From a virus, in the IMG/VR virus record IMGVR_UViG_3300045921_000952, positions 1-38,429 of that record: DNA of 38,429 bases. One strand, given 5' to 3'. The notes under the pieces were generated by a model that searched no databases, was not told where the DNA came from, and saw nothing but the letters and a program-made list of their open reading frames with translations. Position numbers and translations under genes: made by a program. Below are positions 1 through 38,429 of this stretch, one piece after another (positions within the stretch are counted from its first letter, which is position 1; each line of letters opens with the position of its first letter).

Positions 1-717
1 CGCGGCGCCCCCCGCGACTTGAAGCTGTGAAAGGTCATTTTGAAACAGCTCAACGCCGCGGGCGCTGCTGAAATAGTCTAACTCGTGGAGCTGGGCCTGA
101 AAGTCAGGCGAGTGAAAGTGAAGCGCCCCGTCTTTGAAAAAGAGCTTGAAATTGCCGCGGCCGCGGTCATTAACCGCGCGAGACAGAAGCCGCCGCAGGA
201 TAAAGGTAAAGTCAGGCTCGTAGCTTTGAATTAAGCTGTAGGTGCCGCGCGTGGGCTCAATGACCGTCTGGCTTAGCTGGTTGAACTCGGCAATCTCGCG
301 CACGATCTCCGAGATGGCGCCCTTGCGCGCCTGCACCCGGCTGGCGCGGTTAAACTTCGCAAAGTAATCTGCCGTGCGGATCCTGACGCGGTAGCCGTTG
401 TTAGGGCCAATAGCCCGCGGGATGGCCACAAACTCGGTGATGAAATGCTGCTGCCACGGCGACCACCAAAAGTTGCCTGGCACCCCAAGGCCAAAGCGCA
501 CGTTGACATCTGGGTTGCCGGTGGACATCACCGCGGTTAAAAAGTTGTCGACGGTAGTCGCGTCTGTCGTGTCTAAGATTGAGACGCTAAAACTGGGCTC
601 GTTAACCGACTCTTGGAACTCTGAGTAGACTAAAAAGCTTTCCTTAGCCCTAGCGCTAAACCCCACGTTAGGGCTAAGGATGATCTCAAAGCCCGCTCTT
701 GAACTCTCTGCGACCAT
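1..717 (-). CDS. Baseplate hub / late-control-D-like protein, C-terminus beyond the left edge
   Basis: The frame is open for 239 codons from ATG at 717 to the edge of the window, so the C-terminal part is missing. It starts MVAESSRAGFEI and contains LFFKDGALHFHSPDFQ, a segment typical of late-control-D / gp27 / VgrG-type hub proteins, followed by LFQNDLSQLQ. The family forms the ring at the centre of the baseplate beneath the tail tube. The gene begins three bases after the stop of the amidotransferase gene. TAGCTA lies four bases before the ATG, so it may have its own leaderless promoter as well as being read from upstream. Identity rests on these short motifs and the predominantly beta, aromatic-rich composition. 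A different hub or tail-spike subunit remains possible. Confidence 0.6.
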   Translation of the reverse strand, partial: MVAESSRAGFEIILSPNVGFSARAKESFLVYSEFQESVNEPSFSVSILDTTDATTVDNFLTAVMSTGNPDVNVRFGLGVPGNFWWSPWQQHFITEFVAIPRAIGPNNGYRVRIRTADYFAKFNRASRVQARKGAISEIVREIAEFNQLSQTVIEPTRGTYSLIQSYEPDFTFILRRLLSRAVNDRGRGNFKLFFKDGALHFHSPDFQAQLHELDYFSSARGVELFQNDLSQLQVAGGAA

Positions 718-720
718 GTA

Positions 721-1518
721 CTAGCTACTTGGCCGCCAGTGCTTGTGCTTGCGCTTGCGCTTGCGCCAAAGCAAGTCAGGGTCAATGTCGTCGTCAACGC
801 CGGCGCCGATGTCAGCAGCGTCAACGCCGACGTCAAGCTCAGGCGAGCACCAGAGCCGGCCGCGCGGCGCCAAAATTTCATTGGACCAGACGGGCTTAAG
901 CCCAGCGCTGCTTACCTGGTAAGCGGTGCCTTCTTTCAGCTCGTGGGTGACAAACGGAAAGTTAAACAGCCCGCTGGGGACGATGTTCAGCGTGGTCGCG
1001 ACGATGGTCAGCTGGTTTTTTTCGCCGTAGTAAAACGTGGCAGCTTCTAAGTTCTGCCAGTGCCGGTAGCAAAACAGCTGGCCGTACTGGAACCACAACA
1101 CGCCTGCCGAACCTTGCGCCTTGCAAAGTTGCTTGGCTTCAATTAGCGGGCCCAGGCACTGGCTGTCGACTACGGCGTCGGGTTTAAGTTCCAGGTAGTT
1201 GGAGATGATGCCGTTGTGGAAAAACACGATGTCTTTCCAGACAAACGGGTGGGCGTTCTCGTCAGTCTTCTGGCCGTGCGTGGCAAAGCGCGTGTGGCCG
1301 GCGCCCAACAAGCTTGTCGCAGCTTGCTCGAGCTTGGCGTAGTGTTTCTCAATAAAGACAAGCGGGTGCACCGCCTGCTTAAACATGTTCACCGTGTTAT
1401 GCCGCTGGTCCAAGTAGGCCAAACCTGCCGAGTGCGGCCCGTGCGGGGCCGCCTGCTTGAACATCTGGCGCACAAGCGGCGCGTTTACTTTTCCTGCCCA
1501 TCCAAAAATCGCGCACAT
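721..1518 (-). CDS. Class II (Ntn-type) glutamine amidotransferase
   Basis: This domain releases ammonia from glutamine and passes it to a partner enzyme. The start is set at the internal ATG because the next codon is the catalytic Cys (MCAIFGWAG), which must become the N-terminus after Met removal. A start 12 codons upstream would bury it. GHTRFATHG (residues 74-82) and HNGIISNY (101-108) match the glutamine-binding motifs of the GlmS/PurF family. At 265 residues there is no synthase domain, so a separate acceptor enzyme is implied. Known phage and bacterial clusters pair such domains with amidoligases, and two are encoded in this window. The C-terminus ends in a basic run (RKRKRKHKH) encoded by a hexanucleotide repeat. 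The gene follows a strong TTGTTTACAA promoter with only 5 bases between -10 and ATG. Confidence 0.85.
   Translation of the reverse strand: MCAIFGWAGKVNAPLVRQMFKQAAPHGPHSAGLAYLDQRHNTVNMFKQAVHPLVFIEKHYAKLEQAATSLLGAGHTRFATHGQKTDENAHPFVWKDIVFFHNGIISNYLELKPDAVVDSQCLGPLIEAKQLCKAQGSAGVLWFQYGQLFCYRHWQNLEAATFYYGEKNQLTIVATTLNIVPSGLFNFPFVTHELKEGTAYQVSSAGLKPVWSNEILAPRGRLWCSPELDVGVDAADIGAGVDDDIDPDLLWRKRKRKHKHWRPSS
741..764. repeat. Hexanucleotide tandem repeat (GCTTGY x4) in the amidotransferase 3' end
   Basis: Four consecutive units of GCTTGT/GCTTGC encode alternating Lys and Arg/His codons in the amidotransferase C-terminal tail. Such a tract can change length by slippage without shifting the frame. 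Confidence 0.8.
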
Positions 1519-1523
1519 GACAT

Positions 1524-1554
1524 AGCCTACCGGAAGTTCGAAATTTGTAAACAA
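1524..1554 (-). promoter_or_regulatory. Early-type promoter P1 for the amidotransferase
   Basis: On the minus strand TTGTTTACAA (1554-1545, containing the -35-like TTTACA) is followed by a 16-base spacer and the extended -10 GGTAGGCT. The TAGGCT hexamer ends exactly 5 bases before ATG 1518, so the transcript should be leaderless or nearly so. The same arrangement recurs at 8693-8723, 17655-17686, 19811-19842 and 32831-32862. Confidence 0.75.
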
Positions 1555-2010
1555 TTAAAAACCAAGTTGCCTGGCGCGCTCAAAAACTTCTGACAGCGCG
1601 GCCGTGCCAAGCCCTGGGCCGACGGGCAACCTGGCAACTTCCCAGTGCTGGCTTTTGGCCCACGCGTCTTTCAGCTTATCTTTTCGGCGCTGCCATGGCA
1701 AGCGGTGAAACTTGCGGCTGTCAACCTCAAGCAAGAGCCGCAGCTTCGGCACGGCAAAGTCGTAGATGAACTTTCCAAGCTGAAATTCGGCGACTACCTT
1801 GAACCCGCAGGTTGACAGCGCCTCGCGCACCTCGCGCTCTGGCGGCGTCTCAGGGTGGCGAAAACGCGCTTGGCGCGACACTGGCGGCGTTAACCGGCAG
1901 TTGTCGCAGACAAAGTACCGCGTGTTATACCGCGCGCGGCTTTTGACTAACTTTCCTAGTGTCGCAGGCTTGAAGGTCTTGCAGACAGCGCACCGGTAAA
2001 CTTTAGTCAT
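1555..2010 (-). CDS. Zinc-ribbon DUF559/Vsr-like endonuclease
   Basis: The N-terminus carries two CxxC pairs (Cys7/Cys10 and Cys35/Cys38), consistent with a zinc ribbon. It is followed by a compact PD-(D/E)xK-type nuclease domain of the DUF559/very-short-patch-repair class: TPPEREVREAL (Glu60), FIYDFAVP (Asp84) and LLLEVDSRKFH (Glu95, Asp97), then the Arg/Lys-rich helix RRKDKLKDAW and a terminal strand WEVARLPVG. Length (151 residues) is normal for the family with the added ribbon. Members nick or cut DNA; the substrate here is unknown and could be host DNA, mismatches or branched DNA. The gene overlies the P1 promoter of the amidotransferase at its 3' end, so readthrough from it would also reach that gene. 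Confidence 0.7.
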   Translation of the reverse strand: MTKVYRCAVCKTFKPATLGKLVKSRARYNTRYFVCDNCRLTPPVSRQARFRHPETPPEREVREALSTCGFKVVAEFQLGKFIYDFAVPKLRLLLEVDSRKFHRLPWQRRKDKLKDAWAKSQHWEVARLPVGPGLGTAALSEVFERARQLGF

Positions 2011-2019
2011 ACTTGGCGG

Positions 2020-2262
2020 TCACAGCTCGTCGACCCACTCGCAGCCGCGTTCCAGCGCCTCTAAGACCTCGTCAGTAAGCTCAAGGGCGTAAAGTTCAAC
2101 GCCGACATCGCCGCCTAGCAGCTCGAGCAGCGCGCTGACAGCCTCAGGCGACTGCAAGATTTTTTCGCAGTCTTTAGGCCCAAGCTGGAAGGTTAGCTGC
2201 TTGTCTTTAACACGGTCAGGTTGGTAGTCGTTTAACAGCTCTTGAACTTCAAGCGGGATCAT
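2020..2262 (-). CDS. Small acidic protein of unknown function
   Basis: An 80-residue protein, rich in Leu and acidic residues and predicted mostly helical (for example SALLELLGGDVGVELYALEL). No motif is recognised. It begins at 2262, only 16 bases from the divergent GTG start of the neck-like gene at 2279, and ends 9 bases before the nuclease gene, so it probably heads the same transcript. Its own -10 could be within AGTTTAACTACTAGCT immediately before the ATG. Confidence 0.6.
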   Translation of the reverse strand: MIPLEVQELLNDYQPDRVKDKQLTFQLGPKDCEKILQSPEAVSALLELLGGDVGVELYALELTDEVLEALERGCEWVDEL

Positions 2263-2268
2263 AGCTAG

Positions 2269-2274
2269 TAGTTA
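2269..2274 (+). promoter_or_regulatory. Late-type TAGTTA box before the neck gene
   Basis: TAGTTA lies 4 bases before the GTG start at 2279, within the 16-bp gap between divergent genes. It resembles the boxes at 12211, 14977, 35423 and 37658 and supports a leaderless late transcript starting the virion-gene block. Confidence 0.5.
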
Positions 2275-2278
2275 AACT

Positions 2279-2833
2279 GTGCGGTTTACAGAACGCAAAG
2301 AGTTTTTGACGGATCCTGCGCTTGTTACCAAGGCAAGCACAGTGACCGCATTAAAAATTTTTGCTAACTACGTGCGCGCGCACTCGGCCAAGCCACCGCC
2401 GAAGTTTTTTGAGCTCGACAGGTCGAACGCCGAGGTTGACCCGCTGTGGCACATCCCGACTGGGCCGCGCGCCAAGATTACGCGCGAGCTTGAAATTCCA
2501 GCCATCAACCGCTTTCAAAAGCCGAGCTGGAGCCTGACGCGCCTGGGCATTGTGCCGCAGCGCCGTGACGACTTTATCTTGGCCTACAATATCTTGCAGG
2601 AAGTTGACTACTTCCCTGAGCGCGGCGACCGCGTTTATTGGAATGGCTACCGCTACATCATCCTTGAGGTCGTGATTGACCCTGAGGCCTATTGGGGCCA
2701 GACGAACCAGTGGGTCGGGCTTCGCGTCGAGTGCGTGGTGCCGCCTGACGGCGACGCGCGGCCGTTGCCAAACCTGCAGACCCGCGCCCCAGTAGAGTTT
2801 TCTTCGAGCTATGTTCGCGGCGCAAATAAGTGA
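2279..2833 (+). CDS. Probable neck / head-tail connector protein
   Basis: A 184-residue protein starting with GTG (RFTERKEFLTDP). The central part reads ILQEVDYFPERGDRVYWNG, followed by YRYIILEVVIDPEAYWGQTN; this GDRVYWNGYRY...PEAYWGQT pattern is one I associate with myovirus neck or head-completion proteins. It opens a plus-strand block continuing through tail completion, sheath and tube, the usual position of neck genes. The 3' end overlaps the next gene by 23 bases, implying translational coupling. The structural role is well supported by context; the exact counterpart (gp13-like, gp14-like or another) is not. Confidence 0.5.
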   Translation: MRFTERKEFLTDPALVTKASTVTALKIFANYVRAHSAKPPPKFFELDRSNAEVDPLWHIPTGPRAKITRELEIPAINRFQKPSWSLTRLGIVPQRRDDFILAYNILQEVDYFPERGDRVYWNGYRYIILEVVIDPEAYWGQTNQWVGLRVECVVPPDGDARPLPNLQTRAPVEFSSSYVRGANK

Positions 2834-3179
2834 CCTGGTGTGGTCGCAGTTAAGCGCCGCGTACCGCCAGTTAGACGAGCCGACGGCCAAAAAGGTAGCC
2901 GCTGAACTGTCGCGCTGGCTGGTTGAGGAGGCGCGCAAAAAAGACCTTCCTGACCTGCAAGACCGCCTAACAGACATGCTGCAGCGGATTGAAAAACTGG
3001 CCAGGTCACTGGTATTTAAGCTAGATGGTACGTACGTTTACGTGTGGGCAAATGGCGACGCGCAGGCAACGTTGACCTTGCTTGACCGCGGGTCGGACTG
3101 GTTTGTTGGCCACCCGAATTTAAGCTTAAAACTAGCAAAAATAGTGTTTGATGAACATGAACATTACTCAACTCCTTGA
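2811..3179 (+). CDS. Unknown protein in the neck/tail block
   Basis: A 122-residue protein. Its first half is helical and charged (PTAAKKV-type segments, RWLVEEARKK, DLQDRLTDMLQRIEKL), probably a short coiled coil. The second half is beta-like (TYVYVWANGDAQATLTLLD). It overlaps the genes on both sides (23 and 29 bases) and so is translationally coupled within the late block. No family is recognised; a minor virion or assembly protein is inferred from position only. Confidence 0.6.
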   Translation: MFAAQISDLVWSQLSAAYRQLDEPTAKKVAAELSRWLVEEARKKDLPDLQDRLTDMLQRIEKLARSLVFKLDGTYVYVWANGDAQATLTLLDRGSDWFVGHPNLSLKLAKIVFDEHEHYSTP

Positions 3180-3429
3180 CGAGGTAGACCTGAAAAATCC
3201 TGAGTCCATCCAGCTGGCGGCAAAAAAGTTGCTGGAGTCAGCGATTAAGTTCAACGTTGGCGACAAGGTGACCTTGATTGACGAGCGCGGGGCGCACGGC
3301 TGCCCTTACGTGGGCGCCGTGGGCACGATTAAAGGCCAGTCAAACAAGGGGTCTGGCTGGTATAACGTGGAGTTTGCCGACGGGTCGGTGCACCCCATCC
3401 AGGCCGACTTGCTTGTTCCCATCAAGTAG
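3151..3429 (+). CDS. Small KOW/SH3-like protein
   Basis: A 92-residue protein starting at ATG 3151 (MNMNITQLLDEVD; a second ATG at 3157 is also possible). The C-terminal half, NVGDKVTLIDERG followed by GAVGTIKGQSNKGSGWYNV and FADGSVHPIQADLL, looks like a KOW/SH3-type small beta barrel that could bind nucleic acid or protein. It overlaps the preceding gene by 29 bases and its TAG stop is 3 bases before the next start. Function in the virion or in assembly is unknown. Confidence 0.65.
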   Translation: MNMNITQLLDEVDLKNPESIQLAAKKLLESAIKFNVGDKVTLIDERGAHGCPYVGAVGTIKGQSNKGSGWYNVEFADGSVHPIQADLLVPIK

Positions 3430-3432
3430 TCA

Positions 3433-4314
3433 ATGCCCAACTTGGTTACTGCGGAGGCTGTTGTCAACCCAACGCGCGACGGCGACGCGATGCGTTGGCA
3501 CGAGCTCGCGCTTCAACGCTGGTGCTACCAGCGTTTTTTTGTTGCCGACGGCTACCCGGTGCCGGTCTTATTTTCAGCCCCCATGGACGCGTACGCGCAG
3601 TTTAAAAACCTGTGGGGGGCTGACAACAACCCGTTTCGGTACTTGCTGGACTTAAAAGACAGCAACGGCACGCCAATTTACGCCCCGTACCCTGAGCCGC
3701 CAAAGTACCCGCTTATCTCCATCCACCGGCGCGGCTGGTCATACCGCCCAAGCCAAAATTACTCCTACCGGCGCTGGCGCCGCATCGCCTGGCCCACGGT
3801 GTCAGACACCGTTTACAAGCAAGACCTGGGGGCCGTGGTCACGTCAAGGATGCCAGCGGCGTGGAACTTCAGGTTTCAAGTTGACCACTTTTGCCTCCGG
3901 CCAGACACGCAGTCGGCGTTTATCACAAAGGTCATGGAGGCCTTTTGGCAAGCTGGCGGCGTGCCGCAAACTTGGATTGCCGTAAAGTACCCAGGGCACC
4001 TTGGGATGTTAAATGTGCGCATGTACCTTGACGGCGAGCTGGAGTCCGTCACGCCGGCTGAACCCCAGCGCGACACCATGGTCGAGTACCGCGCCTCATT
4101 CAACGTGACCATTGAGGGTTACGTGCCTGACTTGAACTACAAGATCTGCCCCGCGGTTTGGTCGATCGTGTTAAACAGCCGCGCGCCAGGCAGCCCAGAG
4201 CAGCTTGACCAGCTGTTTAGCACGGACTTGCGCTACTTGAACGCGAAGGGCAACCCGGTGTTAGACCGGCGCGACAACGTGCCGCCGTCGCTAGACCCGG
4301 CGCCAGGGGACTAG
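3433..4314 (+). CDS. Probable tail-completion / sheath-stabilising (gp15-like) protein
   Basis: A 293-residue protein immediately upstream of the sheath gene. The middle contains paired strands typical of tail terminator folds (YPLISIHRRGWSYRP, WNFRFQVDHFCLRPDTQS, TMVEYRASFNVTIEGYVPD). In T4-type phages gp15 caps the tail after assembly and holds sheath and tube, and its gene lies between neck and sheath genes, as here. No short diagnostic motif proves it. The C-terminus is Pro/Asp-rich and probably disordered (PPSLDPAPGD). Confidence 0.5.
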   Translation: MPNLVTAEAVVNPTRDGDAMRWHELALQRWCYQRFFVADGYPVPVLFSAPMDAYAQFKNLWGADNNPFRYLLDLKDSNGTPIYAPYPEPPKYPLISIHRRGWSYRPSQNYSYRRWRRIAWPTVSDTVYKQDLGAVVTSRMPAAWNFRFQVDHFCLRPDTQSAFITKVMEAFWQAGGVPQTWIAVKYPGHLGMLNVRMYLDGELESVTPAEPQRDTMVEYRASFNVTIEGYVPDLNYKICPAVWSIVLNSRAPGSPEQLDQLFSTDLRYLNAKGNPVLDRRDNVPPSLDPAPGD

Positions 4315-4330
4315 TTACTTTGGCAAACTG

Positions 4331-4336
4331 TAATTA
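4331..4336 (+). promoter_or_regulatory. Late-type TAATTA box before the sheath gene
   Basis: CTGTAATTA ends 4 bases before ATG 4341 in a 26-bp intergenic gap. It is a one-base variant of the TGTAGTTA boxes before other plus-strand genes. No Shine-Dalgarno sequence is present. Confidence 0.45.
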
Positions 4337-4340
4337 GGTT

Positions 4341-6539
4341 ATGGCTATTACTGAGCAGACATTTCCAGGCGTTTACGCGAAAGTTGTCGACAACAGCTTC
4401 TTGACCCAGACGTCAAGCCGGTTTCACGCGGGGATCATCGGGGTGGCTGAAAAGGGGCCGTTTGACACCCCCGTCCTGGTGCGCACCTTGAAAGATTTTC
4501 GGCGCGTGTTTGGCCGGTCGCTTGACAACCGCTACATGGCCAACGCCGTGGCCATGCTGGCTAACTTGAGCGACGGCACGGTGTGCGTGCGCGTGGGCCG
4601 GCGCTACGAGCCGGCCGTGACTGACGGGTCAGGCTATAAGGGTGACAACAAGATCGTCACGCAAAACAGCGCGTACGTGGATCAAAACAGCTTCTTGCGC
4701 ATTCGCAGCCCTGGCAAGCGCACGACCGTGGGCGTGAAAGTGCAAAGCAAGAGTGGTAATGAGCTCACGCTTGATAAGCCGCTCGAGGATGACTACAGCG
4801 GGGCGCACATTGACACGTGCCCCATTGGCGGCGATGACGAAACTAACGCGGCCAACGAGGCAGAGTCGTTCCTGTACACGTACCAGTACGGCGAAGCTGT
4901 CAAGGTAACTGGAAACACCGCTGTTGACATTAAGGTTGTGGGTGAGAAAAATAAGTTTGAATTTTTTTACTACACCCCTGACCAGAATGCTAATGGTGAA
5001 GAAATTGTTGTGGGCGACCTGCTTAAACTTGAGCAAGAGGGGCGTTACACGACGCGCGAGGTGTTAGTCAAGGACGTCAAAGGCCCGGTTAAGAAGACCA
5101 TTGACGGGACAGATTACAACGAGTTTAAAGTGCTGCTGCACACGGCAAACGACGCGGAGCTTGGGTACCAAGCGCTGCCGCTGCAAGACAGTTACGATGA
5201 CGCCAAGGCGTACAAGGTGGTCAAAAACCCACAAAATGCGCCAGAAACGAGCCTTTGCGCGCATTTATTGGCGGCGTCAGCCGGCACTTGGGCGAACTCG
5301 GACGGCGCCCGCACTGGGTTAATTGTCAAGGTGGCGCCTGGCTCCAAGCCGGACACCAAAAAGTTGCTGGTGTATGAAAACTCAGCCCTCGTCGAGACCA
5401 TCGACAACTTGAGCGTTGACGCTAACAGCCCTGACTACTACGTGACACGCATCCAGGGCCGCTCAAGCTACATCACCATCTTTCCAGGGTTCACAATTAA
5501 CGCGCACCCGGCGAACACGGTAGACCCGTGGAACTTGAGCGCGGCGAAAAAGATTAACGTCGCTGCCTTTGAGAAAGGCGCCAACGGGCTGACGCCGAGT
5601 GCGCAAGATTTTGTGGGCACGGTCAAGCCTGAAGATGACAGCCAGACAGGCTTGAAAGTCTTTGATGACGAAAACTTAACGGTGGACGTCATCGTGGCGC
5701 CTGACATCTCGACGTTGTTCTCCACCGACTACATGACTATCGCCCAGGAGATGGACCGGATTTGCCGCAAGATCTTCGCGGTAGGGCTGCTTGACGTGCC
5801 GCGCGGCTTAAACGCCAGGGAAGCTATCGACTGGCACAACGGCGAGAAGATGTACGCGTGGGGGTCAGGCAACCAGCGCTACTCGGTCAAGCTTGACACG
5901 CGCAACCTGGCGCTGTGGTGGAACTGGCTGCTTATCGCTGACCCATTTACGGGGGAGAAAAAGTTTGTGCCGCCGACGCTCGGCGTCTTGCGGTGCTTGG
6001 CGGAGACCTTTGACCACTACAAGCCGTGGTACGCGGCCGCGGGCGAGCTGCGCGGCGTCATCCCTGAGGCGTTAGCGGTGGAGTACGCCAAGGTGGCCCC
6101 TGAGACCCGCATGGCCATGTATGGCAACGGCAACAGCGTCAACCCCATCTTGGTGATCCGCAACCGCATCATGAACTTTGGCGAGCGCACCTTGCAGCGC
6201 GCCGAGAGCAAGTTGACCGCCTTCCACAACGTAGTGCTGACCAACTACATCTTGCGCAACTTGTCGGAGATTGGCAGGCGGTTTGTGTTTGACCCGAATG
6301 ACCAGGAGCTGCTAGACCAGTTGAAGCTGGCCATCCGCAGCTTTATGGACTCGGTGAAAAACGACCGCGGCGTGGAAGAGTACTTGCTGGTCTTAGACGA
6401 GACGAACAACACGGCTGAGACCAGAAACCGGCGCGAGGTGATCGTCGACCTGTCGTACATCCCGACTGACGCGGTAGAGCGTATTTACATTAACGCGACG
6501 GTGCGCGAGAGCGGCGCCGAGCTGAACTCAATTCGCTAA
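4341..6539 (+). CDS. Contractile tail sheath protein
   Basis: A 732-residue protein with the ends expected of a sheath subunit: an N-terminal strand after a Pro-Gly turn (FPGVYAKVVDNSFLT) and a C-terminal domain with DHYKPWYAAAGELRG, PILVIRNRIMNFGERTLQ, then LTNYILRNLSEIGRRFVFDP and AVERIYINATVRESGAE. These match the conserved gp18-type core that wraps the tube and contracts. Residues about 100-450 form a variable surface insertion, making the protein slightly larger than T4 gp18 (659 residues). It is followed after 8 bases by the tube gene, the standard order. It starts with a leaderless-type box and no Shine-Dalgarno sequence. Confidence 0.93.
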   Translation: MAITEQTFPGVYAKVVDNSFLTQTSSRFHAGIIGVAEKGPFDTPVLVRTLKDFRRVFGRSLDNRYMANAVAMLANLSDGTVCVRVGRRYEPAVTDGSGYKGDNKIVTQNSAYVDQNSFLRIRSPGKRTTVGVKVQSKSGNELTLDKPLEDDYSGAHIDTCPIGGDDETNAANEAESFLYTYQYGEAVKVTGNTAVDIKVVGEKNKFEFFYYTPDQNANGEEIVVGDLLKLEQEGRYTTREVLVKDVKGPVKKTIDGTDYNEFKVLLHTANDAELGYQALPLQDSYDDAKAYKVVKNPQNAPETSLCAHLLAASAGTWANSDGARTGLIVKVAPGSKPDTKKLLVYENSALVETIDNLSVDANSPDYYVTRIQGRSSYITIFPGFTINAHPANTVDPWNLSAAKKINVAAFEKGANGLTPSAQDFVGTVKPEDDSQTGLKVFDDENLTVDVIVAPDISTLFSTDYMTIAQEMDRICRKIFAVGLLDVPRGLNAREAIDWHNGEKMYAWGSGNQRYSVKLDTRNLALWWNWLLIADPFTGEKKFVPPTLGVLRCLAETFDHYKPWYAAAGELRGVIPEALAVEYAKVAPETRMAMYGNGNSVNPILVIRNRIMNFGERTLQRAESKLTAFHNVVLTNYILRNLSEIGRRFVFDPNDQELLDQLKLAIRSFMDSVKNDRGVEEYLLVLDETNNTAETRNRREVIVDLSYIPTDAVERIYINATVRESGAELNSIR

Positions 6540-6547
6540 GGCGACTT

Positions 6548-7159
6548 ATGGCAAAAATGCAGTACAAGAACCTGTGGGGCTCGCAAAATTCGGGCTTTGA
6601 CCAGCAGCGCGCTGACCTGTTCAAGGTGCAGATTCACCTGCCGAGCATCTTAGGCGGCGTTACCAATTGGAGCAACGACGTTGAGTTTGCGGTCACGCGC
6701 TTTCCGTTCCCTGAGCGCAAGCGCGAGGTGATTGGGATCAAGTACCTTAACTTGACGAACTACGTGCTTGGACCTGACACGCCTGTCGGCCCGATTGAGA
6801 TCCCGGTGCGGTACGCGTTTAACCAAGCTACGGCGCAGTTGCTGGAAAAGTGGCACCAGCTGACGTCAAACCCGCACACCGGCGGCGTGGCGCAGACCAC
6901 GTTGGTGAAGGCCCAAGGCGAGTTTTGGTGGCTGGTGCCGAACATGGCGGACCAGGAGCGCATCCCGCAAGCTGAGACGGGCACCGCGATGCGCCCTGGC
7001 CTGGTCTACAAGCTTGAAGGTTGCCTGATCACGGGGCTGAAGCCGAGCAACGCGGACATGTCAGCCACTGGCGACAGCGCGCTGGTCATGCTTGACTTCA
7101 CCTTGAACGTTGACCGCTACTACCCGTTAAACGTTAACGCGATGGTCATCAAGCCTTAA
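6548..7159 (+). CDS. Tail tube protein (gp19-like)
   Basis: A 203-residue protein directly after the sheath gene. It has the size and beta-rich pattern of T4-type tube subunits, including RADLFKVQIHLPSILGG, EFAVTRFPFPERKREVI, IEIPVRYAFNQATAQLLEKW and a C-terminal strand MLDFTLNVDRYYPLN. Hexamers stack to make the inner tube through which DNA passes. Synteny with the sheath makes this call secure. The start is 8 bases after the sheath stop with no clear ribosome-binding site. Confidence 0.88.
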   Translation: MAKMQYKNLWGSQNSGFDQQRADLFKVQIHLPSILGGVTNWSNDVEFAVTRFPFPERKREVIGIKYLNLTNYVLGPDTPVGPIEIPVRYAFNQATAQLLEKWHQLTSNPHTGGVAQTTLVKAQGEFWWLVPNMADQERIPQAETGTAMRPGLVYKLEGCLITGLKPSNADMSATGDSALVMLDFTLNVDRYYPLNVNAMVIKP

Positions 7160-7162
7160 GTT

Positions 7163-7333
7163 ATGACTGCCTGGCTTGAGCGTGTCATCGTGAAGTTGGC
7201 TGAAGCCATCGCGGTGCGCTTGTTCCAGTTTGTGGCCAACCGCAAGCACGAGCTGCAAGACGTCACCACCCCTGGCGACATCAAAAAGCAGTGGCATGAC
7301 TACATTGAGAAAAAGCTTAAGGAAAAACAGTAA
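7163..7333 (+). CDS. Small charged protein, 56 residues
   Basis: The frame runs from ATG 7163, three bases after the tube stop, to TAA at 7331. It encodes MTAWLERVIVKLAEAIAVRL, continues through FANR-type charged residues and ends in a Lys-rich helix (IEKKLKEKQ). The N-terminus forms an amphipathic helix without a true membrane span. The tight spacing supports a real gene. Its 3' end overlaps the lipoprotein start by 38 bases in another frame, an arrangement reminiscent of overlapping spanin pairs, but the missing membrane anchor argues against an i-spanin. Function unknown. Confidence 0.55.
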   Translation: MTAWLERVIVKLAEAIAVRLFQFVANRKHELQDVTTPGDIKKQWHDYIEKKLKEKQ

Positions 7334-7538
7334 GCTCGTCTTAGCCGCGCTGCTCGCGTGCGCCGCCGGCTGCGCGACGCGCACCGTGGTCATTGACAGC
7401 CAAAACGACGTCGTGCGGCTGGGCAAAGGGGTGCGCGGGCCGGTTTACGTGTGGCAAAACGGGCAGTGGGTGTTGGTGGGTAAAACCACCCTGCCTGAAG
7501 GCTGGTACGCGGGACCTGGCCCGGCAGCCAAAAAGTGA
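7296..7538 (+). CDS. Small lipoprotein, possible lysis-associated (o-spanin-like)
   Basis: The start is placed at ATG 7296 (MTTLRKSLRKNSK), giving 80 residues: a basic n-region, a hydrophobic stretch LVLAALLACAAG and a Cys followed by ATRTVV. This is a lipoprotein-type signal with a slightly unusual -3 position (Ala). The mature part has VVRLGKGVRGPVYVWQNGQW and LPEGWYAGPGP, a pattern found in small phage lipoproteins near holins. It lies out of frame within the preceding small gene for 38 bases. The stop abuts the stop of the convergent holin gene with no spacer. A role in outer-membrane disruption is inferred and would imply a Gram-negative-type envelope. Confidence 0.6.
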   Translation: MTTLRKSLRKNSKLVLAALLACAAGCATRTVVIDSQNDVVRLGKGVRGPVYVWQNGQWVLVGKTTLPEGWYAGPGPAAKK

Positions 7539-7742
7539 CTAAGCTTTCGTGGCAGTATTTTCTGGTGCGGCAGCCTGCTGGGCTTTGCGCTTCTGCAAGA
7601 TGGACCACACCACGCCGATGGCCGCGATGACCCCGCCCACGATCGCCTGCCAATCTCCTTCAGTGACATTGCCGGTAGCGATTAACCCACCCCCGATGGC
7701 AGTTAAGATGTGGCGCACTACGCCGAGCACTGTTTCTTTCAT
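7539..7742 (-). CDS. Holin (Pam3-gp28-like)
   Basis: A 67-residue membrane protein with two hydrophobic segments separated by a short turn: VVRHILTAIGGGLIATG (about 8-24) and QAIVGGVIAAIGVVWSIL (about 32-49), then a charged tail KRKAQQ. This hairpin and the Gly-rich first helix match the Pam3-gp28-type holin family, which makes membrane lesions that release or activate endolysin. It is convergent with the lipoprotein gene (stops adjacent) and 54 bp downstream of amidoligase 1, so it may be transcribed from that gene's promoter. Confidence 0.7.
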   Translation of the reverse strand: MKETVLGVVRHILTAIGGGLIATGNVTEGDWQAIVGGVIAAIGVVWSILQKRKAQQAAAPENTATKA

Positions 7743-7796
7743 ACCTTTAGAAGAACACGTTTAAGCGCCCGCAAGTCTGTCGCGCACTGTCACAAT

Positions 7797-8687
7797 TTAC
7801 TCGTCTAACTCCAGCGCGTCTTGCAGTGGCAGCATTTCTTCCGCGCCGCTGGACGGCGTGTTAGACTGAGGGTTGTCAGGCTTGCATTCCGTGTAAAGCT
7901 TGTACTGCCGTTGCGCCCACTTGCGGGCAAGCACCGTGTGGCTGTCGGGTGCTGAGTAAAAGCCTGCCTGCTGCAAGAAGGTATTAAACAGCATCAGGTT
8001 ATCTTTAGCGCGCGCTTTTCCCCAGCGCACGCGCTTGTTGTGGTTAAGCACCTGATTAAGCACCTGGCTTAAGAAAAGCGCGCAGGCAACCACGTAGTCT
8101 GGGTCAAGCGTGCCAGGAAACAGCCTAAACTCGACTGTGCCCAGCCGGTCAAACGTCTTAAAGTTCGCCCAGGTGTTTTTGTCTTGCCAGATTTTAGGCA
8201 CGTTGGCGTGGCGCCTGGCCACCCTGCAAAATTCAAGCGGGATGCGCGCGCAGTAGTAGCAATTTCGCCGGACAGGCGGCACGATCATGAAAAACGCGTC
8301 TTCGTAGCGAAACAAAAACTTGAGCAACTCGACAAATTTGTCCGCGTAACCGGTTACGCCAAAGTGGTAGTGCAGCCCGCAGCGCGGGTTGATTGTGCCG
8401 CCCACTTGCGCGATAAGCTGGCCCACTTGCGCGTGCGCCTTCAAGGCGTCCAAGGACGACAAGACGGGCGACACGGCCTCATAGCCAAGTTGGTTTGGCC
8501 TGTTGCCGCAGCTTCTGTCGGTCTTCAAGTCCCACTTGGTAAATGAGACCGGCGACTTGCGCCAAGCCCCGTAAAGCTCGTTTTTGAAGCCGGCCTTCTC
8601 CATCTCTCTTGCGAGTTGAGAAAGCTGGCTTCTTGACTTCAGGGCAAACTCAAATTCCCAGCCGACTGTAAACGGCAACTTGCTCAT
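7797..8687 (-). CDS. Amidoligase 1 (phage COOH-NH2 ligase family)
   Basis: A 296-residue protein with the ordered motifs of the glutamine-synthetase-fold amidoligase family: VGWEFEF (residues 8-14, metal-binding Glu pair), WDLKTDRSCG, YEAVSPV, the His-rich CGLHYHFGV, and LGTVEFRLFPGTLDPD near residue 190. The family uses ATP to join a carboxyl to an amine; phage substrates are unknown. The motif order is shared with the gene at 31959-32825, but the two are diverged rather than recent copies. It has its own TTGTTTACAA promoter at 8693-8723 and lies directly after the dCMP-hydroxymethylase-like operon. The C-terminal 35 residues are acidic and Ser/Pro-rich. Confidence 0.82.
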   Translation of the reverse strand: MSKLPFTVGWEFEFALKSRSQLSQLAREMEKAGFKNELYGAWRKSPVSFTKWDLKTDRSCGNRPNQLGYEAVSPVLSSLDALKAHAQVGQLIAQVGGTINPRCGLHYHFGVTGYADKFVELLKFLFRYEDAFFMIVPPVRRNCYYCARIPLEFCRVARRHANVPKIWQDKNTWANFKTFDRLGTVEFRLFPGTLDPDYVVACALFLSQVLNQVLNHNKRVRWGKARAKDNLMLFNTFLQQAGFYSAPDSHTVLARKWAQRQYKLYTECKPDNPQSNTPSSGAEEMLPLQDALELDE

Positions 8688-8692
8688 AGGCG

Positions 8693-8723
8693 TCCATACC
8701 TGAAAGTCTTATTTTGTAAACAA
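8693..8723 (-). promoter_or_regulatory. Early-type promoter P2 for amidoligase 1
   Basis: TTGTTTACAA (8723-8714) is followed by a 16-base spacer and extended -10 GGTATGGA. The TATGGA hexamer ends 5 bases before ATG 8687. The -35 end abuts the stop codon of the upstream hydroxymethylase-like gene. Confidence 0.75.
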
Positions 8724-9452
8724 TTATTCTCCCAGCATCTTGAGGACAGCAGGCAAGTTGCGCTCGTAAACGTGAGCAGAGTGCGCGAAGTGCCGGTAGG
8801 CGCCCACTTTTAACGTCGGATACTGCGGCAAAAGCTGCTGGCGCATGCGCAATAAGAGCGAGCAAAAGAAGGGGATGTCATAGACTGCCCCGAAGTAGTA
8901 GTCGTTGGAGCGCATGCAGATGGTGAAGTTCAACATGTCGTCGCGGATTAAAAAGATGCCGTGCATCGTGCACGGCACGTCTTTGTTGCCGCGCCAAAGG
9001 TGCTCGCGCTTGTTGAACTTCAAGACGGCCTGGCGGGTTTCCTTGTCTTCTAAGAGGGCGAGCTTTGCCCACTCCCACGGGCTTCGCGCGACATTCTCAA
9101 ACGCGGGGTTGCCGCAGCTCTTGTCAGCCCAGATCAAGTAGCCGTAGGCCGAATTTATGGTGCCGTCTGGGTTGCTTAATGGCTCCCAAAACTTGCTGGC
9201 GTGGGCGAAGTCAGCCGCGCGCCGCGTGGTTGACTCGTAAAGTTCAAGCTCCTTCAGGGTGTAGTCCCTGATCTTCGCGTTTCGCTCGGGGTCTTTGGTT
9301 TGGATGGGCTCAGCCGACGGTTGTCGGATGGTTAGCAGAAAGTCAACTTTTTCGCGAATAGGCTGGCCGCGCGGCGCTGACTGGAAGTCAGGGTGGTAGA
9401 CAATCTCATGCAGCGCGGCCAGGTAGGCCTCATGTGTGGTGTCAAACGTCAT
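8724..9452 (-). CDS. dCMP hydroxymethylase-like member of the thymidylate synthase family
   Basis: A 242-residue protein when started at ATG 9452, which overlaps the kinase stop by 11 bases; T4 dCMP hydroxymethylase is of similar size. Thymidylate synthase landmarks are present in order: TINSAYGYLIW (about 98-108), RSPWEW and SRQAV-like TRQAVLKF, catalytic Cys161 in DVPCTMHGIF, MRSNDYYFG (180-188), and AHVYERN (226-232). At the position where thymidylate synthases have Asn (..GLPFNI..) this protein has Asp192 (GAVYDIPFF), the change that favours dCMP over dUMP in T4-type hydroxymethylases. I infer production of 5-hydroxymethyl-dCMP or methyl-dCMP. Activity on dUMP cannot be excluded. Its neighbour is a dNMP kinase. 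Confidence 0.78.
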   Translation of the reverse strand: MTFDTTHEAYLAALHEIVYHPDFQSAPRGQPIREKVDFLLTIRQPSAEPIQTKDPERNAKIRDYTLKELELYESTTRRAADFAHASKFWEPLSNPDGTINSAYGYLIWADKSCGNPAFENVARSPWEWAKLALLEDKETRQAVLKFNKREHLWRGNKDVPCTMHGIFLIRDDMLNFTICMRSNDYYFGAVYDIPFFCSLLLRMRQQLLPQYPTLKVGAYRHFAHSAHVYERNLPAVLKMLGE

Positions 9453-10395
9453 GCGACATAAGAACTTGGCTGAGCTGGCGCTTGAAGCCCTGGCGGTCAA
9501 AACGCCGCCCGTACTGCGGGTGCGGCAGCTCGACGCACTTGACGCCGGCGCGCCTTAACGTATTGGCGGCCTGCTTGCCTAAGCCGATGACAGTGAGCTC
9601 TGGCTTGAAGGCCAAGATCTCCTTAAACTCGTCGCCGTCATTGGCGTTGGTCCACATGCCAAGCTCGGTGGCAAAGTTCAAGCTGTCAAGGCACGCGGCC
9701 AGAAACAGGCTGCAATTTCCGTGCTCGTAAAACGGCCAGCGCACTTGGCGCAACTTTGGGTTGACACGGTCGCCGACAAATAAAAACTTTGCCGCCACGA
9801 TGTGGCCTAGCACGTTGTGCGTGGAAAAGTTCAGGGCGCTTGGAAGTTGAAGTTGGCGCCAAAGCTGCAGCCTATCGACGATGACCTGGCAGTAGTCGTC
9901 AAGCTTGTCGCCGTAAGCCTCAATGGAGTACTCCACGACGTCAAAGCGGCCGCGCCGGTTAAAGTGCCGCACAAACGCGCGGTAGCTGGCTGAAAGTTGC
10001 TGGATCTTGTCGTGGTAAAGCTCGTCGCGCACCTGGCGAAGCTGGGCGTGCCGCCTGGCCAGGTCGTCAGCGGGGCTGTTGCAAAAGATGTAAAGCGCCG
10101 CGTGCTTTAGCAAGACGCGGTCAAGCAGCTGGCCTAGGTGCGGGAAGCGCGTGCCGCCGCGGTACAGCTGGCCGTAAATTAACTCTGACGGCCAAAGGCG
10201 GTCTAAGATGACAAGCTTGCCCGTGTCGGCGAGCTTTAAGGCCTTGCGCAACAGCGCCGTGTGGTAGTAAAAGATCTTGTCGCACCAGCGGTAGTCCGCG
10301 TGCAAGACATGGGCGTTAAACTGGCGTTGAAACGCGGCCGCGAGCGTGGTCTTGCCTGTGCCGTCAGGGCCTTCAATGACGATGACACCAGACAT
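9442..10395 (-). CDS. dNMP kinase fused to a uracil-DNA-glycosylase-like domain
   Basis: The N-terminal half (1-180) is a thymidylate-kinase-type P-loop kinase: VIEGPDGTGKTT (residues 7-17), LVILDRLWPSE (DR motif, about 61-71) and a helical lid region ending near 150. The C-terminal half (about 203-317) resembles the UDG superfamily: FLFVGDRVNP (205-212), WPFYEHGNCSLFLAACL, MWTNAND, ELTVIGLGKQAANTL and a terminal ELPHPQY. The order and spacing of GD, N, LG and HP elements fit that fold, though no Fe-S cysteines are seen. The kinase probably phosphorylates a modified dNMP made by the adjacent hydroxymethylase. The glycosylase-like part could edit or modify bases. TAATG overlap with the upstream methyltransferase shows coupling. 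Confidence 0.72.
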   Translation of the reverse strand: MSGVIVIEGPDGTGKTTLAAAFQRQFNAHVLHADYRWCDKIFYYHTALLRKALKLADTGKLVILDRLWPSELIYGQLYRGGTRFPHLGQLLDRVLLKHAALYIFCNSPADDLARRHAQLRQVRDELYHDKIQQLSASYRAFVRHFNRRGRFDVVEYSIEAYGDKLDDYCQVIVDRLQLWRQLQLPSALNFSTHNVLGHIVAAKFLFVGDRVNPKLRQVRWPFYEHGNCSLFLAACLDSLNFATELGMWTNANDGDEFKEILAFKPELTVIGLGKQAANTLRRAGVKCVELPHPQYGRRFDRQGFKRQLSQVLMSHDV

Positions 10396-11213
10396 TAGCT
10401 GTTGGCAGGGCGGGTCAGGTGAAACAGGCTGTTGTTGCTGTGCTCCGGGTACGCCGCCGCGACAAGCGACGTAAAGGCGGCGTGCGACAGAAATTTTTTG
10501 GCCTTGACAAGCACCGGGTCTGACGCAATTTTAGCCTGCGCGTCTTCAGGCAAGTGCTTGAGCGCGCAGAACGTGCCAAAGGTGTCCTCGAGCTTAAAGC
10601 CAGCTTCTAACACGACCTCGACCTTCGCGTCGTACTCCCACTCGCGGCTTTCGCCGTGCTCGTCCACGTGGTTTTTAGCCACGCTGTCAGACACCCCGGC
10701 GTTGGGCGTGGAGAACAGGCACGTGCCGCCGGGTTTGGTCCAGTTGTAAAGGCGCTTGATGAACTCTAACCCGCGCTCGCGCGGGATGTGCTCCAGCACC
10801 TCAAAGCACACCACCAAGTCAAATTGGCCTGGCCAGCCTTCCAGCTGGTCGTAGCTGTCCTCTAAAAAGTCAGTCTTAACCAGGTTGAGCGTGACCTGCC
10901 AGTGCTCGTCTTCTGCGGGCAGCCAGTTTGGCGTGGCGCGGAGCTCAAGGCCCCAGTACGTGAAGTTTTCCGCCGGCGCCCGGTTGCGCCATAAAAAGTA
11001 GGGAAGTTGAAGCTTGCCGCACCCGACGTCCAGCAGCGTTTTGACCTTTGACTTGGTCAACACCTTCCAGACATACGCGTAGCGGTTGACGTGTCCGAGC
11101 CAGTCGTTGTGCGTGACGTAGCCGCGGTCGACAGACTCGCTGGCTAAAAGCTCGGTTAAGTTGCAGTTGTGCGCGTTGGACTTGGTCAGCTCAAAAAAGC
11201 GTCGAATTGCCAT
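10395..11213 (-). CDS. Class I SAM-dependent methyltransferase
   Basis: A 272-residue protein with a Rossmann SAM-binding motif I (TLLDVGCGKLQLPYFL), a motif II acidic residue in YWGLELRA, motif IV FDLVVCFEVLEHIP and post-motif WTKPGGTCLFSTPN. This is the Methyltransf_11/23 type acting on small molecules, sugars or proteins; there is no DNA-specific NPPY/DPPY or PC motif. The stop overlaps the kinase-UDG start by one base (TAATG), placing it in the nucleotide-modification operon. The substrate could be a modified base intermediate or a glycan and is not resolved. Confidence 0.75.
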   Translation of the reverse strand: MAIRRFFELTKSNAHNCNLTELLASESVDRGYVTHNDWLGHVNRYAYVWKVLTKSKVKTLLDVGCGKLQLPYFLWRNRAPAENFTYWGLELRATPNWLPAEDEHWQVTLNLVKTDFLEDSYDQLEGWPGQFDLVVCFEVLEHIPRERGLEFIKRLYNWTKPGGTCLFSTPNAGVSDSVAKNHVDEHGESREWEYDAKVEVVLEAGFKLEDTFGTFCALKHLPEDAQAKIASDPVLVKAKKFLSHAAFTSLVAAAYPEHSNNSLFHLTRPANS

Positions 11214-11224
11214 GCAGGTAAGAA

Positions 11225-11551
11225 CTAGTTGTTGAGAACTTCGACGTCTTCAACGCCAAACCACGGGGCAAACGTGACCTTGCTCTCGCAGCGCGCAAAA
11301 AAGTCCTTCAACTTGTCTGCGTCGCCCCACGGGGCCCGCACCAGCAAGTTGCAGATGGCGCTTAAAAGCCGCGCTAACACGTAGTGGGTGACGTGTTTCG
11401 TGGGCCTTGAGGTTGCCACAAGCGTAATTTGGCCGTCAAAGTCGCGCTCGGCGGTCTTGACTGACAGGCAAACCTCGCCGCGCAAGTCGACAACGCGGGC
11501 GGTAGCCTTGTACGGCCCCTCGCAGCAAATTTGCACGTTATAGTAAAGCAT
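11225..11551 (-). CDS. Unknown protein in the modification operon
   Basis: A 108-residue protein starting MLYYNVQICCEGPYK. Alternating hydrophobic residues suggest a beta-rich N-terminal half (ARVVDLRGEVCLSVK) and a helical part (YVLARLLSAICNLLVRAPWG). No family is recognised. It is separated by a single base from the SLOG gene stop and 11 bases from the methyltransferase start, so it is transcribed with the base-modification genes. A structural or accessory role is only a guess. Confidence 0.6.
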   Translation of the reverse strand: MLYYNVQICCEGPYKATARVVDLRGEVCLSVKTAERDFDGQITLVATSRPTKHVTHYVLARLLSAICNLLVRAPWGDADKLKDFFARCESKVTFAPWFGVEDVEVLNN

Positions 11552-11552
11552 G

Positions 11553-12131
11553 TCAGTCCACAGCTAAGACCGGCGCGCCGGTGTCAGACAATACCGGCGC
11601 GCCGGTTTCTGCCACCACGATGCTGCCAACTTTTGGCGGCGGCGCGACAGCCGTGGCAGAAACTCCAAACGCCCCTCTTAACAGCAGCAGCGTATACGCG
11701 TAGGTGCCGGGGTGCCTGAACTCGCGCGTGCCTGTCACATTCAAAATTTGAGGTTTGGCGGCTTCCAGCCACCGCCTGACGGCAAGCGCCGTCAAGCCTA
11801 AGTCTGACCCGACAGGCACAAGCAACAGGTACTTGTTGAGCGCGCGGGCAAAGTTTACTGCCTTTGCAATCCGGCTTTTAAGCGGCGGCTTGTAAATTAC
11901 CAGTGTCCCGTTGCTGCGCTCCACGTTAAGTTTAGCCCACTCGTCTGCTGTCAGCGCGGCAGGCACCAGCGGATAACGGTCTGGGATGAACCCCAAGTCA
12001 GACATCCGGCTCTTTAAGCACCACCCGCCAGCCTGCAGCCCTGCCTCATTGGCAAAGTCTAGCCCCGCCTGTTCGGCGCCACTCTGGCCGCCAGCGATAA
12101 TCTTGTAAGTTGACTGACAGTGACGTGTCAT
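11553..12131 (-). CDS. SLOG-fold putative molybdenum-carrier-like protein
   Basis: A 192-residue protein with the family's nucleotide-binding loop IIAGGQSGAEQAGLDFA (residues 11-27), a GGWCLKSR turn (here lacking the usual full CPKGR) and IPDRYPL, followed by RSNGTLVIY and a LLLVPVG strand. These mark the MoCo-carrier-like branch of the SLOG/LOG superfamily, which binds nucleotides or nucleotide derivatives. Phage members often sit with nucleotide-metabolism genes, as here at the head of the methyltransferase/kinase/hydroxymethylase operon. The last residues repeat TGAPVL twice, encoded by 24-bp units containing perfect 14-bp palindromes. The name reflects homology and not a demonstrated metal role. 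Confidence 0.72.
   Translation of the reverse strand: MTRHCQSTYKIIAGGQSGAEQAGLDFANEAGLQAGGWCLKSRMSDLGFIPDRYPLVPAALTADEWAKLNVERSNGTLVIYKPPLKSRIAKAVNFARALNKYLLLVPVGSDLGLTALAVRRWLEAAKPQILNVTGTREFRHPGTYAYTLLLLRGAFGVSATAVAPPPKVGSIVVAETGAPVLSDTGAPVLAVD
11569..11606. repeat. Two copies of a 14-bp palindrome, 24 bp apart
   Basis: ACCGGCGCGCCGGT occurs at 11569-11582 and 11593-11606. Each is a perfect palindrome containing GGCGCGCC. They lie in the last codons of the SLOG gene and encode the repeated TGAPVL segment. They could form cruciform or RNA hairpins just before the downstream gene. Confidence 0.85.
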
Positions 12132-12140
12132 ATCCTAAAA

Positions 12141-12188
12141 TAACTAGCAAAGTCTGCCGCCAGGCAAGGTTCTAAAAATTGTAAACAA
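12141..12188 (-). promoter_or_regulatory. Composite promoter P3 for the SLOG/base-modification operon
   Basis: TTGTTTACAA is present (12188-12179), but the GGTA extended -10 at the usual spacing is not. Instead TAGTTA lies at 12146-12141, 9 bases before ATG 12131. The site may combine early and late signals, or use an unrecognised -10. It faces the divergent promoter of the baseplate wedge gene. Confidence 0.5.
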
Positions 12189-12210
12189 AATTAAAGGCAC
12201 TTTTAGAGTG

Positions 12211-12216
12211 TAGTTA
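12211..12216 (+). promoter_or_regulatory. Late-type TGTAGTTA box for the baseplate wedge gene
   Basis: TGTAGTTA ends 6 bases before ATG 12223, the same spacing as at 14977-14982 and 35423-35428. A -10 at this distance would give a leaderless transcript. Confidence 0.6.
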
Positions 12217-12222
12217 ATTGGT

Positions 12223-14583
12223 ATGGCTGAGTCGTCATTGCGCTATCTGAAAGTTGACTTTGAAAGTCACCGCGACGCGCTTATTCAGCGGGTCAGGTCG
12301 CGTTGGCCGGGAATTTGGAACGACTTTGCGTCAAGCTCGGTGGGCTTGATGCTCATTGACCTGATCGCGTGGTCAACGGCGACACTGGCCTTTTTAATCA
12401 ACCGCGCGGCAGCTGAAAACTTTATCCCGACGATGACCCTGCGCGAGTCGGCCGTGCGGCTTGGCGCCCTGGTGGGCTACCAACTTCGCGGCCCGGTGCC
12501 GGCAAGCGTGGCGTGCGAGGCCACGTTGTCGTCGCCCGCGGCCTCAGATGTCACGATCGCCAAAGGCACGCTGGTGCGGCTGGGCGAGGGCAACTTGCCC
12601 TTTGAGGTAAGCCGCGACTACGTGATCCAAGCGGGCAAGCTGTCGCCTGAAACCCGCGTCGTGGTCATCAGCAGCAGCTTGACAGGCGCCAAGGTCTTGT
12701 CCACTAACGTGGTCCTTACTGGCGGCTCGCCGTACGTGGACCTAATTGACTCGTCAATTAACTTGTTGCACTACGTGCAGGCGGGCCAGGCGTTCCGCCA
12801 GTTGCCGTCGCCGACGGCAGGCGTGGAAGAGATCTATACCATCAAGTCGGTCGAGTCCGCGCCGGGCGCGCTGAGCTACAACCGCCTGGTGATCACGCCG
12901 CCGTGGCACGGGCCGACAACTGACAGCACCGTGCCAGAGGGGTCAACCACCGAGTGCGCCGCGGAGGTCTACGACCGGCGCATCTTGCTGGTGCAAGGCC
13001 AGACGTTAAGCGACCAGTTTGTCTCGCCGTCGGGCGAGGCGGCTAACTTTTCTGTCAAGTTAAGCCACACGCCCGTCATTGAGGGCTCGGTGCTGGTCAC
13101 AGTGAACGGCGAGCGCTGGGAGCAGCTGAGCTCCTTGGCCGTGGCTGACGCCGCCACGCGCGGCTATGAGGTGCGCACGCTGCCCTCTGGCCAGACTGTC
13201 GTGCTGTTTGGCGACGGCACGTTTGGCCAGCTTATACCGCAAGACGCGGCCATTACGGTCACGTACCGCGTGGGCGGCGGCACGGCAGGCAACATCCCAG
13301 TGGGCACGGTCAACGTGTCGGTGGTCGGCACGAGCCTGAACGGCCTGGTCATCGTGCCGCTGCGCAACGACACGTCTGGCGGGCAAGGCGGGCGCGAGCC
13401 TGAGAGCCTTGAAGAGGCCCGCGTCAACATCCCTTACTTTGTGCGCACCAACGACCGCGCGGTCACGCTTGACGACTACCAGACACTGGCCCAAAATTAC
13501 AAGCACCCGCAGCACGGCTCGGTGGCCTACGCGCGGGCGTCAGTGCGCACTGACAACGCGCTGCTCGAGGGCAACGTGGTGGTGGTCTACGCGTGGACCA
13601 CCGGGGCGTCTGGCGGCTTGGAGCGCCTGTCACTGCCGCTAAAAGAGGCCTTGCGCGAGTACCTTCAAACTAAGGCCGTGGGCACGGACTACGTCGTGGT
13701 GGCCGACGGCACCACGCGCCCGGTGCCGGTGAGCTTGAGGTTTAAGGCGCTGGCAGGCTTTGACGTTGACCAAGTAAAAGCTGACGTGCACAAGGTTATC
13801 CGTGACTTTATCTTGCGGCTCAGGCCAGGGCAGCCGGTGGTGCACTCTGACTTGCTGCGCGCCCTTGACGAGGCCTACGGCGTGGACGCGGTCACGATGG
13901 CCACGCCGACGTCAGACCTGACAACCTCGACCCCGACAGAGTTGTTTGTCCCGCCAGACGACGAGTTTGTCTACACGCTGCCGCGCGTGCCCGGGGTGCT
14001 GTCTGACGAGTACATCATCCAATTTCCAGTCGCCCCGCTGGCTGCCTGGTCATTTCGGGCCTTTTTAGGCATGTCAGAGCTTGCCGTGGTGCCCGACGTT
14101 GAACCGGGTTACGCGCGCTTGCTCGGTACTGGCCTCCTGTCAACCTATAAGTCTAGGGTCAACCTCCTTAACGGAAAGGCACTAATTTACACGCGGTCTA
14201 GCGAGGACTTTAAGGTCGCGCTTAACTACGTGGACGGGTACAACCGCGAGCGCGTGGTCAACGTCTACGTGGGCTATACTGGCGACAACTCCAGCGCGAA
14301 GCGCCAAGAGATAAGAAACGCGCTAAAGGCGTGGGGCAACAACCTGGCAGTGGGGTCAGCCATTTACGCCGGCAACCCGGCGCGCGTGGCGACAGAGTAT
14401 GACACCCAGGGCATCTTGGTGTCAAAAAGCAACGTCGCGGCGGTAGTTGCGGCCGTGCCCGGCGTGACCGCGGTAACCCGCGTCGCGCTTGACACCCCGG
14501 CGAACTCAGACTTTAGGATTACCGCGACTGACTTTGAGCTCCTGAAGCTTGGGCTGATCGTGCTGAACAACCGGTCAGATTAA
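12223..14583 (+). CDS. Baseplate wedge protein (gp6 / baseplate J-like)
   Basis: A 786-residue protein whose N-terminus has the gp6/J-type signature: WNDFASSSVGLMLIDLIAW, then FLINRAAAENFIPTM and LRESAVRLGALVGYQLRG. Further on are the strand pairs of the baseplate J core (VTVNGERWEQLSSL, TVVLFGDGTFGQLIPQ, VTYRVGGGTAGNIPVGTV) and VTLDDYQTLAQNYKHP. In T4, gp6 forms the ring joining wedges around the hub. The protein is longer than T4 gp6 (660 residues), and the extra C-terminal domain (about 620-786) includes a second LDGY-type fold (NYVDGYNRERVVNVYVGY). The stop overlaps the convergent small gene by 4 bases. Confidence 0.85.
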   Translation: MAESSLRYLKVDFESHRDALIQRVRSRWPGIWNDFASSSVGLMLIDLIAWSTATLAFLINRAAAENFIPTMTLRESAVRLGALVGYQLRGPVPASVACEATLSSPAASDVTIAKGTLVRLGEGNLPFEVSRDYVIQAGKLSPETRVVVISSSLTGAKVLSTNVVLTGGSPYVDLIDSSINLLHYVQAGQAFRQLPSPTAGVEEIYTIKSVESAPGALSYNRLVITPPWHGPTTDSTVPEGSTTECAAEVYDRRILLVQGQTLSDQFVSPSGEAANFSVKLSHTPVIEGSVLVTVNGERWEQLSSLAVADAATRGYEVRTLPSGQTVVLFGDGTFGQLIPQDAAITVTYRVGGGTAGNIPVGTVNVSVVGTSLNGLVIVPLRNDTSGGQGGREPESLEEARVNIPYFVRTNDRAVTLDDYQTLAQNYKHPQHGSVAYARASVRTDNALLEGNVVVVYAWTTGASGGLERLSLPLKEALREYLQTKAVGTDYVVVADGTTRPVPVSLRFKALAGFDVDQVKADVHKVIRDFILRLRPGQPVVHSDLLRALDEAYGVDAVTMATPTSDLTTSTPTELFVPPDDEFVYTLPRVPGVLSDEYIIQFPVAPLAAWSFRAFLGMSELAVVPDVEPGYARLLGTGLLSTYKSRVNLLNGKALIYTRSSEDFKVALNYVDGYNRERVVNVYVGYTGDNSSAKRQEIRNALKAWGNNLAVGSAIYAGNPARVATEYDTQGILVSKSNVAAVVAAVPGVTAVTRVALDTPANSDFRITATDFELLKLGLIVLNNRSD

Positions 14584-14963
14584 AATATGAGCGTCAGCAC
14601 CTTTTGCGCCGTGTTGAGCTCTACCTTTTTGGGGTAGATGCTCGAGTGCAAAAACGGCGCGTCAGACTCTACCTTGACTTGCCACCCGGCGGTGTCGCGC
14701 GGGGTCCAGGCCAGCGAAAAGTCAGTCTCCTCGCCGGTCTCAACGTGGCTGAGCGTGACGTTGACGTTGACCCGCTTGATGTAGATGTCAAAGCTCTTGA
14801 CCCCGTAGCTGCGCGCGTCGGTGACAAGTTCCCACTCCACGGTCACCTCAGGGCTGTCACTGACTTCCAGCATGTTGTTGCCGTAAAAGTCCACGTCGCT
14901 GACCAGCGTGTAAAAAGTGTTCGCCTCTTCAATAAGCTGTTTCACCCTAAACGCGTTCATCAT
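14580..14963 (-). CDS. Unknown small protein among baseplate genes
   Basis: A 127-residue protein with two adjacent ATG codons (14963 and 14960). It starts MMNAFRVKQLIEEANTFY and then shows alternating hydrophobic strands (VEWELVTDARSYGVKSF, DIYIKRVNVNVTLSH), suggesting a beta-sandwich. It is convergent with the wedge gene and divergent from the gene at 14989. TATTTA lies 4 bases before the first ATG as a possible -10. A virion component is plausible from location; no homologue is recognised. Confidence 0.55.
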   Translation of the reverse strand: MMNAFRVKQLIEEANTFYTLVSDVDFYGNNMLEVSDSPEVTVEWELVTDARSYGVKSFDIYIKRVNVNVTLSHVETGEETDFSLAWTPRDTAGWQVKVESDAPFLHSSIYPKKVELNTAQKVLTLIF

Positions 14964-14976
14964 AAGTTAAATACTG

Positions 14977-14982
14977 TAGTTA
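14977..14982 (+). promoter_or_regulatory. Late-type TGTAGTTA box
   Basis: TGTAGTTA is followed by 6 bases and ATG 14989, in the 25-bp gap between divergent genes. Confidence 0.6.
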
Positions 14983-14988
14983 CGACAG

Positions 14989-15342
14989 ATGAACACTTTT
15001 GCGCAAGATTCTCAGGTGGTCGCAGAGACTGAAGGCACGCTGTTTTCCCTTATCCAGCAGGGGCCAGTCGAGTCTTTAGTGCAGCTGCGAAACGCGGGTG
15101 TCAACACCATCAACTACCGCTTTCAGGAATTTAACGGCGTAACTTGGTTGGACTTGGCTGAGCTTGGCACTGACCTGAACAACACTTTGGTAGCAGGGCA
15201 GGTGCGGCACCTCAAGCTTAACTCCAGTTACTCGCAAGTGCGCCTGGTAGGCCACGCGTCCGGCGGGTCGCTCTTAGAGTTTTCGGTAACGCGCTACCAC
15301 AGCCGGCCTAGCGGCGGCCCGCTGCCGGTGTTAAACCTGTGA
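14989..15342 (+). CDS. Small beta-rich protein, probable virion component
   Basis: A 117-residue protein (MNTFAQDSQVVAETEG). It has regular beta-strand alternation (VESLVQLRNAGVNTINYRF, GQVRHLKLNSSYSQVRLVG, SLLEFSVTRYH) and a short Pro/Gly tail, as in a jelly-roll or Ig-like domain. The TGTAGTTA box before it is the one used by virion genes. I do not recognise the family; a decoration, fibre-attachment or baseplate accessory role is inferred from fold pattern and promoter class. Confidence 0.6.
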   Translation: MNTFAQDSQVVAETEGTLFSLIQQGPVESLVQLRNAGVNTINYRFQEFNGVTWLDLAELGTDLNNTLVAGQVRHLKLNSSYSQVRLVGHASGGSLLEFSVTRYHSRPSGGPLPVLNL

Positions 15343-15343
15343 C

Positions 15344-15763
15344 ATGGAAAGCTCCACCCGCGCGGTTACCAGCAAGCTGGTCGTCTCGCCGCTGCCAGTT
15401 GGTAAAGACTCGCTTTTCAAGTCAAAGCGCTGGAAGCTTGAAAGGTCAGTTGAAGTGCGCGTGGCGGGCAAGCGGTTTAGCGTGCCCGCGGGCTTTGAGT
15501 TTGACTTTGCCAGCGTGCCGCGGCCGTTTAAGCTGCTGTTTCCTGACGACGCCATCTACTCATTTGCGGCGGCGTTTCACGACTACTTTTACCAGCGCGG
15601 CACTACGAGCAAGTGGCTGGCAGACGCGCTGTTTTACGAGCTGCTAGTCTGTGTCGACCGCGTGCCTAAGCTAAGCGCCTTTATGATGTGGCTTGGCGTG
15701 GTCCTCGGCGGCTGGCCAGTTTGGCGCAAGTACCGCCAGCGCGACCGCCAAGCGGCTAGTTGA
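15344..15763 (+). CDS. DUF1353-family phage protein
   Basis: A 139-residue protein with the DUF1353 core: FSVPAGFEFDFASVPRPF (about 45-62), a helix with AAAFHDYFYQRG (about 76-87), and SKWLADALFYELLVC (about 90-104), followed by a hydrophobic segment MWLGVVLGGWPVW. The DFASVP and HDY elements are the family's hallmark; it is widespread in tailed phages next to tail and lysis genes, without a settled function. It begins one base after the stop of the preceding gene and its 3' end overlaps the convergent methylase gene by 8 bases. Confidence 0.78.
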   Translation: MESSTRAVTSKLVVSPLPVGKDSLFKSKRWKLERSVEVRVAGKRFSVPAGFEFDFASVPRPFKLLFPDDAIYSFAAAFHDYFYQRGTTSKWLADALFYELLVCVDRVPKLSAFMMWLGVVLGGWPVWRKYRQRDRQAAS

Positions 15764-16277
15764 CGCGCCGGCCTTCTAGCACCTTTGACACCACCACGAG
15801 CGCGCCGGCCAGCCCTGAAGCCTGAAGCGCTTCGACGTTATTTTTGCCCCACGCGATGAGGACGCTGGCGGCGGGCTTTCCAGTTGAAAGCTTGCCGTCT
15901 GGGGTGTAAAAAGAAAGCCGGCCAGGCAAGAACAAAAAGGCGTCCGCGGTGCGCCACGCGATAAAGAAGGCTTGCGTTTCCACGCGCGCGAAGACAAGGG
16001 CGATGCAGTTGCCGTGTTCCGCGCACTTTTGAAGCCAGCGCTTGGTGTGCGGGCCGTACGGCGGGTTAACCCAGCCTCGCAGTTTCGGGTCCCAAGTTTT
16101 AGCCAGGCCGTCGTCTTTCTCAGTCCAGTTGATGGGCGCTAAGTCCCAAGGCCTGGGGTCGGCGGCGCACGGGTCAAAGTCAAACTTGCCGGGCGCCTGC
16201 ACAAGCTCTGGCGGTGTCAGCCAGATGTTCGTGTTTCCTTGGTAGGGGCGCTCGTAATTAAAGCCTAACCGTGACAT
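15756..16277 (-). CDS. Phage DNA N6-adenine methyltransferase (Dam family, PF05869-like)
   Basis: A 173-residue protein started at ATG 16277, one base after the upstream stop. A longer in-frame ORF would run into that gene. It begins MSRLGFNYERPYQ and has NIWLTPPELV, the acidic FDFDPCAADPRPW and the catalytic-type GWVNPPYGPHTKRW (NPPY), as in phage DNA_N6_Met proteins. The C-terminal part PGRLSFYTPDGK with KPAASVLIAWG completes the family pattern. It transfers a methyl group to adenine N6 in DNA, probably protecting phage DNA from restriction. It is the last gene of the operon starting at 17649. Confidence 0.85.
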   Translation of the reverse strand: MSRLGFNYERPYQGNTNIWLTPPELVQAPGKFDFDPCAADPRPWDLAPINWTEKDDGLAKTWDPKLRGWVNPPYGPHTKRWLQKCAEHGNCIALVFARVETQAFFIAWRTADAFLFLPGRLSFYTPDGKLSTGKPAASVLIAWGKNNVEALQASGLAGALVVVSKVLEGRRVN

Positions 16278-16278
16278 G

Positions 16279-16503
16279 TTAAATTCCAGGGTCGTAAGTT
16301 TGCTTTGGCGGGTTAGCCGGGTCAATGTTGAAGTCCTTAAGTTTGCGCTCTAAGATGGCCAGCTCGCGCGTCCGGACGAGCTGCTTTTGGCGCACGCGCT
16401 CCATGATCGCCGTCGTGCGCTTAAGCCAGTGGTCAGACTTTTCAATGGCGCAGATCAGGCCTGTCCGGAGCCTCAAAAGCCTGTCGACATGTTCAGGTTT
16501 CAT
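16279..16503 (-). CDS. Small coiled-coil protein
   Basis: A 74-residue protein dominated by a charged helix (KPEHVDRLLRLRTGLICAI, RTTAIMERVRQKQLVR, RELAILERKLKDF) with heptad-like Leu/Ile spacing and a short Pro-rich tail. It overlaps the nucleotidase gene through ATGA and is separated by one base from the methylase start, so it is translated within this operon. Function unknown. Confidence 0.65.
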   Translation of the reverse strand: MKPEHVDRLLRLRTGLICAIEKSDHWLKRTTAIMERVRQKQLVRTRELAILERKLKDFNIDPANPPKQTYDPGI

Positions 16504-17051
16504 AGCAGTTCAAGCATGTGGTCTAAAGCTTTAAGCTCAGCGTCAACTTGGCGCGCGGTCAGCAGGTTAAACTGGTGGGCCCACTTTTTCGCCAAGCCAG
16601 ACGCCGCTAAGAACTTTTGCGTGGTGACGACGTCGTCGTCAACAAGCAAGGCCCTGGGGTGGGCTAAGAGGTGCTTGGCCTCAGTCAAGATCAGCGGCTG
16701 GCTGAAGTGCGCGCGCACCCACGCGAACTTGCCCTCTGGGGCGTAGGTAAACTTTCCTGGCGAAGACAGAAACGCCACGTGGCCGCTGCCGACGCGGCTG
16801 ACAGCAAGCGCGATGAGCCGCGACGCCCATGGCAGCGGCTTGAGCCGCAGCCAGAAGTCGACGCCGGCGGCGTTAATCTTGTCAAGCAGCTTTTTGCGAC
16901 CTACGCGCGCGTCAAAAAAGTCATATTGGCGCGCGGCCTGGCGCTGTACTTCTGGGTCGCTAGGGTCAAAGCCGCAGAGTTTCAGCGCTGAGGACAGCCA
17001 GTCGGCGATGACGCCGTCTAAGTCCAGAAAAACTTTAGGTGTCAAGTTCAT
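16500..17051 (-). CDS. HAD-superfamily 5'(3')-deoxyribonucleotidase-like protein
   Basis: A 183-residue protein with HAD motif I FLDLDGVIADW (Asp10 and Asp12), a motif II Ser in FLSSPGKF (about 95-102), a motif III Lys in the region of ILTEAKHLL, and motif IV LLVDDD (about 136-141). These fit the NT5C-type nucleotidases that dephosphorylate dNMPs. In phages they adjust nucleotide pools, which would matter in a phage that appears to make a modified dCMP. ATGA overlaps on both sides tie it to the lysozyme and the coiled-coil gene. Confidence 0.78.
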   Translation of the reverse strand: MNLTPKVFLDLDGVIADWLSSALKLCGFDPSDPEVQRQAARQYDFFDARVGRKKLLDKINAAGVDFWLRLKPLPWASRLIALAVSRVGSGHVAFLSSPGKFTYAPEGKFAWVRAHFSQPLILTEAKHLLAHPRALLVDDDVVTTQKFLAASGLAKKWAHQFNLLTARQVDAELKALDHMLELL

Positions 17052-17446
17052 CGCATCTTGTCAAGTTGGGCTTTGACCTTTTGCCAGTAGCCCAATGTTT
17101 TAGGGTTGCTTGCCCCCTTAGGGCCGCCGTTGTGGGTGCGCGCCAGCACTTCATAATTACGGTCGCGCACCGCGGCTGGGACATACCTGTTCAGGTAGGC
17201 CGTGACCACCTTCACGGCGTAGTCGTAGTCTTGGCAAGCCTCATAGCTTCCAGGGACGCCGGCGTCTTGCCAGTAAGCGCGGTGGATTTGAAACGGGCCA
17301 AGCGCCTTGCCCTTGTCGCCGACGACCGGGCCTGTCTTGCCGCCAGTTTCAACTTGGTGGAGCGCCTTCAGGAACTCAGCCGGAAGTTCCGCGCCGCGCG
17401 CCACGGCAGCAAACAACGCCAGTGTCAACACCCAGGCCAGCCGCAT
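17048..17446 (-). CDS. Secreted lysozyme / endolysin (destabilase-like, i-type)
   Basis: A 132-residue protein with an N-terminal signal sequence (MRLAWVLTLALFAAVARGA). Probable catalytic Glu33 lies in LHQVETGGKTG, followed by ALGPFQIHRAYWQDAGVPG (about 48-66), a Cys-containing YEACQDYDYA and the family hallmark LARTHNGGPKG (101-111) with a terminal YWQKVKAQL. These are the landmarks of invertebrate-type/destabilase lysozymes found in many phages. It should cut peptidoglycan glycan strands. A signal sequence means export may use the host Sec system, with the holin serving as trigger. Short spacing to the upstream ribbon-helix-helix gene places it in the P4 operon. Confidence 0.8.
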   Translation of the reverse strand: MRLAWVLTLALFAAVARGAELPAEFLKALHQVETGGKTGPVVGDKGKALGPFQIHRAYWQDAGVPGSYEACQDYDYAVKVVTAYLNRYVPAAVRDRNYEVLARTHNGGPKGASNPKTLGYWQKVKAQLDKMR

Positions 17447-17448
17447 AG

Positions 17449-17649
17449 TCAGGCGCGATTTTGCTTTTCCACCTGTTGCAGCCAGCTGTCGACGGCAAAG
17501 CGCGCCAGCTGGTTTGGCGAGTACACGCCCACCGGCTTAAGCTGCTCAAGCAACGCCTGAAGCTGCTTGACCTTGGTTTCGGGCAAGCGAAACGAGATCA
17601 CCTCAGTGTTTTTCTCTTTTTCCTTCTGCATAACCGAGTCTATTTTCAT
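17449..17649 (-). CDS. Small ribbon-helix-helix-like regulator
   Basis: A 66-residue protein started at ATG 17649, because an upstream extension would cross the tRNA gene and promoter P4. After a charged N-terminus (MKIDSVMQKEKEKN) comes the strand EVISFRLPETKVKQL, then two helices (LQALLEQLKPVG and SPNQLARFAVDSWLQQV), the size and pattern of CopG/Arc-type DNA-binding proteins. It heads the lysozyme/nucleotidase/methylase operon and might autoregulate it. No operator is proven. Confidence 0.6.
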   Translation of the reverse strand: MKIDSVMQKEKEKNTEVISFRLPETKVKQLQALLEQLKPVGVYSPNQLARFAVDSWLQQVEKQNRA

Positions 17650-17654
17650 AGCTG

Positions 17655-17686
17655 AGTCTACCGGGAGTCTTAAAATTTGTAAACAT
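17655..17686 (-). promoter_or_regulatory. Early-type promoter P4
   Basis: ATGTTTACAA (one mismatch to TTGTTTACAA, 17686-17677), a 17-base spacer and extended -10 GGTAGACT. The TAGACT hexamer ends 5 bases before ATG 17649. It starts 3 bases downstream of the tRNA-Leu 3' end. Confidence 0.7.
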
Positions 17687-17688
17687 AA

Positions 17689-17776
17689 TGGTGCCGGTGG
17701 CGGGACTTGAACCCGCACGACGTTTAACGGTCGCAGGATTTTAAGTCCTGTGCGTCTGCCATTCCGCCACACCGGC
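17689..17776 (-). tRNA. tRNA-Leu (anticodon TAA), CCA encoded
   Basis: An 88-nt class II tRNA. The 7-bp acceptor stem GCCGGTG pairs with CACCGGC, followed by discriminator A and an encoded CCA (17691-17689). The anticodon arm is CAGGA-CTTAAAA-TCCTG with anticodon TAA, the long variable arm is typical of Leu, and the T arm is GCGGG-TTCAAGT-CCCGC. The 5' half overlaps the last 18 codons and stop of the helicase gene (17724). It probably supplies decoding of TTA codons and must be processed from the helicase transcript. Confidence 0.95.
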
Positions 17777-19805
17777 CTACCGTCAAGAATTGCTCGACCA
17801 AGCGGCTGGGAAGCTGGCCGCGATAGCGGAGCGCGATGCGCCGCCCGAGCCTGGCTTGCTGCGGCGTCAGCCAAGGCAAGCTGGCCAAAAACTTGCCGAG
17901 CTTGGTGTCAAACTTGTTAAAGCCGGCGCCGTCAAGCGACCTGGCGCCGTCGCACTGGTCAGCCAAAAGCCGCAATGCTTCGTGGACCGCGTTAACTTGG
18001 GTGTCAGTCAAGCTTTCAACGGGCTCGTCAACTTCCTTTGCGCTTGCCGCGCGCGTTGAATTGCCGGTTAACGTTGGCGCTGGCGTGGGCTCAACGTGAA
18101 ATATCGCGCTGCCGATGACAGCTTGCGCCATGGCAAGCTCAAGCTCGCGCGTGCCCACGGGGGCGTCAAGCGCCTTGTCAATGATCTCTTGCTTTTCAAT
18201 GAGCCGCTTGGCGATGGTCACGTCTAGCGAGTCGTCAAACACCACGTGCTCTACCAGGATAGACTTTTGCTGCCCGACACGGTGGGCGCGGTCTTCACAC
18301 TGGGTCATGTTGGCTGGCACCCAGTCAAGTTCGGCAAAGACCACGACATCTGCCGCGGTGAGCGTCAAGCCGTAACCCGCGGCGTGGATGCCGCCGATAA
18401 ACACGCGGCACGCCGGGTCAGTTTGAAAGCGGTCAACTTGGCGCATGCGCTCAGAAGTTTCGACGCCGTCTTCTACCACCACCTTCGCGCTGGTTTGGCC
18501 GGTAACCACGGCGGCTTCAGGAAACGCCGCGCGGTACGCGTCGATGACGTCCAGGTGGTGCGCGAACAAGAGCACCTTTTGGCCTGCTTCAAGGCATTCC
18601 TGCACGTGCTCCACGACGTGGGGCACCTTGGCTAAGGCAACTTCTTTGGCCATGTCTGCCATGCGCTCAAAGGCGACAGCCGTCTCGGCGCTCAACGCCT
18701 GCACCGCTTCGCGGTAGTCTTCGTCGCTGCCGCTGGACTTTGCCACTTCTACGCGCGCCTGGGCTTCAAGCAACTGCTCTTCAAGCTCCAGCCAAAGTTG
18801 CTGCTGGCGCGCCAGCATGGGCTTAACTTCGTCGCCCGCCGGGATGACGATAACCCGGCGGCGCTTGGCAGGCAGCTCGGCCAGCACGTCCTTTTTAAGG
18901 CGACGGACCATGACCGTGGAGCGCAGGCGCCGCTGCAGCTCGTCAAGGTTGCTGGCGCCGCTAAAGTTCCAAAATCTGCCGTCGTAGTACGCGTTGCAGT
19001 AGCGCTTGGCAAACGAGAAAAACTTGGGCCACTCTGCTGGCCGAAGCCAGTTTAAGATCGGCCACAACTCTGCCGGGCGGTTAGGCATCGGCGTGCCGGT
19101 CATGGCCAGCTTCTTGCGCGCCTTGATCTGGTAGACCGCGCGCGTGCGGGCGGCTTTCGGGTTTTTGACATAGTGGGCTTCGTCTACCACTAAAAGGTCG
19201 TACTCGCCAAGCGCGCTGGCAAACTTGGCGACAATGTCGTAGTTGATGACCACGACGTCAGTGTCAGGCAGCGGTTTGTGGCTCACCGCGACGCCGACGG
19301 TCATGGGGCGCACCAGCCACTTTTCAAGCTCGCGGTACCAGTTAATCTTAAGTGTGTTCGGGCAGACGACGCAAACTTTTTTAAGTGACGGGTCGGCGTT
19401 GATTAAGCCGATGGCCTGGATGGTTTTTCCTAACCCCATCTCGTCGGCCAGCAAGTTGGTGTCGTGCTTGAGCAAAAATTCGATGCCCGCCTTTTGGTAG
19501 GGCAAGTAGGCTAGCCCGTCAGGCGCGGGAAGCTCAAGTTGGCTGTCGACGGCGCTGCTGGCCTTCAAAGTTTGAAGCTCGCGCGCAGCTTGCTCTGGCG
19601 GCAACGGGCGCCAGTAGTAGACCACCCACTGCCCGTCCTTTTGGTTGAGCGCGACCCCAAGTTGCTTCAGCTCGTCTTTGTGCTTGCGCCAGAGCGTCCA
19701 AAAAGTCGAGTTAGGGTTGGCGCACTGCAAAAGCCGCGGCCCGCGGCTTGTTTCGACGCGCTTTGGCGTTGACCATGGCAGCAAGTTTTCAAGTTTGACA
19801 TCCAT
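17724..19805 (-). CDS. SNF2/HepA-family DNA helicase-translocase
   Basis: A 693-residue superfamily 2 enzyme. Motif I is LLADEMGLGKTIQA (about 118-131), Ia VCVVCPNTLKINW, II LLVVDEAHYVKN (DEAH, about 205-216), III LAMTGTPMPNRPAELW, a SNF2-type RRLKKDVLAELPAKRR, and C-terminal motifs V/VI FIGGIHAAGYGLTLTAADVVVF and EDRAHRVGQ. It resembles annealing or remodelling helicases (SMARCAL1-type) used for fork regression or recombination, replacing T4 UvsW functionally perhaps. The final residues GGMADAQDLKS are encoded by the tRNA-Leu gene, so the native tail may have been replaced when the tRNA inserted or the gene may simply end within it. Confidence 0.88.
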   Translation of the reverse strand: MDVKLENLLPWSTPKRVETSRGPRLLQCANPNSTFWTLWRKHKDELKQLGVALNQKDGQWVVYYWRPLPPEQAARELQTLKASSAVDSQLELPAPDGLAYLPYQKAGIEFLLKHDTNLLADEMGLGKTIQAIGLINADPSLKKVCVVCPNTLKINWYRELEKWLVRPMTVGVAVSHKPLPDTDVVVINYDIVAKFASALGEYDLLVVDEAHYVKNPKAARTRAVYQIKARKKLAMTGTPMPNRPAELWPILNWLRPAEWPKFFSFAKRYCNAYYDGRFWNFSGASNLDELQRRLRSTVMVRRLKKDVLAELPAKRRRVIVIPAGDEVKPMLARQQQLWLELEEQLLEAQARVEVAKSSGSDEDYREAVQALSAETAVAFERMADMAKEVALAKVPHVVEHVQECLEAGQKVLLFAHHLDVIDAYRAAFPEAAVVTGQTSAKVVVEDGVETSERMRQVDRFQTDPACRVFIGGIHAAGYGLTLTAADVVVFAELDWVPANMTQCEDRAHRVGQQKSILVEHVVFDDSLDVTIAKRLIEKQEIIDKALDAPVGTRELELAMAQAVIGSAIFHVEPTPAPTLTGNSTRAASAKEVDEPVESLTDTQVNAVHEALRLLADQCDGARSLDGAGFNKFDTKLGKFLASLPWLTPQQARLGRRIALRYRGQLPSRLVEQFLTVGRCGGMADAQDLKSCDR

Positions 19806-19810
19806 GCCTG

Positions 19811-19842
19811 CGTTTACCGAAAAGCCTAATTTTTGTAAACAA
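19811..19842 (-). promoter_or_regulatory. Early-type promoter P5 for the helicase and tRNA
   Basis: TTGTTTACAA (19842-19833), a 17-base spacer and extended -10 GGTAAACG. The TAAACG hexamer ends 5 bases before ATG 19805. The -35 element sits against the stop of the upstream glycosyltransferase gene. Confidence 0.75.
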
Positions 19843-19843
19843 A

Positions 19844-20635
19844 TTATGCTTCTTCGGCCTGCATTAGCCGCTTTGTGGTGTCAGGGTTGCCGTGCTTGGC
19901 TAAAAATGTGACGACGTCATGGACATTAAAGGACACGTGCCCCAGAAATGGCGAAAATTGGTCAAAGTGCTGTTGCACGGTATCTGGCACGTCTGGAAGC
20001 CGGACGCGCGGCACGCTGCGCAACTTTAGGCCTGACCCGTAAAACGGCACGCTGGCGTTTAACCGGTGTTCGATGGTCTGCGTCTCAAACCTGGGCCACA
20101 GTAACTTCCAAAGTTCCTGGTCGTGGCGCTTGGTGTCAAAGTCAAGGCTGGCGCGCTCGCACAGGCTGACAAGCGCGTCCCATGAGGCTAAGTTTAACAG
20201 TTTTTGGACAACCGGCGCCCAAAACCCCGCAAGCCCGCACAGCAGCTTCCAGTCATGTTCCGGGTGGTCGCTGACGGCGTGCGCGGCAAGTTTTACTGCC
20301 AGAAACTCGTCAGAAACCAGGCGGTCGCGCACCATGGGCAGCGAGTCAATGTCGCGTGTCAGCACGTAGTTGACGCTGGGGTCCCAGATGGGCTTAAACC
20401 GCCACAGCGAGCCCTTGACAAAGGGCGGGGTGGCGCCCTCGTTGACCAGGGTGACCAAGCCAGCCCGGCGGTACTTAAGCAAAAGTTGGCCTAGCTTTGG
20501 CAGACAGTGGTCATGGTAGACGCGCAGCTCCCACCCAGGAAAGAGGTGGTGGTGCGCCCAAACTACACCGCGTACCGACCCCCAGTAGCGCGGGTCTTCG
20601 CCAAATAACGCGTACGAGATGACATTTTTTAGCAT
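19844..20635 (-). CDS. GT-A-type glycosyltransferase-like protein
   Basis: A 263-residue protein starting MLKNVISYALFGEDPRYW, with strands and a conserved acidic site VLTRDIDSLPMVRD (DID at 95-97) that matches the DxD metal/sugar-nucleotide site of GT-A folds. PGWELRVYHDHCLPK resembles the nucleotide-binding N-terminal half. The DQELWKLLWP segment is a later acidic element. It should move a sugar from a nucleotide donor to an unknown acceptor (modified DNA, virion protein or host glycan). The ATG is only 12 bases from the ATG of the divergent glycosyltransferase gene at 20648. Confidence 0.65.
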   Translation of the reverse strand: MLKNVISYALFGEDPRYWGSVRGVVWAHHHLFPGWELRVYHDHCLPKLGQLLLKYRRAGLVTLVNEGATPPFVKGSLWRFKPIWDPSVNYVLTRDIDSLPMVRDRLVSDEFLAVKLAAHAVSDHPEHDWKLLCGLAGFWAPVVQKLLNLASWDALVSLCERASLDFDTKRHDQELWKLLWPRFETQTIEHRLNASVPFYGSGLKLRSVPRVRLPDVPDTVQQHFDQFSPFLGHVSFNVHDVVTFLAKHGNPDTTKRLMQAEEA

Positions 20636-20647
20636 GGTCTACTGTGC

Positions 20648-21465
20648 ATGAACATAATTTTGGCCTCGACGTCAGACTTAACCTACTTGTTCTTTGCCCC
20701 GGTCGCGGCCCGCTGCTGGCGCCAGTTAGGCCACGCGCCTTACGCCTTTTTAACTAGAGAGGCTTACTCTTTAGCCGGCCAAGTCGCGCTTGGCGAGCTT
20801 GAAAAGGCGGCTGAAATTTTCTGGCTTGACGTCCCGCCAGGCTGCCGTCCCAGCACGGTGGCGCAAGTCGCGCGCTTGCTTGGCTCCACGCTTCCAGTTG
20901 GCGAGGCTGAACTCTTAATGACGTCAGACGTGGACATGGTGCCGCTAAATTCAGACTTTTTTGCGCAGTCAGGCCCTGGGCTTACGCTGTTTCACGCGAA
21001 CGCGTACGCGCACGAAAGTTTCCCGCACTACCCCATGTGCTACGTCAGCGCGCCAAAGTCGCTGTGGGCTGAACTGTTTGGGCGCGGCAGCGCAGTCCAG
21101 CTTCTGCCACCGCTCTTGCCTGGCCCTGAAGTTAAAGACCCGTGGTTTCACGACGAGTTACTGTTGAGCCAGCGGCTATGCGCGCACCCCAGCTTTGCGG
21201 CCGCGAAGCTGGTTACTTGCCCGCATGACCCGCACGGCATGGTCGCGCGCCGCGTTGACCGCGCGCGCGGGAGGTTAACCCAGACCCAGCTGACGCCGAC
21301 GACATGCACTGCTGGCGCCCGGGTTACTCGCCAGAAAATTGGGCGCGAATTTTGAGTGTCATCGCAGTTAAGTTCAGTCAACTAGTGCCGTGGTGCCAAC
21401 ACTACCGTGACAGGTTTGTGGCCGCGTTAGACGCGGCTCAAGCAACAGTCAAACAGTTCTTTTAA
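20648..21465 (+). CDS. GT-A-type glycosyltransferase with an internal 2-nt frameshift
   Basis: The frame from ATG 20648 encodes an enzyme-like protein (MNIILASTSDLTYLF) with DxD site LLMTSDVDMVPLNSDFF (DVD at 94-96) and a second acidic site WFHDELLLSQRL. After codon 204 it turns into low-complexity sequence and stops at 21355. In the other frame the sequence downstream of the (CG)5 tract at 21260-21269 continues naturally (HCWRPGYSPENWARIL, then VPWCQHYRDRFVAALDAAQ) to TAA at 21463-21465, two bases before the next ATG. Removing one CG unit gives a 271-residue protein. This could be phase variation, a decayed gene or an assembly error. Confidence 0.65.
21260..21269. repeat. (CG)5 dinucleotide tract at a frameshift
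   Basis: Five CG units lie inside the glycosyltransferase gene. Four units would join the two open frames exactly, so the tract is a candidate slippage site. Confidence 0.7.
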
Positions 21466-21467
21466 GC

Positions 21468-22292
21468 ATGGCGCTTAAGACAAACATGAAAGACTTGACG
21501 CCGTCGCGTTTGCGGCTGCGTCGTGAGATTACTTTGCTGTCGCACGGCTTTTCGTGCCCAGACGCGTTTCCAGATGGAAGAATTGTGGTTTACCCGTGGG
21601 ACGCCGACGTTGACGCGTGGGCAGTTGAACGCGCCGGCCGCGGCCTCAAAAATTTCATGTGGGACCTGCTGGCCAAGGTGTGCGACCTGAACGGCTGCCC
21701 GCTCGAAAAGTTTGTCGTGGGCGACGTCTCCACTGTCTTGCTGGTAAGCCGGGCGCTGGCGCGCGCCAACAAGGTGATGTACGTGGCCAAGTGCCCGGAG
21801 TGCGGGCACGAGCACCAAGATGTCATCACCGTGCCTGACGAGCTTGAGCGCGTGGGTGAAAAGAGCGCGGACTACCCGGGCTACGACGTCATCACCTTGC
21901 CTGACTGCAAGGACGTGGTCAAGATTCGGCCGCTGCTGATCGGCGACTTTATGGCCGTTGAAAATCGGCCGGCGCCGGCGCGCCAAAAGTACCCTGACCG
22001 GCTGTGCCGCACGCTAATTCCAGTCGTGAGCGTCAACGACACGACGCCTGACTCCTTTGACGAGCTGGCCGCGTGGTACGAGGCGCTTACGCCGGCGGAC
22101 AAGCAGTATTTTGTCACGCAGCAAGACGCGCTTTACCCGCACTTGAACACAGACTTAGACTGGACGTGCGACGCGTGCGGCCACAAGTTTGTGGTGCCGC
22201 TGGTGTTTAACGACAAGTTTTTTCGTGAGCGAGGCGGAGACCTCAGTGGAACTTCACTGGCGGGAGATGGCAAGGGCCGCCTGGGGGGCTAA
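21468..22292 (+). CDS. Baseplate hub-assembly (gp26/gp51-like) protein with zinc ribbon
   Basis: A 274-residue frame starting MALKTNMKDLTPSRLRLRRE, two bases after the glycosyltransferase stop. It contains a Zn-ribbon formed by AKCPECGHEHQD (about 106-117) and WTCDACGHKFVVPL (about 225-238). The general plan, a helical N-terminus plus Cys pairs before a terminal FNDKFF, resembles T4-type baseplate hub assembly proteins. After the T6 run at 22218-22223 the frame becomes Gly/Arg-rich and unnatural, whereas the +1 frame continues well (see 22225-22386). The true product may extend into that frame. Family assignment is moderate. Confidence 0.5.
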   Translation: MALKTNMKDLTPSRLRLRREITLLSHGFSCPDAFPDGRIVVYPWDADVDAWAVERAGRGLKNFMWDLLAKVCDLNGCPLEKFVVGDVSTVLLVSRALARANKVMYVAKCPECGHEHQDVITVPDELERVGEKSADYPGYDVITLPDCKDVVKIRPLLIGDFMAVENRPAPARQKYPDRLCRTLIPVVSVNDTTPDSFDELAAWYEALTPADKQYFVTQQDALYPHLNTDLDWTCDACGHKFVVPLVFNDKFFRERGGDLSGTSLAGDGKGRLGG

Positions 22293-22386
22293 CGGGCTGG
22301 TCATTGACCTCACACGGCTGCCAGCCTGGGTCCGCGAGGTCGTCTTAGACGAGTACCGCGAGCTTTCCGCGTCAGTCCGGCACTGA
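22225..22386 (+). CDS. Small protein, or the frameshifted C-terminal part of the preceding gene
   Basis: GTG at 22225 opens a 53-residue frame (SEAETSVELHWREMARAAW, then GLVIDLTRLPAWVREVVLDE) that looks like a genuine helical protein and overlaps the preceding gene by 68 bases in the +1 frame. Read through the T6 tract, the junction becomes FNDKFFVSEAET, a natural join. Options are an independent coupled gene, programmed +1 or transcriptional slippage on T6, or a 1-nt sequence error. Confidence 0.55.
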   Translation: MSEAETSVELHWREMARAAWGANGLVIDLTRLPAWVREVVLDEYRELSASVRH

Positions 22387-22389
22387 CGT

Positions 22390-23256
22390 CTAATCTTCAG
22401 TAAAGTCAAGCGCTGAGTCCAAACCTTGGCACTCAAGTTTGACCTGCTCAACGTGAGCCTGAAGTTCTGGGTTGCCCCACTCTGTCGTCAGAAAGTTGCT
22501 GTCACCCCACACGATGGGCGCGGGGTCTGGGACGTTAGGGACCGCGGGGTCAAGCAAGGTTAAGTCTAAGCTTTCGTAAAAGGCAGGCTTCAAGCACGCG
22601 GGCAGCTGGCTGTCAATGACGTCTAGCGCCTGTTGGAAGTTCATCTCCGCGGTCACGCGCTCAAACAGCTTTTCTACCTTTTTAATGCCCCACCCGCGCA
22701 ACCCTGGCACGCCGTCGCCGGCGTCGCCTAAGATGGCCAGCGCCAAGGCCACCTGCACGGGCTGCTTGACCTTCCAGCGGTGGCAGATGTACGCCTTTGA
22801 CAAGACTGCCTTCTCGTTCAGGCAGTAGTAGTGGACATTGCCGCCTTGAAGCTGCTGGAGGTCCTTGTCGCCTGACACGACAAAAAGCTTTATGGGCTGG
22901 TCAAGCAGGCGGTAGACCACGGTGGCGATGCAGTCGTCGGCCTCGTGCGCCGGCGGGATGGCCTGGGCCGCGTTAAGCAGCCGCGCCAGCGCGCTTGAAA
23001 ACAAGTCAAGTTCTGCGTAGTAGTCATCAGGCTTTTTAGCCCGGGGCTTTTGGCTTTTTGACTTGGTGTCCCAGCAAACAAGCAACTGGTCAACGCCGCC
23101 TAGCGCGCTGTCAGGGCGCAAAAGCGCCAGCAGTGACCTAAGCGCCGCGCAAGCGCCAGCAAAAGGTTGGCCGTCGCGCACGTGGCGCGTGGCATACCAC
23201 GCGCGCGCAAACAGCGAGTTGCCGTCAACCAGGCAGGCTTTAACTTGACCAACCAC
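22390..23256 (-). CDS. 5'-3' exonuclease / flap endonuclease (T4 RNase H-like)
   Basis: A 288-residue enzyme when started at GTG 23256, giving VKACLVDGNSLFARAWYA close to the N-terminus as in the family. The upstream ATG at 23319 would add a Pro/Arg-rich extension lying across the dyad and the divergent gene. Metal-binding Asp residues appear in VDGNS, LLVCWDTK, EADDCIATVV, VVSGDKDLQQL and ILGDAGDGVPGLRGWGIKK (H3TH motif). It should remove RNA primers and flaps during lagging-strand synthesis. It is convergent with the small gene ending at 22386. Confidence 0.87.
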   Translation of the reverse strand: MVGQVKACLVDGNSLFARAWYATRHVRDGQPFAGACAALRSLLALLRPDSALGGVDQLLVCWDTKSKSQKPRAKKPDDYYAELDLFSSALARLLNAAQAIPPAHEADDCIATVVYRLLDQPIKLFVVSGDKDLQQLQGGNVHYYCLNEKAVLSKAYICHRWKVKQPVQVALALAILGDAGDGVPGLRGWGIKKVEKLFERVTAEMNFQQALDVIDSQLPACLKPAFYESLDLTLLDPAVPNVPDPAPIVWGDSNFLTTEWGNPELQAHVEQVKLECQGLDSALDFTED

Positions 23257-23272
23257 GCTAAAAAGAACCTGA

Positions 23273-23294
23273 CACCGCCGGACGCGCGGCGGTG
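23273..23294. promoter_or_regulatory. 8-bp dyad between divergent starts
   Basis: CACCGCCG and CGGCGGTG are perfectly inverted around a 6-base loop in the 53-bp gap between the flap nuclease start (23256) and ATG 23310. It may be an operator or an RNA hairpin. It coincides with a GTG at 23292 that is therefore less attractive as a start. Confidence 0.55.
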
Positions 23295-23309
23295 GTAAGT
23301 AAATTAAGC

Positions 23310-24725
23310 ATGCGCGCAAGCGACCTTAACGTGCTTAGCAGCCTAGACTACTCGCACCCTTGGTGTCTAAGCCAGTCAGACTGCGCTCACCTTTATGAGG
23401 CGGCGATAGAAAGCCAAGCTAAGTCTATCGTTGAACTTGGCACGTTTCACGGGGTCTCGGCGGTGGCGCTGCAGTTGGCAGCCAACCAACTTGGCGCCTC
23501 GTTTGTCACTGTAGACAGTGACGAGTACAGCAAGCCAGAAGACCGGTTAAGGACCTGGCAGGCAGCGGGGTTAAAAGACATACGGAGCACGCGCGCCGAC
23601 GTGGTGGACTTCTTAAGAGGGCTGACAGAGACCGTAGACTTTATCTTTCATGACTCAGCCCACGGTGACCGCGCGCTTGGCGAGTACAAGCTATGCTGGG
23701 AAAAGTTGTCGCCGCGCGGGGTGCTGGCAGTCCACGACGTCGACCACTTGTCTGACGCGGCGCAATTTCACCGCGACCTGAAGCCTGCCAGCGCCAAGTA
23801 TTACAAGGACGACCAGGGCAGGATCTTAGGCATCTACCGGAAAGGCGGCCCGAAGCTGGCGGCGGTCACGCTGGGCTGCGGCGCGCCGGACTACGCGAAA
23901 TACGCCGAGGCGTCTAGCCGGCGCATGAGCCAGTTTACCGGGCTAAACACAGTGGTTTTAGGAAATGAAGAGCTAGGCGACCTGCGCAAAAGGTGCGCGG
24001 CCATACAAGCGTGGCCTGACAACCTGGCGACGTGGGCGCTTAAGTTAAAAATTTTTGACTACGTCGACGCTGACACGGTCCTTTACCACGACGCCGACGT
24101 GTGCTGCGTTGACTGTTGGGACACCTCGCCTTACCTTAACGTGCCAGACTTTGTCGCCGTGCGCGACAGGACCTGGCTGCTGGAAGACCTCATGGGCCCA
24201 AGCGCGCTAAACCTCCTGTCTTACGTCAATGCCGGATTTTTTATCTGCAACCGCGCGCACCACCAACGGGTCTTAGAGCTGGCCTTTGCTGAATTTACGC
24301 GCCATGGCGTCGCCAAGTTTAAGTTTGCTGACCAGTGCGCGATAAATTATGTGCTGCAAGCAGAAGGCGCGCCCGTGCGCTACTTGCCGAAGCTCTATAA
24401 CTTGATGGACCCGTGCCATGAGGCGCTAAAGTATAAAAACTTGGTTAACATCCACACGTGCGGCGCCTACGGGCTTTACGAGCGAAATGAGGCCTTTAAG
24501 ACCACTGGCGAGATTACTTGGGACTTGGCGCAGATGCGCGCGTTAGCTGGCGCCTACAACTACTGGCCGACGCCTGGAAGTTTGCCTAAAACCGTCTACC
24601 TCTTGCCTGACGGCAGCACCTCAGCAGATTTTCTCTGGTTTGCCACCACGCAAGGCGAGCTCAAGCTAGTCACTGGGCGCCATGAAGCGGCAGTACCTTG
24701 CTACCGGCTGATGAAGGTGGGTTGA
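23310..24725 (+). CDS. Methyltransferase-glycosyltransferase fusion protein
   Basis: A 471-residue protein from ATG 23310 (MRASDLNVLSSLDY); GTG 23292 is a longer alternative. Residues 1-180 form a class I SAM methyltransferase of the Methyltransf_24 type: SIVELGTFHGVSAVALQ (39-55), SFVTVDSDEYSK, VDFIFHDSAHGDRA and GVLAVHDVDH. Residues about 182-471 form a GT-A glycosyltransferase with TLGCGAPDYAKYAE at its start, LKLKIFDYVDADTVLYHDAD (DAD at 261-263) and FADQCAINYVLQ. A single polypeptide that both glycosylates and methylates suggests decoration of one polymer, such as a capped glycan. It ends within the convergent small membrane gene. Confidence 0.78.
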   Translation: MRASDLNVLSSLDYSHPWCLSQSDCAHLYEAAIESQAKSIVELGTFHGVSAVALQLAANQLGASFVTVDSDEYSKPEDRLRTWQAAGLKDIRSTRADVVDFLRGLTETVDFIFHDSAHGDRALGEYKLCWEKLSPRGVLAVHDVDHLSDAAQFHRDLKPASAKYYKDDQGRILGIYRKGGPKLAAVTLGCGAPDYAKYAEASSRRMSQFTGLNTVVLGNEELGDLRKRCAAIQAWPDNLATWALKLKIFDYVDADTVLYHDADVCCVDCWDTSPYLNVPDFVAVRDRTWLLEDLMGPSALNLLSYVNAGFFICNRAHHQRVLELAFAEFTRHGVAKFKFADQCAINYVLQAEGAPVRYLPKLYNLMDPCHEALKYKNLVNIHTCGAYGLYERNEAFKTTGEITWDLAQMRALAGAYNYWPTPGSLPKTVYLLPDGSTSADFLWFATTQGELKLVTGRHEAAVPCYRLMKVG

Positions 24726-24844
24726 GCGTAAGAGCTGAGCACCAGGTAAGCTGAGAAGGCCAGCAAGCCTAAGATAGCCGCCAGCACTAAGACGTCACGC
24801 CAAAAGATGAGCAGCGCGCGGGTCTTTCTGCTGAAAAATTTCAT
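24701..24844 (-). CDS. Small single-span membrane protein, 47 residues
   Basis: ATG 24844 overlaps the stop of the preceding 970-residue gene (CTATGA), and the frame runs to a TAG at 24701. It encodes MKFFSRKTRALLIFWRD followed by a hydrophobic helix VLVLAAILGLLAFSAYLVL and a short tail. The basic n-region and single span suggest a membrane anchor or a lysis regulator. ATGA coupling supports expression. It overlaps the convergent fusion gene by 25 bases. Confidence 0.6.
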   Translation of the reverse strand: MKFFSRKTRALLIFWRDVLVLAAILGLLAFSAYLVLSSYAQPTFISR

Positions 24845-27753
24845 AGCTTGCTTTTCACGTACTCGTCGCTAAAAAAGGCCAGCCGCACCCGCAGGTCATT
24901 GTCGCCAAAAGATACCAGCCAGCCGCCTTCAACCCTTAAGTTGCCGCATGGAAAGACGACCAGGTGTCCGGTTGGCCGGTTTACATTAGGCACCTCGTCT
25001 TCAGCAGCTAACAATGGCTGCTTTGACATGCGCACGGGCTTGAAAGGTGGCGTGCTTTCAAACGCGTACAACCCAATAAAATACCGGCGCTCAGGCCCCC
25101 ACGGACCTGGGCGGATCATTTTGCTGCTGTGAAAAAATGACCAGTACAACCCGTCGTGCTTTACCGGGCAAGTGCCGCCTCTTGGCTCGCCAAGGTCTGG
25201 CCACTGACAGTCGTACGGCTCGTCGTAAACTAACTTTGTAGCGCGGCTGTTTAAGTCTACCTTTAAGATCTTGTGCGGGTGAATGGTGTGGCAGGCGTAA
25301 AGTTCGCGCGCGTGCTCAAAAAATGTCCAATTTTTCTCAAGCTTGTCGTGCGGCCAAGGTTTTTCCAGGTAAAAGCTGTCAACGATGTCTAAAGTTTTCT
25401 CGTTAAACAAGGCGAGCCCTACTACCCTGCCGTCGGTATACGTTAGCCACAATTGGTTGTCATAGATAAAAAATCTAGGGTCTTCTACACAGTAACCGTC
25501 AAATTCCGAGTACAAGTTTAAGATTTTATTGCTTTCAGGGATAGGTTCCCAGTTGCCATCAAGCTCAGACATGGCGATCTTTGTCATCTTAAACCACGGG
25601 ACGCACTCACAGCGATAAGCAAGTAACCTTTTGCCTTTCCACTCAATAAGCGCGGGGTTAAACCAAGCTTGCACTTTACCATAGCTACTTGATGTCCAAT
25701 AGCCCGCGTCGCGCAACATGCACTTAGGCAACGGGATGCTTTGCAGTAACTTGTGGCTGCTAATAACCAACGTTGAACTTAAGCTGCTGGTAGTTGACCT
25801 AAGCTTAGCGGGCAAGTCAGCCACGCGCAGCTCCTGGGTAGAAGGCGCGTGTTGAACATCGCTAGCATGTTGAACGTCGCTAGCATGTTGAACGTCGCTG
25901 CTTACATCGTGTTGGGAGTTTCCAGCACTACTACTGCTGCTGAGACTGACCACTGCCTTAGCAGCTTCCGCGCCATGGCTAACTTCATGCTTAAAGCGGA
26001 CAAATGGCGGCACTTTAGCTTGCGGGGGCTCGCTGGCTAAAAGTTTGAACTCCGGCTGGCTGCGGTACTCGGCTAAAACTTGCAAGATCTTGTCGACATG
26101 GTAGCCAATTAACCGCACGTCGCGCGAATTTGGGTTTTGGCTGATGTCGCTGCCGCACATGATGTGCTCCAGCCCCCAGATGTTTTGGCCATGATACGTG
26201 CGGACGTAGACCAGCGGGTCTACCTTAGGGTTGAAAATTGAGTTGTCGATGGCGATAACTTGCTTGAAATTTTCCTTAAACGCGGTGTCCTCGCGCAGCT
26301 CAAGCGGCAGGTAACGGTGGCGGATCTTGCGGTTAAACAAGATTGACATGTGCTGACCGCCGTCCATCTTGTCGTAAAACGCCGCCCCGGTCAGCAAGTT
26401 AAGCCGAATTTGCCAAAGAAAGGTCACCAGCGCGTCTTCAGCCGCGTGCTCCATCTGGGCCTCAATGCGCCTGGGGTGGTGCCAGTCGTCGTCATCCCAC
26501 TGGATAAGCCACTCGCCGTCAGCGTGGTCAAGGCTTAAATTTCGCAAGTCGCCTAAGGTGACATTTTCAGTTTTTTGAACGTGAATTTCCTTAATCCGCG
26601 GGTCGCCGTTAGCCAGCGAGTAGTTGCCGTGGTTGATGATAACCAGCTGCTTGTTTGGCCACGTCTGGCGCAAAAAGCAGTCCACCGCGACGCGCGCCAG
26701 GCACGCGCGGCTAGGGTGCTTGCCGGTCAACATGAGCGCGGACACCAGCGGCTTTTTGAGCCCGTCCTCCATGAGGTTGAGGCGGTAATCTTGCCACTTG
26801 GTTAAAAGTTGCCGCTTCTTTTTAGGCTCTTTTGGGATTGAAATCGACCCGGCGCGCCGGGTCACTTGGCAGACAAGGCCGCGGCTTAGCGCGGTCATGG
26901 CCACGCCTTGCTTAAACCATGACAGCCACAGCGCGGCGTCTTCATAGGCCTCAAGGGTCTCGTCAAAGAGCTTGCCGTCTGGCGGCACAAGCGACGCGTG
27001 AAAGGCTACCGTGCCGATGGGGATGTTGCCAATAAGCTGATTTTCAGGCTTGGCCAACTTGACTGACGCGTGCTCGTTTAGAAATTGCGGCGAGTTAACT
27101 TGGTAGTCGCCAAAGCCGGCAAGCGCCCCGCTTTCAACGAACGGCTGCAAGAGGTTGCCCACTAAGTTAGGGTCAGCGATGTCGTCAGCGTCAAAAAAGT
27201 AGATGACTGGAAACTTATCGCGGTAAGGTTTTCCAAGTTCTAGCGCCGCGTTGCGGGCGGCGCCTATAGTTTTTGCCTTTTTAAGGCGCCGTGTAATTTT
27301 GATTTGCGCGGACAATGGGTGCTCGACAGCCAGCGCGTAGGTGGCGTCAGTCGACGCGTCATCTGCAAAAATTAACGCCCACGGCAAGCCTTTAAGCGCG
27401 CGGTCTAGCGACTCAAGCGCGCGGTTAATAAATGTCGACGCGTTGTGGGCAGTCATGACCACCTGCACCTTAAGTTCGCGCTTTCCGCCCTCCTTAGGCT
27501 TAAGCGCCGGCGGTTCAGGAAGTTTAGGGGTTTTTGCGGGCGCTAACTTAGCGCGCGCTTCTAGCTTTTGCCAAAGCGCCGGCGTCACGACGCCGTCAAT
27601 TTGGCTGCCGACTGAACTTTGAAAGCGTTGGACGGCAGCTTCAGTTTTGCGGTCAAAGTTGCCCGTGACACTTAGGTGCTCGCCGACGGCGTTAAGCAGC
27701 TCTTGAAGCTGCGCCACAAACGGACCTTGGTTGCCAACGCGCAAAGTAATCAT
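24841..27753 (-). CDS. Four-domain protein: peptidoglycan-binding, two GT2 glycosyltransferases, GH130/GH43-like propeller
   Basis: A 970-residue protein. Residues 1-67 match PG_binding_1 (LRVGNQGPFVAQLQELL, LSVTGNFDRKTEAAVQRFQ, DGVVTPALWQKL). Residues 95-330 form a GT2 domain (VVMTAHNASTFINRAL, FADDASTDATY at 129-139, IYFFDADD at 184-191). Residues about 340-575 form a second GT2 (PSRACLARVAVDCFLRQTWP, EWLIQWDDDDWHHPRRI). A Ser-rich linker with three SDVQHA repeats leads to a five-bladed propeller (FNPALIEWKGKRLLAYR, CVEDPRFFIYDNQLWLTYTD, NWTFFEHARELY, GEPRGGTCPV), typical of GH130/GH43-type mannoside enzymes. It probably builds or trims a glycan at or near peptidoglycan. AGTTGAGGTGCT before the ATG contains one of the window's few Shine-Dalgarno-like sequences. 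Confidence 0.8.
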   Translation of the reverse strand: MITLRVGNQGPFVAQLQELLNAVGEHLSVTGNFDRKTEAAVQRFQSSVGSQIDGVVTPALWQKLEARAKLAPAKTPKLPEPPALKPKEGGKRELKVQVVMTAHNASTFINRALESLDRALKGLPWALIFADDASTDATYALAVEHPLSAQIKITRRLKKAKTIGAARNAALELGKPYRDKFPVIYFFDADDIADPNLVGNLLQPFVESGALAGFGDYQVNSPQFLNEHASVKLAKPENQLIGNIPIGTVAFHASLVPPDGKLFDETLEAYEDAALWLSWFKQGVAMTALSRGLVCQVTRRAGSISIPKEPKKKRQLLTKWQDYRLNLMEDGLKKPLVSALMLTGKHPSRACLARVAVDCFLRQTWPNKQLVIINHGNYSLANGDPRIKEIHVQKTENVTLGDLRNLSLDHADGEWLIQWDDDDWHHPRRIEAQMEHAAEDALVTFLWQIRLNLLTGAAFYDKMDGGQHMSILFNRKIRHRYLPLELREDTAFKENFKQVIAIDNSIFNPKVDPLVYVRTYHGQNIWGLEHIMCGSDISQNPNSRDVRLIGYHVDKILQVLAEYRSQPEFKLLASEPPQAKVPPFVRFKHEVSHGAEAAKAVVSLSSSSSAGNSQHDVSSDVQHASDVQHASDVQHAPSTQELRVADLPAKLRSTTSSLSSTLVISSHKLLQSIPLPKCMLRDAGYWTSSSYGKVQAWFNPALIEWKGKRLLAYRCECVPWFKMTKIAMSELDGNWEPIPESNKILNLYSEFDGYCVEDPRFFIYDNQLWLTYTDGRVVGLALFNEKTLDIVDSFYLEKPWPHDKLEKNWTFFEHARELYACHTIHPHKILKVDLNSRATKLVYDEPYDCQWPDLGEPRGGTCPVKHDGLYWSFFHSSKMIRPGPWGPERRYFIGLYAFESTPPFKPVRMSKQPLLAAEDEVPNVNRPTGHLVVFPCGNLRVEGGWLVSFGDNDLRVRLAFFSDEYVKSKL
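25849..25902. repeat. 18-bp tandem repeat, three copies, in the GT-propeller linker
   Basis: Three 18-base units (25849-25866, 25867-25884, 25885-25902) sharing ATGTTGAACGTCGCTAGC with few changes encode SDVQHA repeats. It is a likely hinge of variable length. Confidence 0.85.
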
Positions 27754-28451
27754 AGCACCTCAACTCCCAACGTCGTCAAACTTATCCCCTTAGGCAAAAT
27801 GGCGTCTGACAGCGTGACGAGCTTGAACTTGGCGCTAAGTTGGCGTAAAAGTTCAGCGCAGGACAGGTCTAGGTCGCAAACTTTAAGCCAGGCGTGCGCG
27901 CGGTAACTTGGCCGCGCTAAAGTTAGCGTGCTGCCAGGGCAGATGAAGTTGCCCAGCTTTTCACTGTCAACCCCCAGGTCCCAAAAGATGACGACGTTGT
28001 CAAAAAAGCCGTGGAGCGTGGACTTGACATTTAAGAGGTCTACGGCGTCAGGCCAGCGCGCGAGCGCCTGGCCGTAGCTGCCAGTCAGCCAAGGTTGAAA
28101 CCGCACCGTGACGACGTTGCGGGTTGACTTTAGGGTTAAGTGGTCAGGCGGGTTGACAAGCAACTGCGCGGGCGCGGTAACCAGCGAGTTTGCAAGCTCG
28201 CTGGCCGCGTGGGCCCAAAATGCCTTAAGCAACTTTGGGCCAAGCTGGCTTAAGCTCGCGCGTGGGTCAAACGCGTCTAGCAGTAACTTATAGCACTCTG
28301 GCGAAACGTCTTGGCTTAAGGCCAGCTTGGCGCGCTGCACAAACTCAAGCTCTGGCTTTGCAAGCCGCAGCAGGTCAAACTTTTGGTAGCCTTGCAGCAG
28401 GTTGGCCAGGTTGACGTTGACACGCTGTAAAAAGAAGTCATCTTCTTTCAT
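27750..28451 (-). CDS. Unknown protein preceding the GT fusion
   Basis: A 233-residue protein (MKEDDFFLQRVNVNLANLLQ) that is helical at first (LAKPELEFVQRAKLALSQDV, LLLDAFDPRASLSQLG) and more beta-like later (VVTVRFQPWLTGSYGQAL, NVVIFWDLGVDSEKLG). No motif is recognised. ATGA overlaps with both neighbours (28451 and 27753) make it translationally linked to the membrane protein and the large fusion protein, so a shared pathway at the envelope is possible. Confidence 0.65.
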   Translation of the reverse strand: MKEDDFFLQRVNVNLANLLQGYQKFDLLRLAKPELEFVQRAKLALSQDVSPECYKLLLDAFDPRASLSQLGPKLLKAFWAHAASELANSLVTAPAQLLVNPPDHLTLKSTRNVVTVRFQPWLTGSYGQALARWPDAVDLLNVKSTLHGFFDNVVIFWDLGVDSEKLGNFICPGSTLTLARPSYRAHAWLKVCDLDLSCAELLRQLSAKFKLVTLSDAILPKGISLTTLGVEVL

Positions 28452-28750
28452 TTTGTGCCGCGCGTAAAAGCCAGCGTCAACTTGGCCGCGTCGTTAGGCA
28501 AATTTTTGATGTCACCCCACACCTTGATCACAAACCAGATGCACCGGTAAGCCAAGCTCACCAGCCAAAGTTGAAATAGCAGCAGGCTTACTAGCGCCGC
28601 CGCGAGAAAGCCGTGCCAGGTGGCTGCCGGCGAGAAAACGCGCCAAAATAGCGTAGCCATGGCAGTCAGCCCAAGCAGGCCTAAGATGGCAAGGTCATAA
28701 GGCCTGAACATGCCAAGTTCCCACAGTGTCTTCAGTTGCGACTTTTCCAT
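28448..28750 (-). CDS. Membrane protein with two or more transmembrane segments
   Basis: A 100-residue protein with hydrophobic stretches YDLAILGLLGLTAMATLFW (about 18-36) and FLAAALVSLLLFQLWLVSLA (about 48-67), plus CIWFVIKVW, then a Lys/Arg-containing tail. It lies between the second sigma-like gene (1-base gap) and an unknown gene (ATGA overlap). It may anchor the glycan-active fusion protein or act as a holin-like pore; the sequence alone does not decide. Confidence 0.65.
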   Translation of the reverse strand: MEKSQLKTLWELGMFRPYDLAILGLLGLTAMATLFWRVFSPAATWHGFLAAALVSLLLFQLWLVSLAYRCIWFVIKVWGDIKNLPNDAAKLTLAFTRGTK

Positions 28751-28751
28751 G

Positions 28752-30218
28752 TTACTTTAACAACCGCTCTTTGGCGTGCAAGTTGATCAACTTGATGGCT
28801 TCTTCAGCCGAGATGTGGTCAGGCAGGTAAAAGCCGTTTTTCACCCTAACCAGCCGGCGTTTCAAGTTTTCTGACGGGTTGCAAAACCTGAGCTTCAAGC
28901 GCTCGCGGCGCTCGTACCAAAAGATGTAGCGCGCGATAGACGAGGCCTCCTTGTAGTCAAGGTAGATGTTTTCCTTAGACGGCCGCCGCACGAAGTTTTC
29001 CAGCAGGAAGGCGTCAATCTCGTCGTCGCGCTCGGCGCGTCGCGCGTCATTGGGCGCGGCCTGCGGGCTCGCTTGTTTGACCTGGCTGGCTTGAAGCTGG
29101 CTGACCTTAAAGTTAGCCTTGTTGTCAGTTAAAATTGGCGTGCGGATGATCTTTGACCCCATGAGCCGCGGCGAGTATGAGATCGTGCCGTCGATGCCGT
29201 GGGTGGCTGCCTCTTGCTGGCAAGCTTCTTTTACCCCGCACGACAGGCAGCGCGGCGAGCTCTTGTCATAAAGCACGCCAAAGCATGTCTCAAATTGGGT
29301 CGTGGTGTCGGGGCTCTTCGCGCCGACCACGCGCAGCAGCTCAGCGATGTCGCCAGTTACCTTTTCTGACTCGCGGCGCGCGGCCATGGTAAACATGCGG
29401 GCAATGGTGTCGCGCTCAAACTTTAGCGAGTCAGGCACCTGCAAGTTGAAGACTTGGCACAAGGTAGTCAAGGCCGCGTTGTACCTGACATCAACCTTTT
29501 CATTTTGCATGCTCATGAACTTTTGCTGAATTGACCGCTGTACAGTTAAGAACAAGTCAAGGTCCATGCCTAGGCCGCGCGCCTTGTCAATGTCCTTGAT
29601 GTGTACCTTTATCGCGTCAGTTTTGACGTGCCCATGAAAGCTGCGGTACGCGGCCCAAAACCAAGCTTCCTCGTTGGGGCTTAGCAGCTGGTCAAAGACA
29701 AGCTTTTCCAGGGGTGTCAAGGCGCTCTTGACATGCTCGATAAGTTCCTTTTCTTCAAGCTCGTGAAGGGTAGACAGCTCTTCAGGCTCGCCGAGCTGCA
29801 GGTGGGCTTCAGGGTCGTCGATGCTTAACTCCACTGGCTTGTTGCTTTCGCGCAGCGGGTCAAGCCGCTCTTCTTTGGTGGGCAGGCGGTGCCCGGTGCG
29901 CTTGATGGTCCCGCGGTACCGGTGCACCAGCCCTTTGATGTGGTTGTTGACCACCGTCTTAAAAAACTTAAACCACTCCGTGCGCGTAGGGTTAGGGTTG
30001 CCAGGCAGGCGGCCGACAAAGCCCTTGTGGATGAGCTCAGCAAGCTTGAGGTTGCCCTCAGCCACCAGGTCTGGGTAGTTGAGCTGCGGGCAACTTATGT
30101 CTGTGTACCGGCTGGCAATTGACGCGATGACATTGTCAATGTCAGCTTTCAGGGGTTGAAGTTCAGGCGGGAAGTCAACTGGCGTGCCAGTTGGGTGTGT
30201 GTTAGGAAGTGCAGTCAT
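28752..30218 (-). CDS. Sigma-factor-like protein B with Cys cluster
   Basis: A 488-residue protein. Residues 25-110 resemble sigma region 2: an N-terminal helix, then NYPDLVAEGNLKLAELIHKG and WFKFFKTVVNNHIKGLVHRY with the basic IKRTGHRLP following, as in phage gp55-type or divergent sigma-70 proteins. Residues 159-190 (ELIEHVKSALTPLEKLVFDQ) resemble the start of region 3/4. Cys312, Cys324, Cys327 and Cys333 (CFGVLYDKSS..CLSCGVKEAC) form a probable metal site not usual for sigma factors. The C-terminus is charged (YERRERLKLRF). It may direct host RNA polymerase to late promoters, with the next gene upstream as partner. Confidence 0.55.
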   Translation of the reverse strand: MTALPNTHPTGTPVDFPPELQPLKADIDNVIASIASRYTDISCPQLNYPDLVAEGNLKLAELIHKGFVGRLPGNPNPTRTEWFKFFKTVVNNHIKGLVHRYRGTIKRTGHRLPTKEERLDPLRESNKPVELSIDDPEAHLQLGEPEELSTLHELEEKELIEHVKSALTPLEKLVFDQLLSPNEEAWFWAAYRSFHGHVKTDAIKVHIKDIDKARGLGMDLDLFLTVQRSIQQKFMSMQNEKVDVRYNAALTTLCQVFNLQVPDSLKFERDTIARMFTMAARRESEKVTGDIAELLRVVGAKSPDTTTQFETCFGVLYDKSSPRCLSCGVKEACQQEAATHGIDGTISYSPRLMGSKIIRTPILTDNKANFKVSQLQASQVKQASPQAAPNDARRAERDDEIDAFLLENFVRRPSKENIYLDYKEASSIARYIFWYERRERLKLRFCNPSENLKRRLVRVKNGFYLPDHISAEEAIKLINLHAKERLLK

Positions 30219-30221
30219 AGG

Positions 30222-31268
30222 CTAGTCGTCGTGTTCGTCGTCGTGTTCGTCGTCGTGTTCGTCGTCGTAAATGTAAAATTCGCCAGCGCGCTTCGGGTCG
30301 AGTATACTGACCATCTGCTCGTAAGCTTCTTGCGCGGTCCTGACTGACCGCTTGCGCTTTTTGGCAATGGCCGCGATGCTGTCCGGGTCAAGGTTGCTGC
30401 GCTCGATGTCGCGGAAAGTCTCGTAATCTTCTTTAATCTGCGCCAGCTGCGCGAGCGTGGGGATCTTGAGCCGCTTGCCGCCAAAAACTGCGATGATCTT
30501 TTTGAGCTGGTCCCACGTGATGATGTTCAGCAGGTCAGGCAGCAGGGTGTAAGAGTAGGCTTGCACAAACAAGTCCTGTTCTGTAAGCGGCACGTAGGCT
30601 TGCTGGTAAAGCTCGTTCCGCAGCGCGACCAGCGCCCAGTTGTAAAAAAACTTAGCTTGCTCTAGCGAAAGCCCGTAGGCGTAGGCAGCCGCGCGAATAG
30701 ACGCGTTGCGCGAGTGGTTTTCCTCCAGCACGCAGGCAATGAGGTAGCGCAACGCGCCAATCTCTTGCGGGTCGCCCCACCGGCAGGTGAGCTGCTTGAG
30801 CTTTTGGTTCAGCGCCTCGTAGGCGTCGTGCCGGTCAACCTCGTGCTCCTCAAAGCCGTAAAACTTTTCCAGGTTGTCGCTGGTAACGTGGACGCGGCGC
30901 CGAAATTGTACGGTCTTCGCGACTTCAGACCGAAACGCGTTTTTGGCGCACTTTGAAAACCACGAAAACAGCTTGCCCTTTTTTGGCTTCCAGTAGAGCA
31001 GCCAGTTAACTACCTTTTCCTGCGCCGCTGAGATTAAGACCGGCAGCTCGACCGTGCGGTGGAAGTCTTCAAACTGCGCCAGCCGCTCAAACATGGCGGT
31101 TGACTCCACGACAATCTCCTCTAGGATAGGCATGGCCTCTTTGTGCCTGCCTTTTGCTGTCAGCTCTTTCCAGCGCAAAGCTAACTCTGTCAGCTTTGTC
31201 GCTGGAAAGATATGTTCTCCTAGTGGAGGCTTTGTGTCAACAGGCTTGTCAGCGGGTTTGTCAGGCAT
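30222..31268 (-). CDS. Sigma-factor-like protein A (gp55-like)
   Basis: A 348-residue protein in which residues about 80-135 read VVNWLLYWKPKKGKLFSWF, SKCAKNAFRSEV, then a basic segment QFRRRVHVTSDNL. The W-x-PKKGK-FSWF-K-A-N pattern is that of region 2 in T4-type late sigma factors and their cyanophage relatives. Later helices (for example RNASIRAAAYAYGLSLEQAK) could form a winged or HTH module, and SIAAIAKKRKRSVRTAQEAY a terminal HTH. The C-terminus has the acidic repeat DDEHDDEHDDEHDD from 12-bp tandem units. It is adjacent to sigma-like protein B in an operon driven by an early-type promoter. Confidence 0.6.
   Translation of the reverse strand: MPDKPADKPVDTKPPLGEHIFPATKLTELALRWKELTAKGRHKEAMPILEEIVVESTAMFERLAQFEDFHRTVELPVLISAAQEKVVNWLLYWKPKKGKLFSWFSKCAKNAFRSEVAKTVQFRRRVHVTSDNLEKFYGFEEHEVDRHDAYEALNQKLKQLTCRWGDPQEIGALRYLIACVLEENHSRNASIRAAAYAYGLSLEQAKFFYNWALVALRNELYQQAYVPLTEQDLFVQAYSYTLLPDLLNIITWDQLKKIIAVFGGKRLKIPTLAQLAQIKEDYETFRDIERSNLDPDSIAAIAKKRKRSVRTAQEAYEQMVSILDPKRAGEFYIYDDEHDDEHDDEHDD
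30225..30266. repeat. 12-bp tandem repeat at the 3' end of sigma-like gene A
   Basis: Units of GTCGTCGTGTTC repeat three times plus a partial copy, encoding DDEH repeats at the protein C-terminus. Confidence 0.88.
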
Positions 31269-31274
31269 TATTCT

Positions 31275-31955
31275 TTAAGAACATTCCTCAAGTTCTGCCA
31301 CAAACTCGCAGTCAAGCTCGGCTGCCAGCTCGTTTGCGACCATGGCCTTGCCTGTCACGGGCAGCGCGTCGGCCTTGTTGACAAAGTCAAACTCGTCAGC
31401 GCTTAAGTTAACAGTCTTTGACCGCAAGACTTTGCGGTAGTGTTCACGCTTCAACACGCCCAGCAAGACGGCGCTATTGTTGCTAGACACCTTCCAAAGC
31501 TGGTGGTCGTCATAGTCTGACCCGCAGATGATCACGACGGCGCCGTCAGACTGCTTAAAGCCGCGCATAACGTTAAATTTCACCAGCTCGTCGCCGACTT
31601 TAATTGACGCTGAAAGTTCAGCGCTAGATTCCACGGTGGTTTCAACACCGCCAGTTTCTGTGGTTGTCACGGCAGCTTCTGCGTTAGCTTCTGTGGCGGT
31701 TTCTGTGGCAGTTTCTGCGGCGGTGGCGGTTACTTTTTCCTCTTGGATGTAACCTTGCTTGATCAGGTTCGCGCGGTAAAAGGCGTAGACGCGGCTTGGG
31801 TCTTGCTTCGACACCAGCTTCGTGCCAAGTTGTTGAATTAACTTTTTGCGGTCGGCCTTGCCGCCCAGTTTTGCCAAGGTGTCCAAGATGGCCTTGGCCT
31901 GTTTAGGCAGCTTGTCGCTGTTGCTGTACTGGATGAGTGTGACGAGTTTGGTCAT
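31275..31955 (-). CDS. Unknown protein with N-terminal winged-helix-like segment
   Basis: A 226-residue protein. The first 75 residues look like a winged-helix fold (KQAKAILDTLAKLGGKADRK, KLIQQLGTKLVS, RVYAFYRANLIKQGYI). A long Thr/Ala/Glu-rich linker (ETATETATEANAEAAV) follows, then a beta-rich C-terminal domain (ELVKFNVMRGFKQSDGAVVI, DDHQLWKVSSNNSAVLLG). It lies just upstream of the two sigma-like genes and could be a transcription regulator, but no family is recognised. Its N-terminal gene end is 3 bases from the amidoligase stop. Confidence 0.55.
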   Translation of the reverse strand: MTKLVTLIQYSNSDKLPKQAKAILDTLAKLGGKADRKKLIQQLGTKLVSKQDPSRVYAFYRANLIKQGYIQEEKVTATAAETATETATEANAEAAVTTTETGGVETTVESSAELSASIKVGDELVKFNVMRGFKQSDGAVVIICGSDYDDHQLWKVSSNNSAVLLGVLKREHYRKVLRSKTVNLSADEFDFVNKADALPVTGKAMVANELAAELDCEFVAELEECS

Positions 31956-31958
31956 AGG

Positions 31959-32825
31959 TTACAAGGTTTGTGTTTGAGTTGAAAAAAGTGGCTGAAATTT
32001 TTCAGTACCTTTCCACGCGGCCAACCGGCGGCGCTTGCGCTCTTGCCGGATGGCGTCCACATTGCTGTGGACGTCGTACCAGCGCTGTATTAGGTAAGAA
32101 CGCACGTTTTTACCGATAACTGCTTGGCTGCCAACTAATTCTGCAGGCGTGTCTTCATTAAGTTTCAACGCGCGCAAGAGCTTGTTGAATACCTGCTCGT
32201 CGTCGCCGGGCTCCTTTTCCCAACCAGGGATGTCAATCAGCCGCCGCTGGCACATGTCAAAGGTATACAACAAAAAGTTAACCCACCCGAGCACGTGCAC
32301 TGGATTTAAGGACCCAGACATGAGCCGGATCTCGAGCGTGCCGTGGCGCGCGAACGCCATGCCGTTGAGCCAGTAGTACCGGCCTTGCCACGCCTGCCAC
32401 CCCAGCCCAAGTTTAAGCCGCTCGACGATGGCTGGCGACAACCCGTTGCACCACTGCGTCTGCTTTCGCCCCGGCGCCAAGGCAAAAAAGATGTCTTCAA
32501 AGTGGTGCATAAACTTGATAAACGGCTCAGCGTGGTTAAAGTCGCGCACCCCCAGGTGCACGTGAAAGCCGCACTTGTGGGTAACCTTATACCCCAAGCG
32601 CGTGGCCAACTGGCAAACTTGCGCAACTTCCTGGAGCTTGTCGTCGGTGGCGATAACCGGGCTGACGAGCTCCGGGCCAGGGCCGTTTTGGCCGCACGAC
32701 GCGTCCGTTTTCACGGTCCAACCGTACGCCGCCAAGTTGCGCCGCAGCTCTTCAATGTCGCGGTTGACCGCCGACGTTACGTTGCTAAGCTCAAGCTCAA
32801 TGCCGACTGTCGTGATCAAGTTCAT
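31959..32825 (-). CDS. Amidoligase 2 (phage COOH-NH2 ligase family)
   Basis: A 288-residue protein from ATG 32825 (MNLITTVGIELEL). This start is preferred over ATG 32849 because it lies 5 bases after the -10 of P6, the same geometry as the other four early promoters. Family motifs appear in order: VGIELEL (7-13), VKTDASCGQNG, ELVSPVIA, KCGFHVHLGV (about 85-94), RYYWLNG and HGTLEIRLMSGSLNP. It should catalyse ATP-dependent amide-bond formation. It heads an 8-kb operon with sigma-like factors and the glycan fusion protein. Compared with amidoligase 1 it conserves the motifs but little else. Confidence 0.83.
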   Translation of the reverse strand: MNLITTVGIELELSNVTSAVNRDIEELRRNLAAYGWTVKTDASCGQNGPGPELVSPVIATDDKLQEVAQVCQLATRLGYKVTHKCGFHVHLGVRDFNHAEPFIKFMHHFEDIFFALAPGRKQTQWCNGLSPAIVERLKLGLGWQAWQGRYYWLNGMAFARHGTLEIRLMSGSLNPVHVLGWVNFLLYTFDMCQRRLIDIPGWEKEPGDDEQVFNKLLRALKLNEDTPAELVGSQAVIGKNVRSYLIQRWYDVHSNVDAIRQERKRRRLAAWKGTEKFQPLFSTQTQTL

Positions 32826-32830
32826 GGCAG

Positions 32831-32862
32831 CGTATACCAAGAACGCCAAAAATTGTAAACAA
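32831..32862 (-). promoter_or_regulatory. Early-type promoter P6 for the amidoligase 2/sigma operon
   Basis: TTGTTTACAA (32862-32853), a 17-base spacer and extended -10 GGTATACG. The TATACG hexamer ends 5 bases before ATG 32825, giving a leaderless transcript for the 8-kb operon. Confidence 0.75.
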
Positions 32863-32890
32863 AAATTTTAAATTTTAGCCCGCGCTAAGT

Positions 32891-32921
32891 TTTGTGGCAA
32901 GTTCTTCGTTACCGGTAACGT
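32891..32921 (+). promoter_or_regulatory. Degenerate early-type promoter with overlapping palindrome
   Basis: TTTGTGGCAA (6 of 10 matches to TTGTTTACAA) is followed by 13 bases and GGTAACGT, whose TAACGT hexamer ends 5 bases before ATG 32927. The 14-bp perfect palindrome CGTTACCGGTAACG (32907-32920) covers the -10 and could be an operator. Confidence 0.5.
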
Positions 32922-32926
32922 CACCT

Positions 32927-33433
32927 ATGATAACAGCAGAAACCACAGAAACAGCCATGGAAACGAAAACTGAAATTCCGAGCGCCGCGCGGTTGAGCCG
33001 CGTCGAGGCGGTGCTTGCTAACGAGCCCGCGTTTAAGGGCAAGTTGGGCAAGAAAACGGTCACCGTCACCAAGCGTGACGGCAAAAAGGTCAACTTCTCG
33101 CAGGAAGTGGTGGACGTGGGCGTGGCCATCCAGGCAGCCGGCAAGGACGCCGTTACCATCTCGAAAAAGGAGATCTTGGAGTACGCCGTGAAGGTGCTGG
33201 GAACTGAAAACTCCCAGGCGCTGGCCAGCACGCCGGCCATTGTGCCTGAAGCCAGCGCGTCAGCCACGGAAAGCGTGGAAAAAAGCGCGGAAGTCAGCTA
33301 CGTGGTGCCGTGCTTGTCGCTGATCGTGGGCGCCAAGCAGATGGCCGAGCTGATTGACGGTGACAAGCAAAAGGTGGCCAAGTTGATTAGCTTGTTGTCC
33401 GACGCCCAAGCGGTAGTCAGCGAGCTTCAGTAA
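32927..33433 (+). CDS. Unknown protein, divergent from amidoligase 2
   Basis: A 168-residue protein from ATG 32927 (MITAETTETAMETKTEIPSA), chosen because it sits 5 bases after a GGTA-type -10; ATG 32894 would be inside the promoter. The body includes KKTVTVTKRDGKKVNFSQEV, a helix AGKDAVTISKKEILEYAVKV, a Ser/Ala/Glu linker and a final helix VAKLISLLSDAQAVVSEL. The Thr/Glu-rich N-terminus resembles the linker in the protein at 31275-31955. Function unknown. A hairpin follows the stop. Confidence 0.6.
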   Translation: MITAETTETAMETKTEIPSAARLSRVEAVLANEPAFKGKLGKKTVTVTKRDGKKVNFSQEVVDVGVAIQAAGKDAVTISKKEILEYAVKVLGTENSQALASTPAIVPEASASATESVEKSAEVSYVVPCLSLIVGAKQMAELIDGDKQKVAKLISLLSDAQAVVSELQ

Positions 33434-33440
33434 GCGGGTT

Positions 33441-33458
33441 TAGCAGCGGGTGCTGCTA
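33441..33458 (+). terminator. Possible hairpin after the 32927-33433 gene
   Basis: TAGCAGC and GCTGCTA form a 7-bp stem with a GGGT loop, 8 bases after the stop codon. There is no following T tract, so it may be a weak terminator or an mRNA 3' stabiliser. Confidence 0.4.
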
Positions 33459-33534
33459 TCTGTTACGCAGCAGAAAACTGCCAACACTGCGTGGCGCTCT
33501 GGTGCACGGCGTCGTTGTTGGCAATAAATAACTT

Positions 33535-34212
33535 GTGACTTGCGTTGTTAACTTCGCCTTTGGCGCGGAGTATGAAAACCTGCAGCGGCGGTTAAGTTTG
33601 ACACTTGACCGCGTGGGCTTCAAAGGCGCGCGGCACTTTTGGACATCGTACGCTGCGCTCGGATGCCCGCCGCACGACGTAGTGCCGTACGCCTTCAAAC
33701 CTTACGCGCTGCAGCGCGCGCTCGCGCTAGGCGCGGAGCTTGCCTTGTGGGTGGACGCGGTCATCTACGCCATCAGGCCGCTTGACCCGATCTTCGACTA
33801 TTTGTCAGGCCACTCACACCTTTTCTTCTTTAACGGCAACATTGGCCAGTGGACAAGTGACGCGTGCCTGGCTGGCTTTAATGTGACGCGCGACCAGGCG
33901 CTTAACTTGCCCATGCTTCTAGGCTGTTGCATGGGGTTTAATTTTAGGTCGCCTGTGACGCGCGAATTTTTAGCGCGCTGGGTGGCCAAGTCGCAAGATG
34001 GTATGAGCTTTCAAGGGAGCTGGTCTAATACCGGCGCGAACTTTGGGTCAGTGTCTAGCGACCCGCGGTGCCTTGGCCACCGCCACGACCAGTCAGTCGC
34101 GAGTTTGCTGGCCTGGGAGCTCGGCATGTCACTTGTGCCGAAAGACGACTACGTGGCCTACATTCACCTTGAGCGCGTGTCTGCGCGCGCCATGCTTGTC
34201 AGCTCAAGGTAA
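33535..34212 (+). CDS. Glycosyltransferase-like protein (GHRHDQ family)
   Basis: A 225-residue protein starting with GTG 33535, preceded by TAAATA at 4 bases. It has HDVVPYAFKPYALQRALALG (47-66), the acidic strand LALWVDAVIYAIRPLDPIFD (Asp74 at the DxD position), CMGFNFRSPVTREFLARW and the characteristic GHRHDQSVASLLAWELG near the C-terminus. This arrangement recurs in phage and capsule-associated proteins that resemble GT-A glycosyltransferases. The acceptor is unknown. The 3' end overlaps the convergent holin-like gene by 9 bases. Confidence 0.6.
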   Translation: MTCVVNFAFGAEYENLQRRLSLTLDRVGFKGARHFWTSYAALGCPPHDVVPYAFKPYALQRALALGAELALWVDAVIYAIRPLDPIFDYLSGHSHLFFFNGNIGQWTSDACLAGFNVTRDQALNLPMLLGCCMGFNFRSPVTREFLARWVAKSQDGMSFQGSWSNTGANFGSVSSDPRCLGHRHDQSVASLLAWELGMSLVPKDDYVAYIHLERVSARAMLVSSR

Positions 34213-34419
34213 ATCCGCGCTTTTAATCGCGCTAATCTTGGCGGTAACTTGAGAAGCCTGGCGGTCTGCACGGTTAAAGTAAGACGTAAAGACGGCAGTC
34301 AAGATGGCCGCGATAGCCTCAGGCGTCAAGATCTTAAAGCACGCGCAGTAGGCAAAAACACCGCCAGCGATGATGGTCAACCACAGGCGGCCTGAAAATA
34401 GCTTGTACCAGGGAGTCAT
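34204..34419 (-). CDS. Small membrane protein, holin-like
   Basis: A 71-residue protein with two hydrophobic helices, LWLTIIAGGVFAYCACFKIL (about 12-31) and EAIAAILTAVFTSYF (about 34-48), followed by a polar tail RADRQASQVTAK. This hairpin is typical of holins or antiholins. A separate holin candidate is encoded at 7539-7742, so one of the two could be an antiholin. It lies 4 bases after the overlap with the acidic-repeat protein gene. Confidence 0.6.
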   Translation of the reverse strand: MTPWYKLFSGRLWLTIIAGGVFAYCACFKILTPEAIAAILTAVFTSYFNRADRQASQVTAKISAIKSADLP

Positions 34420-34910
34420 ATAGTATTGTCGTTAACTTCGCCAGTCAGCGTGTATGGCAAAACTTCACCGTATTTCGTCTCGATGATTTCGTCTACAAAC
34501 CGAAAGATCCCAGTTTGGTCACGGCTTACCTCAGCCTTGGACTTTTTGCCGTTGGCAATTACGTTAACCGACATTACTTCCGCGTCGGGCTTCACGTCAA
34601 TGGTATACTTCAAAGAAAACTTGCGCGGCTTGTTGCCAAAAGTCAAGTCGCGGACCAACGCAAACAGCCCCATTATCTCTTCCCACTCAGGCGGGTTTGT
34701 AGCTTTAATGACATCCGGGTCAATGACAAACTTTTGACCTTTAACCGTGACCGTGATCACACTCGAAGCTGTGTCTTCCACGCCGTCTTCCACGCCGTCT
34801 TCCATGTCACCTTCCACGTCGGCGTCTTCCAAGTCGGCAGTTTCCAGACGCGCGTCCTCGTCTTCTAGCAAGAAGTTGACTAACTGCTCTACTTTGTCGG
34901 TGTTTTTCAT
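34416..34910 (-). CDS. Putative capsid-targeted internal protein 1 (LLE motif)
   Basis: A 164-residue protein starting MKNTDKVEQLVNFLLEDEDA, followed by a very acidic repeat region (DADVEGDMEDGVEDGVEDT) and a beta-rich domain (SSVITVTVKGQKFVIDPDVI, RKFSLKYTIDVKPDAEVMSV). The QLVNFLLE stretch recurs in the genes at 35435 and 35912. LLE fits the L-x-E site cleaved by T4-type prohead proteases, so this may be a capsid-targeting peptide. No database family is recognised. TAGTTA lies 12 bases before the ATG on the minus strand. Confidence 0.55.
   Translation of the reverse strand: MKNTDKVEQLVNFLLEDEDARLETADLEDADVEGDMEDGVEDGVEDTASSVITVTVKGQKFVIDPDVIKATNPPEWEEIMGLFALVRDLTFGNKPRKFSLKYTIDVKPDAEVMSVNVIANGKKSKAEVSRDQTGIFRFVDEIIETKYGEVLPYTLTGEVNDNTI
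34773..34808. repeat. 12-bp tandem repeat in the acidic region
   Basis: GTCTTCCACGCC occurs twice and once more with two changes, encoding the EDGV repeat of the 34416-34910 protein. Confidence 0.8.
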
Positions 34911-34922
34911 AAATTTTCTAGG

Positions 34923-34928
34923 TAACTA
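34923..34928 (-). promoter_or_regulatory. TAGTTA box, minus strand
   Basis: CTGTAGTTA on the minus strand, 12 bases before ATG 34910. Spacing is longer than at the other boxes, so the assignment is weaker. Confidence 0.35.
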
Positions 34929-34931
34929 CAG

Positions 34932-35294
34932 CTAAACCGGGTTGGCGTCTAACTTTTCAAGCAGCTCCAGTGATTCCACAAGGGTCATGCCAGAAAACGG
35001 CCACTCACACGCGCCCAAGACGTTGCCGAGGTCAGGCGGCAACTCGACAAACCACGCGGGGCGCCGGGTGTAAAGCCGCACCAGCCAGGCGGCGCAAGGA
35101 TATTCGCCTTCTGGGTCAACCTCTTCGAGGCGCTCCGCGACAACTGGGTAGTGGTCAGCCAGCCAGCTGTCACCTGTCGGGTCAATGCGCCGCACCAGCA
35201 CCATGTGGGTCACCTCCACGTCAAAGGTGCCGTCGCCGGCAGGCTTGCCAGGGAAATTGTTGAAGCGCGAGCAATGTCGGTAGTTGAGCGTCAT
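34932..35294 (-). CDS. Unknown protein downstream of the tRNA-like RNA
   Basis: A 120-residue protein started at ATG 35294 (MTLNYRHCSRFNNFPGKPAG). An upstream in-frame extension is only the tRNA-like sequence. It contains FDVEVTHMVLVRRIDPTGDS, a Trp/Tyr-rich middle (CAAWLVRLYTRRPAWFVEL) and an acidic Leu-rich C-terminus (LVESLELLEKLDANP). No family is recognised. It begins 5 bases after the CCA of the tRNA-like element, suggesting a common transcript. Confidence 0.55.
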   Translation of the reverse strand: MTLNYRHCSRFNNFPGKPAGDGTFDVEVTHMVLVRRIDPTGDSWLADHYPVVAERLEEVDPEGEYPCAAWLVRLYTRRPAWFVELPPDLGNVLGACEWPFSGMTLVESLELLEKLDANPV

Positions 35295-35299
35295 AGCCG

Positions 35300-35384
35300 T
35301 GGCGGGTCGCCCAGGATTTGAACCTGGTCTTCGCCGCCGGCAACATGCGCGGCGGCGCGTGCTTCCGTTTGACACTAGCTCCCC
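35300..35384 (-). ncRNA. Aberrant tRNA-like element with encoded CCA
   Basis: An 85-nt element: 5' GGGGAGC, TA, D arm GTGT-CAAACGGAA-GCAC, a perfect T arm CCAGG-TTCAAAT-CCTGG (35327-35311), 3' GCGACCC, discriminator G and CCA (35302-35300). The acceptor pairs at 5 of 7 positions with two central mismatches. In place of a normal anticodon arm there is an 8-bp GC stem (CGCCGCCG/CGGCGGCG) with a 10-base loop CGCATGTTGC. GGTATATAAAGT directly precedes it as a promoter-like -10. It may be a decayed tRNA or a retargeted tRNA mimic. Confidence 0.6.
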
Positions 35385-35396
35385 ACTTTATATACC
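35385..35396 (-). promoter_or_regulatory. -10-like GGTATATA before the tRNA-like RNA
   Basis: GGTATATAAAGT on the minus strand ends directly before the 5' end of the tRNA-like element, a distance compatible with a start at or near its first base. No -35 match to TTTACA is seen at 16-17 bases. Confidence 0.5.
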
Positions 35397-35422
35397 GCGG
35401 CTTTTCATTTCGCGACGTGGTG

Positions 35423-35428
35423 TAGTTA
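35423..35428 (+). promoter_or_regulatory. Late-type TGTAGTTA box
   Basis: TGTAGTTA followed by 6 bases and ATG 35435, identical in spacing to the boxes at 12211 and 14977. Confidence 0.6.
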
Positions 35429-35434
35429 CAACGT

Positions 35435-35755
35435 ATGTTTACACGCAGCAAACACGCGAGCGGCATCAGCGAAACTGAGCGCAAAGTAGCACAGCTGGTC
35501 AACCGCCTATTGGAAGCTGACGAGTTTGAAACTGACAAGGACCCTGAACTTGCCGACAGCGGCGAGTCAGAGATCCTTAAGCTCCTTGAAAACAAGGAGA
35601 AGGTCATCCAACTTCTCAAAATTTGGCTTGGCCAAGTTACGCGCGAGGCCAGAAACAGCGACGACCCTGGACATGTCGACAAGTCCATGTTAGCTTACCA
35701 CCTCCGGTCTATCTTAAATGAGTATAAGAAGCTGGCCGGCCGGACGCTTAAATAG
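35435..35755 (+). CDS. Putative capsid-targeted internal protein 2 (LLE motif)
   Basis: A 106-residue helical protein: MFTRSKHASGISETERKV, then AQLVNRLLEADEFETDKDPE, and helices ESEILKLLENKEKVIQLLKI and KSMLAYHLRSILNEYKKLAG. AQLVNRLLE(A/D)(D/E) parallels the N-terminal segments of the proteins at 34416 and 35912, preceded here by about 16 residues. A leaderless late-type box precedes it. Function unknown beyond the shared motif. Confidence 0.6.
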   Translation: MFTRSKHASGISETERKVAQLVNRLLEADEFETDKDPELADSGESEILKLLENKEKVIQLLKIWLGQVTREARNSDDPGHVDKSMLAYHLRSILNEYKKLAGRTLK

Positions 35756-35769
35756 TTCATACTGCTTTT

Positions 35770-35949
35770 ATGACTGTGGCCCCCGTTTCAGGCCGCGCAG
35801 TGTCCTCCCCGTTAAGCAAGAAACTCCGCTCTCTGCGCGCTCGCGCGGTCAAGTCAGGCATGAAGTTATTAAGCGCTGACGAGGTGCTGGAAACTGTAAG
35901 GCAGCGGCGCAATGGATCTGAAAAAGTCAACTATGAAAAAGTTAATTGA
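35770..35949 (+). CDS. Small basic protein, 59 residues
   Basis: The frame from ATG 35770 to TGA 35947-35949 encodes MTVAPVSGRAVSSPLSKKLR, a basic stretch SLRARAVKSGMKLLSADEVL and ETVRQRRNGSEKV. The LSADEVLETVRQRRNG end resembles small helical phage or antitoxin-type proteins that place a short helix before an Arg-rich tail. It overlaps the next gene by 38 bases and follows the previous gene by 14 bases, fitting an operon. Confidence 0.5.
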   Translation: MTVAPVSGRAVSSPLSKKLRSLRARAVKSGMKLLSADEVLETVRQRRNGSEKVNYEKVN

Positions 35950-36271
35950 CCTCCTGCTCGAAGACATTGAGTGCGCTAGCCCCACGAGGAGCACTGCCAA
36001 CAACGTGATTGAGATCGTGCCGTCCAAGCGCTTGGAAGGGCGCTGGGAAGTATACACAGGAGAAAGCCGGGCTTACGAGTGCGCCGACCTGAAAGCCGCC
36101 ATTGAGTACGCCGTGCGGCAGTGGTCGCGTTATCCGTTTACGGAAATTACCGTGATCACGCCTGAAGCCGAAGGCGTCGAAAGCAGGCGCATTAGCATAA
36201 AGTCGCGCACGGCTGACGAAGCCCAGCGCGACGTGCAAAAAAATTGCGACGACTGCGGCGACGCTGACTAG
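35912..36271 (+). CDS. Putative capsid-targeted internal protein 3 (LLE motif)
   Basis: A 119-residue protein, MDLKKSTMKKLIDLLLEDIE; a start at the second Met (35933) would place KKLIDLLLE at the N-terminus as in the related proteins. After a Thr/Ser linker it has a beta-alpha-beta pattern (RLEGRWEVYTGESRAYECAD, LKAAIEYAVRQWSRYPFTEI) and ends with KNCDDCGDAD. It overlaps the small basic gene by 38 bases. The shared N-terminal motif with two nearby genes is the main clue. Confidence 0.6.
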   Translation: MDLKKSTMKKLIDLLLEDIECASPTRSTANNVIEIVPSKRLEGRWEVYTGESRAYECADLKAAIEYAVRQWSRYPFTEITVITPEAEGVESRRISIKSRTADEAQRDVQKNCDDCGDAD

Positions 36272-36341
36272 CTTACCTTTCATCGTACCAAGGCAAGCCA
36301 GGGCCGCCCCAGGAAATGTCTGAAAATGGACACTTGTTTTC

Positions 36342-36966
36342 TCATACTTGAGAGGCCCGACCATGCAAAGCCGCTCCCGCCCGCGCCGGAATGCGCACCA
36401 GGGCTTGCGTGACGAGCTCCCAGCCGTCTGCCTCGACATTGGCCAGCATGGCGGCCCAAGATTGTTTCGCGTTCATAGGCAAATAAACGATGTCGGGGAG
36501 CACAAGCTCCCACTCTTTGCCCGACCGTGGGCGCGGCGGGAGTGGGCGGCGCGCCAGGAGCGCTACAGCTCCACGCCACACGGCCTCCTCCATCCCGTGT
36601 CCGGTCTTGGCCGCCACGCCGGCCACGTCAGCAGGGCAGCCGGCCCGGATAAGGGCCTTGGCCCGCCATAGCCAGGCCAGCGTCCGGGTGGATGGATTGG
36701 TGCCAACCAGCACCACCAGGCCACGGCTGTATTCGCCCTTGCCGGCCACCTTTCGGACGCGCCAACCATCCGCCTCCCAGTCTGGCGGCGTTGTCGGCTG
36801 GCCGTTGGCGCGGCCTCCCAGCCGCCCGTCCCCTGGTTTGCCCGCCGCATCGTGGGGTGACCTCCCGCGCGTGGTAAAGCCCCAGCTGCCGCAAGTGCTT
36901 ACTGCAGCTGTCGGCTAGCTTTTTAGCCAAGCTGGTCAAGTCGTTGTCGTGGTTGTCGTCACACAT
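36342..36966 (-). pseudogene. GC-rich gene broken by a single-nucleotide frameshift
   Basis: From ATG 36966 the frame MCDDNHDNDLTSLAKKLADS continues to HAREVTP. In a second frame the protein continues HDAAGKPGDGRLGGRANG, then WEADGWRVRKVAGKGEYSRG, LVVLVGTNPSTRTLAWLWRA and a natural C-terminus stopping at 36342. Deleting one base in the four-C run (plus-strand G at 36854-36857) joins them into 207 codons. The GC-rich codon use differs from neighbouring genes and suggests acquisition by transfer. Part of the downstream frame can also start at GTG 36749. No family is recognised. It could be a decaying gene or a sequence error. Confidence 0.4.
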
Positions 36967-37657
36967 ACGTTGCCGGTGGCACTCTATACCGTGCTGCGTG
37001 CCGCTTGTTACCACTTCCGCTACCTTTGTTATGCCTTTTCCCTTGTGGCCCGGCACGGCCTGCCATAGTGCCTGCAGCCTTACACGGTCCTGTTGCCTTA
37101 CGGTATGACGCGGTGTAACCTGTGGTCACGTGGCTGTGTGGTGGTGAAGTAAGAAAAGTGAGGTTGCCTGCAGTGCTGCCGCAGAAGTGCCGTGTAAAGA
37201 CAGCCACAGAAGTGTGCCTACTTGGGCGGGGCTTGCTGGGCACTTCCCGCCCTATCTCGCAGGCACGCGCGCGCGTATAAGGAACGCGAAGTTATGGGCG
37301 GGACGCGTGACGGACGTGGCCGTAAAGCACAGCTTGTTGGACTCAAACCAAGTCAAGGCGTGCTTGGGGTGTTGCCTTGCCAAGCGTGAAGACAACTCAA
37401 GCTTGCCAACTAAGTTGGTAAAACAAGGCAAACTATGTAAGGACTACACAGGCGCGATTAACGCCTTACAACTTCCAACTTCCACCTTACAACTTACACG
37501 CACCCTTGGCACTCGTGGCCGTTAAAAAATTAAAAGTGTCTGCCGTGTTTAAGTTGGCTTTTGGCTTTTCCTAACACACACATATCTTCCCACGTGCGTC
37601 ATTGCACGGTTCACACATATTGTGCTTCTTTCACCGCCGATGCCTACACGGCAGACG
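36967..37657. other. About 690 bp without a convincing gene
   Basis: No coding frame with natural protein character is seen on either strand. The stretch has a GC-rich inverted repeat GGGCGGG/CCCGCCC (about 37227-37255, 15-base loop), (CG/GC)-rich tracts near 37266-37275, and two copies of CCTTACAACTT (37464-37474 and 37485-37495, period 21), then AT-rich sequence and CACACA runs near the next gene. Candidates are a replication origin, a packaging or end region, or an untranslated RNA. Nothing proves any of these. Confidence 0.5.
37464..37495. repeat. Direct repeat CCTTACAACTT, period 21
   Basis: Two exact 11-base copies begin 21 bases apart within the gene-free stretch, with ACTTCCAACTTCCA between them. 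Confidence 0.7.
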
Positions 37658-37663
37658 TAGTTA
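37658..37663 (+). promoter_or_regulatory. Late-type GTAGTTA box
   Basis: CGTAGTTA lies 8 bases before ATG 37672. The spacing is slightly longer than in other copies. Confidence 0.45.
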
Positions 37664-37671
37664 AGAACAGC

Positions 37672-38058
37672 ATGGCTGAAGTCGAAGTCAACGCAGACAT
37701 CTCTGTCACCGCGGTGGCGACAGGTCGGCACCGGCTTAACGTGGTCGCACGGCGCGTGCCTGACGACACCCTTGAGCGCGAGGCGCGGCGCGGCAGTTGG
37801 AAGCTGGAGGTTAACGACAACTACGAGGGCACGCTTTACCGCAGCTGGACGGTGTTTCCTGGCGACGGCGTGGACGACCTAGACCGTGTCATCCGGTGGG
37901 CGCTAACCCACCCGCGCGGCGAAGTTTGCCTGATCACTGAAAATTTTGGCCGGTGGGAGTGCTCGATAAAAGACCTCGTGGCCATGCGGCGCGCGTTTGA
38001 GCAGGCTTACGGCCCGCGCGACAAGATCAACGTCTACGCGCCGCTTGAGACTTTATGA
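37672..38058 (+). CDS. Unknown protein, possible virion component
   Basis: A 128-residue protein started at ATG 37672 (MAEVEVNADISVTAVATGRH). The longer in-frame ORF from 37561 runs through sequence of the gene-free stretch and lacks coding character. It has a beta-like opening, LEVNDNYEGTLYRSWTVFPG, a helix DLDRVIRWALTHPRGEVCLI and ENFGRWECSIKDLVAMRRAF. The stop overlaps the next gene by ATGA. The late-type box and coupling to a structural-type gene suggest a role in the virion, but no family is recognised. Confidence 0.6.
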   Translation: MAEVEVNADISVTAVATGRHRLNVVARRVPDDTLEREARRGSWKLEVNDNYEGTLYRSWTVFPGDGVDDLDRVIRWALTHPRGEVCLITENFGRWECSIKDLVAMRRAFEQAYGPRDKINVYAPLETL

Positions 38059-38429
38059 TGTCAAACTACGCGAAAACCGCGCAAGTTAACTGGCTGCTGC
38101 ACGACAGCGCGGCAAGCTTTAGCGTGGCGATATTTGTGGTCAACCCAAACTTCGCGTCTGGGCTTGGCGGCACCGAGGCGGCTGGCGGAAATTACGCCCG
38201 CCAGCCGGTCATATTTTCAACCACGTTGAACGGCCAGGCGTTTAGCGCTAACCAGCAGCAGTGGACCGCGGGCTTAAACATCGCCGCGGGCACCTACGCC
38301 GGCTGGGCTGTCTATGACAGCGAAAATCGGCTTATCTTTGGCGCCCCATTTGCCGCGCCGGTCACCCTTGAGGCTGGCGACAGCCTGTCGTTTAAGTCCG
38401 GCAGCATCTCGTACACCTTGCATGGCTGA
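38055..38429 (+). CDS. Probable virion surface or fibre-associated beta-sandwich protein
   Basis: A 124-residue protein ending with TGA at the right edge of the window. The sequence has repeated beta-strand segments: NWLLHDSAASFSVAIFVVNP, QPVIFSTTLNGQAFSANQQQ, AAGTYAGWAVYDSENRLIFG and LEAGDSLSFKSGSISYTL. The pattern of a WAVYD strand, then LIFG, then a GDSLSF-x-SGSISYTL ending is common in small tail-associated phage proteins. ATG 38055 (a second ATG at 38058 is possible) overlaps the preceding stop. The role is inferred from pattern and context. Confidence 0.6.
   Translation: MMSNYAKTAQVNWLLHDSAASFSVAIFVVNPNFASGLGGTEAAGGNYARQPVIFSTTLNGQAFSANQQQWTAGLNIAAGTYAGWAVYDSENRLIFGAPFAAPVTLEAGDSLSFKSGSISYTLHG

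Follow-up and report, generated by a model that had tools for sequence, protein, structure and literature searches.

Here we describe a 970-aa phage protein that joins a PG_binding_1 domain, two GT2 glycosyltransferase domains, a repeat-bearing linker and a GH130-type propeller in one chain. The protein is ordinary in its parts and unusual as a whole, and its complete four-domain order was seen only in the window, by which we mean the whole 38,429-base contig analysed, a fragment of a virus with the IMG/VR record IMGVR_UViG_3300045921_000952. The more general finding is that a virus-enriched GH130-type propeller accompanies sugar transferases. We propose that the protein may be a soluble single-chain glycan builder, in which the glycosyltransferases (GTs) and a propeller working in the synthetic direction would serve a virion or envelope acceptor, a proposal in which we hold belief and doubt to be evenly balanced. 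The gene and its parts are as follows:

24841..27753, minus strand: whole gene, 970 aa, in the order PG_binding_1, GT2, GT2, repeat linker, GH130-type propeller (ORF and Pfam)
27562..27729, minus strand: PG_binding_1 domain, residues 9-64 (Pfam, 48.7 bits; also 54.2 bits; PDB 5tv7, E 1.5e-5)
26809..27474, minus strand: first GT2, residues ~94-315 (Pfam PF00535 over 98-243)
26059..26757, minus strand: second GT2, residues ~333-565, with a WDDDDWHHP motif (profile matches)
25789..26058, minus strand: linker, residues 566-655, between the GT part and the propeller (low GC3, 0.51)
25850..25899, minus strand: 18-bp tandem repeat of 2.8 copies (DVQHAS; repeat scan)
24844..25788, minus strand: GH130-type five-bladed propeller, residues 656-970 (profile, model, Foldseek and alignment)

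The gene runs from an ATG through 970 codons without an internal stop, an open length whose probability by chance is ~3e-16 at this base composition, and its start, preceded by a purine-rich stretch, shares the letters ATGA with the stop of the gene upstream (27750-28451). Pfam recognises PG_binding_1 (8e-13, against a cut-off of 23 bits), two stretches of Glycos_transf_2 (2e-26, 93.3 bits), of the GT-A, DxD type, and, marginally, Glyco_hydro_130 at residues 692-782 (26.5 bits, the cut-off being 26). The acidic sites of both GT2 domains are intact, at D131-D132 and D188-x-D190 in the first and at D420-D423 in the second. The closest profile to the first GT2 is NCBIfam TuaG, of teichuronic acid synthesis (1.7e-14, under its cut-off); the second has profile hits to heparosan synthase B (2e-12) and to chondroitin synthase (1e-10) and is ~39% identical to two phage GT2 genes (L010 and L014). 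A hydropathy scan showed no evident signal peptide or transmembrane segment (maximum 19-residue hydropathy 1.29). PHROG endolysin matches lie over the PG_binding_1 end, and an endolysin was rejected, the only domains attached being GT and GH130 ones with no peptidoglycan-cleaving catalytic domain. These results agree with the sequence-only reading, which had reported a single uninterrupted 970-codon frame, a PG_binding_1 domain, two GT2 domains with their own sites and a repeat linker. Its further impression that no described protein has this order agrees with our searches. No full-length relative was found among 50,697 phage records, 72,556 plasmids and IMG/VR, and our literature search returned nothing on GH130 in phages or on phage proteins fusing PG_binding_1 to a GT. 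Because a mixed MAFFT alignment of all domains put the GT rows in the wrong place, the protein was modelled in two parts. The AlphaFold2-type model of residues 1-600 was poor (pLDDT 54) and good at the second GT only (~335-450), so that PG_binding_1 and the first GT stand on sequence evidence; of the domains that were expected to find support in structure prediction, the propeller and the second GT did so and the other two were poorly modelled.

The source phage is contractile-tailed, as the window carries genes for sheath, baseplate wedge and hub. Its sheath is 41-48% identical to those of three relatives (G001, of 238 kb, G007 and G011), and a survey with the baseplate-hub protein gathered 16 related contigs. 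Among isolated phages the closest sheath, that of Bacillus phage SP-15, is only 27% identical, so that the phage family of the window is a large uncultured lineage. Elsewhere the window encodes two Amidoligase_2 paralogs, 34% identical and 23 kb apart (7797-8687 and 31959-32849, minus strand), a class II glutamine amidotransferase-like gene (721-1554, minus strand; 40% identical in G025, a second species of the same large-phage family) and a circularly permuted YpsA (SLOG family) protein (11553-12131, minus strand; Pfam 4e-27).

It was through the hub survey alone that an ortholog of the front part of the protein came to light, a direct viral scan with the first 318 residues having returned no relatives. 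In G025 and its near-identical contigs (L141:8148-9788; L151-L154) one uncharacterised 546-aa gene encodes, in the same order, PG_binding_1, a GT-like middle and a GT2 with the WDDDDWHHP motif, and is 35% identical to residues 13-576 of the window protein (E 9e-100). It was recovered on four contigs from four datasets, which are 99.5% identical over 17.6 kb and agree in at least 545 of the 546 residues. Unlike the window protein, it has no propeller, its PG_binding_1 is degenerate (26 bits), and its first GT has lost the DxD together with the stretch around the DD site, so that the action of both GTs in sequence is not conserved; this first GT may be a scaffold. The PG_binding_1-GT-GT part is therefore real and predates the window genome, and an assembly chimera within it was rejected, the ortholog having the same order and neighbours on four contigs. 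PG_binding_1 was not found in the other phage-family members tested, and four relatives (G001, G007, G018 and G020) have, at the same locus, a ~297-aa GT2-type gene and no PG_binding_1 gene. The neighbours of the window gene are these:

27750..28451, minus strand: overlapping upstream gene, 233 aa (no family match; missing here in G025)
28448..28750, minus strand: 100-aa hydrophobic protein (homologs in G007 and G025)
28752..30218, minus strand: 488-aa protein with no assigned function (syntenic in G007 and G025)
30222..31268, minus strand: 348-aa sigma-like protein (weak phrog_836 / Sigma70_r2; syntenic marker of the locus)
23292..24725, plus strand: neighbouring Methyltransf_24 and GT8-like fusion (Pfam)

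The window and the G025 contigs share the order sigma-like gene, ~500-aa gene, ~100-aa hydrophobic protein and PG_binding_1-GT-GT gene, within which the window carries the 233-aa gene as one extra. It had been suggested that small membrane genes might tether the protein; a single hydrophobic neighbour is there, and its homolog adjoins the gene in G025, which is evidence of gene order only. The gene at 23292-24725 is another enzyme fusion in the same region, and two further genes (19844-20635, minus strand, and 20648-21355, plus strand) have GT-like DxD motifs (RDIDS and SDVDM) without a convincing Pfam match.

The assignment of the C-terminal part to a GH130-like propeller, made earlier from the letters alone, was borne out by the AlphaFold2 model, by Foldseek matches to solved GH130 structures and by the site residues. 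The model is confident (pLDDT 91.4, pTM 0.91) and has the GH130 fold, matching 4udk (E 9.4e-12, TM 0.60), 7fip (TMt up to 0.69) and the mannoside synthase Uhgb_MS, and more weakly the Leishmania GT108 enzyme 6q4z (E 1.6e-8, TM ~0.53), while the sequence profile finds the GH130 protein Lin0857 (E 1.8e-10). GH130 enzymes bind mannose through an Asn and two Asp residues (PMC4264767), and profile alignment to Lin0857 and Uhgb_MS places the predicted counterparts at N699, D758 and D953. In the viral alignment, D758, the putative general acid, is conserved in 19 of 19 sequences, N699 in 17 of 18 and D953 in 18 of 19. EDPR and EKNWTFF (within EKNWTFFE, residues 806-813, in the window) vary little or not at all among 19 diverse viral propellers, which argues that the site is under selection. 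The propeller has in common with GH130 mannoside phosphorylases and hydrolases (5b0p, 4udk, 7fip) and Uhgb_MS (9erg) its five blades and the mannose-site residues (one Asn, two Asp), and a Glu precedes its catalytic Asp, as it does in members of GH130_NC; it differs from the GH130 enzymes in being only ~12-19% identical to them, in its EKNWTFF motif and in being fused to or found beside glycosyltransferases. We found it at 39 viral loci, and a search of 84,980 cellular genomes with exact peptide patterns, a scan too insensitive to demonstrate absence, returned GT2 relatives and no propeller. Within the GH130 fold the propeller forms a branch of its own, enriched in viruses and with its own history.

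What the propeller stands next to carries the argument for its function. In G020 the propeller is a gene of its own, and its neighbours, likewise separate, are a GT2-like gene, one with the motif YHSG(D/N)(I/L)GDIIY, a GT2 and a methyltransferase-like gene (names partly by eye), whereas in G001 and G007 the GT2-like part, a motif-bearing middle part and the propeller form one gene of 762-763 aa; the G020 motif gene (YHSGDIGDIIY) is 44% identical to that middle part. Genes that are neighbours in one genome and a single gene in others constitute Rosetta-stone evidence. A GT9 assignment for the middle part was dropped, its motif having been recognised by eye only and neither Pfam nor the PDB giving a match. 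Downstream of the fusion lie a methyltransferase, a GT34 (8e-18) and, judged by eye, a sulfotransferase-like gene. Furthermore, G011 has a free propeller gene beside a GT2 gene, and at four loci (L004-L007) the propeller is fused to a GT8-like domain (a weak match, glycogenin E 0.009). Three giant-virus proteins in BFVD (A0A1V0SDN7, A0A3G5AFP7 and A0A3G5AG18) have a region structurally like the propeller and are annotated as LicD/FKTN, alpha-1,3-fucosyltransferase and WcaK, names that may concern another part of the chain. Our main argument is that this repeated linkage with different transferases points to a synthetic role. As side observations, the glycan island of one relative (L148; G018 64342-65761) contains radical-SAM-like and FkbM-like methyltransferase-type genes (by eye), and at L080, L082 and L084 the propeller follows a ~150-aa N-terminal region on AT-rich contigs of at most 134 kb, possibly not from tailed phages.

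From these observations we infer the following catalytic direction, sugar, acceptor and role of PG_binding_1. The protein would be made in the infected cell and remain soluble; its two GT2 domains, of GT-A fold, would add sugars in turn from nucleotide-sugar donors, and the propeller would add, or reversibly trim, a mannose-like sugar, running in the synthetic direction like Leishmania GT108 and Uhgb_MS rather than as a degradative hydrolase. PG_binding_1 would be a small docking or targeting module, and the most likely acceptor would be a virion glycan (tail or capsid) or a host-envelope precursor. The Leishmania GT108 mannosyltransferase/phosphorylases (6q4w-6q50) are the precedent for a GH130-like fold acting as a glycosyltransferase (PMC8950772), but they are single-domain, eukaryotic and matched at TM ~0.5. 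The tandem GT2/GT-A pair resembles that of dual-GT2 synthases (heparosan synthase B, 8vh7; chondroitin synthase, 2z86), which have neither PG_binding_1 nor propeller; both motifs are intact in the window protein and the first is degenerate in the G025 ortholog, and polymerisation by the two GTs in alternation is therefore not conserved. Phages do encode glycosyltransferases, such as those of mycobacteriophage capsids and T4 and the GT2-related TAGT. To our knowledge these virion and DNA glycosyltransferases are single-domain and lack a propeller. A virion or envelope glycan is favoured because the second GT resembles heparosan and chondroitin synthases and the first TuaG, all makers of surface polysaccharides, and because single-domain phage relatives of the second GT sit in clusters with other transferases and methyltransferases, one of them (L012) near a tail-fibre-like gene (by eye). 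The earlier idea that the protein glycosylates the virion or host surface is in this respect reasonable and fits the islands of glycan genes in which relatives carry the propeller, and it stays inferential. Against our proposal weigh the loss of the DxD in the first GT of the ortholog, the fact that the propeller-GT joint in this exact form was seen once, and PG_binding_1 itself, which has no obvious role in a cytoplasmic synthase.

An alternative, which we regard as unlikely yet deserving some weight, is that the GTs put sugars on hydroxymethylated bases of the phage genome as protection against restriction, with the propeller extending or trimming them. GT2-related enzymes, the arabinosyltransferases (TAGT), do glycosylate phage DNA (PMC13216743), and the window has a thymidylate-synthase homolog (8724-9500, minus strand) closest to CMP/dCMP hydroxymethylases (8e-20; named relatives MilA and the T4 hydroxymethylases), which suggests modified bases in the phage DNA. 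G025, the phage with the ortholog, also has a hydroxymethylase-like gene, beside a P-loop kinase gene, while G001 and G020 (203 kb) have neither the PG_binding_1-GT-GT protein nor a thymidylate-synthase-family match. Since the informative genomes are few, two against two, and all incomplete, this co-occurrence is only a lead. Moreover, the propeller occurs in six relatives (G001, G007, G011, G017, G018 and G020), none with a thymidylate-synthase-family match; the 970-codon gene is not beside the hydroxymethylase-like gene, its GT domains are not strongly basic, and PG_binding_1 has no role in DNA glycosylation. We also observed in the window a gene (9442-10395, minus strand) with a thymidylate-kinase-like P-loop domain and, behind it, a C-terminal region resembling by eye a uracil-DNA-glycosylase-type domain (FVGDRVNP).

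It is rather improbable that the protein is tied by PG_binding_1 to peptidoglycan or to precursors of the wall, where its catalytic domains would remodel wall glycans or teichoic-type polymers, for example in superinfection exclusion. The domain scores well over its Pfam cut-off, the first GT is nearest to TuaG, though under cut-off, and a Peptidase_M23-like gene lies immediately upstream of the propeller fusion in G001 and G007. Nevertheless nucleotide-sugar donors are not available outside the cytoplasm, and the peptidoglycan-targeting evidence is weak; this is the weakest reading of the acceptor, given the absence of an evident export signal, the degenerate domain in the ortholog and the failure to find PG_binding_1 in the rest of the family. 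The previous suggestion of action at the wall is for these reasons, and for want of a wall-acting catalytic domain, not supported.

We think it improbable, too, that the propeller is a chance acquisition which either degrades glycans, as a phosphorylase or hydrolase, or binds sugar without catalysis. Catabolic phosphorylases make up the majority of characterised GH130 enzymes (PMC8950772), and the propeller part has a lower GC content (0.50 vs 0.57), as expected for a late arrival; but the near-invariant EDPR and EKNWTFF speak for a site under selection, and in several distinct lineages of viruses the propeller adjoins transferase genes or is fused to them. In the window it is the low-GC3, repeat-bearing linker that unites this module with the PG_binding_1-GT-GT protein. 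The sequence-only reading had named an assembly chimera as a possible refutation, which the ortholog excludes up to residue ~576; beyond this the joint was seen once, an exact-match scan finding no second copy on any contig, and a chimera at the joint is very improbable, as the frame stays open through the repeat linker without a stop, the nearest propellers belong to the same phage family and lie there at another place in the genome, and an in-frame artefact would need two matching sources.

Our proposal of a single-chain glycan builder can be extended, more tentatively and with doubt prevailing, to the view that viruses, both tailed phages and giant viruses, may have made the GH130 propeller a glycosyltransferase family of their own, repeatedly fused to other sugar transferases; the window protein would then be one of this kind, an assembly line for glycans in one chain, led by a targeting domain. 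The known activity of GH130 enzymes is mostly the breakdown of mannosides, and a virus-enriched branch that recurs in linkage or fusion with glycosyltransferases speaks for a part in biosynthesis and provides a concrete set of proteins for testing it. Its members are candidate one-pot enzymes for making beta-mannosides, and they make testable what large uncultured phages glycosylate, be it the virion, the host envelope or DNA.

Follow-up and report, generated by a model that had tools for sequence, protein, structure and literature searches.

A terminal peptide tag, probably a capsid-targeting sequence, in an uncultured T4-like phage and its relatives

Introduction

Why should small proteins with unlike bodies begin in almost the same way? 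The question is raised by three genes near one end of a 38,429-base virus record, analysed here as a whole and called the window, whose products carry a leucine-rich motif close to the N-terminus. An initial annotation had likened the motif to the short capsid-targeting sequences of T4 internal head proteins, had proposed that the three proteins are packaged and injected with the DNA, and had linked them to a phage that modifies its DNA.

The source of these proteins is an uncultured T4-like phage, contractile-tailed by its tail genes. The window is the entire record, a contig fragment that lacks the head block, and no capsid, portal or prohead protease gene was found in it. Its main recognizable features are as follows.

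4341-6539: tail sheath
6548-7159: tail tube
12223-14583: baseplate wedge
21468-22292: baseplate hub
30222-31268: late transcription activator

The gene at 8724-9452 matches CMP hydroxymethylase (1e-19) and T4 dCMP hydroxymethylase (6e-10), a resemblance that makes DNA modification by this phage plausible, as the annotation had supposed, and hence makes a cargo directed against modification-dependent restriction possible. A tRNA-like stretch near 35300-35375 was unsupported by ARAGORN or Rfam.

Results

The three open reading frames were confirmed with the motifs reported for them, the first on the minus strand and the other two on the plus strand.

34416-34910, minus strand: open reading frame of tagged protein 1 (164 residues), with a predicted N-terminal tag helix, an acidic linker and an alpha/beta body
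34863-34910, minus strand: tag of protein 1, MKNTDKVEQLVNFLLE, predicted to be cut after LLE; it fits the 54-seed consensus given below
34923-34929, minus strand: GTAGTTA late-promoter-like element upstream of protein 1
35422-35428, plus strand: GTAGTTA late-promoter-like element upstream of protein 2
35435-35755, plus strand: open reading frame of tagged protein 2 (106 residues)
35483-35515, plus strand: core of the protein 2 tag, KVAQLVNRLLE, within that reading frame and fitting the consensus
35912-36271, plus strand: open reading frame of tagged protein 3 (119 residues), with a possible alternative start at Met codon 8 (MKKLIDLLLED)
35912-35962, plus strand: tag of protein 3, MDLKKSTMKKLIDLLLE, within that reading frame

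The motif reads QLVNFLLEDED in protein 1, QLVNRLLEADE in protein 2 and KLIDLLLEDIE in protein 3, and in all three the tag ends in LLE, a predicted (L/I)xE cut site whose glutamate is residue 16, 27 and 17, respectively; T4 internal protein propeptides range from 10 to 19 residues, which the protein 2 tag exceeds. On contig L038 a DUF3008-sigma protein has a tag region at its C-terminus to which the protein 2 tag can be aligned, RRVARLVNMLLESEEV. The three bodies behind the tags are mutually dissimilar by BLAST, in agreement with the annotation, and have calculated pI values of 4.3, 6.3 and 4.9. None of the three has a significant family match in Pfam or PHROGs; no homologue of protein 1 or 2 was found in IMG/VR, nor any relative of protein 3 among the relatives fetched. 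Single-sequence AlphaFold2 modelling predicted a helix at residues 4-18 of protein 1 (mean pLDDT 61), with residues 1-31 and 39-48 at low confidence and a more ordered body from residue 49, and a helix at residues 3-18 of protein 3 followed by an alpha/beta body (mean pLDDT 55). The protein 1 model matched nothing below E 0.001 in the PDB or BFVD by Foldseek; the protein 3 model is too weak for a fold search.

The pattern [LI][VI][ND]xLLE occurs within the first 32 residues of 3 of the 50 called window proteins of at least 60 residues, against an expectation of 0.0025 from within-protein shuffling of those residues (three was reached in 0 of 20,000 shuffles), and does not occur in the other 10,323 window residues. 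This pattern was picked post hoc from the proteins themselves; the test in relatives described below is independent of the window.

The annotation had advised searching for more LLE-type N-termini, and the search brought to light one clear and one possible further member, both missed earlier.

14580-14960, minus strand: fourth tagged protein (126 residues), tag MNAFRVKQLIE/EA, MNAFRVKQLIEEA; its orthologues in three relatives are tagged (here and below a slash marks the predicted cut)
3151-3429, plus strand: possible fifth member, MNMNITQLLDE/V, with a second site, AAKKLLE/S, at codons 27-29; orthologues found

The family of the former joins the same body to varying tags, namely QIVRRLLGE/S in G008, ALATAARLLE/TED in G011 and AVAIAAKLLE/NED in G010. 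Orthologues of the latter retain (L/I)xE at most of the two sites (IINE/S, IITE/A, IISE/S, ILGE/D, LME/S), the exceptions being QIVDQ and LLGGD.

The head genes of this lineage were reached through a 28-kb phage contig (G002; L003/L007), whose tail tube is 79% identical to that of the window and which also carries the end of a gp23-type major capsid protein (PF07068). Near this capsid gene lie a protein with DUF3008 and sigma70 region 2, ending at its stop codon in RLSLLVNQLLEG, and an 89-residue protein ending likewise in SLVDALVNQLLDD. The capsid segment led to 55 more contigs, mostly 76-86% identical there and some longer than 200 kb, from which eight of the same gp23-type capsid lineage (G005, G006, G008, G010, G011, G012, G013 and G015; 120-238 kb) were taken. 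Genes were called with a custom ORF caller, and all protein ends were tested for a wider amphipathic pattern, [LIVM][VLIAM]xx[LIVM][LMI](x)E, against 2,000 shuffles of residues 2-26.

Six of the eight relatives are strongly enriched in N-terminal tags: 21 against 1.7 expected in G006, 17 against 1.0 in G010, 16 against 1.5 in G005, 11 against 1.3 in G012, 9 against 0.7 in G008 and 9 against 0.9 in G011, with 0 of 2,000 shuffles reaching the observed count in any of them. The more divergent G013 and G015 show weak enrichment, with 55 and 117 of 2000 shuffles reaching the count, and in T4, SP-15, LIS04 and Colly_1 the tag count is at expectation. The filtered list for the eight relatives holds about 94 N-terminally tagged proteins, of which a few are probably there by chance. 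The motif seen in the window is thus real, and it proves to be one case of a tag spread through a wider clade. From 54 seed tags the consensus is [KRNT]-A-[KE]-Q-[IL]-V-[ND]-R-L-L-E followed by acidic residues, the position before L-L being also given as x. We found no description of such tags in uncultured phages in the literature searched.

The tag is not confined to the N-terminus. It stands at the C-terminus of, for example, the protein at G006:127879-128517, which ends in SRAQRIVTNLLES at the stop codon, and further C-terminal copies end in LLVNQLLEG and IVTNLLES; it is also found internally and at domain junctions, with three copies in the protein at G005:198925-200478.

Gene order offers a first indication of where tagged proteins may act. 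Immediately ahead of the protease-scaffold and capsid genes lie genes that start with the tag in its LGE form: STIKRILGE/A, DIIKLILGE/A, AIVAKLLGE/A, PHLKKLLGE/S, PYLKRLLGE/A, TTVRRVLGE/S, ALIAQVLGE/D and DLISTLLGE/T. In T4 the small genes 67 and 68 adjoin the protease gene. Their products, gp67 and gp68, are proteins of the prohead core (PMC9026906). By gene order alone, the tagged genes at the gp67/gp68 position provide the strongest positional argument for associating the tag with the head core. Expression late in infection may be indicated by a late-promoter-like GTA[GTA]TTA element, which lies just upstream of 21 of 100 tagged genes compared with 166 of 1871 others (p 3e-4), and which precedes two of the three tagged window genes.

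The bodies that bear the tag are varied. A Pfam search of 85 tagged proteins returned NUDIX combined with thymidylate kinase, and ParE-like, 2'-5' RNA ligase/2H phosphoesterase, phage lysozyme, PDZ and HAD-PNKP domains, and most have no family. In four phages a DUF3008 protein bears the tag, or something close to it, towards its C-terminus; the sigma70 region was identified by Pfam in the G002 protein, which the L038 protein appears to resemble in sequence. The literature searched yielded no mention of DUF3008. An ADP-ribosyltransferase-like stretch (FYHGTS...EGL...GIYVTTS) in the tagged protein at G005:112251-115823, reminiscent of T4 Alt, had no Pfam support at E 0.01 and is therefore not counted as evidence.

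The end of the tag resembles a protease site. The residue after the hydrophobic frame is glutamate in 45 of 83 N-terminal cases against 21 of 180 internal ones (Fisher p 9e-13). Among 98 tags, P3 is L or I in 87, P2 is free (L, G, I, S, D, T, N, A or M), so that LLE, LGE, LAE, LSE and LNE interchange, and P1' is mostly A, D or S; because the search pattern fixes the hydrophobic frame and the E, the informative features are the preference for E and the range of P2 residues. Hydrophobic residues at P3 and P7 recur as in T4 MKTYQEFIAE/A. T4 gp21 cuts at (L/I)xE (PMC9026906), a specificity that the tag end matches.

The annotation had also advised looking for a prohead protease. None was found in the window, and a gp21-type enzyme turned up in every relative searched: each of 21 records, comprising 15 relative contigs and six cultured phages, has one Peptidase_S77 gene. 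Neither the window nor its nearest relative contigs have the gene, so the protease link rests on these relatives, whose capsid protein shares about 85% identity with the G002 one. The L018 protease matches PF03420 at 7.5e-16 and the T4 gp21 structure 5jbl at 4e-6, with the segments GLLEHP and SRGYGSL aligned to gp21. The enzyme of this clade is made as a fusion with a scaffold-like half. At the protease N-terminus LxE is retained and x varies (YLVEG, YLAEG, YLIEG, QLLEG, ILLED), and T4 gp21 itself has LIE-9 (PMC9026906). In 17 scaffold halves [LI]xE occurs 158 times against 69 expected after shuffling, and the controls [LI]xxE (60 against 69), [LI]E (74 against 69) and [LI]xD (18 against 26) are not enriched; [VA]xE is mildly so (152 against 114). 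As the 17 sequences are related, the spaced controls weigh more than the shuffle count.

Discussion

Dozens of proteins with unrelated bodies share the tag, which is probably an address label for packing into the head and injection. We consider it likely, though well short of certain, that the tag acts as a capsid-targeting sequence: late proteins bearing it would be loaded into the prohead core and later injected, and the tag itself is probably processed. The short amphipathic helix, mostly N-terminal and sometimes at the C-terminus or a domain junction, would bind the prohead core, with the scaffold half of the gp21-type fusion protein, or the partners of that protein in the core, as its possible receptor. 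Any late protein bearing the helix would be drawn into the head while the shell is still open, and the gp21-type serine protease would then probably cut after (L/I)xE and release the body within the head. The freed body would be injected with the DNA and might help host takeover or protect modified DNA. We infer core binding, packaging, cleavage, injection and cargo function alike from this pattern.

The closest parallel is with the capsid-targeting sequences of T4 IPI, IPII, IPIII and Alt, which are processed by gp21: a short terminal peptide with spaced hydrophobic residues precedes unrelated bodies and ends in (L/I)xE, and a Peptidase_S77 protease is encoded, here by the relatives. The T4-like proposal of the annotation gains from the terminal enrichment, the gp21-type protease of the relatives, the tags at the head-core position, LxE in the protease N-terminus and the late-promoter-like element. 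The likeness to T4 internal proteins themselves holds less well. The tag differs in sequence from MKTYQEFIAEA; up to about 20 proteins per genome bear it, compared with a handful in T4; it also occurs at C-termini and internally; its cargo is acidic (pI 4.3-6.3 in the window) and partly enzymatic; and the protease is fused to a scaffold. Several observations count against this reading: T4 internal proteins are basic and these are acidic, although a basic pI, typical of the T4 proteins, is not required of all packaged proteins; P1' is often D; the enrichment falls off in the divergent G013 and G015; and a conserved (L/I)xE site, sought at the N-terminus of the clade's major capsid protein, was not borne out, the sequence being RLAET in most and LAST, LANT or LART elsewhere. 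As regards tag placement, T4 Alt is an example in which both termini can serve as propeptides (PMC9026906).

A variant that we regard as unlikely is head targeting without processing, in which the helix docks on the core or inner shell and stays there, LxE being part of the docking surface. LLE stands at the very end of the C-terminal copies, so that a cut would remove only about one residue, and cleavage may not be the point there; several variants, moreover, have D for E (LLDD, LLDL, LLDS). In T4, targeting depends mainly on residues 4 and 7 and processing on residues 8 and 10, and Asp at position 10 blocks processing and leaves targeting intact (PMC9026906); the LLD variants would fit this class, targeted but uncut. 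Against docking without cleavage, the strong preference for E at P1 combined with a free P2 is what a protease site predicts.

Processed head cargo is known outside T4. The ejection proteins of SPN3US and phiKZ, cut by gp245 and gp175, are similarly numerous head proteins cut after Glu by a distant relative of gp21; they differ in having mostly long propeptides and a different capsid lineage. The SPN3US cut site is AxE (PMC10052503), whereas the window tags end in LLE or LIE; the 98-tag pattern requires L, I, V or M at P3 and so gives no independent test of AxE. In phage P1, the first 30 residues of DarB are enough to direct a foreign protein to the head, and the cargo is anti-restriction (PMC9024508). 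P1 differs in having another head system with no separate scaffold. Among DUF3008 (PF11450) phage proteins, clade members are C-terminally tagged near the capsid gene, and the domain is not needed for the tag.

Distinctly improbable, in our judgement, is a docking peptide for some complex other than the head in the infected cell, such as the late transcription machinery, the sliding clamp, the terminase or portal, or a membrane site. The late sigma factor and co-activator of T4 bind the clamp through terminal hydrophobic peptides, a precedent in keeping with the C-terminal tag of the sigma70-region-2/DUF3008 protein, and the tagged set includes ordinary enzymes; such docking would nevertheless leave unexplained the (L/I)xE ending, the tags at the head-core position and LxE in the protease N-terminus.

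Were the tag instead a duplicated gene-start cassette of promoter, leader and first codons, copied from gene to gene without function in the protein, the common GTAGTTA element of some tagged genes would be accounted for. This is scarcely credible, and comparison of the DNA speaks against duplication: the 18 tags of G006 have on average 51% of residues in common, yet identity over the 40 nt ahead of tagged genes is 27%, compared with 25.5% for random gene pairs, and at shared tag residues the same codon appears in 45% of cases, where usage alone predicts 35%. A tag shared as protein and not as upstream DNA, with codons near usage, points to selection on the protein, and C-terminal and internal copies also speak against a gene-start cassette. 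A HAD-type phosphatase bears the tag in G005 and G006 and lacks it in other relatives, and the 14580-14960 family keeps a tag on one body while the tag sequence turns over. Chance, or a general leucine-rich amphipathic start of phage proteins, might be suspected of a short motif whose window pattern was chosen after the fact, and has next to no prospect of being right in view of the shuffles of the same N-termini and the four other S77-protease phages without enrichment.

More tentatively, and somewhat short of an even chance, one portable terminal tag, set at either end or between domains, may serve as a general loading code in a large uncultured gp23-type clade, sending 10-20 or more proteins into each virion as an injected takeover kit whose contents could be read directly from sequence. 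DUF3008-sigma factors would be among them, as would enzymes of nucleotide processing and multi-domain proteins that carry several tags. If the capsid-targeting reading is right, the injected protein repertoire of an uncultured phage group would become predictable from sequence alone; such repertoires are otherwise known only through virion proteomics of a few cultured phages. Many candidate proteins for early host takeover and counter-defence would follow, a packaged sigma-factor-like protein among them. For placing proteins inside phage heads, a tag functional at either end would be a useful tool. The idea, drawn from T4, of capsid-targeting sequences as an evolvable mechanism would become directly testable across many genomes.

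Tagged proteins and head genes

Tagged proteins, so called for the short amphipathic helical LLE-type motif at their ends that is read as a probable capsid-targeting sequence, carry another short element that repeats after LLE and differs by genome among three large relative contigs: PDE[VL]xPKxYL in G006, DDFDxKDL in G005, and FDA[RK]xY[IL] in G008. The tag may have two parts, of which this recurrent element is the second.

By motif, one tagged protein is multi-domain:

G005:112251-115823 (L085:12251-15823 in stretch coordinates), minus strand, 1190 residues

It contains an internal tag copy (LLEADEDDF), an ADP-ribosyltransferase-like stretch (FYHGTS...GIYVTTS) and a C-terminal metallopeptidase-like HELTH motif. 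Another protein, G006:127879-128517, which has its tag at the C-terminus, contains HELVH, resembling this last motif. Pfam did not support these motif readings.

Two further genes, from stretches of relatives, encode proteins that join DUF3008 and sigma70-like regions and carry the tag at the C-terminus or close to it:

L007:15636-16448, minus strand
L038:10594-11490, plus strand

Both sit near the major capsid gene, and their products are candidate packaged sigma factors. Whereas 21 and 22 are separate genes in T4, the clade's gp21-type protease carries a fused, long scaffold-like C-terminal half (head blocks of stretches L016-L068).

Promoter-like element and DNA modification genes

GTA[GT]TTA lies about 11-13 bases 5' of the start codon in 7 of 53 window genes (0.2 expected), for example:

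35422-35428, plus strand
34923-34929, minus strand

Across G006 it precedes 30 of 323 genes (1.2 expected), at exactly -11 in 18 occurrences. Genes with the element have a pyrimidine immediately 5' of the start codon. It looks like a candidate T4-late-type promoter, which would yield leaderless mRNA.

Elsewhere in the window, a tRNA runs into the 3' end of a helicase-like ORF (17724-19805), and two putative modification genes adjoin:

17689-17776, minus strand, tRNA-Leu(taa)
8724-9452, minus strand, (d)CMP hydroxymethylase-like protein (similarity match)
9442-10395, minus strand, nucleotide-kinase-like protein (P-loop only)

As neighbours, the hydroxymethylase-like and kinase-like genes suggest that cytosine in the phage DNA may be hydroxymethylated or hypermodified.
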